Shown piece after piece: positions 1 to 51,901 of a stretch of DNA of 51,901 bases. Numbering within the stretch: the stretch's first letter is position 1; each line of letters begins with the position of its first letter. The notes beneath the pieces are model-generated. The model ran no database searches and was not told the origin of the DNA. It was given only the letters and a program-made list of their open reading frames with translations. The stretch is from Lachnospiraceae bacterium NK4A179 (lineage in GTDB: Bacteria > Bacillota > Clostridia > Lachnospirales > Lachnospiraceae): contig ATWC01000021.1 of NCBI GenBank assembly GCA_000421045.1, positions 1-51,901 on the forward strand. The letters run 5' to 3'. Position numbers and translations under genes: made by a program.

Positions 1-125
1 GTTACCGTGATGGTGTATTTATCCTTATATCCCTTGGCGTAGAAACGCCAGCGCACGATAAACAAAATGCCGATCACGATCAGCAGAGCAGTAAGGCAGT
101 ATATCGTAATATTTGTTGTTTGCAT
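1..125 (-). CDS. N-terminal part of a small membrane protein (partial)
   Basis: This is the first 41 codons of a minus-strand gene that runs off the window edge. The start ATG (123-125) has a GAGG Shine-Dalgarno 6 nt upstream. The visible protein begins MQTTNITIY and then has one hydrophobic segment (about residues 9-25, rich in L, I and V) followed by a basic, aromatic stretch (RWRFYAKGYKDKY), which is a typical N-in or signal-anchor arrangement. I do not recognise the family, and the rest is outside the window. Confidence 0.55.
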   Translation of the reverse strand, partial: MQTTNITIYCLTALLIVIGILFIVRWRFYAKGYKDKYTITV

Positions 126-149
126 ATTTACCTCATGAACATTATAGTG

Positions 150-173
150 ATCCCGGTAAGCTGACACCGGGAT
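150..173. repeat. Perfect 8-bp inverted repeat (hairpin)
   Basis: ATCCCGGT and ACCGGGAT are separated by an 8-nt loop. It lies just upstream of the partial gene at 1-125 and about 150 nt downstream of the gene ending at 325. It could end transcription from the upstream minus-strand gene, but no clear T-run follows, so a terminator call is not safe. Confidence 0.4.
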
Positions 174-224
174 ATCATCTGCATCAATCCATACCTAATC
201 CTTAAACAGCCCCTTCATCTGTTT

Positions 225-263
225 GTTGAACGACTCTCCAAATTTGGAGGGTAGTATTTGTCA
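225..263. repeat. Dispersed palindromic repeat, copy 1
   Basis: A 39-bp sequence with the core CTCCAAATTTGGAG, matching the copy at 791-829 in the same orientation. This copy has a few substitutions in the arms. On the plus strand they leave a G-U-tolerant hairpin, while on the minus strand they create a mismatch. It lies just beyond the 3' end of the gene at 325-762, whose other side carries copy 2. Confidence 0.6.
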
Positions 264-324
264 CATGATCCTCCCGAATACATCTTTCTATTCTGATAAC
301 AGCAAGTATATCTCCCCGGAAGAT

Positions 325-762
325 TTATGGTCCCCCGCAAATATCTATACGATCTGTTTCCCGGATATCAAAATGATCCGTTAGGTATTCCGATCCATCA
401 CTATAGACTATAACGCTTATTTCCGATTCCGTACTACCTTTTCTGATCTGTATCCTGCAATCTTCATGCTCCCAATTGTTGCACTTAAATGTTCCGACAT
501 GGACAGGTATGACCTTATCGTCCACGTGAAGGTTAAAATCACAATAATAGATACCGTAATTTGCCGAATGAACAAACAGCCGGGTATGCACACGATGCTC
601 CTTTGCCTCCCAGCCATATCCGCCATGCCATACGATATCAGACACTTTGTATGGGGTATCAATAAAAACTGTCTTATGATAAAAATAGGTCGCCCAGAAT
701 AAAACGAAAAGAATTGCAAGCAATATCACGATCGCAGGTATAATTGACTTTTTACGTTCCAT
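325..762 (-). CDS. Hypothetical membrane-anchored protein, 145 aa
   Basis: No family is recognised. The open frame extends upstream to 807, but I place the start at 762 (MERKKSII) because an AGAGGA Shine-Dalgarno lies about 7 nt upstream. The upstream part of the frame also runs through the palindromic repeat region. The protein has a short basic N-terminus, one transmembrane segment (about residues 6-27, then WATYFYHK) and an extracytoplasmic domain of about 115 residues with three cysteines and many histidines and charged residues. This looks like a small surface-exposed or lipid-distal domain. It is flanked on both sides by copies of the same palindromic repeat. Function unknown. Confidence 0.6.
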   Translation of the reverse strand: MERKKSIIPAIVILLAILFVLFWATYFYHKTVFIDTPYKVSDIVWHGGYGWEAKEHRVHTRLFVHSANYGIYYCDFNLHVDDKVIPVHVGTFKCNNWEHEDCRIQIRKGSTESEISVIVYSDGSEYLTDHFDIRETDRIDICGGP

Positions 763-790
763 ATGCGATCCTCTCGTTGAGTCAATATTA

Positions 791-829
791 GTTGAACGCC
801 CCTCCAAATTTGGAGGGGCGTATTTGTCA
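791..829. repeat. Dispersed palindromic repeat, copy 2 (24-bp perfect palindrome)
   Basis: Positions 797-820 form a perfect 24-bp palindrome (CGCCCCTCC, AAATTT, GGAGGGGCG), flanked by GTTGAA and TATTTGTCA exactly as in copy 1 at 225-263. It lies between the genes ending at 853 and starting at 762. A strong hairpin here could stabilise or terminate the upstream transcript on either strand. The wider conservation outside the palindrome suggests a genomic repeat family rather than a simple terminator. Confidence 0.65.
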
Positions 830-852
830 GCATAAATATTTCAATATTATTC

Positions 853-1095
853 TTATATTACTTTTTTTTTATTTCCTTTTACAGTTTTAACAATCACTGC
901 AACTATCCCAACTATCCAGACCAGAATTCCTATACGCTCTCCTATAATAACAGGATTTAAGTTATCTATTCCAAATACCTTTACACTAATTGTAAGAACC
1001 GCAATACTGAGCACTATTGAAGCAATAAGTCCGATGGTACTAAACACCAATGCTCTGACTGTCTGTTTCCCTGTTATAACCTTCTTATCTTCCAT
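853..1095 (-). CDS. Small membrane protein, 80 aa
   Basis: Unrecognised family. The frame can start at a GTG at 1110, but the ATG at 1095 (MEDKKVITGKQ) is preceded by GGAGG at a spacing of 8 nt, and that Shine-Dalgarno falls inside the longer version, so I choose 1095. Two hydrophobic segments are visible (about residues 13-38 and 50-68), with a short polar loop between them and a basic C-terminus (KTVKGNKKKVI), giving a two-pass membrane protein with a cytoplasmic tail. It has its own promoter at 1152-1181 and may be co-transcribed with the gene at 325-762. Confidence 0.65.
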   Translation of the reverse strand: MEDKKVITGKQTVRALVFSTIGLIASIVLSIAVLTISVKVFGIDNLNPVIIGERIGILVWIVGIVAVIVKTVKGNKKKVI

Positions 1096-1151
1096 CACCT
1101 TTTCCTCCACCCTTCATAATTACGCAATTACTTCAACCTTTTCATGGATTC

Positions 1152-1181
1152 ATTATAGCATGATGTGACAGTTCGTACTAA
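1152..1181 (-). promoter_or_regulatory. Extended -10 sigma-A-type promoter
   Basis: On the minus strand TATAAT (1152-1157) is preceded by TG at the extended -10 position (TGCTATAAT). The -35 is weak: TTAGTA at a spacing of 18. The start point would be about 50 nt before the ATG at 1095. It lies just downstream of the terminator at 1279-1309, as expected for a new transcription unit. Confidence 0.55.
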
Positions 1182-1278
1182 CGTTTTTTCTTGTTCATCC
1201 GGACAGCCGGTCAAAATGCTTTTGGGCAGTTTTTCTGTTGGTAGTAATGGGATTCATCCCTCTGAATGAACTCTTAGC

Positions 1279-1309
1279 ACAAGAAAAGGCGTGACCAAAG
1301 CCACGCCTT
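1279..1309 (-). terminator. Rho-independent terminator of the flagellar operon
   Basis: Read on the minus strand, AAGGCGTG and CACGCCTT form an 8-bp stem around an 8-nt loop, followed by TTCTT. It lies about 80 nt after the stop of the last gene of the operon (1392). It is the first convincing strong terminator on this strand after the whole flagellar/chemotaxis run, apart from the weaker hairpin after flgE. Confidence 0.75.
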
Positions 1310-1391
1310 CCCATTCTTAAATTCTTAAACATTACTGTCTTATGACGCTCTCAAGCTTGCGGAGGGATTTTTAATATTCTTAATTTCTATC

Positions 1392-2360
1392 TCAGTCCGG
1401 TGACTTGATAAGTATCTTTGCTATTGTCTCATAATCGGCATCTTCCGGTATCTTGTGAATTCCTGACCTGATCTTCCTGTCCATTCCGTTTTCACACAGA
1501 TATTTATCAAACTTTGCAGCCGAATCCACTATGCCGTTATCCATAAGCCTCTTGGCTATCTGATATGAACCATCACCGTTGCTTACAACTATATCAAAGG
1601 TTTTACCGGTCTGCGGCTTAGCACTTGAACCTGCAGGCGTAGGTGTTACCGTAGCTTTAGGTGATGTTTTCACGGTCGGCGTAGGTGTTGCCGTCGGTTT
1701 AGGCGTAGGTGTCGCCGTAGCTTTAGGTGTAGGCGTGGCCGTGGGTGTAGCCGTCGGGGTTACTGTTGCAGTCGGGGTCGCAGTAGGTGTTACTGTCGCT
1801 GTCGGCGTTGCGGTAGGCGTTACTGTCGCCGTCGGTGCAGCAGTAGGAGTTGCAGTAGCAGTAGCTTTTGAGGCTTCAGGCTTTTTCGAAACTTCTGCAG
1901 TAGGTCTTACCGTTGCAAGAGGTCTGATAGTAGCTATCGGCTTTATTCCGTCCTCTTTTTCTTTATCTGTATCTTTATCTGTATCCTTTTCTTTCTCGGT
2001 TTCTTTTTCTTTATCTTTTTCCTTATCTTTGTCTTGTTCTTTATCAGTTTCTTCCGTCGGTTTCACTGATTCCTTATCATCCTTATCGGCGCTGTCAGCT
2101 GAAATGGAATTTTCCGATGCGTTTGCTTTTGATACAGATGCCTTATCATCCGGATCTGTGTTTTTATTGTCAGCGAAACCTCCTGCCTGCCCAAGTTCCG
2201 AAAGGGTAACGCCGCGGACCATTCCGAGTTCCTCTGCCCTGTCAATTATCTGCTCATCAGTCATTGGTGCGGCAGACGCTCCCCCGTTTGAAAAATGCAG
2301 CACAAGAGCCGTGACAGCTATCCCTATTCCAAGTCCGCGTAAGTAGTAATTTAACTTCAT
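1392..2360 (-). CDS. Secreted or anchored YceG/MltG-like C-terminal domain protein with low-complexity linker
   Basis: A 322-aa protein with an N-terminal signal or anchor segment (residues 8-30), a conserved-looking block at 32-60 (MTDEQIIDRAEELGMV), an acidic Lys/Glu/Asp region (about 101-137), a Thr/Pro/Ala repeat linker (about 166-242) and a C-terminal domain (about 255-318). The C-terminal domain resembles the N-terminal LysM-like part of YceG/MltG transglycosylases (VSNGDGSYQIAKRLMDNGIVDSA). The catalytic transglycosylase domain of full MltG is missing, so enzymatic activity is not expected. A wall-spanning protein that recognises peptidoglycan, or a relative of the YrrL-type proteins, is more plausible. 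It is the last gene before the operon terminator. Its position after sigD, fapA and DUF6115 suggests a role linked to cell surface or motility, but this is inference. Confidence 0.65.
   Translation of the reverse strand: MKLNYYLRGLGIGIAVTALVLHFSNGGASAAPMTDEQIIDRAEELGMVRGVTLSELGQAGGFADNKNTDPDDKASVSKANASENSISADSADKDDKESVKPTEETDKEQDKDKEKDKEKETEKEKDTDKDTDKEKEDGIKPIATIRPLATVRPTAEVSKKPEASKATATATPTAAPTATVTPTATPTATVTPTATPTATVTPTATPTATPTPKATATPTPKPTATPTPTVKTSPKATVTPTPAGSSAKPQTGKTFDIVVSNGDGSYQIAKRLMDNGIVDSAAKFDKYLCENGMDRKIRSGIHKIPEDADYETIAKILIKSPD
1635..1865. repeat. Tandem low-complexity coding repeat (Thr-Pro-Ala-Thr linker)
   Basis: Degenerate repeats of about 30 bp encode TPTATPTATV units, perfect or near perfect three times around residues 171-210, then decay to TPKATATPTP variants. 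Such tracts expand and contract by slippage and serve as extended wall-spanning linkers. They also produce a long false open frame on the plus strand. Confidence 0.75.
1950..2060. repeat. Low-complexity acidic/basic coding repeat (DKEKDKEK)
   Basis: Repeats of GAT/GAA/AAA codons encode a Lys-Asp-Glu rich spacer (residues about 101-137) of the YceG-like protein. The alternating charges suggest a long single alpha-helix or an extended spacer between the membrane anchor and the Thr/Pro linker. Confidence 0.6.
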
Positions 2361-2376
2361 TTATATTCTCCATGAA

Positions 2377-2401
2377 GAGAAATACGCGTATGCGTTTTCT
2401 C
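2377..2401. other. Imperfect hairpin in the gap before the YceG-like gene
   Basis: GAGAAA and TTTCTC pair around CGC/GCG in the 93-nt gap between the DUF6115-like gene and the YceG-like gene. It lies about 17 nt upstream of the ATG at 2360, just before the Shine-Dalgarno. It may lower expression or protect the 3' end of the upstream message. No T-run follows, so it is not a terminator. Confidence 0.3.
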
Positions 2402-2453
2402 TAACCTGATCCATTTGCTACAAATAAATTATCTTCTCTTGATCAAAGCTTGT

Positions 2454-3548
2454 TCAAAGCATGTTCTGATACAGATCGATCACAAGCTTCACTTCACCTA
2501 CACCAAGGCCAAGCTCGCGGGCGATGGCCATATTTGAACGACCGAGCCTGTGCATGGCAAGTATGCGTTCATTGTTATTACCATTGCCATCAGCTGATGT
2601 ATCAAAACGAAGAGCTCCTGAAGCTTTCTTAAAGAGCTCTGCCGCTGCATCACCGGAAGTCTCATTCATTGTTCTTATCGGAGCTGAATCTGTCTCTTCC
2701 AGATCTGCAAGAGATATCTGAGCGCCTTCTGAAACCTTTTTTGCTACAGAGCTTTTTTCCTTCTTTACAGCCTTCTCTGTTTCATCCTTTGACTCTTTTG
2801 CTGCTTTATCTTCTTTAGAACTCTTTGCCTTAGATGTTTTTGCCGCTTTGGGAGTTTTCTCTTCCTTCGCTTCGCTTCCTGCTTCTGTCTTCTTCTGAGA
2901 CTTCTTTACAGTCTTCTTAGTTTCGGAAGTTATCTTCACCTCTTCTGGCTTCTGCTCTTCTTCAATGCTTTTTTCTGCCTCAACCGGAAGATCGGGATTA
3001 ATCTCTGCAGCATCGCCTTCTATCATTTTTTTCTTTACGGATATCATCTTGTCTTCAGCAAAATCAGCTGCACTTCCGGCCTTCTTGGCCTTCTCCATCG
3101 CCTCATCTGCAAGCTTTGAAGCATTCTCTGCAAGATCATAGGCTCCGTTTGCACTCTCGGTAGCTGTCCTTGAAGTCTCAACTGCTTTGAGAAGAAGCGT
3201 TGTAAGATCCTTTTTGTTCTTGTTGAGCATATCCGAAAGAAAGACCACTTCATTGTGGTCTTTGCTTATCTCATCAATGACTGTATCAGAATAATCCCCT
3301 ATAGCGAGGATCTTTTCATTAGTAAGCTTATCGATAGCCCTTTCAGTTTTCTCCATAGAGTAACTTAAGGTCTCGTCAGTCATTTCATCTATCTTCTGTT
3401 TTGACTCTTCGACTTTTTCTTCTATCTGTGCTAAAAGAGCCTCTCCGTCAATCTTTGATGCGTCTGATGATTTCTTATCCGGTATAAGAAAACTCGCTAT
3501 GAATATGATCAGTCCGATTGCAAGTAATACTATTTCCAAAACACTCAT
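2454..3548 (-). CDS. DUF6115-like protein: membrane anchor, coiled coil, C-terminal helix-turn-helix
   Basis: A 364-aa protein that starts with a transmembrane helix (residues 3-23) and continues with a long helical region (about 35-165, heptad-like, rich in A, K and E). A low-complexity Lys/Glu/Ala linker (about 180-275) follows, then a compact C-terminal segment (about 325-364, ILAMHRLGRSNMAIARELGL) with the look of a short helix-turn-helix. This domain order matches the DUF6115 family found next to motility genes in Clostridia. The HTH is membrane-tethered, so DNA binding is possible but unproven. It overlaps nothing and follows the 103-aa gene by 3 nt, so it is clearly in the operon. Confidence 0.65.
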   Translation of the reverse strand: MSVLEIVLLAIGLIIFIASFLIPDKKSSDASKIDGEALLAQIEEKVEESKQKIDEMTDETLSYSMEKTERAIDKLTNEKILAIGDYSDTVIDEISKDHNEVVFLSDMLNKNKKDLTTLLLKAVETSRTATESANGAYDLAENASKLADEAMEKAKKAGSAADFAEDKMISVKKKMIEGDAAEINPDLPVEAEKSIEEEQKPEEVKITSETKKTVKKSQKKTEAGSEAKEEKTPKAAKTSKAKSSKEDKAAKESKDETEKAVKKEKSSVAKKVSEGAQISLADLEETDSAPIRTMNETSGDAAAELFKKASGALRFDTSADGNGNNNERILAMHRLGRSNMAIARELGLGVGEVKLVIDLYQNML

Positions 3549-3551
3549 TTT

Positions 3552-3863
3552 TTAAACCTTTATGTCAAATCCCTCTCTGCCTTTTACAACTACTCTGTCC
3601 GGAAGCTTTTTTTCGGCGTTTCTTCTGTTCCTGCCTCCGTCCCCTGCATAACTTCCGCCATTTTCTTTTTCATTGGCATCAGTCTCTGCGTTTGAATCTT
3701 CCTTCTTATGGACCTGATTGTTATCCTGTTCTACCTGTTTGTCAACCTGCAATTGATGCTGAGCCTGATAAAGCACACCTTTATCATTCTCAAACTGTTG
3801 CATCATCTGGTAATCCTGGACCCTCGGGATACTGCCCTGCATTTCAACAATTCCTATGGCCAT
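3552..3863 (-). CDS. Hypothetical 103-aa flagellar-operon protein
   Basis: No known domain. The N-terminus (MAIGIVEMQGSIPRVQDYQMMQQFENDKG) looks conserved and amphipathic. The middle is Gln- and charge-rich and likely disordered, and the C-terminus (PDRVVVKGREGFDIKV) ends in a short basic beta-like tail. The gene lies between a FapA-like gene and the DUF6115-like gene with gaps of 22 and 3 nt, so it is co-transcribed. Small soluble proteins of this type at the end of Lachnospiraceae fla/che operons have no assigned function, and I assign none. Confidence 0.6.
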   Translation of the reverse strand: MAIGIVEMQGSIPRVQDYQMMQQFENDKGVLYQAQHQLQVDKQVEQDNNQVHKKEDSNAETDANEKENGGSYAGDGGRNRRNAEKKLPDRVVVKGREGFDIKV

Positions 3864-3885
3864 AAGACATTACCTCCTGTAAAGA

Positions 3886-5472
3886 TCAAAGTGCACCCGG
3901 TCGTACATCTCCCTTATCTATCGCGAATCTGCAGTACTTATACACTTCTTTGACAACCATCGATACATCGGATATAGCTATCACAGTTCCCGGATAAACC
4001 GCACCGGTCACTTCCACACATGCATTCTCGCCGCCTTCTTTGTTCTCTTTAAGGATCGCAAGTTCATTGGTATCTTCCTCCAGCTTCTCCTGCGACTTCT
4101 TGATAACGACGGCTATCTGCTGAACATTCTTTATCTGATCCGGAGACATCTTGATCCCCTGTGCGATTTTTTTCTTAGCTGCATCAAGAACCGGTACCAT
4201 TGTCTTCAAATTCTTCTGGATATCCGCGATCTCCTTCGACAGTTCCTGTATCCTGGCCGTGACTTTTGTATCAACACCAACAGCAACTTTTGTATCGGCG
4301 CCCATAGATGAGCCCAGTGTCTTGACGCATATCTTTGATGTCGCCTGAACCGAACCACCTGTAATGAAACCTTTTTTGCTCATTACATGTATCTCAGTGC
4401 CTGCCATAACATTCGAATGGAGGATGGAATCGGCATCAACATAGCCGCCTGCTCTTGCGGTGCAGTTCTCCATAAACTTGGAAACGATATTTCCTCCGGC
4501 GATAAGCTGTCCCTTACTCATACCGTTTATACCTCTGGCAAGAAGTATATTGCCTTCAGCTTCCAGATAAGCCCCTTCAACAGCGCCCTTAACTTCTATA
4601 TCGCCCTTTGCTTTAACGCTGAAGTTAGAGTTTACGTTACCCTGGATAACAACGTTTCCGTCATATTCAATATTGCCGGTCGAATTGTCCACGTTTGTTA
4701 CGGTAAGCACATCCGAAACAAATACCTTACCGTTAGTAAGGGTAACATGGCCGTCAACCTGTGAGGTCAGAGTGCATTTATCCTCACTGATATCGATCTT
4801 AAGCCCGAACTGAAGATGCTTTACCTTCACTTCTCTGGGTCTTATCTCATTGCCTCTTATATCTCTTCCCGGAATTCCCTTAACAGCAGGCGTAAGTTTT
4901 GCAAGTACCATGCCTTTGGTGCAGTGATTCACAAGATTGAGATTAAAGAAATCTACCGTGCCATCCTCATTGAGAGTAGGCCTTATACGGTTATCCGTAT
5001 TAAAAAAGTATTCTATAACGGCATCACTGCCTTCGTTGACCGCTTTACCTCTGGCGATCACGTAATCCGTGCAATAGCGTCTTTCCTTAAGAAATGCATT
5101 GATAACATTGTCATCAACTCCAAAAGCGATACCCGCAAGCCTGCACTGGCTCTTTACCTCTTCAAGATCAAGCTCTCTGCCCTTATTTGAAGGAGGATAA
5201 AAACGTGCAACAGCCTTCATCCTGTCATCTGAAATATCTATAAAGCACATTTCCCTGACCGGGAGCATGCTTTCCCTGTTTAACAGAACAGAGGTATTGG
5301 GATCAGCTTTTGAATAAGCATCATTTAAGGTCTTCAGATCAAAATTTATCCGGTTATCATTAAGATAAACCAGTATTTCCTTTAATTCTACCGGGGTCCC
5401 ACCGTCTGTAGGAGGAATGATCTTAAGAAAGTTTCCTGTGGGTTCCAGTTCGATTTTAAAGTATCCGTTCAT
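3886..5472 (-). CDS. FapA-family (DUF342) protein
   Basis: A 528-aa protein with the layout of the DUF342/FapA family. The N-terminal alpha/beta region spans about residues 1-160. A right-handed beta-helix of repeated G-x-V/I units follows (about 195-390, with repeats such as YDGNVVIQGNV, AKGDIEVKGAV and AEGNILLARGI), then a coiled coil (about 400-465) and a short C-terminal domain (GAVYPGTVIAI). Members are linked to polymer or envelope placement and often sit in fla/che operons. The biochemical function is not established. It begins 21 nt after sigD. Confidence 0.8.
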   Translation of the reverse strand: MNGYFKIELEPTGNFLKIIPPTDGGTPVELKEILVYLNDNRINFDLKTLNDAYSKADPNTSVLLNRESMLPVREMCFIDISDDRMKAVARFYPPSNKGRELDLEEVKSQCRLAGIAFGVDDNVINAFLKERRYCTDYVIARGKAVNEGSDAVIEYFFNTDNRIRPTLNEDGTVDFFNLNLVNHCTKGMVLAKLTPAVKGIPGRDIRGNEIRPREVKVKHLQFGLKIDISEDKCTLTSQVDGHVTLTNGKVFVSDVLTVTNVDNSTGNIEYDGNVVIQGNVNSNFSVKAKGDIEVKGAVEGAYLEAEGNILLARGINGMSKGQLIAGGNIVSKFMENCTARAGGYVDADSILHSNVMAGTEIHVMSKKGFITGGSVQATSKICVKTLGSSMGADTKVAVGVDTKVTARIQELSKEIADIQKNLKTMVPVLDAAKKKIAQGIKMSPDQIKNVQQIAVVIKKSQEKLEEDTNELAILKENKEGGENACVEVTGAVYPGTVIAISDVSMVVKEVYKYCRFAIDKGDVRPGAL

Positions 5473-5493
5473 AGATTTACCTGCTTTCGTCCG

Positions 5494-6264
5494 TCAGGAA
5501 AGATTGCCAAGAAGGCCTACATAATCACCCATTAACCTGCGCATTTTCTGCAGGGCTTTGGTATGAAGCTGCGAAACCCTCGACTCTGTTACATCCATAA
5601 TGTTTGCTATTTCTTTAAGAGTAAGCTCCTCGTAGTAATAGAAAACAACTACACTCTTTTCTTTTTCCGTAAGCGACTCCAGAGATTCTACCAGCATACG
5701 TTTCAATTCTTCCTTATCGAGATTTTCCTCGGGTGAATCAAAACGCTTTCCGAAACCATGAGAATCCGTTACTTCCATGCCGGCATCCATGAATTCATTC
5801 AGGGAAACGACATTGGTGACATTCATCTGCGACTGCCAGTCAGTAAGCTCTTCGAGACTTATTCCCAAAGCCTCGGCTATCTCTTCATCTGTGGCTTCGC
5901 GACCTTCCTGCTCCTCGATCTTCTTCATCACGGCATCAAGCTGTTTCTGTTTCTGCCGTATCGTCCTGGGTATCCAGTCATTCTTTCTTATCTGGTCAAG
6001 TATCTCTCCCCTTATCCTGAGTGATGCATATGTCTCAAATTTGATATTCTTTCTGGTATCAAATTTGTCTATGGCATCTATAAGACCAAATATACCGAAA
6101 CCTACAAGATCCTCATATTCGACATTATACCCCAGATACATAGACAGCCTGCCTGCTACTACCTTAACTAGTGGCGAATATTCAATTATCAGCTGATCCC
6201 TTAACTCCTGGGATCCTGTCCTGCTGTAATCACTCCAGAGTCTGGCTCTACCGTTTTCATCCAT
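5494..6264 (-). CDS. sigD: RNA polymerase sigma factor for flagellar genes, SigD/FliA family
   Basis: A 256-aa sigma-70 group 3 factor of the FliA/WhiG type. Region 2 is visible around residues 25-100 (YSPLVKVVAGRL, then DLVGFGIFGLIDAIDKFD and FETYASLRIRGEILDQIRK). Region 3 includes the DWIPRTIRQKQKQL hallmark and EGREATDEEIAEALG. Region 4 ends with ELTLKEIANIMDVTESRVSQLHTKAL. It directs late flagellar and chemotaxis promoters and is normally held by FlgM, which is not in this window. Its start shares a base with the stop of the upstream 90-aa membrane protein gene. Because it lies downstream of the fliM insertion in the same operon, its expression could be reduced by polarity. Confidence 0.93.
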   Translation of the reverse strand: MDENGRARLWSDYSRTGSQELRDQLIIEYSPLVKVVAGRLSMYLGYNVEYEDLVGFGIFGLIDAIDKFDTRKNIKFETYASLRIRGEILDQIRKNDWIPRTIRQKQKQLDAVMKKIEEQEGREATDEEIAEALGISLEELTDWQSQMNVTNVVSLNEFMDAGMEVTDSHGFGKRFDSPEENLDKEELKRMLVESLESLTEKEKSVVVFYYYEELTLKEIANIMDVTESRVSQLHTKALQKMRRLMGDYVGLLGNLS

Positions 6265-6536
6265 CAGTCAATATCTGTCCTTTTCTCAACAAGATCACCC
6301 GTATCCTCAAAATAATCCGAATAGCGCATCGTCATATTGAAACGATCGACTATACTCTTTACCACGGTTCCGAGTATCGCAAATACAAGCAAAACTATAA
6401 AGAGGATAATAAGTGTTCGCAGAAGCGGCTGTTTCTGTACAAGACAGATCAACAGTGCTACCGCACCACCGCCCATCATAAAAAGAGGCGGCAGATTTTT
6501 TGTTTTAAGATTGTTTACCTTTGAAGTATCTTTCAT
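6264..6536 (-). CDS. 90-aa two-pass membrane protein between cheD and sigD
   Basis: Unrecognised. Two hydrophobic segments (about residues 17-34 and 38-60) are separated by a short basic loop (VQKQPLLR), and the tail is polar and acidic (MRYSDYFEDTGDLVEKRTDID). The gene overlaps the end of cheD by 4 nt (ATGA) and its stop abuts the sigD start, so it is translationally coupled on both sides. That tight packing suggests a real gene with a role in the operon, perhaps affecting SigD or CheD, though nothing in the sequence shows it. Confidence 0.65.
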   Translation of the reverse strand: MKDTSKVNNLKTKNLPPLFMMGGGAVALLICLVQKQPLLRTLIILFIVLLVFAILGTVVKSIVDRFNMTMRYSDYFEDTGDLVEKRTDID

Positions 6537-7018
6537 ATCATTTTTAACGGCTTTCCTACAGCCTTTATTTCATAATCTCCCGTTTCAGGGAAAAAAGTAA
6601 CCGTTCGTCCGTAATTCTCACCGGTATCCTCAGCAATGATCGGAATGCGCAGTTCGGCAAGCACCTTCTTTGTTGCCTCAACGTTTCGTTCACCTACAGC
6701 CGAAAGCTCACTCTTTGACTGAAAGGCAAACATCCTGGCTCCGCCCGCTATCTTGGCGACCATCCTTGAGCGGATCGCGCCTTTTGCTTCAAGTCGTTTC
6801 ACCAGTTCAGGAATGCCCGTATCGGCAAACTTCGCGATATTTGCATTACTCTTAACCTCAAGTGAAGACGGAAGCATAATATGCACAAGACCGCCAATCT
6901 TGCTGGTTTTATCACGTATCGCAATGCCGACACAACTGCCGAGACCTATCGTCATAATAGCATCCGGCGGCAGAACAACATTCATATCTGCGATACCTAC
7001 TTTTATGGTTTCGGCCAT
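6533..7018 (-). CDS. cheD: Chemoreceptor glutamine deamidase CheD
   Basis: A 161-aa protein of normal CheD length. CheD deamidates glutamines on methyl-accepting receptors and also stimulates CheC. The catalytic Cys lies in IGLGSCVGIAI (about residue 29) and the His in GGLVHIMLPSS (about residue 46), with the Thr supplied further on. The C-terminal RNVEATKKVLAELRIPI matches the family. It follows cheC with a 1-nt gap and overlaps the next gene by 4 nt. The CheC-CheD pair indicates the Bacillus-type adaptation system rather than the E. coli type. Confidence 0.93.
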   Translation of the reverse strand: MAETIKVGIADMNVVLPPDAIMTIGLGSCVGIAIRDKTSKIGGLVHIMLPSSLEVKSNANIAKFADTGIPELVKRLEAKGAIRSRMVAKIAGGARMFAFQSKSELSAVGERNVEATKKVLAELRIPIIAEDTGENYGRTVTFFPETGDYEIKAVGKPLKMI

Positions 7019-7019
7019 T

Positions 7020-7637
7020 TTACATTACTCCAAGTGATTGAAGGATCTTTGTATAGGATTCAGCATCGGGTACAAGAATAAAGTATCCCACCATATCCTT
7101 ATCATCGGTAAAATCGGTTTCGATCAGCAGCAGTTTGTCTGCAATGGTACCAAACTCAATAGCCGGAACCGAAAGTATAGCTCCCGCCATATCAATACAA
7201 ACATCCGGGACCGAAGGATATATAGTCAGGTTTGTAAGAGTGGCGATCGAATTAAGGTACGCAGCTGTAATGATATTACCGATCTCTTTGAGTGCCGATA
7301 ATTCCATCTCGGAAAACTCATCAGGATTATCGGAAGGCATCCCCATAAGCTTGCCTATCATAGCTTTGGCAGATTCTTTCTTCTGCACGAACATGATGCT
7401 CCCGTTTATATCCCCCTGAACAACCAGGTAGATACCCGCGACTATCTGCTCCTCGCCTCCCATAGTGGTTCCGACGTCCTTAAATTCCATAAGACGTACC
7501 TTCGGAACGCTCATGTCAACTTTTCCTCCGAGCATAGTCGACAGTGCGGTCGTAGCATTACCTGCGCCTATATTTCCAATCTCCTTCAAAACATCAAAGT
7601 ACTGACTGGATAAATCGTCTATTGATATATCTGCCAT
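7020..7637 (-). CDS. cheC: CheY-phosphate phosphatase CheC
   Basis: A 205-aa CheC. The frame is open to 7685, inside cheW, but I place the start at 7637 (MADISIDDLSSQ). This removes a 16-residue extension without family similarity, and GAAGGG lies about 12 nt upstream. Two phosphatase helices are visible: YFDVLKEIGNIGAGNATTAL near the N-terminus and ELSALKEIGNIITAAYLNS in the middle, each with the E-x-x-N pair used to remove phosphate from CheY-P. In the Bacillus system CheC also binds CheD. Its substrate CheY is not encoded in this window. Confidence 0.92.
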   Translation of the reverse strand: MADISIDDLSSQYFDVLKEIGNIGAGNATTALSTMLGGKVDMSVPKVRLMEFKDVGTTMGGEEQIVAGIYLVVQGDINGSIMFVQKKESAKAMIGKLMGMPSDNPDEFSEMELSALKEIGNIITAAYLNSIATLTNLTIYPSVPDVCIDMAGAILSVPAIEFGTIADKLLLIETDFTDDKDMVGYFILVPDAESYTKILQSLGVM

Positions 7638-7665
7638 TGGATGTTTATCCCTTCTCTGATATTGA

Positions 7666-8118
7666 TCACATATCCTGCAAAACAAGCTCTATATCCAAAA
7701 GTGATATCAGCCCGTGTTCCTGCTTGCCGACACCTGAAACATAACCGTCACTGTGATTGTCGGTAGTTGCAACACGCTCTATCTCTGAAGATAAAAGATT
7801 AACAACTTCCTTTACCGAATCTACCATGACACCGATCGGCTCATGCTGGTCTATCTTAATGATGATAATACGTGTGTCTTTGGTCTCGGTGTCATTCTCA
7901 AGTCCCATCTTCATACGAAGACTCATAACCGGTATAACCTCACCTCTTAAGTTTATAACACCCTTCCAGTAAGGTGATACCTGAGGAACTCTTGTGATCT
8001 GCTGCATGCGGACTATGTTATCGATATATTTGATATCGATACCGTACTGCTCGTTTCCGAGACGTATCACAATATACTGTGTTGTATCATTTATGATCGT
8101 GCTTAATTCATCAGCCAT
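7666..8118 (-). CDS. cheW: Chemotaxis coupling protein CheW
   Basis: A 150-aa protein made of one CheW domain, which links receptors to the CheA kinase. The family motifs QYIVIRLGNEQYGIDIKYI, ITRVPQVSPYWKGVINLRGE, VIPVMSLRMKMG and the GLISLLDIELVL tail are in order. The gene follows cheA by 22 nt. No oddity seen. Confidence 0.93.
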   Translation of the reverse strand: MADELSTIINDTTQYIVIRLGNEQYGIDIKYIDNIVRMQQITRVPQVSPYWKGVINLRGEVIPVMSLRMKMGLENDTETKDTRIIIIKIDQHEPIGVMVDSVKEVVNLLSSEIERVATTDNHSDGYVSGVGKQEHGLISLLDIELVLQDM

Positions 8119-8140
8119 TTTCTATAATCCCCTTCCCTTA

Positions 8141-10261
8141 TCAGATCAATGCATTAGCATCTATGATCAATGCTATCTCGCCATCACCGAGTATCGTTGC
8201 ACCGCTTATGAACTTGCACTTGTTGATATACTTGCCCATTGACTTGATAACTATCTCCTGCTGCCCAATGAGTTCATCAACTATAAGACCGGCAAGCCTG
8301 TCGCCCTTCTTTGCTATAAGAACAACCATATTGTCTTCGGGATTCCTGCTGCTTTCCACTCCGACAACCTGATCAAGACGGATAAGAGGGATAACGCTGC
8401 CTCTCATATTTATCACTTCTCTGCCCTGTACTGTCCTTATATCATCAGGAGAGATATCCTCTATGGTCTGTATGGAGCCGAGTGCTATAGCATATTTCTC
8501 ATCACCTACAACAACCATGAGTGCCTGTATAATGGCAAGTGTAAGAGGAAGCCTGATACTGAAGGTCGATCCCTCACCAAGCTTTGTCTTAACATCAACT
8601 TCTCCGGAAAGTGATTCTATTTTGCTCTTTACTACATCAAGTCCTACGCCTCTTCCCGAAACATCGGTGACCGTTTTGGCAGTTGAGAAGCTTGGCTGGA
8701 AGAGAAGGCTTATGATCTCACTGTCATCGGCAACAGCCGCCTGTTCTTCAGTGAGAACACCTCTTTCTATAGCTTTTTTCTTAACAGCCTCTACATCGAT
8801 TCCGTTACCGTCATCCTTAACTTCTATCACAACGTTGTTACCGTCCTGATAAGCATCCAGATAGATCGATCCTACTGCAGGCTTGCCTCTCTGCGCTCTG
8901 ATGTCCGGCTCTTCAATGCCGTGATCCGCAGAGTTTCTGAGCAGATGCATAAGAGGATCGCCGATCTCATCAACCACGGTCCTGTCAAGCTCAGTCTCTT
9001 CACCTGTCATATACAGTTCAATAGGCTTGTTCAGTTTCTTGGAGAGATCCCTGATCATACGAGGGAACTTTGTAACAACAGATTCGATAGGCACCATTCG
9101 TACCTTCATGACTGACTCATGAAGATTTGTGGTAACACTTTCAAGATATTCAATATGATCATTAAGCTGATTATTATTTGAACCGAGCACCGTTGCGGCA
9201 CTTACAAGTGAGTTCTTTGCAATGATAAGCTCGGAAACAAGATTCATCAGCGAATCAAGTTTTTCAATGTCCACACGTACAGTGCGGTTCACGGCAGGCT
9301 TGCCTGCAGGTTTCTTGGCAGCCGCAGGAGGTGCCTGTGTGCTATTTGCAGCAGGCGCAGAAGCTTCTTTTGATACCGGTGCGGGAGTATCCTTCTTTTC
9401 AGCCGTATCATCAGACTTTTGAACCTCTTCCGTTTTTTCAGCCTGATCTTCAGCCTGTATGGATTCAGCATTAAAAGGCCCACCCTCGGCATTTGATATC
9501 TCGGAAACATTTTTGATAGCCTGAAGCACAGGTTTTAAGTCTCCGTCGCTCGCGATTATAAGTCTGAACGAAAGATCGAACTTTTCATCTTCGATATCCT
9601 GCGTGCTGGGATCAGCGGCAATTATCTCACCGTATTCCTCTATGGCTTTGAAAACAAGAAAAGCTCTTGCGGCCTTGAGCAGGCAGTTTTCCTGAACGGA
9701 AACCTTCACAAGATAAAGCTTTCTCTCTGCCATTAAGGCATCCTCTACGGCTTTCTGCTCTGTGTCCGATAATTTGAAAGGAGGCTCTGTGGCAACAGGC
9801 TCTTCCTTCTTTTTCTTTCCCCCCTTCTTCTTAGCGGGTGCAGCTTCTTTAGCCGCAGGCGCAGCCGGCTCACTGCCTTTATTTTCAAGGCATGCATTCA
9901 GAGCATTGATGATCGGCTGGTTGTCATTATCACCCTCATCTGATGTCTCCTGGATGGTCGTAACATAGCCTTCAAGTGCATCGAGACACTGGAAAAGCGT
10001 ATCGATCATCTCCGGATTGACTTTGAGATTCCCGTCACGCACTTCAGAGAACACATTCTCCATATCATGGGTAAGTGTCTGCATGCGTTTGTAACCCATT
10101 GTTCCGGCCATACCCTTAAGTGTATGCGCTGCGCGGAATATCTCATTGATCGTGTCCTGATTCTCTGAGTCCTGTTCCAATGCAAGAACGCTGGTGTTCA
10201 GATTCTGAAGATGCTCCCTGCTCTCGTCAAGGAAAATGTCTAGATACTGACTTACGTCCAT
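8141..10261 (-). CDS. cheA: Chemotaxis histidine kinase CheA
   Basis: A 706-aa CheA. The P1 HPt domain carries the phospho-accepting His46 (RAAHTLKGMAG). A Lys/Ala/Glu linker and a P2-like CheY/CheB-binding region (about 165-265) follow, with a second low-complexity linker. The P3 dimerisation helix is about 330-390 (RVDIEKLDSLMNLVSELIIAKN). The P4 ATPase has LLRNSADHGIE, DDGNGID and SGRGVGLDVVKSKIE. The C-terminal P5 CheW-like domain is about 570-706. It autophosphorylates under receptor control and passes phosphate to CheY and CheB. The start lies 1 nt after the cheB stop, so translation is likely coupled. Confidence 0.95.
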   Translation of the reverse strand: MDVSQYLDIFLDESREHLQNLNTSVLALEQDSENQDTINEIFRAAHTLKGMAGTMGYKRMQTLTHDMENVFSEVRDGNLKVNPEMIDTLFQCLDALEGYVTTIQETSDEGDNDNQPIINALNACLENKGSEPAAPAAKEAAPAKKKGGKKKKEEPVATEPPFKLSDTEQKAVEDALMAERKLYLVKVSVQENCLLKAARAFLVFKAIEEYGEIIAADPSTQDIEDEKFDLSFRLIIASDGDLKPVLQAIKNVSEISNAEGGPFNAESIQAEDQAEKTEEVQKSDDTAEKKDTPAPVSKEASAPAANSTQAPPAAAKKPAGKPAVNRTVRVDIEKLDSLMNLVSELIIAKNSLVSAATVLGSNNNQLNDHIEYLESVTTNLHESVMKVRMVPIESVVTKFPRMIRDLSKKLNKPIELYMTGEETELDRTVVDEIGDPLMHLLRNSADHGIEEPDIRAQRGKPAVGSIYLDAYQDGNNVVIEVKDDGNGIDVEAVKKKAIERGVLTEEQAAVADDSEIISLLFQPSFSTAKTVTDVSGRGVGLDVVKSKIESLSGEVDVKTKLGEGSTFSIRLPLTLAIIQALMVVVGDEKYAIALGSIQTIEDISPDDIRTVQGREVINMRGSVIPLIRLDQVVGVESSRNPEDNMVVLIAKKGDRLAGLIVDELIGQQEIVIKSMGKYINKCKFISGATILGDGEIALIIDANALI

Positions 10262-10262
10262 T

Positions 10263-11345
10263 TCACATTACCCCCACTTTCGTTAGGATTTCTGCTGCTA
10301 TTTTTTCAAGTCCGGTTACCTGGTCCACCAGACCTGTTGCAACTATGCTGCCGGGCATACCGTTCACAACACAGTCTTTTGCATCTTCCGCAATGATAAA
10401 AGCTTTCCGGCCTGCGGTAAGATTCTTGATGCCTTCCGTTCCGTCACGTCCCATCCCCGTAAGCACAACGCACACGATTGAATCGTATCCCGAATCGATA
10501 AGTGATTCATACATATAATTGGCACAGGGCTTTACGCCCTCTCTTGAAGGTTCATCCGAATAGACTATCCTTGTCTTTCCGTGATACTCTTCACATTTCA
10601 TGTGCATGCCGGCTCTGGCTATGTAAACATGACCTTTTTCAAGTACGTCACCCTCTTTGGCTTCGGTGACTTCAACCTCGCTTGTTGCATTCAGCCTGTC
10701 GGCTAATGACTTTGTAAATCCTACCGGCATATGCTGCACGATAAGGATCGGCGCGTTGATGTTTTTGGGTAATCGTGGAATAACTGCCTGAAGTGCTTTG
10801 GGTCCGCCCGTAGAACTGGCGATAGCGACGATCCTTCGACCGCCTTTGCCTGCTGCTACGGTATTCTTAGTCTTGTCCAAATGCAGCACAGCCTTAGAAG
10901 AAGCAGATGAACTGTATGTCTTTATTGCTGCATTTGCCGCCCTGTTAGATAGAACAACAGCTTCAAGCGTTTCAAAGAAACAACGCTGAAACTCCTTGTT
11001 GCTCATGATGAATGCGCCCTGGGGCTTCTGGATGAAATCGATGGCTCCCAGTTCAAGGGCTTCCATTGTGACTCTTGCTCCTTCAGCAGTATCTGAAGAA
11101 AGCACCATCACACGCTCATCTCGCTTTAACTTTTCGAGTTCCCTCAAGAAATCGAGACCGTTCATCCTCGGCATATTTATATCCGTAACTATACCGTCGA
11201 ACTTCTCTCTTTTCAGTATCTCAAGGGCATCAAGACCGTCCTTGGCAGTTGCCGACACCGTAAACCTTTCGTCGGAGTTTATTATATCACAAAGCATTCT
11301 TCTCATGAGTGCAGAGTCATCAATAAACAGGATTTTTTTTGCCAT
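10263..11345 (-). CDS. cheB: Chemotaxis methylesterase/deamidase response regulator CheB
   Basis: A 360-aa protein with a receiver domain (residues 1-120; phospho-acceptor Asp55 in VTDINMPRMNG, upstream acidic pair Asp9/Asp10, K107 in IQKPQG) and a C-terminal methylesterase domain. The catalytic triad appears as Ser178 (ASSTGG), His205 (VQHMP) and Asp301 (GMGRDGTEG). It demethylates receptors after phosphorylation by CheA. The matching methyltransferase cheR is not in the window. Confidence 0.95.
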   Translation of the reverse strand: MAKKILFIDDSALMRRMLCDIINSDERFTVSATAKDGLDALEILKREKFDGIVTDINMPRMNGLDFLRELEKLKRDERVMVLSSDTAEGARVTMEALELGAIDFIQKPQGAFIMSNKEFQRCFFETLEAVVLSNRAANAAIKTYSSSASSKAVLHLDKTKNTVAAGKGGRRIVAIASSTGGPKALQAVIPRLPKNINAPILIVQHMPVGFTKSLADRLNATSEVEVTEAKEGDVLEKGHVYIARAGMHMKCEEYHGKTRIVYSDEPSREGVKPCANYMYESLIDSGYDSIVCVVLTGMGRDGTEGIKNLTAGRKAFIIAEDAKDCVVNGMPGSIVATGLVDQVTGLEKIAAEILTKVGVM

Positions 11346-11375
11346 AAACGACCCTCCTTTTAAAGGAATTAAACT

Positions 11376-12110
11376 TTATTGTCCGGTCTGACGCTGTCTC
11401 GCTTTCCTCTGTTCATCAAAAATAAATCTGATGATATCTTCCCTGTCGCCACCTTCCATAAAAAGGAACTGACCTCTGTATTCCTTATTTTTAGGATTTG
11501 AGGGTACGGGATCTGCGTACAGTATCCGCAGTACAATATCATAACGACGATTCTCGCCCTTTATGTTCAAAATAAAACGCGTATGGATCATTGCGCTTTT
11601 ATCAAAATCAGCGGCAGAAACAAAACGCATTCCGCCTCCGCTTATATCAACTATAACACATTTTGCATCCGGCTCTTCATCAGCGGGCAGCACCCTTTTT
11701 TCAACATAGGCTATTTCCTCTGCCTGGGTCAGCTGCCTGGCCGTCATTCCCATAACGCAGTTGAAGCGATAGAATTCCCTTCTCTGCACTCTCTCAATGT
11801 CCGTGATAAGTGCAAATTCGGCTATAGGCACCGCTCCTTCCTTACGTCTGTCCACAACTTCCGCGTCACAGGCATACATGCCTTTAGATCCGTAGAAATA
11901 AAGCCTGTATTCCTCACCGGGTTCGATAAGGACCAGTTTGGTGCCGTCCATCGGCATCACAAGCTCTATAACATCCGGTTCATCCGGAATGTCATGTATT
12001 TTCGTGATGAAATACTCCCGTCCTTTTGTTTCATCTCCGCCGTTTCGTGCAGAAGAAGCCGGTTCTATATCCACCCTTTCGCCTGGTTTTACAACATCTT
12101 TAAGTATCAT
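11376..12110 (-). CDS. PilZ-domain c-di-GMP-binding protein (YcgR-like flagellar brake)
   Basis: A 244-aa protein with an N-terminal YcgR-like beta domain (about 1-105) and a C-terminal PilZ domain (about 108-240). The c-di-GMP ligands are present: the arginines of RREFYR (110-115) and the DISGGG loop (155-160). YcgR and its Bacillus counterpart bind the flagellar motor or stator when c-di-GMP is high and slow rotation. The gene overlaps flhG by 4 nt (ATGA) and lies between flhG and cheB, which fits a motor-regulating role. The exact orthology to ycgR or ypfA is not settled by sequence alone. Confidence 0.85.
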   Translation of the reverse strand: MILKDVVKPGERVDIEPASSARNGGDETKGREYFITKIHDIPDEPDVIELVMPMDGTKLVLIEPGEEYRLYFYGSKGMYACDAEVVDRRKEGAVPIAEFALITDIERVQRREFYRFNCVMGMTARQLTQAEEIAYVEKRVLPADEEPDAKCVIVDISGGGMRFVSAADFDKSAMIHTRFILNIKGENRRYDIVLRILYADPVPSNPKNKEYRGQFLFMEGGDREDIIRFIFDEQRKARQRQTGQ

Positions 12111-13006
12111 GCGTTTTTCTTATTGGCTACTATGTGAGAAAAGAAAGCAGCCATACCTCTCCTTTTAACTTTGCCATCGTTTTCAAGTCCCATCAGGGTT
12201 TCTGTAATATTCCTGTAAGCCATCGCGCTCTTTGCACCGGGATGTGCAAGTGATACAGGCAACTGCTGCATTACAGCATCGCTTAGCATCTTATCCTGGG
12301 GAACAGATCCTATATGTTCAAGCGTCAGCCCCAGATATCTTGTGACCACAACATTAAGCTTCTGGAACAGCAGATCGCCCTCCCTGTCGTTACCAACTCT
12401 GTTGGTCAGAACTTTTATCTTTGTATTCTCCCTTGAAAACCTCGGATGCCTGTTAAGTGCCTTAAGCAGAGAATACGAATCCGTTATCGACGTGGGCTCC
12501 GGTGTAGTTACAAGCAATATTTCTCCGCTGGCGACCAGAAACTCCAGCACAGCTTCAGAAATACCTGCACCCGTGTCGATAATGATCACATCGGCTATGG
12601 CATCCAGTTCTGCCAGATTCCTTATGATATAAGTCAGATAATCACGGCTTAGATTGGAAAGCCCCGCGATCCCGGACCCTCCAGAAATAAAGCCTACATC
12701 TCCGGGTCCCCAGGTGATTATGTCTTTTATATTCTTGCCCTGATATATCAGATCACTTAAATTGTGATTCGGTACCGTTCCGAACATGATCTCGATATTG
12801 GCCAATCCAAAATCCGCATCCAGTATGATCACTCTTTTGCCGAGATTTCTAAACTGGATCGCAAGGTTTATCGATGTATTTGATTTTCCGACACCGCCTT
12901 TTCCGCTGGTGACGGTTATGACTCTGGCAAGAGGTCTTCCGTTTGTACCCGAAACACTTCCGGAGGCCTGCACCATCTGTCTTAAATTTTCAGCCTGATC
13001 TGCCAT
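12107..13006 (-). CDS. flhG: FlhG (YlxH/MinD-like ATPase)
   Basis: A 299-aa MinD/ParA-type ATPase. The deviant Walker A box is TSGKGGVGKSN (about 33-43), with both lysines used by this family, followed by VIILDADFGLANIEIMFG and VIIIDTGAGISEAVL. FlhG works with FlhF to set flagellar number and position, activating the FlhF GTPase through its N-terminal helix (residues 1-20, DQAENLRQMVQ). It begins right at the end of flhF, leaving no gap, and overlaps the PilZ gene. Confidence 0.92.
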   Translation of the reverse strand: MADQAENLRQMVQASGSVSGTNGRPLARVITVTSGKGGVGKSNTSINLAIQFRNLGKRVIILDADFGLANIEIMFGTVPNHNLSDLIYQGKNIKDIITWGPGDVGFISGGSGIAGLSNLSRDYLTYIIRNLAELDAIADVIIIDTGAGISEAVLEFLVASGEILLVTTPEPTSITDSYSLLKALNRHPRFSRENTKIKVLTNRVGNDREGDLLFQKLNVVVTRYLGLTLEHIGSVPQDKMLSDAVMQQLPVSLAHPGAKSAMAYRNITETLMGLENDGKVKRRGMAAFFSHIVANKKNA

Positions 13007-14302
13007 TTAATGTCCGCCCAAAAGTTTCTTAACTGTTTCCTGTGCATCAAATACCGTGACATCTCCCGGAACATCCTGTCCGTTTGCGATGTAGCTCATG
13101 GGAGCCATGGTATGCATCCTGATATTTAAAAGATTTCCGCAGGCATCCGTCTCATCAAGCTTGGTGAAAAGAAGCCTGTATGAACACATATCACTGTAGG
13201 TATCCACTATCGATGCAAGATCCCTGTATTTTGTCGAAGCCGAAAGAACAAGATATATTTCTATATCGGCTACTCCGTCAAGAACATGGAGGAATTCCTT
13301 TGTAAGTTCCTTTTGTTCCGTATTCCTGTGTGAATGACCTATGGTATCAACAAATATATAATCGCAGTCCTTAAACTGCAGCCATTTTTCCTTAAGTTCC
13401 TCAGGCTGGTAGACAACCGCAAACGGAACTCCCAGTATCGAAGCATATGTTCTTAACTGTTCAGCCGCCGAGATCCTGTATGTATCCGTTGTAAACATTG
13501 CCACATTCTTATGTTCTGTGACTTTTAAGATCGAAGCAAGCTTTGCAATGGTGGTAGTCTTTCCAACACCCGTAGGACCTACCAGGAATATTAGCTTTGC
13601 ACCTTTTTCAGAAGGAGTGATACACTCCGGTTTTCCGAATTTCAGGATGATCTTCTGATAAACATCTGAAAGTATATGTTCCATCCGTATCTCATCATTG
13701 AATCCCGTATCAGCTTCCTCAACAAGCTGATTTGCATTAGTTTCCGTCACTTCATTAGCCGTAAGGGTCTTGTAAAGAAGTTTTAAGAAAGAATCAAATT
13801 CCTTCCTTGCGGGAGTTACCGTTTCTTCTTTCTTATCTTTTACCGGCTTTTCCTCTTCCGCAACCTTAGGCGGATTCTGGGAAACCATGAATTTCTGTTC
13901 AAGAAGATTCTGTATATTATCAAGCTTCTTCTCAACGGAGGCTTCATCCGAAATGCTCTCGGCCTGTAACGGATTTTTCTTCTCAGGTTCCTCTGACGCA
14001 TCACCTTTGCCTGCAGATGCTGCTTTTGCAACAGCTTCGGATTCTGCCTTCTGTCTGGCCTTATCTACTTTTGCTATCTTTTCCCTGAGATCTGCCTCCG
14101 CAGCCTTTATCCTTGCCGCAGGCCTGTCATTCTCTTCTTCCTTTGCCACGGTTATTTCCATACGAGGCTTTTTCAGAAAAGAAAACAGTCCTGAAGGCTT
14201 CACTTCTCTGGAATGCATGAGTATCACATCATTCCCGAGCTCTTTCCTGGCAGCCTCAAGTGCCTCTTCTGTAGTTGTTCCTGTGTATTTTTTCAGTATC
14301 AT
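13007..14302 (-). CDS. flhF: FlhF, SRP-type GTPase for flagellar placement
   Basis: A 431-aa protein with a basic N-terminal B domain (1-170) that is partly low complexity, an N domain and a GTPase G domain. The P-loop is GPTGVGKTTT (242-251), followed by FTTDTYRISAAEQL, the DTIGHSHRN switch, and TKLDETDACGN as the guanine-binding motif. It places the nascent flagellum and recruits FliF. It abuts flhA and flhG without gaps. Confidence 0.93.
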   Translation of the reverse strand: MILKKYTGTTTEEALEAARKELGNDVILMHSREVKPSGLFSFLKKPRMEITVAKEEENDRPAARIKAAEADLREKIAKVDKARQKAESEAVAKAASAGKGDASEEPEKKNPLQAESISDEASVEKKLDNIQNLLEQKFMVSQNPPKVAEEEKPVKDKKEETVTPARKEFDSFLKLLYKTLTANEVTETNANQLVEEADTGFNDEIRMEHILSDVYQKIILKFGKPECITPSEKGAKLIFLVGPTGVGKTTTIAKLASILKVTEHKNVAMFTTDTYRISAAEQLRTYASILGVPFAVVYQPEELKEKWLQFKDCDYIFVDTIGHSHRNTEQKELTKEFLHVLDGVADIEIYLVLSASTKYRDLASIVDTYSDMCSYRLLFTKLDETDACGNLLNIRMHTMAPMSYIANGQDVPGDVTVFDAQETVKKLLGGH

Positions 14303-16387
14303 TTACGCGCTCACCATGCCGACGCTCTGAAGCTTAACGTCGCTCTCCACCTCATTATAAGATAAAACTGCAAGATCCCTGTAGTAATCTTCCGTGAGTT
14401 TTCTGTAATACATACGCACTACCGGAGATGTCAGTATTATAGCGCTCTGCCCCATCTCCTCTATCTTTTCAACAGCCTTGCCTGTATTGTCTATGATCGC
14501 TCTGATGCGGTCAGGTGCAAGTGTGATATATGCTCCCTGCTCTGACTGTTTTACCGAATTCATTATCTCCTGCTCAAGCTTCGGATCGAGAGTGAGCACC
14601 TGTGCAGTCTCTTCTCCGGCAAAATACCTGTTGGAGATAGCCCTCTTAAGAGCCTGTCTCACATACTCTGTAAGAAGATCCGTATCCCTTGTCGTGGTCG
14701 CCCTGTCAGCAAGGGCTTCAAATATCGTAAGCAGATCTCTTACAGAGATACCCTCTGAAAGCAGGTTCTGCAATACCTTCTGTATTTCGCCAAGACCGAG
14801 CAGCTTAGGCGTAAGCTCCTCAACTATGGCAGGATTTGACTCTTTCAGGTTATCAACAAGCGATTGAACATCCTGACGTGTAAGGAGCTCTGCAATATGC
14901 TCCTTTATTATCTCTGTTAAATGCGTTGCGATGATCGAAGGCGGATCCACAACCGTATATCCTAATGATTCAGCCCTCTCTCTCTGTCCTTCCGTGATCC
15001 AGAGTGCAGGAAGCTTAAATGAAGGTTCGATAGTAGGAATACCCGTTATCTCCTCCTCAACACTTCCCGGATTCATCGCAAGATAATGATCAAAAAGGAT
15101 CTCGCCCTCAGAGCATTGAATTCCTTTTATCTTGATAATGTACTGATTCGGATTCAGCTGTATGTTGTCACGAAGTCTGATGATAGGGACAACGGTACCG
15201 AGTTCAAGTGCTATCTGCCGTCTTATCATAACTACACGGTCAAGCAGATCTCCGCCCTGATTCACATCGGCAAGAGGTATAATGCCATATCCGAACTCCA
15301 GCTCTATAGGATCGACCTGAAGAAGCGATGTCACATTCTCAGGCTTTCTTATCTCTTCTGCCTCGGCAACTTCAGCCTGCTCAACGCTCTCTTCAACCCT
15401 TGCCGTCTTCATCATGCGATCCATTCTGTTGCCTATGATGATAAATACTGCGCCCAATGGTACAAAGATGAAGAACTGCAGCGGTGTGACAACTCCGAGG
15501 AAAGCCAGCACAGCACCTACGATATACATTGCCTTCGGAAGTCCGAAAAGCTGTTTTAACAATATATTTCCAAAATCGGCATCCTTGGAGCCCTTGGTCA
15601 CAAGGACACCTGTTGCCAGAGATATGAGCAGTGAAGGAATGGCAGAAACAAGTCCGTCACCTATGGTCAGCACTACATACTGATCAAGCGCATCCTGGAA
15701 TGTATTGCCTCTTCTTAACATTCCCATTGCAATACCGCCGACGATATTGACTGCTGAGATCAGAAGACCGGCTGTGGCATCTCCTTTTACATACTTAACG
15801 GCACCGTCCATGGAACCGAAGAAGCTTGCCTCTTCCTGTATCTTGTCACGCCTTCTCTTTGCTTCCTTGTCATCTATCGCTCCGGTGTTCAGATCGGCAT
15901 CTATAGCCATCTGCTTACCGGGCATGGCATCGAGTGTGAATCTTGCGGTTACTTCAGCAACTCGCTCTGAACCTTTGTTTATGACCATAAACTGCACTAT
16001 CAGCAGTATCGCATAAACGATTATACCCATTACCAGATCGCCGCCACCGACGAACTGACCGAAGGTCTCAACCACATTACCCGGAGAACCGGATGTAAGT
16101 ATCAGTCGCGTGGACGAGATATTAAGGGCTATCCTGAAGAGTGTCGTAAAAAGGAGAACCGTCGGGAAAAACGACATATCCAAAGCTTCCTTTGAAAACA
16201 TCGCAGAAAACAGTACCGAAAAAGCTACTGACATATTTACCGCGAGAAGGATGTCCAGAAGCCACGAAGGGATCGGGACTATCATCATGATAAAAGCTGC
16301 CAGTACGTATACTGCTACAACCAGATCACCGCCCGCTAAAAGCGGCTTTCTTTTTGTATTCTGTTTTGCCGCTGATGCATCCGGCAT
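14303..16387 (-). CDS. flhA: Flagellar export gate protein FlhA
   Basis: A 694-aa protein of normal length. The N-terminal half has about eight transmembrane helices (LVVAVYVLAAFIMMIVPIP at about 24 onward) and the FHIPEP-type loop, seen here as RVAEVTARFTLDAMPGKQMA and DADLNTGAIDDKEAKRRR. The C-terminal cytosolic half (about 350-694) binds FliI, FliH, FliJ and export substrates. It forms the nonameric ring of the type III flagellar export gate. It sits 15 nt after flhB. Confidence 0.95.
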   Translation of the reverse strand: MPDASAAKQNTKRKPLLAGGDLVVAVYVLAAFIMMIVPIPSWLLDILLAVNMSVAFSVLFSAMFSKEALDMSFFPTVLLFTTLFRIALNISSTRLILTSGSPGNVVETFGQFVGGGDLVMGIIVYAILLIVQFMVINKGSERVAEVTARFTLDAMPGKQMAIDADLNTGAIDDKEAKRRRDKIQEEASFFGSMDGAVKYVKGDATAGLLISAVNIVGGIAMGMLRRGNTFQDALDQYVVLTIGDGLVSAIPSLLISLATGVLVTKGSKDADFGNILLKQLFGLPKAMYIVGAVLAFLGVVTPLQFFIFVPLGAVFIIIGNRMDRMMKTARVEESVEQAEVAEAEEIRKPENVTSLLQVDPIELEFGYGIIPLADVNQGGDLLDRVVMIRRQIALELGTVVPIIRLRDNIQLNPNQYIIKIKGIQCSEGEILFDHYLAMNPGSVEEEITGIPTIEPSFKLPALWITEGQRERAESLGYTVVDPPSIIATHLTEIIKEHIAELLTRQDVQSLVDNLKESNPAIVEELTPKLLGLGEIQKVLQNLLSEGISVRDLLTIFEALADRATTTRDTDLLTEYVRQALKRAISNRYFAGEETAQVLTLDPKLEQEIMNSVKQSEQGAYITLAPDRIRAIIDNTGKAVEKIEEMGQSAIILTSPVVRMYYRKLTEDYYRDLAVLSYNEVESDVKLQSVGMVSA

Positions 16388-16402
16388 CTACAGGTCTTCC
16401 TT

Positions 16403-17545
16403 TTATTTTTTAGCTTTGACTTCTCCGCTGTTTCCTATTCTTCCGGCAGCCTTCAGTACCACAGCCAGGATCTCCGCAACAGGAACATAGAGCTCAGGCG
16501 GTATCTCATCGCCCACATCGGTATTTGCATAAAGCGCTCTCGCAAGAGGCTTGTTCTCAACGATCTCTATACCAAGTTCACCGGCCTTTTCCTTTATCTT
16601 GGCCGCTGTATAATCAGCACCCTTGGCTACAACAAAAGGTGCCTCTGCCACCTCTTTATCGTAGGCAAGAGCCACTGCGAAATGCGTAGGGTTCGTGATG
16701 ACCACATCTGCCTTGGGCAGATTGTTCATCATACGTCTGCGGGAAGCCGCCTGCATCCTCTGTCTGATCTTACCCTTGATCTGAGGATCTCCTTCAGTCG
16801 ACTTGTATTCTTCCTTTACCTCCTGTTTTGTCATCTTCATATCCCTGTGGAATTTCCACTTCTGGAATATAAGATCGGCAAAGGCGATAACCACAAAAAC
16901 AGCCGCGATCTTCAATCCCGTGTCTATCAAAAGATTTCCTGCCATACCGACTGCCTTAAGCAGGGGAACCTCATAAAGGATCATTATCGCACTTATGTTA
17001 TCCTTAAACTCATTATAAATGATAAAGCCCATGACCGCAATTTTTAATATGGCCTTGATGAGCTCTACAAGCTTTGAAATAGAGAATATCCTTTTGACCC
17101 CGTTGATGGGATTAAGATTTGAAAGCTTCGGCTTTAACGGCTTTGATGTAGGCTTCCATTTTACCTGCATTATGTCAGCCACAAATGCTACAGCCGCCGC
17201 AGTCAGAAGGAAAGGAAGCGCTATTATCCCGGCCCTTAAAAGTGCATAAGCGACCGCATCCGAATAAGCCTGTGTGAAATCAAGATACGATGGAAGTTTT
17301 GTGAAATATGTAAACCTGTTGTAATATCCGCCAAACAGTTCCAGAAACTGCTCCGACATGGTCCCTGTCCAGATCTTAAGGAGAACAAAAAGAGCAAGAA
17401 GCGTAAACGAACTTGCTATATCCTGACTCTTGGCAACCTGCCCCTCTTTCCTGGCATCATCCAGTTTTTTAGTGGTAGGCTCTTCTGTTTTTTCTCCGCC
17501 CTCGCCTTCCTTGGCAAAGAACTGCAGATCATAATCCAGCAGCAT
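16403..17545 (-). CDS. flhB: Flagellar export switch protein FlhB
   Basis: A 380-aa protein with about four transmembrane helices (roughly 43-60, 103-125, 160-178, 207-226) and a C-terminal cytosolic autoprotease. The NPTH self-cleavage site is at 285-288 (VVITNPTHFAVAL). Cleavage switches export from rod/hook to filament substrates together with FliK. The N-terminal KTEEPTTKKLDDARKEGQV is the family signature. No defects seen. Confidence 0.95.
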   Translation of the reverse strand: MLLDYDLQFFAKEGEGGEKTEEPTTKKLDDARKEGQVAKSQDIASSFTLLALFVLLKIWTGTMSEQFLELFGGYYNRFTYFTKLPSYLDFTQAYSDAVAYALLRAGIIALPFLLTAAAVAFVADIMQVKWKPTSKPLKPKLSNLNPINGVKRIFSISKLVELIKAILKIAVMGFIIYNEFKDNISAIMILYEVPLLKAVGMAGNLLIDTGLKIAAVFVVIAFADLIFQKWKFHRDMKMTKQEVKEEYKSTEGDPQIKGKIRQRMQAASRRRMMNNLPKADVVITNPTHFAVALAYDKEVAEAPFVVAKGADYTAAKIKEKAGELGIEIVENKPLARALYANTDVGDEIPPELYVPVAEILAVVLKAAGRIGNSGEVKAKK

Positions 17546-17565
17546 TTTGTAACCCCGTTTATGTT

Positions 17566-18354
17566 TTACGGCATTAATGCCCTGACGACTGTTGCCACAT
17601 TTGTCCTCATGAATTTAAAGATCATTTCAGCAGCATCCGGCAGTATACCTATGGTAACAAAAAGCACGATCAGTCCTATCATGGACTTTATCTGTATTCC
17701 TACGGCAAACATGTTCATCTGAGGCGATACTTTTGCCATCACTCCGAGCATGCAGTTCACGATCAATATCACTGCAAATATTGGAAGCGCGATCCTGAAT
17801 CCCATCATTATGTATTCGCCCATGAATCTTATCATACTGTCATACATGAGTTCCTTATTGAGTACAGCCTGTCCCAACGGAATAAGTTCAAAGGTCTCTG
17901 AGAGCGCAAGTAACAGATACCTGTGCATCCCTGTAACCATAAATATGAGCATGAAGGTGTACTGGTAAAGGTAACCCGTGACTGTAGTATTCTGCATTGT
18001 CACCGGATCCATCTGGGCTGACATTGAAAAACCTATGTCAGTATCCACGATCTGACCCGCAAAAGCAGAGACATTCATGGCAAATGCAGCTGCAAGGCCT
18101 ATGATTATCCCAACCAACGTCTCCATGATGATAAATCCCGTATATTCTATCAGCGTATGATAAACAACGGGCACATGTGGCATGATCGCCTCATAAAGCA
18201 GATAAGATATCAAAATTGCAAGAGCAGCCTTAAGCATACGCGGCACATGATTCTGTGAAAAGAACGGTGCTGTGAACATAAAGCCCGATACTCTTGCAAG
18301 TATCAGCAGAAAATATTCAAGTTCCTCAAGTGGAAAAGAAAAATCAACAATCAT
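17566..18354 (-). CDS. fliR: Flagellar export channel protein FliR
   Basis: A 262-aa protein with five or six transmembrane segments and the FliR hallmark FIIMETLVGIIIGLAAAFA together with DTDIGFSMSAQMDP. It forms the export channel core with FliP and FliQ. It follows fliQ by 8 nt and is of normal length. Confidence 0.94.
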   Translation of the reverse strand: MIVDFSFPLEELEYFLLILARVSGFMFTAPFFSQNHVPRMLKAALAILISYLLYEAIMPHVPVVYHTLIEYTGFIIMETLVGIIIGLAAAFAMNVSAFAGQIVDTDIGFSMSAQMDPVTMQNTTVTGYLYQYTFMLIFMVTGMHRYLLLALSETFELIPLGQAVLNKELMYDSMIRFMGEYIMMGFRIALPIFAVILIVNCMLGVMAKVSPQMNMFAVGIQIKSMIGLIVLFVTIGILPDAAEMIFKFMRTNVATVVRALMP

Positions 18355-18362
18355 ATCTCATA

Positions 18363-18632
18363 TCAGTGAAGATATACCGAAAAATCCGCCCACAGATTTT
18401 TCATATAATCAGTCATATTTCCGAGCATCCATCCGCCGAAGATAATAAGGACCAGGAATATCGCAAGCAGTTTGGGTACAAAAGTAAGCGTCTGCTCCTG
18501 TATGGATGTTACGGTCTGAAATATACTTACGAGCAGACCTATTATCATACTTATCAGAAGAGGCGGTGCACTGGTGATGATGATCACATACATTGCCTGA
18601 CTGATTATTTCAGTAATGTCTGAAACTGTCAT
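18363..18632 (-). CDS. fliQ: Flagellar export channel protein FliQ
   Basis: An 89-aa protein with two transmembrane helices (about 12-37 and 51-74) and the family segment SMIIGLLVSIFQTVTSIQEQ. Four copies assemble with five FliP and one FliR into the channel. The spacing to fliP is 12 nt. Confidence 0.95.
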   Translation of the reverse strand: MTVSDITEIISQAMYVIIITSAPPLLISMIIGLLVSIFQTVTSIQEQTLTFVPKLLAIFLVLIIFGGWMLGNMTDYMKNLWADFSVYLH

Positions 18633-18644
18633 ACCCTATCCCTC

Positions 18645-19517
18645 CTAATAAAATGTCTTTACAAGATTTACGATTATAAGATTCCATCCATCCGCAAGCA
18701 CAAACAAAAGTATCTTAAACGGCATGGATATCGTGGTAGGCGGCAGCATCATCATACCCATACTCATGAGCACGGATGACACGACCATATCTATGACAAG
18801 AAAAGGGATATATATCAGGAATCCTATGATGAAAGCAGTCCTGAGTTCGCTTACAACATAGGCCGGTATAAGCACCTGAATTGGAACTGCATCGGGATCG
18901 CCTGTCCAGTCATCATTACCCGAGATCTCCATGAAGACGGAAACATCCTTAACTTCTGTCTGCCCATACATATATGTTCTGAGCGGCTTGATCCCGGCAT
19001 CAAAAGCTTCTTCCGTTGTAATTTCTCCGTTATTTAAAGGCTCAACGGCATTCGTATACATCTCCGTAAATACCGGTGACATGATATAGATGGTAAGGAA
19101 TATTGCCAGGGCCACGAGCACCATGTTCGGCGGTGCTGTTTGTGTATTAAGAGCCTGTCTGGTGAAATGAAGCACTATGATTATTCGTGTAAAAGATGTA
19201 AGTGTGAGGAGCAGTATCGGGATAAGACCGATGGCTGTAAGTATCAGCACTATCTGCAGCGCTCCGTTTATCGAGCCGTTTCCGTTATTAAGCTCCACCC
19301 TTACAACATTGTCAACATTCAGATCCTCGGTATCCGAAGGAGTTCTGGAATCCCCGGGCGCATCCTCATATGTCCTGCCATCGGTATCACCGTTATTGTC
19401 CGCATCGGTTGCATGCGCATAAATCGGCATCAAAAAACACATTGTGCCCACTAAAAGCAGACACAATGTATATACGATTGTCTTTATTAATTGTCCGGTC
19501 TTAACTGTACCTGTCAA
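18645..19517 (-). CDS. fliP: Flagellar export channel protein FliP
   Basis: A 290-aa protein with an N-terminal signal sequence (residues 1-36, ending MPIYAHA), an acidic spacer (about 37-72), and the core: LTSFTRIIIVLHFTRQALNTQ, PPNMVLVALAIFLTIYIM, LIPAYVVSELRTAFIIGF and a C-terminal membrane hairpin (MGMMMLPPTTISMPFKILLF). All the usual FliP blocks are present. The acidic spacer after the signal peptide is longer than in many FliP proteins. Confidence 0.95.
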   Translation of the reverse strand: MTGTVKTGQLIKTIVYTLCLLLVGTMCFLMPIYAHATDADNNGDTDGRTYEDAPGDSRTPSDTEDLNVDNVVRVELNNGNGSINGALQIVLILTAIGLIPILLLTLTSFTRIIIVLHFTRQALNTQTAPPNMVLVALAIFLTIYIMSPVFTEMYTNAVEPLNNGEITTEEAFDAGIKPLRTYMYGQTEVKDVSVFMEISGNDDWTGDPDAVPIQVLIPAYVVSELRTAFIIGFLIYIPFLVIDMVVSSVLMSMGMMMLPPTTISMPFKILLFVLADGWNLIIVNLVKTFY

Positions 19518-19526
19518 ATCAAAGCC

Positions 19527-20021
19527 TCATTTATCATCACTGCGTTCATGTCCGCCGCCGTCATCTGTCTCATCAGGATCTTTTCCGTTTAAGAGCTTTG
19601 CTCTTTTAAGTATCTCTGAAAACCCGCCCTGACTTTCACCGTTTGCGGAAAAATCCAGATCCTCTGCGCAGGCATCACAGATATAACTTATGCTGTCTTT
19701 GCCTACACCTACAACAACATATTTCTTTCCGACTCTGAGCAGTTCTATGACTTTGCCATCGGCAGTACGTACAGCCTCTTTTATTTCAAGATTCCTGGAA
19801 CGTACGCTTCTTTGCTCCGCTCTTCCCACAAACTTTGTTGTCAGATAAGTTATGAAAAGTACAAAGGCAAATATCAGCAGCAGGGTTATGAACCTTGCTA
19901 TGCTGTTGGTCCCCGAAAACGAAGCACTGTTGTTTTCTTCATATGCTGCACCGTTACCCGAAACATTATCTATCAGTTTCCCAAGCTCCGGAGAAGCACA
20001 GTATAAAAATCCGGTCATCAT
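19527..20021 (-). CDS. fliO: Flagellar biosynthesis protein FliO (FliZ)
   Basis: A 164-aa protein with a short extracytoplasmic N-terminus, one transmembrane helix (about 43-63, ITLLLIFAFVLFITYLTT) and a cytosolic FliO domain (LEIKEAVRTADGKVIELLRVGKKYVVVG split over about 78-108). FliO helps FliP ring assembly. It starts 2 nt after fliY, with no cheY gene between them, unlike the Bacillus arrangement. The tail is acidic and Gly-rich, likely disordered. Confidence 0.88.
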   Translation of the reverse strand: MMTGFLYCASPELGKLIDNVSGNGAAYEENNSASFSGTNSIARFITLLLIFAFVLFITYLTTKFVGRAEQRSVRSRNLEIKEAVRTADGKVIELLRVGKKYVVVGVGKDSISYICDACAEDLDFSANGESQGGFSEILKRAKLLNGKDPDETDDGGGHERSDDK

Positions 20022-20023
20022 TA

Positions 20024-21262
20024 TCAGTTGTCCTTGATGATCTCTGTTATCCTGACACCGAATGATTCTTCGATGACAACTACTTCGCCCTTGGCTACAA
20101 ATTTGCCGTTAACGAGCACATCTATAGGCTCACCTGCGATCTTCTCAAGCTCTATGATCGTACCCGGTGCAAATTCAAGAATATCATGAATGGATTTCTG
20201 TGTACGTCCGAGTTCAACCGTAACCTCGAGCGGCACATCCATGATAAGGCCTATATTTTCCTTTCCGATAAGAGCTGCCATATCCGGCGTGAATGCCTGG
20301 AACTGCGCCGGCTGAACATTCATCTGCGGCATGGTCGGCATAGCATACTGCTGCGGAGGAGGCATCATAGGCGCCCCCGCAGGTGCACCATATCCTGCAT
20401 ATGGATCAGGCGCTGCTGAAGGTGTAGGCATTGCTGCAGCCATAGGCATAGGTGCAGGCGCAGGTGCTGCTGCCTCAGCTGCTTCTGCTGAATCAGAACC
20501 ATCCATTTGACTCCCCATAAATATCTCATAAAGTGATTTCGCAAATTTTAAAGGATAGAGCTGCATGATGGTGGAATCCACCAATTCGCCTATCTGCATA
20601 CGAAATGCTATCTTGACAAATGTATCCTCTTCAAAAGGATTATTTTCTTTACCTTCTCCGATTATCTCATTTATCTTCACGAGACTGGCTTTGGGCGGAG
20701 ATATGTCTATCTTCTTACCCATCATCGAAGAAAGAGAAGTTGCCGATGATCCCATCATCTGGTTCATAGCTTCTGAAATCGCAGAAAGATGAAGTTCTCC
20801 GAGTTCTCCATCGATATTGGTTCCATCGCCGCCCATCATCAGGTCTGTGATGATCTTTACATCACGTTCGGCAAGTATAAGAATATTTGAACCGGCAAGC
20901 CCTTCCGTATACTGGATCTCAATAAAAACACAGGGTGCGGGATATTCCTCAAGCACCGTATCCCAGTTGGCTATAGTAACCATCGGTGTGGTAATGCTCA
21001 CCTTCTGGTTAACAAGAGAAAACAGCGTGGTCGCACTCGTTCCCATGCTGATATTGGCTATCTCGCCTATGGCATCTTTTTCTATGTCGGAGAGCAGACT
21101 CTGGTCAGGTTCACCTGAACCTCCGCCGTTTCCGCTGCCGGCTGAATCCGACGTATCAGCCGATGTCATATCAGCTGCGCCGCTGCCGGAAGCATCCGCA
21201 TTGTCAATATCCATACCGTTAAGGAGGGCATTGATCTCGTCCTGTGACAGCATTCCATCCAT
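20024..21262 (-). CDS. fliY: Flagellar switch phosphatase FliY
   Basis: A 412-aa protein with four parts. An N-terminal FliM-like CheY-binding peptide (LSQDEINALL) is followed by a Gly/Ser/Asp linker. A CheC-type phosphatase domain (about 60-255) has two E-x-x-N helices (IGEIANISMGTSATTL and LSAISEAMNQMMGSSATSL). A Pro/Met/Ala linker (about 265-325) precedes a C-terminal SpoA/FliN domain (MDVPLEVTVELGRTQKSIHDI to the end). It forms the C-ring with FliM and FliG and removes phosphate from CheY-P at the motor. Its ATG overlaps the fliM stop (TAATG), so normal translation is probably coupled to fliM, which the inserted element has interrupted. Confidence 0.95.
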   Translation of the reverse strand: MDGMLSQDEINALLNGMDIDNADASGSGAADMTSADTSDSAGSGNGGGSGEPDQSLLSDIEKDAIGEIANISMGTSATTLFSLVNQKVSITTPMVTIANWDTVLEEYPAPCVFIEIQYTEGLAGSNILILAERDVKIITDLMMGGDGTNIDGELGELHLSAISEAMNQMMGSSATSLSSMMGKKIDISPPKASLVKINEIIGEGKENNPFEEDTFVKIAFRMQIGELVDSTIMQLYPLKFAKSLYEIFMGSQMDGSDSAEAAEAAAPAPAPMPMAAAMPTPSAAPDPYAGYGAPAGAPMMPPPQQYAMPTMPQMNVQPAQFQAFTPDMAALIGKENIGLIMDVPLEVTVELGRTQKSIHDILEFAPGTIIELEKIAGEPIDVLVNGKFVAKGEVVVIEESFGVRITEIIKDN

Positions 21263-21560
21263 TAGCTTTCCTCTTCCTCCTCCCTGTAAACTGATGTGAT
21301 CCTCACGGCATAGCGGTCATGATCTGTTCCCGGCACAGCAGTGAACTTCTTATACATGCCCACGTACACATCCAGTTCATTTTCAACTCTTCTCTCAAGT
21401 CTTATGATATCTCCCGGCTGAAGCATAAGAAAATCATTAACTGCTATCTCGCTCTTTCCAAGCACTGCCTTGACCGGAACCTCCACCTTTTTAAGCAGGT
21501 TTTCAAGATCCTGCTTATGATCCTCTGAATCAGAGTTTGTCATATTAGTAAACCAGAATT
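21262..21560 (-). pseudogene. fliM: fliM 3' fragment (SpoA domain), cut off by the mobile element
   Basis: This is the C-terminal 98 or so codons of the switch protein FliM: FWFTNMTNSDSEDHKQ, then the SpoA (FliN-like) domain LKKVEVPVKAVLGKSEIAV to EIIRL-type strands and an acidic tail. It would join the 5' fragment (24080-24775) in frame as NTKF-WFTN. The open frame continues 40 codons into the element, up to a TTG at 21678 without a Shine-Dalgarno, and would add a hydrophobic element-derived N-terminus. I do not believe this chimeric ORF is a normal product. The stop overlaps the fliY start (TAATG). Confidence 0.9.
21556..21560. repeat. Left copy of 5-bp direct repeat GAATT flanking the element
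   Basis: GAATT at 21556-21560 matches GAATT at 24080-24084. The uninterrupted fliM would have one copy (AACCA-GAATT-TAGTA on the plus strand). It behaves like a target-site duplication, although a duplicated target is not usual for IS91-type elements. The first or last bases could equally belong to the element ends. Confidence 0.7.
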
Positions 21561-21761
21561 GAACAAAATCGCTGCGCGATGGCCTGCCTAGGCTGTGTGC
21601 AGTGATTTTCTTTTTATCAAAAAGGCAGTAGAAAGTAAGTCCTAATAGTAGTATTGTTGTAGTCGCGAAACTTAACAATCAAACAGGATTATTACTAACA
21701 CTGCCATGAAAAGAATATCATTCGCTTGTGCAAAGTACAAGCATCATTTTGATGTACATGC
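21561..21761 (+). other. Non-coding left end of the element with small hairpins
   Basis: Contains ATCGC-tgc-GCGAT (21568-21580) very close to the left boundary, then GCCT/AGGC nearby. GCTTGT and ACAAGC pair (21724-21742, 7-nt loop), followed by CATCA/TGATG. Sub-terminal hairpins of this type are recognition or termination sites in single-strand transposition, so this end may be one of the two functional ends of the element. No open frame on the plus strand is supported here. Confidence 0.5.
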
Positions 21762-21809
21762 ACCTCCGAAGTTTTAGTTGTTCCTATCAATGACTATACT
21801 TTCGGAGGT
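21762..21809 (+). promoter_or_regulatory. Hairpin that masks the ribosome-binding site of the recombinase gene
   Basis: ACCTCCGAA (21762-21770) is the exact complement of TTCGGAGGT (21801-21809), which contains the Shine-Dalgarno GGAGG of the recombinase gene (ATG at 21816). The loop is 30 nt. In a transcript that enters from outside the element the ribosome-binding site would be sequestered. Such shielding is known for several insertion sequences (for example IS10 and IS200), where it limits transposase made from read-through transcripts. Here it would guard the first gene and, by the overlap, the transposase too. Confidence 0.7.
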
Positions 21810-21815
21810 TTTACT

Positions 21816-22664
21816 ATGTATGATGAATATTTGAAAAAACTTGATGAAGCAGGAAAAATACGCAATCTTAAGGAGCGTTCTATATCCTGCTATCATAACT
21901 ATGTTGCTTATTTTTTAAACTATGTCGGAAAAGATCCTAAGGAACTTACCTGCCAGGATGTACGCGATTTTCTTCTGAGCAAAAAAGATGAAGGTTTAAA
22001 AGCTACTACCTTGAATCTCTATAACTCATCAATTCGCTTTTTTTACAAGTTTGTTCTCGGCATACTTTGGGATGAGATTTTAGTTCCACGCATGATAAAA
22101 GATCAACCTTTGCCAGTAGTCCTTACATTGGATGAAGTTAATCTCTTTCTCGATAACGTTGAGGATATAAAATATAAGGCAATGTTTGCAACCATGTATT
22201 CTTCTGGAATGCGTGTATCAGAAGTCATACACTTGCATTATGATGATATTTCCAGATCAAACATGCAGATTCATGTACGGAATACTAAAAACCGCATGGA
22301 CAGATATACTATTCTCTCAAAGAAAAATCTGGATATACTCACCAGATATTGGTTTGAGAGAAATCGCCCCACCGGTATTCTTTTCCCAAACAGATTCACA
22401 GGAGAATATCTTACAGTAAGTACACTGGAACAGGTCATGCGCAGAGCTATTAAAAAGTCAGGTATTACGGCTAAGGCGACACCACATAGTCTAAGACACA
22501 GCTTTGCAACACATCTCATGGAACAGGGAGTTGAACAAAAGTATATACAGACTCTTCTAGGGCACAGAGATCCCAGATCAACTGAAGTATACCTGCACAG
22601 AAGTAACAAGACTATTATGGGAATTCAGAGTCCTTTCGATATAGAGGACCATAGAGATGAATAA
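21816..22664 (+). CDS. Tyrosine recombinase/integrase of the element
   Basis: A 282-aa protein of XerC/D-like size. An N-terminal SAM-like core-binding domain (about 1-90) is followed by the catalytic domain with the full set of active residues: Arg133 (SGMRVSEV), Lys158 (TKNRM), His224 and Arg227 (PHSLRHSFATHL), His250 (LLGHRD) and the nucleophile Tyr259 (TEVYLHR). It would break and rejoin DNA via a 3'-phosphotyrosine. The start is supported by GGAGG at a spacing of 7 nt. Its stop overlaps the transposase start by 8 nt (ATGAATAA), so both are probably made together. Its role may be resolution of intermediates or site choice; this is inference. Confidence 0.93.
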   Translation: MYDEYLKKLDEAGKIRNLKERSISCYHNYVAYFLNYVGKDPKELTCQDVRDFLLSKKDEGLKATTLNLYNSSIRFFYKFVLGILWDEILVPRMIKDQPLPVVLTLDEVNLFLDNVEDIKYKAMFATMYSSGMRVSEVIHLHYDDISRSNMQIHVRNTKNRMDRYTILSKKNLDILTRYWFERNRPTGILFPNRFTGEYLTVSTLEQVMRRAIKKSGITAKATPHSLRHSFATHLMEQGVEQKYIQTLLGHRDPRSTEVYLHRSNKTIMGIQSPFDIEDHRDE

Positions 22665-23808
22665 GCCCACAGTACAGGACATATTTCTGAGATTCTATCC
22701 TGATTACTTGGAAAAATACGCCCCATCTCCGGAACAGTCCAAAGTTGCTAACGCCATCATGAATTGTAAGACTTCAAGGATGGGTGCAAATGTACAGGTA
22801 TGTGAAGACTGCGGTTGTATTTCAATCCATTATAATTCCTGCCGGAACAGGTGTTGCCCCATGTGTCAGGCCCTTCCTAAGGAAAAGTGGATGGATATGC
22901 GCAAAGAAGATGTCCTGGATGCTCCATATTTTCATCTTGTCTTTACAGTTCCTGCTGAGTTGAATCCTGTTATCTACAGTAATCAAAAGCTTCTTTATGA
23001 TACTTTGTATCATGCTGCATCAGCCACAATAAATGATCTCTCTGCTCAGGATAAATACCTTGGCGCAAATGTTGGCTATATCTGCATACTGCACACATGG
23101 GGATCAGAAATGAATTATCATCCTCATATACACACAATACTTTTGGGTGGGGGTCTCGACAAAAACAAACACTGGAAAGATAAAGGTGATAAGTTCTTTC
23201 TTCCAATACAGGTGATCTCAAAAGTATTTCGAGGTAAGTACATGGAAGAACTAAAGAGTTTATGGGAAGATGGAAAGCTGAAGTTTTATGGTTCATCAGA
23301 AAAATATCAGAACAGGTATGAATTCAAAGCTTTACTGGATACCTGTTATTCCAAGGAATGGATTCCCCACTGCAAGAAAACCTTCAATGGTGCTCAATCA
23401 GTAATCAAATACCTTGGCAAATATACCCATAGGATAGCCATAAGTAACTACAGAATCATTCGCATCAATGATGAAAATGTGACATTTTCTGTTAAAGACT
23501 ACCGTAATGCAGGTAAATGGAAGGAGCTTACCATAAGTGGAGTTGAATTTATAAGGCGTTTTCTTATGCATGTTCCGCCAAAGCGTTTTGTAAGAATAAG
23601 GCATTATGGATTGTTGTGCAGCCGCATGAAGAACAGCAATCTTACTTTATGCAGAAATCACCTTGGATGTAAAAAGTATATATCTGAGCTTAGGAATATG
23701 ACATCCTCTCAGATATTGGATCACCTATGGGGATTCAAGGTAGGTATATGCAAGCATTGTGGTGGGAAAGTCATAGATCATCATAGACAAATGCCCAGGC
23801 TTTGTTGA
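22657..23808 (+). CDS. IS91-family transposase (HUH, two-tyrosine)
   Basis: A 383-aa transposase with an N-terminal zinc-binding domain (cysteines at 49, 52, 54, 62, 66, 67 and 70) and the Y2 catalytic domain. The HUH metal site is HPHIH (155-159), and the two tyrosines lie 4 residues apart in YLGKY (Tyr252 and Tyr256), exactly the IS91 arrangement, followed by THRIAIS. A Cys-rich C-terminal tail (CKHCGGKV) is present. It acts by nicking and single-strand transfer in a rolling-circle mode. The reading frame is intact. It overlaps the recombinase gene, so translation is coupled. Confidence 0.95.
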   Translation: MNKPTVQDIFLRFYPDYLEKYAPSPEQSKVANAIMNCKTSRMGANVQVCEDCGCISIHYNSCRNRCCPMCQALPKEKWMDMRKEDVLDAPYFHLVFTVPAELNPVIYSNQKLLYDTLYHAASATINDLSAQDKYLGANVGYICILHTWGSEMNYHPHIHTILLGGGLDKNKHWKDKGDKFFLPIQVISKVFRGKYMEELKSLWEDGKLKFYGSSEKYQNRYEFKALLDTCYSKEWIPHCKKTFNGAQSVIKYLGKYTHRIAISNYRIIRINDENVTFSVKDYRNAGKWKELTISGVEFIRRFLMHVPPKRFVRIRHYGLLCSRMKNSNLTLCRNHLGCKKYISELRNMTSSQILDHLWGFKVGICKHCGGKVIDHHRQMPRLC

Positions 23809-23985
23809 TGTATACAAGCCATACGTTCAAGAGCCTCGCGCAAGGGAGGTCTATTTCTGATACCCTAAATTCAAAAAATCAAAAGACATAAGATATGTTA
23901 TTATCTAATTAGACAATAAAAACTGGTAAGCTCCAGGAATTAAAACTCCATATGTATCGGCTACACGGACGCTTACTTTGTTCAA

Positions 23986-24078
23986 TTAGGTTAAATCGCA
24001 ATAAGATCAAACGAAAGGGCAGTTATTGTTATAATTCAAGCTGCTTTTTCGTTTGACCTTACAGCGATTCTAACCTAA
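23986..24078. repeat. Large imperfect terminal hairpin at the right end of the element
   Basis: Left arm 23986-24016 (TTAGGTTA, AATCGC, TCAAACGAAA) pairs with right arm 24047-24078 (TTTCGTTTGA, GCGATT, TAACCTAA) at all but a handful of positions. The stem continues inward through GGGCAG/CTGCTT using G-U pairs. The outer end of the stem is 1-2 nt from the fliM junction. IS91-type elements have a palindromic end of this sort, used as the replication origin or terminator. It would also act as a strong structure in fliM read-through RNA. Confidence 0.75.
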
Positions 24079-24775
24079 AGAATTTAGTATTCAGGTTATC
24101 TATTATCGTTTCTATGGTCAGATAAGGGATACAAATATTTAAAAATCCCTCCACTTCGGCCATCTTTACATTGAGAGTCACTATCGCGATCATCTCATTA
24201 GGTGCTATGATCTGGGCAAACTGTGTGTTTGTCTCTATCCTTTCGAGCACCGGATCAACCTCTATAACATTCTTCCACGGCTCTCTTAAGAGCTGTGCGG
24301 AGATGGTGATTATCTTATAGAGTATGCCCATCTCTATCTCGGAGAAATCCCTGACCTTGTCTATGGGCTCTCCGTTGCCTCCCAGCATCCTGTCTATGAA
24401 TGCATAACCAAGAGAACTTGTCAGATCTATAAGGATGTTTCCCGAAAGAGGCTGAAAATTTATGATGCCCAGTATTACGGGATTTGAAAGAGCATTCGTA
24501 AACTCATTGAAAGTTACGGTCTCGGATGAGACCACACTAACCTGTATATTCTTCCTAAGATAAACAGGGAGATTCGTGGACAGCAGTCTGCCGTAATGCT
24601 CAAATATCAGTTCCAGGGTGCGGAGGTGTTCCTTGGAGAACTTTGCAGGACGTTTGAAGTCATAATTCTTTATAGTACGCTCATCCGCATTTTTCATCTC
24701 CTCGGCATCAACTTCGCCGGAAGAAAGAGCTGACAGGAGGCTGTCTATCTCCTCCTGCGACAGTATATCGCCCAC
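24059..24775 (-). pseudogene. fliM: fliM 5' fragment (switch protein), truncated by the mobile element
   Basis: A 238-codon open frame: 232 codons of FliM plus a six-residue tail (FRLESL) from the element and a stop within it. The N-terminal CheY-P binding peptide (LSQEEIDSLLSAL, 5-17) is followed by the whole middle domain, which binds FliG (FSKEHLRTLELIFEHYGRLL through DLTSSLGYAFIDRMLGGNG to LNICIPYLTIETII). The C-terminal SpoA domain needed to enter the C-ring with FliY is lost. FliM normally is about 330 aa; the two pieces sum to about 329. It begins 41 nt after fliL. A truncated product could still titrate CheY-P or FliG. Confidence 0.92.
24080..24084. repeat. Right copy of 5-bp direct repeat GAATT flanking the element
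   Basis: Second copy of the repeat at 21556-21560. Removing the element and one copy gives the codons AAA TTC TGG TTT (KFWF), which fits the family sequence at this position. This is the strongest support for the chosen boundaries. Confidence 0.7.
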
Positions 24776-24816
24776 TCATCTCACCTCCTCTCACAGTCAG
24801 TATTAAATAAGGCTTA

Positions 24817-25344
24817 TCAGCCGAACATGATGTCACTGAACGAAACCTTGTATATAAACTTTGATCCGTCATAGAGCTTCTGTACACGCTCAAGTATCTC
24901 ATCACAGATATGATCCTGATCAAGCTTTATCTCATCTACCGTATAGGATGAGATAACAGCGATCACCTCACTCTTTATGAGCGCCTCATTAGCAGCCATT
25001 GCCTCGTCTGTGCCGTATTTTGCATAATCTTCATCTTTTGTATTCATGGAAAAAGCAACCTTAACGAGACAATAGGAATCCTTTGCATCACCTTCGGCCT
25101 TTTTGCAGGGAATGGTCATCTGATCGGGGATCTGGTAAACAGCTGTATCAGCCATGGCAACCATCTCACCGCTCTCGCCACCTTCCTGTCCGTCAAGCTC
25201 AAGTTTAAGTATGCCTGCAATATCGGTCACGATCGCAGCAGTCTTCTTATTCGTGCTCATCACAGAGAACATCATTATACAGGTCAGTATGATATTGACC
25301 ACCAGCAGTGAAAGTATCACTATCGAAAGCAGATTCTTTTTCAT
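24817..25344 (-). CDS. fliL: Flagellar basal body-associated protein FliL
   Basis: A 175-aa single-pass protein with a transmembrane helix (about 6-28) and an extracytoplasmic SPFH-like domain with KVAFSMNTKDEDYA, ALIKSEVIAVISSYTVDEI and a C-terminal FIYKVSFSDIMFG that fits the family end. FliL surrounds the stator and supports torque. It sits between motB and fliM, as in related operons. Confidence 0.88.
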   Translation of the reverse strand: MKKNLLSIVILSLLVVNIILTCIMMFSVMSTNKKTAAIVTDIAGILKLELDGQEGGESGEMVAMADTAVYQIPDQMTIPCKKAEGDAKDSYCLVKVAFSMNTKDEDYAKYGTDEAMAANEALIKSEVIAVISSYTVDEIKLDQDHICDEILERVQKLYDGSKFIYKVSFSDIMFG

Positions 25345-25365
25345 AATTGCCCCCTTTGTTTATGA

Positions 25366-26181
25366 TCACTCGTACTCGCTGAGTGAGTTATATATCTTGA
25401 TCTCCACACGTCTGTTGAGTGCTCTGCCCTCAGCTGTCCCGTTGTCTGCTACAGGTATATATTCACCTCTGCCGGAATGCTTTATCTTGGCAGGATCAAG
25501 ATTTGTATTCTCTATCAGATAATAAAATACCGAAAGTGCCCTGGCATCCGAAAGTTCATTGTTGCTTGCAAACCTCGCGGAATGGATAGGTACTGAATCG
25601 GTATGTCCCTCTATCTCGACCATTGAATCGCTGTAACGTTCAAGGATGACTCCTATCTGATCAAGAACAGGCTCAGCGCTGTCCTTGAGTTCAGCCTTTC
25701 CCGAATCAAACAGAAGAGCGCCGTTAAGAGTAAGCTCCACATACTGTGATGTATAATCAAGCTCCACCATCTGATCGAGTCCGGTCTCTGAAAGGGCTTC
25801 AGCAACCTTTTCCTCGAGTTCCTCTGATGCCTTAAGCTGGGCAGCTTCCACTGCCTCCCTTGCTGCCTTCTCTATATCCTCCGCACTCAGATCCTCTTCA
25901 GCTTCATAACCGGTTGAGTTGATATACTCATCAAGTGCATTGAGCTGACTCACCCCGTTTGATATGAGCATACCATCGCCTATAGCGGTGGCACCGGCCG
26001 TAAAAATCGAAAAAGTCTGCGAAAACGAAGCTGCTACTTCTTCAAACTTCTGCGCATCCACTGAAGACATCGAGAACAAAAGCACGAAAAAGCAGAGCAG
26101 CAGATTCATCAGGTCTGAAAATGTCGACTGCCACGCGGGCGCGCCGGGCGGCGTCAGTTCTTCCTTTTGTTTCTTTGCCAT
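25366..26181 (-). CDS. motB: Flagellar stator protein MotB
   Basis: A 271-aa protein with one transmembrane helix that carries the ion-binding Asp23 (TFSDLMNLLLCFFVLL), a plug and linker region (about 50-125), and a C-terminal OmpA-like peptidoglycan-binding domain (VEIEGHTDSVPIHS, then NNELSDARALSVFYYLI and SGRGEYIPV). It anchors MotA to the wall. It follows motA by 18 nt. Whether protons or sodium drive it cannot be judged from sequence alone. Confidence 0.94.
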   Translation of the reverse strand: MAKKQKEELTPPGAPAWQSTFSDLMNLLLCFFVLLFSMSSVDAQKFEEVAASFSQTFSIFTAGATAIGDGMLISNGVSQLNALDEYINSTGYEAEEDLSAEDIEKAAREAVEAAQLKASEELEEKVAEALSETGLDQMVELDYTSQYVELTLNGALLFDSGKAELKDSAEPVLDQIGVILERYSDSMVEIEGHTDSVPIHSARFASNNELSDARALSVFYYLIENTNLDPAKIKHSGRGEYIPVADNGTAEGRALNRRVEIKIYNSLSEYE

Positions 26182-26199
26182 TTGATCATTTCCTCTTTA

Positions 26200-27006
26200 T
26201 CAGGCACCTGCTCCCTCGCCGCCTTCATCATCAGATGCTCCGCGGTCCTTGGGTGCAAGGAAGCTCTTAAGTTTCTCCTCGATGACACGGGGGTTTTCAC
26301 CTGCCTGTATCGAAAGGAGTCCCTCAATCATTATCTCCTTAACCTGCAGCTCCATATCGTTAAAGATACCGAGCTTGCCGGCAGTAGGAGCACATATCCA
26401 GTTTGCAAGTATCGAACCGTACAATGTAGTGATGAGCGCTACCGCCATGGACGGTCCGATGGATGAAGGATCATTCATGTTCTGGAGCATGTTTATAAGA
26501 CCGATAAGGGTACCGATCATACCCCAGGCAGGGCCCATGGAACCAACGTCCTGCCAGAACTTGATCTTTTTCTTATGTCTGGAATCGATACTTGAAAGTT
26601 CGGTTTCCATGATGCCTCGTACAAGCTCAGGATCCGTACCGTCAACTATAAGAAGTATGCCCTTCTTCAAAAAGGCATCATCAATATCAGAGGCCGCCTC
26701 TTCAAGTGAGAGCAGTCCTTCTTTTCTTGCTACATTTGACAAATCGATGATCTTCTTGATGATATCCGGAGCATTGAGTTTGGGCGGCTTGAAAATAAGC
26801 AAAAGACTCTTTAATCCGCCTATGAAATCTGGCATTGTATTGGACATCATAATGGCACAGAACGCGCCGCCGAATGTGATAATAGCTGACTGGGCATCCA
26901 GGAAGTTGATCATTGCACCGAAGTTGATTCCGGCACTGCTGTAGACTATACCGAATACAACCATTAGGAGGCACACGGCCATTCCGATTATCGAAGCTAT
27001 ATCCAT
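26200..27006 (-). CDS. motA: Flagellar stator protein MotA
   Basis: A 268-aa protein with four transmembrane helices (about 2-23, 35-55, 148-170, 182-203) and a cytoplasmic loop carrying the charged residues that contact FliG (around 80-140). The C-terminal signature MELQVKEIMIEGLLSIQAGENPRVIEEKL is present with slight variation. It is co-transcribed with motB. A 129-nt gap separates it from flbD and holds only a small GTTCAG/CTGAAC hairpin. Confidence 0.94.
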   Translation of the reverse strand: MDIASIIGMAVCLLMVVFGIVYSSAGINFGAMINFLDAQSAIITFGGAFCAIMMSNTMPDFIGGLKSLLLIFKPPKLNAPDIIKKIIDLSNVARKEGLLSLEEAASDIDDAFLKKGILLIVDGTDPELVRGIMETELSSIDSRHKKKIKFWQDVGSMGPAWGMIGTLIGLINMLQNMNDPSSIGPSMAVALITTLYGSILANWICAPTAGKLGIFNDMELQVKEIMIEGLLSIQAGENPRVIEEKLKSFLAPKDRGASDDEGGEGAGA

Positions 27007-27135
27007 TATTAACCCCTGATCCGGCTGCCTTGTTTAAGGACTGCCACAATTTAGTATAAATATGAGTTCAGAGAACCTGCTGAACCCCTCTAATGTCTGA
27101 TATTACGTAAACCAATAAAATGCAAACGCGAAAAC

Positions 27136-27351
27136 CTATGCCTGTCCCTCATCCTTGTGAAACGGGACTGCACCATAGATTTCCTGCTTATAGGATTTTA
27201 CTAGATTTTTAATCTCTTGTCTACTTTCTTTTACTATCAGGCGCCTGCCTGTAGTAAGGGTAATGACCGAGTCCGGAGTCTCCTCCACACACTCTATGAG
27301 ATCCTGATTTATCAGCACAACCGTGCCATTTAACCTGGTCACCTCTATCAT
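27136..27351 (-). CDS. flbD: FlbD-family small flagellar protein
   Basis: A 71-aa protein of the FlbD (SwrD) family: MIEVTRLNGTVVLINQDLIECVEETPDSVITL and TGRRLIVKESRQEI cover nearly the whole domain. In Bacillus SwrD supports motor torque. The gene lies between flgE and motA-motB, which fits that role. A hairpin with a short T-run (27376-27401) lies upstream of it. Confidence 0.9.
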   Translation of the reverse strand: MIEVTRLNGTVVLINQDLIECVEETPDSVITLTTGRRLIVKESRQEIKNLVKSYKQEIYGAVPFHKDEGQA

Positions 27352-27375
27352 GTTTCCCCCTTATATAGCAAAACG

Positions 27376-27401
27376 AGCCGGGAGCCCATAAGCCCCCGGC
27401 T
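27376..27401 (-). terminator. Terminator-like hairpin between flgE and flbD
   Basis: On the minus strand AGCCGGG and CCCGGCT pair (7 bp, G+C rich, further GGC/GCC pairing inside), followed by CGTTTTGC. The T-run is short, so it probably ends only part of the transcripts and lowers the level of downstream genes compared with the abundant hook protein flgE. It is the best intra-operon terminator candidate I see. Confidence 0.5.
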
Positions 27402-27419
27402 GTATTCTATGTTGATCTA

Positions 27420-29288
27420 TTATCTCTTAAGATTTACAAGCTCCTCAAGCAGTGTATCAGAAACGGTTATGATACGTGAGTTAGCCTGGAATCCTCTCTG
27501 TGTTGTGATAAGTTCTGTAAACTCACTTGAGAGATCAACGTTTGACATTTCCAGAACACCTGTTGACATATAACCGCCATTTGCGGAGATGTCAACGCCT
27601 ATGCCGTCAAACTTGCCGGAGTTGAGTGTCGCTCTGTAGAGGTTGTCACCTTCCTTTTCAAGACCGGCCGCATTTGAGAATGTTGCAACTGCGATCTGAC
27701 CTAACAGCTTTGTCTGACCATTGTCATATGCTCCGTAGATCATACCGTTCTTCTGGATCGATACACCTGTCATCGTTCCAAGCGCACATCCTGTTCCCTG
27801 GCCGTCCCCGTCACCCGAAGTAGCTGTTATAGTTGAAACCTGCTCATTATTCAGGTTCTTGGTAGCTGACATATCAACCACTATATTGTGATCGTCATCG
27901 TCACCGAAGGGATTCTCAACGCCTGCCTGAGTAGGTGTGATATTGATACTGAATGATGTAGGCCCCTTCTTTGCGCCGATACCGGTGATAGTACCTGTTT
28001 CCTGATTGAAATATACCTTAACCGCGTCACCGGCTGCAGTCTGGTAGCCTGATGAACTCATTGTGATGTCACTGCCGTTCTGTACAAAAAGGCTTGTAGC
28101 ATTGCCGTCAGCATCGGTATAAGTCAATGTACCGGACTGAAGCATTTCACCTACAGTCTTGCTCTCGGGCGGAGTTGCCGCGTAATCAGTGATCGTGCGT
28201 GAGCAGAACTTTTCATAGCTGCTGAAACCGAATGCTTCAGCATACTTATCTGCTGCCTGCTTCTTGGTAAGAGTAACTGTATTACCGTTCACATCTGTAT
28301 ATGTAAGTGCGGTATTTGTACTTTCATCATTGATCTTTCCGGAAGCAGCCGAATATCCGGAAAAGATATCACTCGGATCAAGGTTGAGCGGAGTAGTTGT
28401 CTGCGCATCGGTAGGCTCATAAACGATGACACCGTTAGCAGTATTCGGCATTCCGTATGCATCGGTATTCATTGAGTAAACCTGCTCGTCTGTAGCAGTT
28501 GCAGGTGATCCGCCCGTAGAAGACCCCGTAAATATGTTTGCATCAAACTTATCAAGGACTGTATTGTTGTCAGCATCAAGTACATCAGCAAGCTTAAGGA
28601 TATACTCACCGTCAACATCTGTTCCGTTCATCTTGAAACGTGCTGTATAGGGATAACCCATCTTGTCGTAGAATGCAAGATTGACTACCTTACCTTCTTC
28701 GCTTAAGATCTGGGGACAATTCTTATCAACTATGCCACTCATTGTGGCTTTGGTTGTTGCCTCGGGATTGCTTGTAAGGTTTTCCGGAGACATTATACGA
28801 AGCGGAGATACATTATCCTGTCTTATCTTACCTGCATCATCGCCGTCCTTAATAACCTGCCAGCCCATTACGTTATATCCGTTTGAGCTCATTGCCAGAT
28901 TACCGATAGCATCTACGTAGAAAGAACCGTCTCTTGTGAAGACCTTGTCTGACTTTGTTCCGTTTCCGACTATGAAGAAAGCGTCGCCTGTGATCCTCAG
29001 ATCAAAAGCATTGCCTGTTGTCTGGGTTGAACCCTGCTGGCTTATCGCCGTGGAGATTGCCGCACTCTGTACACCAAGACCTATCTGCTTGGCATTTGTT
29101 CCTGCAGCGCCTGTTGCCCCGTTAGGGCCGCTTGCAGACTGAGTGGTCTGATACATAAGCTCGGAAAATGTGATGGACTGAGACTTATATGCAACAGTAT
29201 TAACGTTTGCGATGTTGTTACCTATAACATCCATCTTTACCTGATGTGTTTTTAACCCCGCAACTCCGGAGAAAAGTGATCTCATCAT
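27420..29288 (-). CDS. flgE: Flagellar hook protein FlgE
   Basis: A 622-aa protein, longer than the enteric hook protein (about 400 aa). Conserved ends: MMRSLFSGVAGLKTHQVKMD and IGNNIANVNTVAYKSQ at the N-terminus, and SNVDLSSEFTELITTQRGFQ plus ANSRIITVSDTLLEELVNLK at the C-terminus. The middle (about 190-500) is an expanded variable region rich in Asn, Thr and Asp, exposed on the hook surface. It is assembled by FlgD and its length is set by FliK. The start has two consecutive Met codons. Confidence 0.94.
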   Translation of the reverse strand: MMRSLFSGVAGLKTHQVKMDVIGNNIANVNTVAYKSQSITFSELMYQTTQSASGPNGATGAAGTNAKQIGLGVQSAAISTAISQQGSTQTTGNAFDLRITGDAFFIVGNGTKSDKVFTRDGSFYVDAIGNLAMSSNGYNVMGWQVIKDGDDAGKIRQDNVSPLRIMSPENLTSNPEATTKATMSGIVDKNCPQILSEEGKVVNLAFYDKMGYPYTARFKMNGTDVDGEYILKLADVLDADNNTVLDKFDANIFTGSSTGGSPATATDEQVYSMNTDAYGMPNTANGVIVYEPTDAQTTTPLNLDPSDIFSGYSAASGKINDESTNTALTYTDVNGNTVTLTKKQAADKYAEAFGFSSYEKFCSRTITDYAATPPESKTVGEMLQSGTLTYTDADGNATSLFVQNGSDITMSSSGYQTAAGDAVKVYFNQETGTITGIGAKKGPTSFSINITPTQAGVENPFGDDDDHNIVVDMSATKNLNNEQVSTITATSGDGDGQGTGCALGTMTGVSIQKNGMIYGAYDNGQTKLLGQIAVATFSNAAGLEKEGDNLYRATLNSGKFDGIGVDISANGGYMSTGVLEMSNVDLSSEFTELITTQRGFQANSRIITVSDTLLEELVNLKR

Positions 29289-29321
29289 AAGGCAGCGCCC
29301 TCCTTCTTAAGCTTTTACACT

Positions 29322-29990
29322 TTAATTATCGACATCGACTGCCTTTGACTTTAGAGTCTCAAGGGCATCTTTGTACAATTTCACAGTATCTTTTGCATCC
29401 TGTGAGATGAAATCCTTTTCATAATCACTAAGCGCGTCGTATTCCTCCATCCTCTTCTCTATCGTAGGGATATCGGCTACGGTAAGATTCTTTATCAGCG
29501 GAAGCTTTTCGAATTCCTTTGCGAATGCATCCGCCTTATCATAAGCGGCCATATACTCGTCGCCTATCACGCTCTCCAGATCTTCTACCGAATAGAGTGA
29601 TCCTTCTATCGAAAGGAATGCTTTACCCTTCTCATATTTAACGAAATCAACCTTGCCGTCGATCTCTTCCTGGGTTCCGTCATCCTTTGTAACACTCATT
29701 ATAACATGCTTGCCGACAAGTCCGTCAGCCTTCATCGAATCCATGGCATCGCCAATAGCCTGTACTTCCGAAACCTGGGTGAATGTAGCATACTGGCTGA
29801 TCCACTCGGTATTTGATGTAGGCTCAAGAGGATCCTGATTCTGCATTTCGGCCACAAGCAGTGTAAGAAAGGCCTCAGAATCGATCTTGGTGGTGCCCAT
29901 TCCTTTGCTTTCATTGGCTTCCTTTAATGAAGCACTTGAAGCTGACTGCGCTTCGATTTTTCCGTCTTTAACCGGTGCTATCAATGCCAT
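29322..29990 (-). CDS. flgD: Hook cap protein FlgD
   Basis: A 222-aa protein with the FlgD N-terminal domain (about 34-85, IDSEAFLTLLVAEMQNQDPL and SQYATFTQVSEVQAI), then a Tudor-like region (LVGKHVIMSV, IDGKVDFVKY, LYSVEDLESVIG). A helical Lys/Asp-rich tail of about 70 residues replaces the longer Ig-like part of enteric FlgD. It caps the growing hook. It lies between fliK and flgE, the usual place. Confidence 0.9.
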   Translation of the reverse strand: MALIAPVKDGKIEAQSASSASLKEANESKGMGTTKIDSEAFLTLLVAEMQNQDPLEPTSNTEWISQYATFTQVSEVQAIGDAMDSMKADGLVGKHVIMSVTKDDGTQEEIDGKVDFVKYEKGKAFLSIEGSLYSVEDLESVIGDEYMAAYDKADAFAKEFEKLPLIKNLTVADIPTIEKRMEEYDALSDYEKDFISQDAKDTVKLYKDALETLKSKAVDVDN

Positions 29991-30025
29991 AAGTTCATCC
30001 TCCTGTAATATTATTCAGAAATCAT

Positions 30026-31510
30026 TCAGGCTCTGTAATCCATTCTGTTTCCATCCGACTGCATCATTGAAACCGTTACCTGATCCGCTTCATCGATATC
30101 CTCGGGATAACCGTCCGTGAAAGTGTTCAGATCTATCTTTCTCGTTCCTTTGCGAAGCCTCTCTTTTTCTGCGGCTTCAGCTTCCGAATCCCCGTCATTG
30201 CCCTGCTCAAGATTCTGTTCAAACGCATGTGATGATACCGTCACATCAACCGCATCAACCTTGACGCCCTGCTGTTCGAGATTTTCTTTAAGAACCACTA
30301 TCTGACTCTCAAGAGCAGCCTTAGCAGCTTCGGTCTGAGTCGTAAATTCAGCTGTCAGTGCGCCGTTCTTGCTGATCAGATTTACTGCCACATTTCCAAG
30401 GCTTTGGGGATTAAGCGTCATCTCAAGTGAAGTAAAATTCTCTTTAACTTCCGCCTTAATATGTTCAATAACCTGCTCTACAGTTCTGACCGGATCGTTT
30501 AAATAGCTTTCCGAAGGAGCAGAAACATTTTCAGTGGCCTGAGCCGTATTCTGTGAAAACTGCTCCTGTACACGTCCGTCAGCAGCATTGTAGGCTGACC
30601 TGTCATCATGCAGTATGTGTTCATCGGTAAAACCATGAGACGTATCATGGTCTGTATTTCCGGAGTTTCCATTTCCTGATGAAGCCTTAGCCTCAGTATT
30701 TACAGCTATATTTTCTTCAGGAGTTTTGGCCATGAGCACGTCAGATGCATTCTGCGCATCTGTATCCTTTATTACAGAAACATTCTCATCTGCGCTTACA
30801 TCAGCCCCCGCTGATACTTCCGGTCCGATGACATCTGCAAGCATCTCTGATATATCTATGCCCTTATCCTCAATAAATGCTGAAGCTGCAGCTGCGTCAG
30901 TACCTGCATCCGCAAGGACATTATTTATCATTTCATTTATCTGTCTGGCTGTATCCAGAACCGAAGCATCCGTTATGAGACTTATCGCATCACCATCCGC
31001 AAGCACATTTGCGGTAAGCATATTCACATTTTCAGGTTTTAAAAGATCCTGAAGAGCAATGCCAAGCTGTGCCATCAGATCCTTAAGCTGCTCCGGATCG
31101 ATACCCAGAAGCTCTGCAGTCTCCTTAACTATCTTTTCAACCGCTCCCGTAAGAGCCTCTTCTTTTTCCGGAGATGTATTTGAACTATCTGAGGCAGTCT
31201 TTTTAACAGTATCTGTCTGACCACTGTTATTTTCCGTTTTATCGGTCTTAGATGCGGAGCTGTCAGTCTTAACCTTAGTCTTTATATCACTGCCGCCGTC
31301 ATTACCGGGTTTATCCGATCCTGCGCCACGGCTGTCAGAATTATGCATGCCGTCCGCACTTACAGGCTTTGTATCCGTTCTGCTGCCGGCATTTGCAAAA
31401 GCCGTCTGGAAATCAGCTGAATCCTGATTCTGTGACGTCGGCTGTTTTACGACATTCTGCGTATAATCAGCAAGAAGCGCTGCTGCATTCATTCCGTTAA
31501 TAGCTGTCAT
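30026..31510 (-). CDS. fliK: Flagellar hook-length control protein FliK
   Basis: A 494-aa protein, low in hydrophobic core for most of its length and rich in Asp, Ala, Ser, Thr and Asn (the ruler part). A short helical section about 125-225 is followed by the C-terminal hook-control domain (about 345-435), with LEMTLNPQSLGNVAVNLI and VVLKENLEQQGVKVDAVDV. The tail is Glu/Lys-rich. It measures hook length and triggers the FlhB switch. The sequence outside the C-terminal domain is fast evolving, so assignment rests on that domain and on position. Confidence 0.88.
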   Translation of the reverse strand: MTAINGMNAAALLADYTQNVVKQPTSQNQDSADFQTAFANAGSRTDTKPVSADGMHNSDSRGAGSDKPGNDGGSDIKTKVKTDSSASKTDKTENNSGQTDTVKKTASDSSNTSPEKEEALTGAVEKIVKETAELLGIDPEQLKDLMAQLGIALQDLLKPENVNMLTANVLADGDAISLITDASVLDTARQINEMINNVLADAGTDAAAASAFIEDKGIDISEMLADVIGPEVSAGADVSADENVSVIKDTDAQNASDVLMAKTPEENIAVNTEAKASSGNGNSGNTDHDTSHGFTDEHILHDDRSAYNAADGRVQEQFSQNTAQATENVSAPSESYLNDPVRTVEQVIEHIKAEVKENFTSLEMTLNPQSLGNVAVNLISKNGALTAEFTTQTEAAKAALESQIVVLKENLEQQGVKVDAVDVTVSSHAFEQNLEQGNDGDSEAEAAEKERLRKGTRKIDLNTFTDGYPEDIDEADQVTVSMMQSDGNRMDYRA

Positions 31511-31582
31511 AATGATACCCTCACAAGTTTTAAGGTTACATACTGTTTATCGGCAGCTCGTTGCTCAAACTTTATAGTTAAT

Positions 31583-32446
31583 TTACTGGGGATCCATTAC
31601 CCTTGTAACCTGGGCAGCAACATCCGGGTCCATAGCACCCAATATTGCCCCGCGTTGGGCACTGCTCATATTCGCAAGTATCTTTCCGACAAGGTCAAGC
31701 GATGAGCCCATTCCGTTAAAGATACGTGCAGCCTCCTTTGGATCCATTGCGGCATAGGCAGCCGCATAATCCTTCACCTTGCCGTCCACCTCTTCCTTTT
31801 GCACCACTTCCTGGTAAAGATACTGTGCATTCTCGGGATCCATCTCTTCATAATACTTCCTGTATTCCTCGGGACCGGGGCCATTATCGGCATATACTAC
31901 TTCTTCATAAAATTCTGTCTTTATCCTCTGGAATTCAGTCTGCTTGTCCTCAAAGGTCTTAAGCCTTTCAACCTCAGCCTTCAATTCCTCAATTTCCTGC
32001 ACATAAGTGCTGTTGGCTGTCTGCGCACTGGTAAGCTCAAGTTCCAGCGCTTTTACTTGATCGACCGCATCCGCAAGAGATGAATATCCGTAATAAGCTT
32101 CCATATCATCCGTCTCGGTCACCTGATCGGAAGGAAGAATCTTATTTAAGACCGGGACATTTCCGATAACGGGCTTCAGTACATTTGTACCTATTCCGCC
32201 CACATCCAGCTTCACGAGCACGGCAATTATCGCAAGCCATATCAGGACGATAAACAGTGTCACAAGAAACATGGAAAAACCACCGCCCGGGGTATCATCA
32301 TCCAGATCTGCCTCACGTGCGGAAAGTTCCTTTGCTTTTTTCTTAGCTTCCTTATCCTGTGCCTTTTTCTCAGCCCTGAGTTTCTTCTTCTCTTCAGCCA
32401 GTTTTTTCTTCTCGGCTTTTAAATCCTTTTCCTTTTCGTCAGCCAT
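31583..32446 (-). CDS. MotE/MgtE-N-like flagellar protein
   Basis: A 287-aa protein with a highly charged Lys/Glu N-terminus (1-45), one transmembrane helix (about 55-80), a coiled coil (about 125-165) and a C-terminal MgtE_N-like helical repeat domain (VKDYAAAYAAMDPKEAARIF, then GKILANMSSAQRGAILGAMD). This matches the MotE/FlbB-type proteins that lie between fliJ and fliK, which act as periplasmic or stator-associated chaperones in other bacteria. The exact role here is inferred from domain and position. Confidence 0.75.
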   Translation of the reverse strand: MADEKEKDLKAEKKKLAEEKKKLRAEKKAQDKEAKKKAKELSAREADLDDDTPGGGFSMFLVTLFIVLIWLAIIAVLVKLDVGGIGTNVLKPVIGNVPVLNKILPSDQVTETDDMEAYYGYSSLADAVDQVKALELELTSAQTANSTYVQEIEELKAEVERLKTFEDKQTEFQRIKTEFYEEVVYADNGPGPEEYRKYYEEMDPENAQYLYQEVVQKEEVDGKVKDYAAAYAAMDPKEAARIFNGMGSSLDLVGKILANMSSAQRGAILGAMDPDVAAQVTRVMDPQ

Positions 32447-32470
32447 CGTCAGCCCTTTCAGTATTATCTA

Positions 32471-32926
32471 TCAGACGCTGTTTCCGTTCTTTATTCCATA
32501 AACATAACTGGTCAGTCCGTCAATCTCCATCAGTTCTTTTGCAGATTCCTCTTCCACAAAATCCTCAAACGCATTTTCACGCAGTTTCTCATGTATCTTG
32601 CGTTCTTTTACTGCATCTTCCATCCTGACCCTTGCAGCTTCCAGATTCTTTCTGGCCACATTGACCTTGACCTTCTGTTTTTTTATCTCATCTTCAACGT
32701 ATTTTTGTTCGTATTTATTTTCGATGATCTTCTTTATATCGATATCGCCTGTCCTGAGTTCTCTGGCATAATTCTCAAGCTGCTCTTGCTTAGCGGTCAG
32801 ATTCTCAAGCCGCTCCTCTTCATCTGTAAGTATCCTTCTGCGCTCGGCAAAATTCTGCTTCGCCTGTTCCTCGAAGTTCACCATAAGATTGAGAATATTT
32901 TGAAGTCTGTAATTAAACTTCGCCAT
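32471..32926 (-). CDS. fliJ: Flagellar export chaperone FliJ
   Basis: A 151-aa, almost fully helical, charge-rich protein (KFNYRLQNILNLMVNFEEQA start, typical of FliJ) that forms an antiparallel coiled coil. It sits in the centre of the FliI hexamer and links it to FlhA. It lies directly after fliI with a 22-nt gap. Confidence 0.88.
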   Translation of the reverse strand: MAKFNYRLQNILNLMVNFEEQAKQNFAERRRILTDEEERLENLTAKQEQLENYARELRTGDIDIKKIIENKYEQKYVEDEIKKQKVKVNVARKNLEAARVRMEDAVKERKIHEKLRENAFEDFVEEESAKELMEIDGLTSYVYGIKNGNSV

Positions 32927-32948
32927 GAAGCATCAGCACTTCCTTTCC

Positions 32949-34253
32949 TCAGTCGGCAAAAATACTTTTCATTCGCGCCAGCGTGTCTTCATATTCGATC
33001 TTTTCATCCACATCCTGACAGAGAAATTCATTCACTGCATCTATCTTTGATATAGCATAATCGATATGAGGATTGGAACCTTTCTTATAAGCTCCTATAT
33101 TTATCAGATCTTCCGAATCATTATATGTCGCAAGCACATTCTTCAGATCCCCCGCAGCCTTCCTGTGTTCCTTATCTGTCACCATGCTCATGCATCTTGA
33201 GATGGATTGGAGAACGTCGATCGCAGGATAATGGTTCTTGTGGGCCAGCTTTCTGTTAAGCATTATATGCCCGTCCAGGATAGATCTGGCAGTATCGGTG
33301 ATCGGTTCATTAAAATCATCACCATCAACAAGCACAGCATATATACCTGTTATTGAGCCCTTATCATCGCGCCCGGCTCTTTCAAGAAGCTTAGGCATCT
33401 CCGAATAAACCGAAGGCGGATATCCCCTTGTAACGGGAGGCTCACCTATCGCAAGACCTATCTCTCGCTGGGCCATTGAGAAACGTGTAAGGTTATCCAT
33501 CATAAGCAGCACGTCTTTACCCTGCGATCTGAAATACTCTGCGATCGCGGTGGCTGTCTGCGCAGCCTTCTTTCGCTCAAGTGCAGGCTTGTCTGAAGTG
33601 GCCACCACAACAACCGAACGTTTCAGACCTTCCTCCCCCAGATCTCTCTCTATGAATTCCCTGACCTCTCTGCCTCGTTCTCCTATAAGAGCGATAACAT
33701 TGAGCTCAGCTTTGGTGTTTCTGGCAAACATGCCCATGAGAGTGGATTTGCCCACACCTGATCCGGCGAATATGCCTATCCTCTGTCCCTTACCCAGAGT
33801 GATAAGACCATCAACAGCCTTAACTCCAAGCGGCAGCGGTTCATCTATTATCGTACGCTTCATGGCATCCGGACTGTCTGCCTCAAGAGGAAACCATGTC
33901 TCACCCTCAGGCTTGAAATGGCTTATAGGTCGTCCGAGGCCATCCAGTATCTGTCCTAAAAGAAAATCCCCTACCTGAACTGATAGGGGACGCTCTACAT
34001 TTTCCACAATACAGCCGGATCCTATGCCCTCTGTGGACTCATAAGGCATGAGAAGAGTCATATTGTTTTTGAATCCCACTACCTCCGACATGATGATCTT
34101 GCCGTTTGTTGTGGTTATGCTGCACATATCCCCCAGTTTTGCATCAGGTCCCGCGCTTTCAAGCGTCAGTCCCACGACATTTACTATCTTCCCCAGTTTT
34201 CTGTAATAGACCTTTGCCGCAACATTATATTTATCAAGATTGAAATCGCTCAT
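32949..34253 (-). CDS. fliI: Flagellar export ATPase FliI
   Basis: A 434-aa ATPase related to the F1 beta subunit. The Walker A box is AGSGVGKST (163-171), then VIALIGERGREVREFIERD and the Walker B region DVLLMMDNLTRFSMAQREIG, and PPVTRGYPPSVYSEMPKLLE. It energises substrate entry to the export gate with FliH and FliJ. Its start overlaps the fliH stop by 4 nt. Confidence 0.96.
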   Translation of the reverse strand: MSDFNLDKYNVAAKVYYRKLGKIVNVVGLTLESAGPDAKLGDMCSITTTNGKIIMSEVVGFKNNMTLLMPYESTEGIGSGCIVENVERPLSVQVGDFLLGQILDGLGRPISHFKPEGETWFPLEADSPDAMKRTIIDEPLPLGVKAVDGLITLGKGQRIGIFAGSGVGKSTLMGMFARNTKAELNVIALIGERGREVREFIERDLGEEGLKRSVVVVATSDKPALERKKAAQTATAIAEYFRSQGKDVLLMMDNLTRFSMAQREIGLAIGEPPVTRGYPPSVYSEMPKLLERAGRDDKGSITGIYAVLVDGDDFNEPITDTARSILDGHIMLNRKLAHKNHYPAIDVLQSISRCMSMVTDKEHRKAAGDLKNVLATYNDSEDLINIGAYKKGSNPHIDYAISKIDAVNEFLCQDVDEKIEYEDTLARMKSIFAD

Positions 34254-35116
34254 GCTTCATCATTCCCTTGCGTGTAGCTCAGGATCTTTAATTCCGCCGA
34301 AAGCATCTCTAACTGCGAGCCAAGCGAACAGTCCCATATGCCGCCTTCAGATTCTATCATGCAGTCATTGGGCTTTAACGTAAGATCCTCAACCACCTCA
34401 AAGCGGTCAGGCTGTATACCCGTGCCTCTGGAAAGATCCTCCTTCCTTGCCTGCACATTATCATAATCCTGCGCTGATACATGCACTATATAACTTCTGC
34501 TGGAATCAAGGTTTGTCAGCGCTCTTTTTAACAGATATGTGATAGTCTTCCTGTCGTTCTCAAGTCTGACTCCGGTGACCATCGAAAAAATATCGGATAG
34601 CTTCTCGACTAATGCCGGTTCCAGTTCGTCCGACTTGCGTCTGTACTCTTTCTCTAACGAAGCAGCTTTGGCATCCAGTTCAGCACACTTTGCGGCATAC
34701 TTTCTTTCTTCTTCCGCTCTGGCTTCACTGGCACCCCGTTCATAGCCTTCATTGTAGCCTTCAGATCTTGCTTCTTCCCTTATCTGGTCAGCTTCTTCTT
34801 TGGCATCCGCAATTATGATCTCGGCATTCTCCTTAGCCTCCTCAACCATCGCCTGAGCCTGGGCAGCTGAAAATGAAGCATCCTCTGATTCTGATTCAGA
34901 TCCGGATTCTTCATCAGGCCTGTCAGCAACCAGCTGTTCAACTATGCCGGCATCAAGCCCGTCCGCAAAGCCTTCGGTCAGGACTTCAGGAGGAACATCC
35001 TTCATCTGCTCGGCCAGTTCCTCAAGTCTTCTGGCTATCCTGTCGTTCGCATCGATCTTTACGACAGAAGCCTGCTTAACATTTACATTATACCCTTTGA
35101 CAAAATTCGAGGCCAA
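34250..35116 (-). CDS. fliH: FliH, stator of the flagellar export ATPase
   Basis: A 288-aa protein with a short basic N-terminus, an acidic Ser/Glu linker (about 72-90) and a long helical middle (about 90-175) with glycine- and alanine-spaced repeats (EEARSEGYNEGYERGASEAR). The C-terminal FliH domain (about 180-288) resembles the peripheral stalk of V/F-type ATPases. It regulates FliI. The 4-nt overlap with fliI indicates coupled translation. Confidence 0.85.
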   Translation of the reverse strand: MASNFVKGYNVNVKQASVVKIDANDRIARRLEELAEQMKDVPPEVLTEGFADGLDAGIVEQLVADRPDEESGSESESEDASFSAAQAQAMVEEAKENAEIIIADAKEEADQIREEARSEGYNEGYERGASEARAEEERKYAAKCAELDAKAASLEKEYRRKSDELEPALVEKLSDIFSMVTGVRLENDRKTITYLLKRALTNLDSSRSYIVHVSAQDYDNVQARKEDLSRGTGIQPDRFEVVEDLTLKPNDCMIESEGGIWDCSLGSQLEMLSAELKILSYTQGNDEA

Positions 35117-35131
35117 TACGGGTTCTCCTTA

Positions 35132-36145
35132 TCAGACGATTATCTCGTCACCGCCTCCTCTGGAAATGACGATCTCACCGGCATCTTCAAGTTTGCGGAT
35201 ATTATTTACTATCTTCTGCTGTGCATCTTCAACATCCTTCATACGCACAGGTCCCATGAATTCCATATCTTCCTTGATCATCTCAGCGAGACGCTGCGAA
35301 AGGTTGTGGAATACCTTGTTCTGAACCTCTTCGTTTGCACCTTTGAGCGAAAGTGAAAGTTCCGAATTCTCCACATCTCTGAGCACACGCTGCATAGAAC
35401 GGTCGTCCAAAAGAAGGATATCCTCGAATACGAACATCTTCTTTCTGATCTCATCGGCAAGCTCGGGATCTTCGATCCCCAGTATCTCCATGATATGCTT
35501 CTCTGTACCGCGGTCAGTTGAGTTAAGTATCTCAACAACCTGATCCACACCGCCGATCTGCGTGTAATCCTGATTCACAAGATTTGCAAGCTTACTCTCC
35601 AGTACTCTCTCAACTTCCTGTATTACATCAGGACTTGTCCTGTCCATGGTAGCGATACGTTTTGCAACGTCAGCCTGCGCATCCTGCGGAAGTGCCGATA
35701 AAATGGCCGCTGCCTGATTTGATGAAAGATATGAAAGTATCAGTGCAATGGTCTGCGGATGTTCATCCTGTATAAACGAAAGAAGCTGTGAAGGATCTGT
35801 CTTTCTTACAAATTCGAAAGGCTTAACCTGAAGTGATGCCGTAAGTTTGCCTATAACATCGAGCGCCTTCTCAGCACCCAGCGCCTTCTCAAGAAGTTCC
35901 TTGGCATAGCCGATACCACCTTCTGCAATATACTGCTGCGCAAGACAGATCTCATAGAATTCATTAATGACATCGTCCTTGACCTGCGGTGATATGCTTC
36001 TTGTATTGGCTATCTCAAGAGTAAGATCTTCTATCTCCTCTTCCTTCAGATGTTTGAATACTGATGATGACATCTCGGGGCCGAGTGTTATCAGCAGTAT
36101 CGCCGCTTTCTGTATACCGCTCAGATTGTGATCTTCCTGGGCCAT
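35132..36145 (-). CDS. fliG: Flagellar motor switch protein FliG
   Basis: A 337-aa protein of standard length. The N-terminal domain binds FliF (LSGIQKAAILLITLGPEMSS). The middle has the EHPQ motif (QDEHPQTIALILSYLSSNQA) that contacts FliM. The C-terminal torque domain has the charged helix around 280-300 (LLLDDRSMQRVLRDVENSEL, SLKGANEEVQNKVFHNLS). It is the rotor part that meets MotA. No lesion seen. Confidence 0.96.
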   Translation of the reverse strand: MAQEDHNLSGIQKAAILLITLGPEMSSSVFKHLKEEEIEDLTLEIANTRSISPQVKDDVINEFYEICLAQQYIAEGGIGYAKELLEKALGAEKALDVIGKLTASLQVKPFEFVRKTDPSQLLSFIQDEHPQTIALILSYLSSNQAAAILSALPQDAQADVAKRIATMDRTSPDVIQEVERVLESKLANLVNQDYTQIGGVDQVVEILNSTDRGTEKHIMEILGIEDPELADEIRKKMFVFEDILLLDDRSMQRVLRDVENSELSLSLKGANEEVQNKVFHNLSQRLAEMIKEDMEFMGPVRMKDVEDAQQKIVNNIRKLEDAGEIVISRGGGDEIIV

Positions 36146-36178
36146 TTAACGCTAGTCTCCTGTATCAGATTGATTTGC

Positions 36179-37783
36179 TTACATATCCTCATTGAGCCAG
36201 TTGCGAAGCAGGTTCGCAGCTGCATCCGGATTATCCTCAACAAACTTTTCAACGATCTTTCTTGCCTCGGACTTATCTTCAACACCGATCTCCTCAAGTT
36301 CTTCCTGAGGTGTTGACTGGAGTATCTCATCTATGGATACCTCAGGCTCTGCTTCTTCCTGTCCTGCCTGATGCATGCTGCGGAAAATAACGAAGGCGAG
36401 CAGGCCCATGATAAGAACGATAAGTACCAGCGTGAGTATATCCGTAAGATCCATAGCGATACCTACGTGGTCTATAAAGAAAGGCTCCTCGTAAGAAAGT
36501 ATCGTTATGTTCTTAACTCCTATGCCTGTTGCAGTTGAAACAGCCTGTATCAGATCCGGATCAACTTCAAGCTTTGTACGCGCATCATTGTTTATCTTGT
36601 ACTGCTCCCATGTGATGCCATCAAGCAGGCCCTGTTCCTTCACATCATCCTCACGAACCATCCTGTAAGTAAGTGTTGTGACAGAAAGCGAAGACTGATC
36701 GTATTTGATCGCACCGGCAGGGATCTGCTGCAGCATTGTCGACTCATCGGGAAGATAGTCATAGGACTCCTCCGTAACCGCTGAGCTGGAATACTGATTA
36801 TCCTCATACTGATAGCCGGTCTCTGTATTGGAGTCAGTTCCGGGCTCTCCGGAAATACCGCCCTGATTGGTTGAATTATAGAGATCCTTGGATGCAAGCA
36901 TTCCCTCTTCTCTGCCTTCGGGCGCCCAATAGAGATGATTTGCATTTTCGGTATAGCTGTTATCAAGTACAACATTAACAGCCGCATCGATCGATGAGAA
37001 CTGATTTGTTGCTGTGAGAATACGGATGACCTCATCCCTCATGCTCTTTGAGACCTGTGCCTGAAGCGCATACTGGTTTGAAGCCGCACCATATGTGGAA
37101 GTCTCATTGGTACCTGCAAAAAGAAGATTTCCGTCAGTATCGAGAATGGTAACATTCTCTGTAGTGTCATTGCCGAGCGCTGTAGCGACGAAACGTGCCA
37201 TTGCCTGAGCATTTTCGGCTGTACAAACATCCGACAATTCCAGCTGTACAGCCGCATATGATTCTTTGTTCTGTGATATAAGAGTTCCGTCTTCTTCCGG
37301 AATCTTTAACTGAACGTTTGCACTCTTAACAAAGCTGTAGGACTCGATCTCTTTTTTCATAAAGTCCTGCAGATAAACAATATATTTCTTCTGTGTATTG
37401 GATTCTGTTGTGAAGAAACCGCTGTCGGTGACATTCTGTATGGTCATGGCATCTGTGGTGATGCTGTTTGAGCCGAGCAGCAGATTGGCTTTGGTGTAGT
37501 CCTCGCGTTTAATGCTTATCTGAAGACCGTCTTCGCTGGTTATGTAAGCGATATCCTCCCCTTCAAGAAGATCGATGACCTCCTGAGCCTCCTTTGCACT
37601 TTCAGCAGTATGGATCTTTATATACTCAGGACGTGTAACCGCAAAAATAAGCACCGCGAAGGCAATTATCGTGGCGATGGCCAGACTTACTATGGTGATC
37701 TTCTGTCTGCGTGAGAACTTTTCCCACCATGCGATGAATTTGTTAGGAAGCGCACGAAACCATGCGACTATACGATCCACCAT
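36179..37783 (-). CDS. fliF: Flagellar MS-ring protein FliF
   Basis: A 534-aa protein with two transmembrane helices (about 28-50 and 440-460) that bracket the ring-building domains (about 50-430). The N-terminal ring section includes EYIKIHTAESAKEAQEVIDL and IQISIK-type strands. The C-terminal cytosolic tail (about 480-534, EEIGVEDKSEARKIVEKFVE, DNPDAAANLLRNWLNED) binds FliG. It is the base on which the whole motor assembles. Confidence 0.95.
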   Translation of the reverse strand: MVDRIVAWFRALPNKFIAWWEKFSRRQKITIVSLAIATIIAFAVLIFAVTRPEYIKIHTAESAKEAQEVIDLLEGEDIAYITSEDGLQISIKREDYTKANLLLGSNSITTDAMTIQNVTDSGFFTTESNTQKKYIVYLQDFMKKEIESYSFVKSANVQLKIPEEDGTLISQNKESYAAVQLELSDVCTAENAQAMARFVATALGNDTTENVTILDTDGNLLFAGTNETSTYGAASNQYALQAQVSKSMRDEVIRILTATNQFSSIDAAVNVVLDNSYTENANHLYWAPEGREEGMLASKDLYNSTNQGGISGEPGTDSNTETGYQYEDNQYSSSAVTEESYDYLPDESTMLQQIPAGAIKYDQSSLSVTTLTYRMVREDDVKEQGLLDGITWEQYKINNDARTKLEVDPDLIQAVSTATGIGVKNITILSYEEPFFIDHVGIAMDLTDILTLVLIVLIMGLLAFVIFRSMHQAGQEEAEPEVSIDEILQSTPQEELEEIGVEDKSEARKIVEKFVEDNPDAAANLLRNWLNEDM

Positions 37784-37803
37784 TTCCCCAGACTACCCCT
37801 TTT

Positions 37804-38127
37804 TTAGATCTGCATATTTATCAGAGTTCTGTATGACTCCATAAATGCATTCTTAACAGCTACCGTATACTGCAGGGATGTGGAAGCCTTCTGAAGTGCG
37901 ACCGCCAGATCATGCGTACTGGTAGACTCACCTATTGCAAGTTTTATCTCCTCATCCTCAGCTTTGGAAAGATAACCGTTCGTTCTGTTCAGATTGTTCA
38001 CCGCCGATTTGAAAATAGCGCCGAACATGTCATTATCTTCTGCCTCCCTTAACATGCTCCTGTCAGTCAGAGGCTCTATTGTCTTCAGATTATCAAGGAA
38101 TACGCTAGTAGCTCCTACAGGACCCAT
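37804..38127 (-). CDS. fliE: Flagellar hook-basal body junction protein FliE
   Basis: A 107-aa protein with the FliE segment FGAIFKSAVNNLNRTNGYLS and the C-terminal SLQYTVAVKNAFMESYRTLI with a short tail. FliE joins the MS ring to the rod. It is in the usual place between flgC and fliF. Confidence 0.93.
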   Translation of the reverse strand: MGPVGATSVFLDNLKTIEPLTDRSMLREAEDNDMFGAIFKSAVNNLNRTNGYLSKAEDEEIKLAIGESTSTHDLAVALQKASTSLQYTVAVKNAFMESYRTLINMQI

Positions 38128-38142
38128 ATCACATCACCCCTC

Positions 38143-38640
38143 TTAGCCTCTTGATGTAAGGCTTAAGCCGGTCGTCGCCATTGCCTTGCTGGCATTGAAT
38201 ACGGTGGCATTTGCCTCATACGCTCTTGATGCATCTATAAGGTTGGTCATTTCCGTAACGATATTTACATTCGGATATGTGACATAGCCATTCTCGTCGG
38301 CATCAGGATGAGCAGGATCATATACCATGTTCATCTGAGTCTTATTATCCTCATGAATATCAGTGATCTTTACGCCGTAACCTATCATATCGTCCGATAC
38401 GACATCTCTTCTTCTCTGCGTCCTGCCCGATCCCACTACAGAATCAAGCACACGTCCGAAGTTCCTGTTATCAACCTCGGTCTCCTGAGTCGTAAATGTA
38501 ACGATCTTTCTTCTGTAAGGTGTACCGTCAGCGGTACGTGTAGTATTTGCATTAGCCACATTTTCTGCGATCGTATCCATTCTGTAACGTTCTGCAGTAA
38601 GTCCAGTGGCTGATATGTCAAAAGCCGTGAACATTCCCAT
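38143..38640 (-). CDS. flgC: Flagellar proximal rod protein FlgC
   Basis: A 165-aa rod protein with the family N-terminus (MFTAFDISATGLTAERYRMD, ENVANANTT) and the C-terminus (VTEMTNLIDASRAYEANATV, FNASKAMATTGLSL). The start has MGMFTAF, which sits 16 nt after flgB with an AGGGAGG site. Normal length; no oddity. Confidence 0.95.
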   Translation of the reverse strand: MGMFTAFDISATGLTAERYRMDTIAENVANANTTRTADGTPYRRKIVTFTTQETEVDNRNFGRVLDSVVGSGRTQRRRDVVSDDMIGYGVKITDIHEDNKTQMNMVYDPAHPDADENGYVTYPNVNIVTEMTNLIDASRAYEANATVFNASKAMATTGLSLTSRG

Positions 38641-38656
38641 AGCGATACCTCCCTGA

Positions 38657-39052
38657 TCATGATGTCTTCATCGCAGCCTGCAGATTACCGAATTCATTCT
38701 GCATGCAGGAGATAAGACTGTTGTAGGTCACCTGATTTTCAGCCAGATAAACATTTTCAGTATCGATATCAACATTGTTGCCATCGAGCCTGTAGCTGTG
38801 ATCAAATGCATCCGTGTACACCCTAGGTTCAATTTTTGAAAGCTGCAGATTGTACACCCTCGCATCGAGATTGTCATATTCAACTTTATTGAGGACTCTG
38901 GCAAGTTCATCTTCAAAGGAAACATCCTGCCTCTTGTAACCGGGTGTGTCTGCATTGGCGATATTGTTGGAGATCGCCTGATTGCGAAGCCAGGCCGCGT
39001 CAGCAGCCTTATCCAGCACATTTATATAGTCATAAACATTAGCGTTGACCAT
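38657..39052 (-). CDS. flgB: Flagellar proximal rod protein FlgB (first gene of the fla/che operon)
   Basis: A 131-aa rod protein with the FlgB signature (LRNQAISNNIANADTPGYKR, QDVSFEDELARVL) and a C-terminal half that carries DIDTENVYLAENQVTYNSLI. It is the first gene of the flagellar operon, about 160 nt after the promoter at 39211-39238, with GGAAGG upstream of the start. A codY-flgB gene order is also found in Bacillus. Confidence 0.95.
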   Translation of the reverse strand: MVNANVYDYINVLDKAADAAWLRNQAISNNIANADTPGYKRQDVSFEDELARVLNKVEYDNLDARVYNLQLSKIEPRVYTDAFDHSYRLDGNNVDIDTENVYLAENQVTYNSLISCMQNEFGNLQAAMKTS

Positions 39053-39210
39053 AGTGCGCCTTCCTTTCCGAAAACAGCCTTACGCGTAAAAAAACACGGC
39101 AGCTCTCTTCTGATCCAAGCCTCCATGCCCTTACGATCACAAATCCTCTGCGATCCGTTCTGGTAATTCTATTAGTATATATCGGATCGTTTTATGATGT
39201 TATGTATACC

Positions 39211-39238
39211 ATTATAAATATTTTTTATGAAATTACAA
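39211..39238 (-). promoter_or_regulatory. Sigma-A promoter of the flagellar/chemotaxis operon
   Basis: TTGTAA (39233-39238) and TATAAT (39211-39216) are separated by 16 nt on the minus strand, in an A/T-rich context. The -10 is perfect. The transcript would have a leader of about 150 nt before flgB, with no hairpin that I trust. It lies between the codY stop and flgB, so it serves the entire operon. CodY itself could bind the A/T-rich region, as it does at the fla/che promoter of Bacillus subtilis. No clean CodY box was identified. Confidence 0.7.
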
Positions 39239-39254
39239 GGAATTTTTCCAAATG

Positions 39255-39305
39255 GAGTGGGATAAAACCACAGTTTCCACTAGATGTGGTGTGGGTATCC
39301 CACTC
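39255..39305 (-). terminator. Stem-loop after codY (probable terminator or attenuator)
   Basis: GAGTGGGATA (39255-39264) and TATCCCACTC (39296-39305) are a perfect 10-bp pair, and CCACA/TGTGG pair inside. It follows the codY stop by about 20 nt. The T-tract after the stem is weak (CCATTTGG), so termination may be partial and some topA-codY transcript may continue into flgB. Confidence 0.5.
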
Positions 39306-39324
39306 AAAAGATCCAAAAGAATGA

Positions 39325-40149
39325 TTACCGGTCTTTCTCGTCTCCGGCAGCTTCATAGATAAGTGTATTGATGACTTTTATTTCTGTTCCGAGCACTCCG
39401 CGTGATCTTGTCTCAAAGACTCCGGCACCGGCCATTTTCTTGACAGCATTGACAAGACTGGTCCTGGAGATGCCGCTTTCATCCGAAAGTCTGGTGAGAT
39501 TTACAACGCCTTCTCCGTTTTCATCGAGTTTTGAAAGGATGGCTCTTACCGAATCCATCTCTGAACGGCTGGTCGCAGATATAACATCATTGACGGTCTT
39601 CTCCATCAGATCGCTTTCCTTGCTCTCCTCGCTGATAGCTCTCATCATCTCGAGCCCGACAACGGTAGCCGCATATTCGGAAAGGATTATATCGTCAATA
39701 TCATATGCATCGTTCTCTCTGTATATGAAGAGCGTCCCAAGCCTTTCTCCACCTATAAAGATAGGCGTGATCATCGCACGGTAGAATGCCGTGTCTCCGC
39801 CGGGTCTGTCACCCATTCTTCTGTCATAGCCCTGTGCGGTCTTCCAGGAAAAGCCAAGAGCCAGAAGTCCGGCATTCTCCTGAGTGGAAAGAATGGAGAG
39901 AAATCTTTCATTCAGAGCCTCATCAACAAATGAACCGACTTCATATTTAAGAAGTTCTTCGATCCTTTTTACATTCCCGGCTTCACATACACCGAGTATC
40001 TTTCCTTTTTTACTGATCACCAGAGCGTCGGAATACAGTGTCGCTGTGATGACTCTGCATATATCGGTAAATGCCACCTTGGTAGAGACATTGTTATGCA
40101 GAAGGTTTTCGATCTTTCTTGTTCTGTCAAGCAGGTTTATACCGGCCAT
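39325..40149 (-). CDS. codY: GTP- and branched-chain amino acid-sensing regulator CodY
   Basis: A 274-aa CodY. The N-terminal GAF-like domain (1-155) starts LLDRTRKIENLLHNN and keeps FTDICRVITATLYSDALV, KYEVGSFVDEALNERFLSIL and GERLGTLFIYREND. A helical linker follows, and the C-terminal winged helix-turn-helix is at about 216-246 (VVNLTRLSDESGISRTSLVN) with GVFETRSRGVLGTEIKVIN. It represses genes when GTP and isoleucine/valine/leucine are plentiful, including flagellar genes in Bacillus. It begins directly after topA (GAGGAG site inside the topA end) and is next to the fla/che operon. Confidence 0.95.
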   Translation of the reverse strand: MAGINLLDRTRKIENLLHNNVSTKVAFTDICRVITATLYSDALVISKKGKILGVCEAGNVKRIEELLKYEVGSFVDEALNERFLSILSTQENAGLLALGFSWKTAQGYDRRMGDRPGGDTAFYRAMITPIFIGGERLGTLFIYRENDAYDIDDIILSEYAATVVGLEMMRAISEESKESDLMEKTVNDVISATSRSEMDSVRAILSKLDENGEGVVNLTRLSDESGISRTSLVNAVKKMAGAGVFETRSRGVLGTEIKVINTLIYEAAGDEKDR

Positions 40150-40152
40150 TAC

Positions 40153-42252
40153 TCACTCCTCTGTCGCGTCCTTTTTATCTTCCATGTATCCGCATGCAGT
40201 ATCCATGCATACGAGATGAGTTCCTTTTTCCACCAGTGTTCCCCCGCATCGCGGGCATTTCTTTTCTACAGGTTTATTCCAGCTCATAAAATCACATTCG
40301 GGAATATTCTCGCAGCCGAAATATCTCCTGCCTTTCTTTGTCATCCTGATAACGATCTCGCCACTGCACTTCGGGCACTTTACGCCGATCTTCTCATAAT
40401 ACGGTTTGGTGTTCCTGCACTCGGGGAATCCCGGACATGCAAGGAATCTTCCGTGAGGGCCGTATTTGATGACCATCTTTCTGCCGCAGTTTTCACATAC
40501 GACATCGGACTCCTCATCCTTGATCTCAATATGGGCAAGTTCTTCTTCTGCTTTCTGTACTGCAGAATCCAGATCAGGATAGAAGTTCTCTATTATTGTC
40601 TTCCACTTTATATTGCCTTCTTCAACTCCGTCAAGCATGCTTTCCATGTTGGCGGTAAATTTCGTATCAACTATTGCAGGGAACTCATCTGTCATTACAC
40701 GATTGACTACTTCACCGAGTTCCGAAACAAACAGATTTTTATTTTCCTTCAGCACATAACGTCTTGCCAGTATGGTCGAAATGGTAGGTGCATAAGTCGA
40801 AGGTCTTCCTATACCCGCTTCCTCAAGAGCCCTTACAAGACTTGCTTCAGTATAATGTGCGGGAGGCTGGGTGAAATGCTGTTTCTTTTCAAGCGCCTCA
40901 AATTTGATCGTACTGTTCTCGTCTATCTCGTTTATAAGAAAGGCATTCTCGGCTTTGCCGTTGTCATTGTCTCTCTCTTCATCCGCATAGACTTTCATAA
41001 AGCCTTCACTCTTCAGCGCTGAAGCCGATGCAGTAAACAGCACGCCCTTTGCTTCGAGCTTAACGGAGAGTGTATCGAAAACAGCCGGTGCCATACGGCT
41101 AGCCGTGAACCTCTTCCATATAAGATTGTACAGCCTGTACTGATCTCTTGAAAGGTCATCTTTAACCTTTTCGGGAATATTATTTATATCAGTAGGTCTT
41201 ATTGCCTCATGTGCATCCTGGATCTTCTTTTCATCTTTTGACTTCCCCTTGTCATCAGATGCGGCAATATTCTGTGCTCCGTAGTGTTCGGAGATAAATG
41301 CCTCGGCCATTTCCTTCGCATAATCAGAGATTCTCGTCGAATCGGTACGCAGGTATGAAATAAGAGCTACTGTACCCTGGCCCTTTATCTGAACACCTTC
41401 ATACAGCTGCTGTGCGATCTGCATGGTCTTTCTTGTAGAAAAATTAAGTGTCTTACTTGCTTCCTGCTGAAGCGTTGAGGTTGTGAAAGGAAGCGGTGCC
41501 TTTCTGTTTCTTGTGCCCTTCCTACTTTCTTTGATATTGAAATGCGCTCCGTTAAGAAGTTTCTCTATCCTGTTAGCCTCAGCCTCAGAATCTATAGTCT
41601 TCTTGCCATTCTCATCTGCGTAAAAATGAGCAGTGAATGCCTTTTTCTTTCCTTCAGGTATAAGCCTTGCATCAACACTCCAGTATTCACTGGGTATGAA
41701 TGCATCTATTTCTGCCTCTCTGTCGCAGATCATCCTGAGTGCCACACTCTGTACGCGTCCTGCGGAAAGACCTCTCTTTATCTTGGACCAGAGAAGCGGA
41801 GAGATGCGGTATCCCACCATTCTGTCCAGAACACGACGTGCCTGTTGTGCGTCCACAAGATTCATATCTATTTCTCTTGCGTTTTTTAAAGACTCTTTGA
41901 CCGCATTCTTTGTGATCTCGTTGAAGCTTATCCTTTCAACCTTCTTTTCGGAAAGCTTCAGCGCCTCATATAAATGCCAGCTGATTGCCTCTCCCTCACG
42001 GTCCGGGTCGGTTGCAAGATATATCTTATCGGCTTTCTTAACTTCCTTTCTGAGCTTGGCGAGTATCTCTCCCTTACCCCTGATGGTTATATATCTGGGC
42101 TCGTAGTCATGGTCAACATCTATGCCCATCTGCGATTTCGGCAGATCACGCACATGCCCCTGACTGGCAACTACTTCATAATTAGAACCAAGAAATTTTT
42201 TTATAGTCTTCACCTTCGCAGGTGACTCAACTATCACAAGATTCTTAGCCAT
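40153..42252 (-). CDS. topA: DNA topoisomerase I
   Basis: A 699-aa type IA topoisomerase. I place the start at 42252 (MAKNLVIVESPAKVKT); the open frame reaches 42282 but the extra ten residues are outside the family and lack a Shine-Dalgarno. The Toprim domain is at 1-110 (LATDPDREGEAIS acidic motif). The catalytic Tyr300 is in ALISYLRTDSTRISDYA. The C-terminus has three four-cysteine zinc ribbons (CENCGRKM, CPKCSGEI, CPRCGGTL). It relaxes negative supercoils. Just upstream is a promoter at 42321-42348, and codY follows in the same operon. Confidence 0.96.
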   Translation of the reverse strand: MAKNLVIVESPAKVKTIKKFLGSNYEVVASQGHVRDLPKSQMGIDVDHDYEPRYITIRGKGEILAKLRKEVKKADKIYLATDPDREGEAISWHLYEALKLSEKKVERISFNEITKNAVKESLKNAREIDMNLVDAQQARRVLDRMVGYRISPLLWSKIKRGLSAGRVQSVALRMICDREAEIDAFIPSEYWSVDARLIPEGKKKAFTAHFYADENGKKTIDSEAEANRIEKLLNGAHFNIKESRKGTRNRKAPLPFTTSTLQQEASKTLNFSTRKTMQIAQQLYEGVQIKGQGTVALISYLRTDSTRISDYAKEMAEAFISEHYGAQNIAASDDKGKSKDEKKIQDAHEAIRPTDINNIPEKVKDDLSRDQYRLYNLIWKRFTASRMAPAVFDTLSVKLEAKGVLFTASASALKSEGFMKVYADEERDNDNGKAENAFLINEIDENSTIKFEALEKKQHFTQPPAHYTEASLVRALEEAGIGRPSTYAPTISTILARRYVLKENKNLFVSELGEVVNRVMTDEFPAIVDTKFTANMESMLDGVEEGNIKWKTIIENFYPDLDSAVQKAEEELAHIEIKDEESDVVCENCGRKMVIKYGPHGRFLACPGFPECRNTKPYYEKIGVKCPKCSGEIVIRMTKKGRRYFGCENIPECDFMSWNKPVEKKCPRCGGTLVEKGTHLVCMDTACGYMEDKKDATEE

Positions 42253-42320
42253 ACTTTTAGGAAATCCCCCTTTATTGCACATTTATCAAGTTGTTCATAC
42301 ATCTCAATCAGCCGCAGACA

Positions 42321-42348
42321 ACTATATCATAAAAATCTAAAATGTCAA
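42321..42348 (-). promoter_or_regulatory. Sigma-A promoter of topA-codY
   Basis: Perfect TTGACA (42343-42348) and TATAGT (42321-42326), spacer 16 nt, on the minus strand. It is about 70 nt before the topA start chosen here. The good -35 supports a constitutive, housekeeping promoter. Confidence 0.7.
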
Positions 42349-42374
42349 ATAGTCTTTTGAATTTAATACAAAGA

Positions 42375-42431
42375 ATGACCGCCAAAGACGGTCATCCGTG
42401 TCAGTTTATATCTGACTCGAATGACCGTCTT
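42375..42431. terminator. Nested hairpins between fakA and topA
   Basis: AAGACGGTCAT and ATGACCGTCTT (42385-42395 with 42421-42431) are perfect 11-bp arms with an inner GTCAG/CTGAC pair. A further ATGACCG (42375-42381) can pair with the same middle arm. On the minus strand the 11-bp stem is followed by only a short T-rich stretch (the arm itself ends TCTT). It separates fakA from the topA promoter, so it most likely ends the asp23-fakA message. Confidence 0.6.
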
Positions 42432-42458
42432 GATCATAATATACTTATGTAAACTAGT

Positions 42459-44141
42459 TTATTCTGCTGACACTATATAATAGTAGACAGGCTGTCCGCC
42501 TTCAGCGATCTCAACATCTATATCGGGATATTTCTCTACGACTTTTTCCTTCATTGCTTCAGCATCAGCTTCAGTCACATCGCTTCCGTAGTATATGCTG
42601 ATCACTTCAGTCGAATCATCTTTGATCTTCTCAAGCATGCCAAGCATTACTTCAGTAATATCCTTACCGTCTGCAAGTATGCCGCCATCACCTACAGCCA
42701 TGAAGTCACCTTCATGTATCTCTATACCGTCTATGCTCGTATCCCTTACAGCATAAGTGATCTCACCAGTCTTAACCTCACCTACAGCTTCAGTCATCGC
42801 AGCCTTGTTGCTTTCGATATCTGCATCTGTCACATAAGCGATAAGAGCCGTGATACCCTGCGGAATAGTCTTTGAGGGAATGACTATGATATTCTTATCC
42901 TCGCAAAGGTTTCCGGCCTGCTCGGCAGCCATAATGATATTCTTATTATTCGGCAGCACAAATACATTCTTTGCATTCACGGATGAAACAGCCGTAAGTA
43001 TGTCATCTGTGCTGGGATTCATTGTCTGACCGCCTTCGATCACGGCATCTGCGCCAAGATTCTTAAATATCTCGGATATTCCCGCACCGGCTGCCACGGT
43101 AACAAAACCTGTTTCCTTCTCGGGTTCTGCAGGCGCCTGCTTTACGGGTTCTTCAACTTTTTTTACTTCTTCTTTATTCTCAGTCTTTTCCTGCTTTGCC
43201 TTGCGACTGCGCCTTCTGTTCACAACAGTAACATCAAGCAGTTCACCAAAGCTCACCGCCTTCTGAAGCACCATACCGGGATCATTTGTATTGACCGCGA
43301 TATTTACAGTCTTTCCGTCAACAGTAACAGCCTCTCCGCTGCCGATACCTCTTAAGAACCTTAAGATGTCCTTTTCTTCCGGCGAACTTGCATTTCTGTC
43401 AAAAAGCACTGCGACTGTTGTATGATAAAGATAGCCTGTATGCGCTTCTTCTATTTCTTCAAATTTTCTGGTCTCTCCGGCCTTGGTTTCAGTTTCCTCA
43501 TCCAGAGTAAACTCAATACCCTTGCCCATAAGGCCATCATAGAAGCCTTCAAGTATGGCAATGAGTCCTGCTCCGCCCGAATCAACTACACCTGCCTCCT
43601 TAAGCACGGGAAGCATATCAGGTGTCTGGTCAAGAACCTTCTTTGCATGTTCCTTAACCTGAACTATCAGTTCTTCGATATCGGTGCCGCCGTTTTCATA
43701 ATAGGAACGGGTCTTCTCACCCATAGCCTTTGCAACGGTGAGGATCGTGCCTTCCTTAGGCTGCATTACAGCCTTGTATGCAGTTTCAACAGCCTTTTCA
43801 GCGGCTGCGCTCACTGCAGCGACATCTATCTCATCATAATTCTTTGCAACTTTTGTGAAGCCTCTGAAAAGCTGGCTTAAAATAACACCGGAATTTCCTC
43901 TTGCTCCGCGAAGAGAACCTGATGAAACAGCCTTGCAGAAATCCTGCATGCTCGGATCTTTAAGTTCATGTACTTCTTTAGCCGCTGACATAACAGTCAG
44001 CGTCATATTTGTTCCTGTATCACCATCAGGCACAGGGAAAACGTTGAGCTCATTGATATGTTCCTTCTGGAGCTCGAGATTCTTGGCACCCGCAAGAAAC
44101 ATTTTTGAAAGCAGTTCCGGGGTTAAAACGGTAATACTCAC
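42459..44141 (-). CDS. fakA: FakA-like DAK2-domain fatty acid kinase subunit
   Basis: A 560-aa protein with an N-terminal DAK2 kinase domain (about 1-200; NVFPVPDGDTGTNMTLTVMS, GSLRGARGNSGVILSQLF and KEAGVVDSGGAGLIAILEGF) and a C-terminal DegV-associated region (from about 370: GAGISEIFKNLGADAVIEGG, QTMNPSTDDI, FVLPNNKNIIMAA). A Lys/Glu linker around 315-345 separates them. FakA phosphorylates fatty acids bound by a FakB partner, which is not in this window. It lies 15 nt after asp23, the yloU-yloV arrangement of Bacillus. Confidence 0.9.
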   Translation of the reverse strand: MSITVLTPELLSKMFLAGAKNLELQKEHINELNVFPVPDGDTGTNMTLTVMSAAKEVHELKDPSMQDFCKAVSSGSLRGARGNSGVILSQLFRGFTKVAKNYDEIDVAAVSAAAEKAVETAYKAVMQPKEGTILTVAKAMGEKTRSYYENGGTDIEELIVQVKEHAKKVLDQTPDMLPVLKEAGVVDSGGAGLIAILEGFYDGLMGKGIEFTLDEETETKAGETRKFEEIEEAHTGYLYHTTVAVLFDRNASSPEEKDILRFLRGIGSGEAVTVDGKTVNIAVNTNDPGMVLQKAVSFGELLDVTVVNRRRSRKAKQEKTENKEEVKKVEEPVKQAPAEPEKETGFVTVAAGAGISEIFKNLGADAVIEGGQTMNPSTDDILTAVSSVNAKNVFVLPNNKNIIMAAEQAGNLCEDKNIIVIPSKTIPQGITALIAYVTDADIESNKAAMTEAVGEVKTGEITYAVRDTSIDGIEIHEGDFMAVGDGGILADGKDITEVMLGMLEKIKDDSTEVISIYYGSDVTEADAEAMKEKVVEKYPDIDVEIAEGGQPVYYYIVSAE

Positions 44142-44156
44142 AGAGATGACTCCTCC

Positions 44157-44513
44157 TTAATCGATCACTCTCACACCTTCTACATAGATATTGATCTTCT
44201 CAACCTCTAATCCGGTGTATTCCTCAATCTTGTATTTAACACTGCTTATAAGATTCTCGGTCACTGCAAGTATACTTACTCCGTAAGCGACTATCACATG
44301 AAAATCAAGTATAAGCTTTCCCCCCGATGAACGGACGCTGATACCATGGTTAACACTGTCTTTTTTCAGTATTCTCACAAGGCCGTCCTTAACATTTACG
44401 GATGCCATGCCGACAATACCGAAGCATTCATTTGCTATGCTTCCTGCATACTTTGCGATAACATCATTGTTTATCTGTATGCTTCCCATGTGTGTATCAA
44501 TGGAACTGTTCAT
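44157..44513 (-). CDS. Asp23/Gls24-family envelope stress protein (YloU-like)
   Basis: A 118-aa single-domain protein of the Asp23 family (IQINNDVIAKYAGSIANECF, GIVGMASVNVKDGLVRIL, and LILDFHVIVAYGVSILAV). Members scaffold near the membrane and are linked to envelope stress. It is the first gene of the asp23-fakA pair, divergent from rpmB as in Bacillus, and has its own sigma-A promoter. Confidence 0.9.
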   Translation of the reverse strand: MNSSIDTHMGSIQINNDVIAKYAGSIANECFGIVGMASVNVKDGLVRILKKDSVNHGISVRSSGGKLILDFHVIVAYGVSILAVTENLISSVKYKIEEYTGLEVEKINIYVEGVRVID

Positions 44514-44554
44514 GCGCTATCCTCCCTTTCATTAATTTTATAGACAACAAATCG

Positions 44555-44583
44555 ATTATAAGATATTTCAAAATCGTTTGCAA
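44555..44583 (-). promoter_or_regulatory. Sigma-A promoter of asp23-fakA
   Basis: TTGCAA (44578-44583) and a perfect TATAAT (44555-44560) with a 17-nt spacer on the minus strand, about 40 nt before the start. The Shine-Dalgarno is GGGAGG. It is back to back with the rpmB promoter. Confidence 0.75.
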
Positions 44584-44614
44584 TAAACTTAAAATCTTTT
44601 AATCAAAAAAAGCC

Positions 44615-44643
44615 TTGCAAAGCATCATTTCTTTTGTTAGAAT
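44615..44643 (+). promoter_or_regulatory. Sigma-A promoter of rpmB
   Basis: TTGCAA (44615-44620), spacer 17, TAGAAT (44638-44643), with an extended -10 TG. The leader is about 70 nt and includes a small GCGG-aaaaa-CCGC hairpin. A ribosomal gene promoter with an extended -10 fits high expression. Confidence 0.7.
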
Positions 44644-44722
44644 TACAACGTTGCGGAAAAACCGCGTGTTAACGTAAATTATTCTGTAAAGAAAATAAGT
44701 ATGAAAAAGGGAGGTGAGAAGC

Positions 44723-44908
44723 ATGGCAAAGTGTGATGTCTGCGGAAAGGGTCTTCACTTCGGGAATAATGTCAGCCATTCTCACAGAAGATCTAACCAC
44801 ATATGGAAAGCCAACATAAAGAATGTAAAGTGCATCATTAATGGTACACCCAAGCGTCTTCATGTTTGCACAACATGCTTAAAGAGCGGCGCTGTAGAGA
44901 GAGCATAA
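44723..44908 (+). CDS. rpmB: Ribosomal protein L28
   Basis: A 61-aa L28 with the zinc-binding CDVC (4-7) and CTTC pairs, and SHSHRRSNHIWKANIKNVKC in the core. The frame is open to 44714, but the ATG at 44723 (MAKCDVCGKG) has GGGAGGTGAG at the right spacing. It is a large-subunit ribosomal protein, divergent from asp23-fakA. It is the only plus-strand host gene supported here. Confidence 0.95.
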   Translation: MAKCDVCGKGLHFGNNVSHSHRRSNHIWKANIKNVKCIINGTPKRLHVCTTCLKSGAVERA

Positions 44909-44938
44909 TCTCTTTCTTCATACATAAGTCGAAAGCAT

Positions 44939-44967
44939 AAAAAAAATCCTTTTAAAGGATTTTTTTT
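44939..44967. terminator. Bidirectional terminator between rpmB and the J-domain gene
   Basis: AAAAAATCC and GGATTTTTT around TTTTAAA form a stem with long A and T runs on both sides, so it can end rpmB on the plus strand and the nudix-dnaJ-like operon on the minus strand (stop at 44973). The symmetric tail is a strong sign. Confidence 0.85.
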
Positions 44968-44972
44968 ATTGC

Positions 44973-45596
44973 TTATGCCCTTTTCGAACTAAGGCCGAAT
45001 ATATCACATAAGCTTTCATACTCTTCTTTTATCTTTATTATGATCTCCTTATCACCGCACATATTATCCGGATGATAAATACGGCAGAGATCTTTATATC
45101 TTTTTCTTAAGGCAACGGCACTGTTTACACCTCTGAAGAAAACACCTTCTTTATATGCATCACGCGATTCGCTGCTTTGATGAACTGCCTCTTCTCTCAT
45201 CTGTCTGAGCAGTTCCTTCTGCCTGTCTATATCGGCATACTTAAGTCTTATCTGCTCCTTATCACTTTCAAGCATCGAGTAAGCATGCTCGATTATCTTC
45301 CTGCGCCTGTCAAGCATTCTCTTATCCTCTTTAAGGCGCTTGCGTTCATATTCAGCAGATTCCTGAAGCGCTTTTATCCTGGACGACATGATCGCCGTTT
45401 CTCTGGATAGCTGCCTCTTTTCTTCAGAAAGCTTTTTTTTCTCTTCTTCCAGTTTCTCCCGGACACGATCAAGTTCAGACCTCTCTTCCGAAAGTTTTAC
45501 TTTCTCGGCAAAGAGTCTGCGCTTCAATTCTGCTGCAGCTTCATCTTTTATCTCGATCTCCTGCAGTTCCGGTTCTTCCTTATGGGACAGAAACAT
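44973..45596 (-). CDS. Coiled-coil protein with C-terminal J domain
   Basis: A 207-aa protein: long charged coiled coil (about 20-145, rich in K, E, R and L) and a C-terminal J-domain core (about 155-205) with HPD at 175-177 (LCRIYHPDNMCGDKE). The J domain would stimulate an Hsp70 (DnaK), while the coiled coil could pick the substrate or dimerise. The domain order, J domain at the C-terminus, is the reverse of classic DnaJ. It ends a five-gene operon (starting with Nudix) and begins 3 nt after gerW. The family name is not known to me. Confidence 0.75.
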   Translation of the reverse strand: MFLSHKEEPELQEIEIKDEAAAELKRRLFAEKVKLSEERSELDRVREKLEEEKKKLSEEKRQLSRETAIMSSRIKALQESAEYERKRLKEDKRMLDRRRKIIEHAYSMLESDKEQIRLKYADIDRQKELLRQMREEAVHQSSESRDAYKEGVFFRGVNSAVALRKRYKDLCRIYHPDNMCGDKEIIIKIKEEYESLCDIFGLSSKRA

Positions 45597-45599
45597 GGA

Positions 45600-46007
45600 T
45601 TAAGCTTTCTTCTCCTCTTCATTCTTCTCGGGGAATGCGGCAGCCTTTGCCTCTTCCGCGTCAGCAGTCACAGCCTTCCTGGCCTTGATCTTGTCTATAA
45701 CCTCAGGGATAAGGTCAACGATCTTGCTCACTGAATCAGCATTTTTCACGCTTAAGATACGCGCATGTCCATCCTGGACCATGAGTACTGCTGATGCCGT
45801 AAGCTTGGCATTCATTCCGCCTGCTCCTGAATTCTTCTTGTCTCTTCCGACAGCTCCCGCAGCCACACCAAATGAAACATCCACAAGAGGGATGATCACA
45901 GTGTCTCCTACCTTTACAGGCTCGCCTACAACTGTCTTACTGCTGATGAGACGATCCATGTTTTTAAGAAGCGAATCCGTCACATTTGTGATATTGTTAT
46001 CTGTCAT
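45600..46007 (-). CDS. GerW (YtfJ)-family sporulation protein
   Basis: A 135-aa protein with the GerW/YtfJ signature (VVGEPVKVGDTVIIPLVDVSF and GAGGMNAKLTASAVLMVQDG) and a C-terminal Lys/Glu/Ala tail. Bacillus YtfJ is a small spore protein needed for germination, but Lachnospiraceae members include non-sporeformers, so a spore role is not proven. It overlaps the DUF2953 gene by one base, and the neighbour YtfI-like DUF2953 is the same association as in Bacillus (ytfI-ytfJ). Confidence 0.85.
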   Translation of the reverse strand: MTDNNITNVTDSLLKNMDRLISSKTVVGEPVKVGDTVIIPLVDVSFGVAAGAVGRDKKNSGAGGMNAKLTASAVLMVQDGHARILSVKNADSVSKIVDLIPEVIDKIKARKAVTADAEEAKAAAFPEKNEEEKKA

Positions 46008-46957
46008 TACTGTTTATCCTCCCGCTTAAGCAGTCTTATCAGTTTTCTGAGTTTTTTATCTTTATAAAGGAAGAATCCATGCCACAATATCGGCCACAGG
46101 ATAAATCTTCCCTTTATCACTGCATCGGCTTCAATCTTCGATTCATCATCCTGCACTGCATCAAGTGTAATGCGCCCCTTTATTCTTTCCGTAAACGGAA
46201 GACACACCGCATAAGTCTGATACATAAGTGCAACCGTTGCAGGATCATCACTTGCAAAATCTATGCTTGCATCAAATCTTTTCGGTATCAGGGGTTTAAG
46301 GATACCGGCAAGTCTTTTCTTTAACATTTCAACTGTTTCAGCAGTTCCCTTGCTGTTCAGTATCCTGTCATAATAATCATAGAGCCCGATATATTCATCA
46401 ACCTTTGATGCTGCTTTTTCAGCAAATTCATCAGCGTTAAAAGGTATGTCGGTCAGAAGATCCTCCAGCTTATCAAAGAAGTGTTCCATCCATTCAATGA
46501 AAGTCGGTTTCTTTATCTTCCTGCGCTTTTTCTTTTTTTGATCTTTTTGTTTTTTTATACTTTTTGAAGGCTTATCTTTTTCCGCGACATCAGAAGTCTC
46601 AGGTTCATCAGTGCTTTCGGATGTGACTTCCGGCTCGTACTCTTCAAAATCATCACTGCTTATAAACTCAGTGTCATCGTCAGATTTTTTATTCTTGTCC
46701 GGCCGTTTATAAACCTTAATGCCGCATACTCTTGCCACAACCGTCAGTTCGGATTTCAGTCCGTAATCAACCGTAACATGCAGCACATGCAGGAACCAGT
46801 GCACCACAGCTTTAGCTTTGAACTCACCCCTGTTATCCGCCTTGATGACATACCCGAACGGATAAAAGCATACTAACAGAAGTATAAGTAAGAGCAAGCC
46901 CAGTATAGATGCCAGTACTATGCCGATTATCTTTAATACAGTAAGAAACATGGTCAT
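46007..46957 (-). CDS. DUF2953-family membrane protein (YtfI-like)
   Basis: A 316-aa protein with one transmembrane helix (about 6-31), an extended Lys/Glu/Asp-rich spacer (about 85-160), and the DUF2953 domain (about 165-300, KPTFIEWMEHFFDKLEDLL and RFDASIDFASDDPATVALMY). In Bacillus, ytfI is co-transcribed with ytfJ (gerW), as seen here (46007 overlap). It is a likely partner of GerW, though its function is unknown. Confidence 0.85.
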   Translation of the reverse strand: MTMFLTVLKIIGIVLASILGLLLLILLLVCFYPFGYVIKADNRGEFKAKAVVHWFLHVLHVTVDYGLKSELTVVARVCGIKVYKRPDKNKKSDDDTEFISSDDFEEYEPEVTSESTDEPETSDVAEKDKPSKSIKKQKDQKKKKRRKIKKPTFIEWMEHFFDKLEDLLTDIPFNADEFAEKAASKVDEYIGLYDYYDRILNSKGTAETVEMLKKRLAGILKPLIPKRFDASIDFASDDPATVALMYQTYAVCLPFTERIKGRITLDAVQDDESKIEADAVIKGRFILWPILWHGFFLYKDKKLRKLIRLLKREDKQ

Positions 46958-47226
46958 ATGTCAAAATGCTCTAATGCGGCATTTGCAAGATAACGCAGAG
47001 CCGTATCATAATCCTCCGTAATTCCCACCGCATGAATATGCCTGGCAGCATAATAAGGCTTGGAGAGCTCTGCGGATTCAATAGCTTCGGGAAGACCTGT
47101 CTCGGGATTCTGTCTTATCACATATAATCCCTTCGGACACTCCCCTTTCTGGAAGCTTTCGCATATCTCCATTTTCCTGTCTCTTAACCCGGGGCTTATA
47201 TACAGAAAAGGATCAAGATCTACCAT
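46954..47226 (-). CDS. Hypothetical protein, 90 aa
   Basis: No domain recognised. Soluble, with a central KGLYVIRQNPETGLPEAIES and aromatic-rich HIHAVGI. It shares one base with the Nudix stop and overlaps the DUF2953 start by 4 nt, so it is translated with its neighbours. Perhaps a small partner of the Nudix enzyme, but nothing shows this. Confidence 0.6.
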   Translation of the reverse strand: MVDLDPFLYISPGLRDRKMEICESFQKGECPKGLYVIRQNPETGLPEAIESAELSKPYYAARHIHAVGITEDYDTALRYLANAALEHFDI

Positions 47227-47666
47227 CAGTTCCCCCAGAGTCTTGCACGATACAGGCTCTGATAATATGCATAAGCCTTCTCGAGCATAGTTTTTTCATT
47301 TGCAAACTTAAGAAGATGCACGGCTTCATGATACTTGTAATAACCGGAATCCATAAAATATTCTTCCCGCTGAGGCTTGGAAAAATAGCTTTTCCCACGC
47401 ATAAGATACCAGTGGACTTCTTTCTCCACCGTATCTTCAGGTACGGAAAAACTGTACTCACTCCTGCCGATATAATTCATAATAACTGCATCGGCGCCGC
47501 TCTCTTCCTTAACTTCACGGAGAGCCGTCTGAGGATATACTTCCCCCTCTTCAACGGTTCCCTTCGGAAGAACCCAACCTTCATACCGGTTTCTGTAATT
47601 CTTATACAGGAGAAGTATCTTCCCCCTGAACACGACCACACCGCCGCAGCTGACTGCCTCTATCAT
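47226..47666 (-). CDS. Nudix hydrolase
   Basis: A 146-aa enzyme with a complete Nudix box: Gly36, Glu42, Arg50, Glu51, Glu54, Glu55 and Gly57 (GTVEEGEVYPQTALREVKEE then SGA). The frame is open to 47702, but AAGGAG is placed right for the ATG at 47666 (MIEAVSCGGVV). The substrate cannot be told; this short form resembles the diadenosine polyphosphate or ADP-ribose hydrolases. It is the first gene of the operon, about 35 nt from the promoter. Confidence 0.9.
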   Translation of the reverse strand: MIEAVSCGGVVVFRGKILLLYKNYRNRYEGWVLPKGTVEEGEVYPQTALREVKEESGADAVIMNYIGRSEYSFSVPEDTVEKEVHWYLMRGKSYFSKPQREEYFMDSGYYKYHEAVHLLKFANEKTMLEKAYAYYQSLYRARLWGN

Positions 47667-47701
47667 TTCGCAGCTCCTTTCGACGCGCACACTTGATATC
47701 A

Positions 47702-47730
47702 ATTATATCCTGTTTTATGTAAATGTGCAA
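47702..47730 (-). promoter_or_regulatory. Sigma-A promoter of the Nudix-DUF2953-gerW-J-domain operon
   Basis: TTGCAC (47725-47730) and a perfect TATAAT (47702-47707) with a 17-nt spacer on the minus strand, about 36 nt from the Nudix start. The nested inverted repeats begin only 10 bp upstream of the -35. Confidence 0.75.
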
Positions 47731-47740
47731 TTTGTAATAA

Positions 47741-47901
47741 GGGGCCCAAAGTATAAAATCCGGATAGAGCTTGCTTGATCCGGATTTTAACCTTGGGCCC
47801 CGCAAAACATGAGGAAGCAGCAATTTCCTTGCAAAGCAAGGAAATTAGCGGATTCCGAATGTTTCAGGATTCCGAAGGAATCCAAGATTCCGAAGGAATC
47901 C
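47741..47901. repeat. Cluster of nested and tandem inverted repeats
   Basis: This fills most of the 344-bp gap between the Nudix promoter and the GGGtGRT gene. It has three parts. GGGGCCCAA (47741-47749) pairs with TTGGGCCCC (47793-47801), enclosing perfect 11-bp arms AAAATCCGGAT/ATCCGGATTTT (47755-47765 with 47778-47788). AATTTCCTTGC/GCAAGGAAATT (47822-47832 with 47836-47846) has a 3-nt loop. Several copies of GGATTCC and GGAATCC with GAA loops follow (47850-47901). No coding frame is supported. It looks like a mobile or regulatory palindromic repeat block, or an uncharacterised structured RNA. The remaining part (47902-47987) shows nothing. Confidence 0.65.
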
Positions 47902-47987
47902 TAAATTACAAATGAATTCATATCGCTTATGTAAGATCAGGCCGCACTGTGAGTTAATTTCGAGTAGGGAAGACGAAGTCGCACGGA

Positions 47988-48017
47988 TAAAAAAGGACAG
48001 CACATAATGTGCTGTCC
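47988..48017 (-). terminator. Rho-independent terminator after the GGGtGRT gene
   Basis: On the minus strand GGACAGCACA and TGTGCTGTCC form a perfect 10-bp stem with a 3-nt loop, followed by TTTTTTA. It lies about 30 nt after the stop at 48047 and ends the Fe-S scaffold-GGGtGRT unit. Confidence 0.88.
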
Positions 48018-48046
48018 CATAAGGATAATCATATTCTGAGGTCAGA

Positions 48047-49066
48047 TCAGAACTTGCCTGCTGCTGCAGCTTCCTCGATAGAAACGGCTGTAGAAACAGT
48101 CATACCTACCATCGGGTTGTTGCCGGCACCTATAAGTCCCATCATCTCAACGTGAGCGGGAACTGATGAAGAACCTGCGAACTGCGCATCTGAATGCATA
48201 CGGCCCATAGTATCTGTCATACCGTAAGAAGCAGGACCTGCTGCCATATTATCGGGATGAAGAGTTCTTCCGGTACCGCCGCCTGAAGCAACTGAGAAGT
48301 ACTTCTTGCCTGCTTCAATTCTTTCCTTCTTGTATGTTCCTGCAACGGGATGCTGGAATCTTGTAGGATTGGTTGAGTTACCGGTGATGGAAACGTCAAC
48401 GTTCTCCTTCCACATGATAGCAACACCTTCGCAAACATCGTTAGCGCCGTAGCAGTTAACCTTTGCTCTGGGTGAATCAGCATCTTTAGAATAGCATGTT
48501 CTGGATACTTCTTTTACAGTGTTTGTATAAGGATCGTACTCAGTCTCAACAAATGTGAATCCGTTGATTCTGGAGATGATCTGTGCAGCATCCTTTCCAA
48601 GACCGTTAAGGATAACGCGAAGAGGCTTCTTACGAACCTTGTTAGCCTTCTCTGCGATACCGATAGCGCCTTCTGCAGCTGCGAATGACTCGTGACCTGC
48701 AAGGAATGCGAAGCACTCTGTCTCCTCTTCAAGGAGCATCTTACCAAGGTTACCATGTCCAAGACCAACCTTACGTGTATCTGCAACTGATCCGGGAATG
48801 CAGAAAGCCTGAAGGCCTTCACCGATTGCAGCTGCTGCATCAGCAGCCTTACGGCATCCCTTCTTTATAGCGATGGCAGCACCTACAGTGTATGCCCACT
48901 TAGCATTTTCAAAGCAGATAGGCTGGATGTTCTCGATAAGGTGGTAAATATCCAGACCAGCATCCTTTGTGATCTGTTCAGCCTCGTCGATCGACTTAAT
49001 CCCGTACTCAGCGAGTTTAGCAAGGATCTGGGGCTCTCTTCTTTCGTATGATTCAAAATTTGCCAT
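48047..49066 (-). CDS. GGGtGRT protein (function unknown)
   Basis: A 339-aa protein named for the motif GGGTGRT (262-268). The family is found in anaerobes, usually beside a NifU-like scaffold gene as here. Other conserved features are KKGCRKAADAAAAIGEGLQA, GLGHGNLGKMLLEEETECFA and GHESFAAAEGAIGIAEKANK. It has several cysteines, including Cys51, Cys71, Cys89, Cys118, Cys191, Cys205 and Cys212, of which some could hold a cluster. The Gly-rich segment suggests a nucleotide or phosphate loop. Biochemical role unknown. It starts 18 nt after the scaffold gene, so the two proteins likely act together. Confidence 0.85.
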   Translation of the reverse strand: MANFESYERREPQILAKLAEYGIKSIDEAEQITKDAGLDIYHLIENIQPICFENAKWAYTVGAAIAIKKGCRKAADAAAAIGEGLQAFCIPGSVADTRKVGLGHGNLGKMLLEEETECFAFLAGHESFAAAEGAIGIAEKANKVRKKPLRVILNGLGKDAAQIISRINGFTFVETEYDPYTNTVKEVSRTCYSKDADSPRAKVNCYGANDVCEGVAIMWKENVDVSITGNSTNPTRFQHPVAGTYKKERIEAGKKYFSVASGGGTGRTLHPDNMAAGPASYGMTDTMGRMHSDAQFAGSSSVPAHVEMMGLIGAGNNPMVGMTVSTAVSIEEAAAAGKF

Positions 49067-49084
49067 TTTTAAGTCCTCCCTTTA

Positions 49085-49777
49085 TCACTCTTTACGAGGG
49101 TCAATAAGTCTGACCGCATCTGCAACACGTCCATACTGACCTGAAGCCTTCTCAACAGCCTTAACTGCATCATCACCGGCCTTGATGAAATCCATCATCT
49201 TACCGAAGTTGATGTACTTATAGCCGATGATCTCATCATTCTCGTCAAGTGCGATATGTGTGATGTAACCATCTGTAAGCTCAAGGTATCTGGGTCCTTT
49301 TTCAAGAGTTCCGTATGTTGTACCAACCATGGAACGTGTTCCCTTACCAAGATCCTCAAGGCCGGCACCGATCTGAAGTCCATCCTCTGAGAATGCACTC
49401 TGTGTTCTGCCGTATACGATCTGGAGGAAAAGCTCTCTCATAGCTGTATTGATAGCATCACATACAAGGTCTGTATTAAGAGCTTCAAGAACTGTAAGTC
49501 CGGGAAGGATCTCAGCAGCCATAGCAGCTGAATGTGTCATACCGGAACATCCTATGGTCTCTACAAGAGCCTCCTGTATGATACCGTTCTTTACATTAAG
49601 TGAAAGCTTGCAGGCACCCTGCTGGGGAGCACACCAGCCCACACCGTGTGTGTATCCGGAGATATCCTTGATCTCCTTCGACTTTACCCACTTTGCTTCC
49701 TCAGGAATGGGAGCAGCGCCGTGGTGGACACCCTGATGAACAGGGCACATATTCTTGACCTCTGTTGAATAAATCAT
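49085..49777 (-). CDS. NifU-like Fe-S cluster scaffold protein
   Basis: A 230-aa protein related to the NifU/IscU scaffold N-terminal domain, with cysteines typical for cluster binding at Cys56 (GACKLSL), Cys77 (IGCSGMT) and Cys106 (DLVCDAIN), plus extra ones at Cys11 and Cys49. It is longer than IscU (about 130 aa), with an N-terminal extension and a C-terminal part of about 100 residues not found there. It probably builds or delivers a cluster for the GGGtGRT protein encoded next, but this is inference from pairing. The Shine-Dalgarno is AAAGGAG with 7-nt spacing. Confidence 0.82.
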   Translation of the reverse strand: MIYSTEVKNMCPVHQGVHHGAAPIPEEAKWVKSKEIKDISGYTHGVGWCAPQQGACKLSLNVKNGIIQEALVETIGCSGMTHSAAMAAEILPGLTVLEALNTDLVCDAINTAMRELFLQIVYGRTQSAFSEDGLQIGAGLEDLGKGTRSMVGTTYGTLEKGPRYLELTDGYITHIALDENDEIIGYKYINFGKMMDFIKAGDDAVKAVEKASGQYGRVADAVRLIDPRKE

Positions 49778-49794
49778 CCTGTTTCTCCTTTCGG

Positions 49795-49806
49795 TTATTG
49801 TTTCAT
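49795..49806 (-). CDS. Tiny upstream ORF (3 codons, MKQ)
   Basis: ATG AAA CAA TAA on the minus strand is preceded by AGAGGTGG at a good spacing and followed 17 nt later by the scaffold start. A leader peptide that affects re-initiation at the scaffold gene is possible. The size makes chance a real alternative. Confidence 0.3.
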   Translation of the reverse strand: MKQ

Positions 49807-49839
49807 ATGGCCACCTCTCTTGTGTGACCGCCGACGTTA

Positions 49840-49868
49840 ATTATACAGATATTCATGATCATTTTCAA
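49840..49868 (-). promoter_or_regulatory. Sigma-A promoter of the Fe-S scaffold-GGGtGRT operon
   Basis: TTGAAA (49863-49868), spacer 17, TATAAT (49840-49845) on the minus strand, 60 nt before the scaffold ATG. The leader of about 55 nt holds the tiny ORF MKQ. Confidence 0.8.
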
Positions 49869-49887
49869 TCTAAAACTTAGCGGCTGA

Positions 49888-51336
49888 TCACATGTTCATA
49901 CCGAAATATCCCGCGAAAATACGTTTTGCTACAGGCGCTGCATGGGTGCCTCCGGTCCCGGCTTTTTCCATTATCACGGTTACCGCTATCTGGGGATCTT
50001 CCACAGGAGCAAAACCGGTAAACCATGCATGACTTATGTCACTCTTGTCGGAAAATTCGGCAGAACCTGTTTTTCCCGCTGCGGTATACGGCTGTCCGCT
50101 AAGGGCCTTACCGGTACCCCCGTTTACAACCGCCGTCATAAAACCTGTAAGGGCCTGGGCTTCTTCATGAGACATCACCCTTCCAAGCTCCTGAGGTTCA
50201 TATGACTTTATCACTCGTCCGTCGGCAGTGGTTACCTTTTCAACCATATACGGCTTCATCATCACACCGTCATTTGCGATCGATCCCGTGATCATATTCA
50301 GATGAAGCGGACTCATCAATGTCTCAGACTGTCCTATGGATGTCTGACATATCTCATTCGCTGTCATATTCTGTCGCATGCTTATATGACTGGGTGATGA
50401 AATGACATCTGTCGGAAGATCCTCATTGAAATACAATTGCTTTAAAGTTTTTGAAAATCCTATCCTGTTTAAACCGGTTCCCAGATTGGCAAACGAGGAG
50501 TTGCATGAATCCGCAAATGATTCCTCCAGATCTTCATAACCGTGAACAGTATTATGGAAGCATTTTATCGTACAGTCTTCATAATTGAATTTGCCTTGAC
50601 AGGTAAAATGATAATCCTTCCAGTCTGTCGGATTCTCTCTTATAAACTCCAACGCAGTAATTATCTTGAATGTGGATCCCGGAGGATACATTCCCTGCGA
50701 AGCCCTGTTGAGCAAAGGGCTGTTTTCTATATCCGATGAAACCTCATCCCAGTTTTCCTCTATTGTCCCCGGATCAAAATCCGGCTTGGATACCATAGCG
50801 AGTATCTTTCCCGTCTTTACTTCGGTGACCACAACAGCACCTCTGTAATCTCCGAGGCTGTTATAAGCTATCTGCTGTATTGCAGGATCAAGGCTTGTAT
50901 AAACCGAGTTTCCCTGATCTTTCTTATCAGCCAGATCATTTTTTAATTTTTCGTCCAGGCTTATATCCGAGCGGATGAGATATTGCTGCATGCTCTTTTC
51001 GATCCCTGAAGCACCTTCTTTTTCATATCCGACCGTATGAGCAAACAGAGATCCGTACGGATAATCCCTGACTTCCTCTCCATTCTCATTATTTTTGCTT
51101 TCAGCAAGTACATCTCCCGAGGATGCATAGATAGTCCCTCTTGTAGTTTCAGCCTTTACCGCCTCCACTCTCTTGCTGTTGTAGGAATTGGTATATGCAA
51201 CATCACTTTCCTTCATCTGGAACAGGACAAGATTTCCTATCATCGCAAGAAATATCAGCGCAAAAACCATCGCAGTAAGAAATACCTGCACTCCGCCTTT
51301 ATTTATCTTTTTCTTTTTTTCTTTTTTTGCACTCAT
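49888..51336 (-). CDS. Class B penicillin-binding protein (peptidoglycan transpeptidase)
   Basis: A 482-aa PBP of the short PbpA/FtsI-like type. A basic N-terminus and one transmembrane helix (15-40) precede the dimerisation domain (about 50-140) and the transpeptidase domain. The active motifs are STFK (221-224, catalytic Ser221), SCN (277-279) and KTG (422-424, KTGSAE). It crosslinks septal or lateral wall peptides. It begins 19 nt after the upstream acidic protein gene and no good Shine-Dalgarno is visible before the ATG (AGAAACAAAACC), so translation may depend on coupling. The neighbourhood is like the FHA/FtsW/PBP operons, but only this part is in the window. Confidence 0.92.
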   Translation of the reverse strand: MSAKKEKKKKINKGGVQVFLTAMVFALIFLAMIGNLVLFQMKESDVAYTNSYNSKRVEAVKAETTRGTIYASSGDVLAESKNNENGEEVRDYPYGSLFAHTVGYEKEGASGIEKSMQQYLIRSDISLDEKLKNDLADKKDQGNSVYTSLDPAIQQIAYNSLGDYRGAVVVTEVKTGKILAMVSKPDFDPGTIEENWDEVSSDIENSPLLNRASQGMYPPGSTFKIITALEFIRENPTDWKDYHFTCQGKFNYEDCTIKCFHNTVHGYEDLEESFADSCNSSFANLGTGLNRIGFSKTLKQLYFNEDLPTDVISSPSHISMRQNMTANEICQTSIGQSETLMSPLHLNMITGSIANDGVMMKPYMVEKVTTADGRVIKSYEPQELGRVMSHEEAQALTGFMTAVVNGGTGKALSGQPYTAAGKTGSAEFSDKSDISHAWFTGFAPVEDPQIAVTVIMEKAGTGGTHAAPVAKRIFAGYFGMNM

Positions 51337-51355
51337 TGGTTTTGTTTCTATTTTA

Positions 51356-51901
51356 TTATTTCCTTAATCTGCGTCTGCCATGACGGCTTTGCATCTCAGC
51401 TTCATACGGATCTTCATCAAAATATTTATCATCAAAGTTCTTCTCATATTCAGAGCTTACATCCTTATAAACAGCTTTATGATCATCAGATCCATGAGCA
51501 ACCCTTGCTTTCTCACGCAGCATATGACTGCGTCTGCGGATCATAGGCTTATTGTAAACGATCGTATCTCCCGTAGCAGGAATATCTGCATCGTCTGTGT
51601 TATCATCCGCATCTTCATCTTCTACATCATCTTCATCTTCTACATCATCTTCATCTTCTACATCATCTTCATCTTCTACATCATCTTCATCTTCTACATC
51701 ATCTTCATCGTATTCATCATCTTCCGGATACTCATCTTCGTCATCATACGGATCATCGTCCGCATCTTCATCTTCTACATCATCTTCGTCGTATACATCT
51801 TCGTCCGGATACTCATCATCTTCGTCGTATACATCCTCGTCCGGATACTCTTCATCTTCAGCATATGAGTCGTCATCCGCATTTTCTTCATCTTCATCGT
51901 A
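51356..51901 (-). CDS. Very acidic repeat protein, C-terminal part (partial)
   Basis: The open frame continues through the right edge of the window, giving 181 visible residues with no start. The visible N-terminal part is almost only Asp, Glu, Tyr and Val, with five identical VEDEDD units. After IPATGDTIVYNKP comes a mixed basic tail (MIRRRSHMLREKARVAHGSD to RHGRRRLRK). A methionine at 51544 could be mistaken for the start of a 62-aa gene, but the frame upstream is open and of the same character. It may be the cytoplasmic tail of an FtsW-like or FHA protein from the cell-wall operon, or a stand-alone acidic protein. The function is not recognised. Confidence 0.6.
   Translation of the reverse strand, partial: YDEDEENADDDSYAEDEEYPDEDVYDEDDEYPDEDVYDEDDVEDEDADDDPYDDEDEYPEDDEYDEDDVEDEDDVEDEDDVEDEDDVEDEDDVEDEDADDNTDDADIPATGDTIVYNKPMIRRRSHMLREKARVAHGSDDHKAVYKDVSSEYEKNFDDKYFDEDPYEAEMQSRHGRRRLRK
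51611..51700. repeat. Five perfect 18-bp tandem repeats (VEDEDD)
   Basis: Unit ATCTTCATCTTCTACATC on the plus strand, five exact copies at 51611, 51629, 51647, 51665 and 51683, with degenerate copies after them. On the minus strand it codes VEDEDD. Exact copies indicate recent expansion by slippage. Confidence 0.9.

Follow-up and report, generated by a model that had tools for sequence, protein, structure and literature searches.

An IS91-family element with an accessory tyrosine recombinase splits fliM in Lachnospiraceae bacterium NK4A179 and has complementary ends suggestive of an attC-like joint

A mobile element splits the fliM gene of Lachnospiraceae bacterium NK4A179; its sequence places it in the IS91 family of transposons, with an Xer/IntI-like tyrosine recombinase as an accessory gene product. 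The window analysed here is a stretch of 51,901 nucleotides (contig ATWC01000021.1, positions 1 to 51,901). Taken alone, the break in fliM is an ordinary transposon gene knock-out. The element is more informative than that knock-out, and the attC-like fold predicted for its joined ends suggests how such elements insert. We think it rather probable that a recent insertion without target duplication, proceeding through a folded single-stranded joint, explains the whole of what is seen at this locus.

The interrupted fliM and its operon

On the minus strand, fliM consists of two open pieces: 24059–24775 encodes the FliM middle domain (PF02154, 195.6 bits) and 21262–21678 the FliM/FliN C-terminal domain (PF01052, 80 bits). 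The pieces cover positions 1–231 and 224–318 of the 320-position model TIGR01397, which is matched in two parts rather than by a single continuous frame. The native parts are separated by 2,524 bp (21559–24082), and the 5′ open frame runs on for 6 codons inside the element before ending at 24059 (Table 1). A sequence-only reading of the same DNA had proposed that an insertion breaks fliM, and the divided domains and the lack of a second copy in the genome bear this out; its insert (21561–24079 plus one GAATT) has the length found here. The native protein of ~329 aa that it expected also stands, at 329 aa, although its 232 and ~97 codons are counted here as 231 codons and 98 codons plus a stop.

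A second, intact fliM was rejected as a possibility, and the earlier reading had named such a copy as what would overturn it. The search of the 3.22-Mb, 73-contig draft genome found no further fliM, and its third match, at 32 bits, corresponds to the fliY C-terminal domain. In the 34 other genomes of the genus, fliM scores above the family cut-off without exception and is one open frame of 326–354 aa in 33; in the remaining genome (G030), it is cut by contig ends at a position that differs from the element site. In all 10 relatives compared, the nucleotides at the insertion point are uninterrupted. The split probably abolishes fliM function. Because loss of FliM is expected to lead to loss of flagella, a strain without flagella is the likely outcome. 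Our search of the open literature found no relevant published report of fliM insertions.

The genome holds a second copy of the element on contig C46, which starts at the left edge of the element, and because this copy is identical over 2,527 bases, the insertion looks recent. In a search that scored 8 candidates per genome, a full element was seen in none of the other 34 genus genomes; six contained short or diverged pieces. The left-end 26-mer (≤2 changes) occurs in 37 of 397 genomes in a family sample that included only three genomes of the genus, and a reversed control pattern gave no rows. On these observations, the insertion looks young and the element at home in the family. The identical copy, a fliM that is both single-copy and split, and the presence of fliM in all 34 genus genomes together support the recent mobile-element insertion that had been read from the letters.

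The split gene lies in a minus-strand cluster of flagellar and chemotaxis genes that runs from flgB (39052) to the gene for a FliA-type sigma factor (5494). Forty minus-strand open frames, some of them outside the cluster, were compared with NCBIfam models, and 29 matched one, several below the curated cut-off. Best matches were to flgB, flgC, fliE, fliF, fliG, fliH, fliI, fliJ, flgD, flgE, and mot genes and to fliP, fliQ, fliR, flhB, flhA, flhF, cheB, cheA, cheW, cheC, cheD, and the sigma factor. The earlier statement that the other operon genes look open was checked in part by this comparison, in which the frames were taken as open from the outset; fliY also matched a model (Table 1). The left-end hairpin of the element is terminator-like on the operon strand (the scan gave 7 such sites versus 2.3 in shuffles), so fliY and later operon genes may be affected as well.

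Table 1. Positions of the element, its ends, its target site, and neighboring genes in the window
Feature	Position	Strand	Basis
fliY, next operon gene	20024..21262	-	NF005995, 466 bits
fliM 3′ part, 98 native codons plus stop, C-terminal domain	21262..21558	-	PF01052, TIGR01397
Target left arm GTAAA (21548-21552) and 6-nt spacer CCAGAA (21553-21558), native fliM	21548..21558	+	Flank comparison
IS91-family element with accessory tyrosine recombinase, 2,524 bp, TTGAAC...AAAGAA	21559..24082	+	Identical copy, shared ends
Left end: outer arm TTGAACAAA (21559-21567) and hairpin (21565-21609)	21559..21609	+	Fold z -3.96
Terminator-like stretch in left end	21580-21568	-	Scan
Tyrosine recombinase, 282 aa, Xer/IntI-like	21816..22664	+	PF00589, 128 bits; NCBIfam; PDB matches
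IS91-family HUH transposase, 383 aa	22657..23808	+	NF033538, PF04986, PF14319
Right-end internal arm TTTGTTCAATT	23977..23987	+	Complement of AA^TTGAACAAA across joined ends
Right-end hairpin AGGTTA...TAACCT (23988-24076) and terminal spacer AAAGAA (24077-24082)	23988..24082	+	Fold z -6.54
Target right arm TTTAG, native fliM	24083..24087	+	Flank comparison
fliM 5′ part, 231 native codons, middle domain	24083..24775	-	PF02154, TIGR01397

Genes, ends, and target of the element

The two genes of the element overlap by 8 bp. The transposase matches NF033538 at 434.8 bits (cut-off, 125) as well as PF04986 and PF14319, and its translation contains KYLGKY, in which two tyrosines are four residues apart; Y249 and Y253 of IS91 are the reference for this spacing in the available part of one report (PMC5714925). 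No solved structure resembling the transposase by sequence was found. For the recombinase, matches in the PDB were XerC-like, IntI4, and XerA. Assignment as an integron integrase was rejected, with a TIGR02249 score of 152.3 bits against a cut-off of 265. Relative to IntI4, the recombinase is shorter by ~41 residues between two aligned blocks, where the alignment breaks (query positions 170–198), and it may lack the integrase-specific I2 insert of the catalytic domain, whose place this would be.

Copies in other genomes fix the ends of the element as TTGAAC...AAAGAA, and comparison of edges among copies with differing flanks shows insertion without target duplication, as expected of IS91. The TT at the edge can be assigned to either side. 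A motif resembling CAAATTCNRA lies just outside the left end in 74 distinct flanks (83 left-end rows, 78 of which had a flank of at least 25 nt). One of the 74 (L070) is the right end of another element, and 15 left-end loci had neither recombinase nor transposase matches. The 15 distinct right flanks read TTTG(T), with T at +3 in all 15, G at +4 in 12, and T at +5 in 11; the right-end pattern used to collect them (≤4 changes) misses diverged right ends and itself includes the TT at +1/+2, so that only +3 onward is independent. Together, the flanks describe a target in which 6 nt separate two 5-nt arms in inverted orientation and the edge of the right arm marks the junction, and at 12 sites with both flanks the arms match at an average of 4.17 of 5 positions. 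The hexamer to the left of the element is variable (48 different among 74 sites) and reads AAAGAA once, at a tandem junction, which indicates that the spacer is not exchanged. The site in fliM, GTAAA-CCAGAA^TTTAG, fits this target poorly and comes 63rd of 74, with a leave-one-out score of 4.07 versus a median of 9.1. Its TTT stems from a synonymous AAA codon, and 9 of 10 relatives have AAG there.

The right-end hairpin is much stronger than its shuffles (z −6.54) and covaries, with compensatory changes in 9 of 33 pairs across 11 elements. Immediately before it lies TTTGTTCAATT, the complement of AA^TTGAACAAA, a sequence that arises only once the two ends are joined. For the joined ends, a single hairpin of −43.9 kcal/mol that contains a 4-nt bulge is predicted. 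Folded apart, the ends reach −27.6 and −13.3 kcal/mol, and because joining gains only ~3 kcal/mol, the argument for the joined fold rests on position and covariation. In an attC site, the first bases of the linear form complement an arm beyond the terminal hairpin, and joining of the ends is needed to complete the folded site. By sequence, the window element has the same arrangement, in which complementary arms meet around a hairpin only in the joined ends.

This pairing recurs among related elements. In the first 16 elements, the joined ends pair at 11 of 11 positions in 12, at 10 in three, and at 8 in one. A set of 26, many of them close relatives, was defined by the presence of both genes and of the transposase C terminus plus 150 nt downstream; in it the outer and internal arms pair at 9 of 9 positions in 18 elements, 8 in five, 7 in two, and 6 in one. 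Shuffles reached the observed score in 0–3 of 200 trials for the 9/9 elements, 5–24 of 200 for the 8/9 elements, and 129–200 of 200 for the rest. A changed left end often has a correspondingly changed partner, as in L116 (GTGAAC with GTTCAC), in L182 (TTGAACG with CGTTCAA), in L186 (TTGAACC with GGTTCAA), and in a gene-less element of 156 bp (L074, TTGAACC with GGTTCAA). In L185, the ends share a 13-base complement with one mismatch at the first base. L182, L185, and L186 were first noticed by a complementarity search, which favors them; in the 26-element set, their left ends were set by motif alone. Against covariation, TTGAAC is kept opposite GTTCAC in L012, L099, and the second element of L070, and end pairing in L183 and L184 is no better than in shuffles. 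Two loci whose transposase copies contain stops (L180 and L181) gave no row in the 26-element set, and by eye their ends show partial complementarity only. In the window element, the longest end complement returned by a free search was 9 nt against a shuffle maximum of 9, which is weak alone, and viral contigs yielded 0 matches to the joined-end pattern.

A candidate mechanism and its alternatives

The mechanism we favor, with its circles, strands, and reactions, is proposed from the sequence. By analogy with IS91, the HUH transposase would peel off one strand and close it into a single-stranded circle. The left end TTGAACAAA is complementary to TTTGTTCAA, which immediately precedes the right-end hairpin, and the joined ends, whose complementarity and covariation are observed, would therefore fold in the cell into one long hairpin in which most of the terminal hexamer AAAGAA would stay unpaired and act as a spacer. 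Once folded, the joint (inner arm, 6-nt spacer, ^outer arm) would share its layout with the double-stranded target (ACAAA-like, 6 nt, ^TTTGT-like). The tyrosine recombinase would exchange a single strand at ^, and replication would resolve the product, as it does for integron cassettes and CTX-phi. We infer a role for the recombinase in insertion from the arm-6-arm layout, the single exchange point, the fixed right spacer, the folded joint, and the parallel with cassettes and CTX-phi.

Ordinary IS91 chemistry could also account for the insertion. The HUH transposase alone would cut, circularize, and insert, the recombinase would be a passenger or a resolvase, and the matching end sequences would be a subterminal inverted repeat recognized by a protein in double-stranded form. 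IS91 is described with single-stranded circles and without direct repeats in the part of the report available (PMC5714925), which keeps this simpler alternative in contention; the right edge is also constant in a recombinase-less element (GTTC in all four copies), and inverted repeats bound by one protein might likewise covary. Even so, a two-arm target around 6 nt that is cut at the edge of an arm would be typical of tyrosine recombinases and not of the 4-nt IS91 target, and the internal arm abuts the covarying hairpin, so that the joined ends form one stem. We regard transposase-only insertion and a protein-read repeat, taken jointly, as possible but doubtful.

Other explanations are harder to reconcile with the edges and the distribution of copies. 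If the recombinase also excised the element precisely, fliM would be on in some cells and motility would be phase-variable. The element does encode a recombinase, and its clean removal would restore a site that carries no duplication, but the other 34 genus genomes showed no full element, copies occupy many different sites, and the fliM site ranks low as a target; such a reversible switch is very unlikely. An assembly artefact, in which fliM is intact and the element was wrongly joined to it, might be suspected in a 73-contig draft where contig C46 begins at the left edge of the element and repeats are evidently not all resolved. Here, both junctions fall at one point of fliM, the ends are those seen in other genomes, and the target has the expected form, making a misjoin exceedingly improbable. 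The earlier reading had removed one GAATT, present at both edges in the window, together with the insert; a classical insertion sequence would produce such a repeat as a 5-bp target duplication. That duplication is ruled out by the differing left edges of other copies (GTAC, CTGA, and CGCGA, with the right end AAAGAATT unchanged), and the transposase belongs to the IS91 family, so we give a classical insertion sequence virtually no credence. GAATT occurs twice since the right end, AAAGAA, is followed by TT of the target and fliM by chance reads GAA at the left.

Returning to insertion of a folded joint by the recombinase, the distribution of the enzyme is of interest. It was found upstream in all seven IS91 loci whose transposase is 40–57% identical to that of the window and near none of 13 IS91 loci (6 element groups) with transposases 23–28% identical, using the window's recombinase as probe (E up to 1e-3) on 20 stretches chosen from 59 match rows. 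The recombinase-less element with the fixed GTTC edge (group A) lacks a CAAA-like left motif. Its four left edges share GATWA-like letters, and a left preference is possible there. End-to-end complementarity beyond shuffles was not found in two recombinase-less elements by a search that is also weak for the window element.

Known systems and relatives

The neighborhood of an IS91 transposase and an XerD-like recombinase is already published, with 245 couples in 15 phyla (PMC9208149), and the window element has the same pairing of a transposase with an adjoining recombinase. The available part of that report does not give ends, target, or role, whereas the window element has a two-arm target, paired ends, and an overlapping upstream recombinase. 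Our open-literature search found no role for a tyrosine recombinase beside IS91 elements. Nor did our search of the open-access literature yield a two-arm target, paired ends, or cassette-like folding, and within that scope the paired ends and the attC-like layout of the joined ends are apparently new.

Integron cassettes resemble the window element in having the exchange point at the circle junction and an attC-type folded site that is complete only in the joined ends. They recombine as single strands and are resolved by replication, according to the part of one account available (PMC4792948), whereas the window element has its own recombinase and an HUH transposase and uses scattered sites. 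The CTX-phi phage, as described in the accessible portion of another (PMC3089051), inserts single-stranded circular DNA through a folded site by one XerC/XerD-mediated strand exchange into a target with a 6-nt central region. A folded single-stranded site and a 6-nt target center are also what we propose here, but CTX-phi depends on host recombinases and dif, whereas the window element encodes its recombinase and uses many sites. Strand-biased circularizing integrative elements have tyrosine recombinases and strand bias in common with it, and the available part of their description (PMC9345347) mentions no IS91-type transposase as a component. Helitrons share HUH enzymes, a hairpin near the 3′ end, and insertion without target duplication; they are eukaryotic, and the excerpts available on them note no tyrosine recombinase partner.

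Whether these features define a class of two-enzyme transposons, in which an HUH enzyme would make the single-stranded circle and an Xer-like recombinase encoded by the element would use one strand exchange to insert the circle's folded joint into double-stranded target DNA, is a proposal about which our confidence is evenly divided. If true, such an element would amount to an integron cassette able to move itself, possibly linking IS91 elements and integrons in evolution, and would open a simpler counterpart of the integron reaction to study. Insertion of a folded single-stranded joint by the recombinase would also explain the role of the recombinases often found beside IS91-type elements.

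The two-enzyme elements were found in two phyla, Bacillota and Pseudomonadota. At least seven loci on Bradyrhizobium plasmids carry the same two genes, two of them at one shared site, in 8 records examined among 10 listed of 953 plasmid records. No clear CAAA/TTTG arms were seen by eye in their flanks, so the target of that group may differ. End-to-end pairing recurs in these loci: the left end reads GATTGAACGAAG in five of the seven, the remaining two differing at a single position where T replaces G, and CTTCGTTCAATC is present in the right end of all six loci in which that end is complete.

Insertion sites and neighboring genes

CCTCC, CTCCT, or TCCTC is found at about −26 to −10 in 12 of 73 left flanks (the sequence just outside the left ends), against a mean of 2.8 and a maximum of 8 in the shuffle control and 6 of 73 farther out from the left end. 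Judged from these motifs, it is as if copies of the element often sit directly upstream of the ribosome-binding site of a leftward-read gene. A co-oriented open reading frame of 363 residues starts ~60 bp beyond the end of the second, identical copy in this genome, on contig C46. In the window, the left-end hairpin is terminator-like and could lower transcription of fliY and the later genes of the operon.

Coordinates of the features discussed
Feature	Sequence	Positions	Strand
Terminator-like part of left-end hairpin	window	21580-21568	minus
Open reading frame near second copy	L003	2589-3680	
Head-to-tail pair	L070	401-7115	
Gene-less element	L074	401-556	

Tandem and gene-less forms

The head-to-tail pair consists of different elements of this kind, joined at AAAGAA/TTGAAC, with recombinases 73.7% and 57.0% identical to that of the window. 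The gene-less element spans 156 bp: its left-end hairpin, 58 bp long, is perfect, and a right-end hairpin comes next, with the element ending at ^TTTGT (caret, insertion junction); this type of left-end hairpin occurs in 5 of the 83 matches to the window element's left end.

Copies in plasmids and viral contigs

Bradyrhizobium plasmids carry several copies of a related two-gene element (L195-L201), 99.6-99.9% identical, and the exact left-end 26-mer is present in five viral-classed contigs (IMG/VR; L190-L194).
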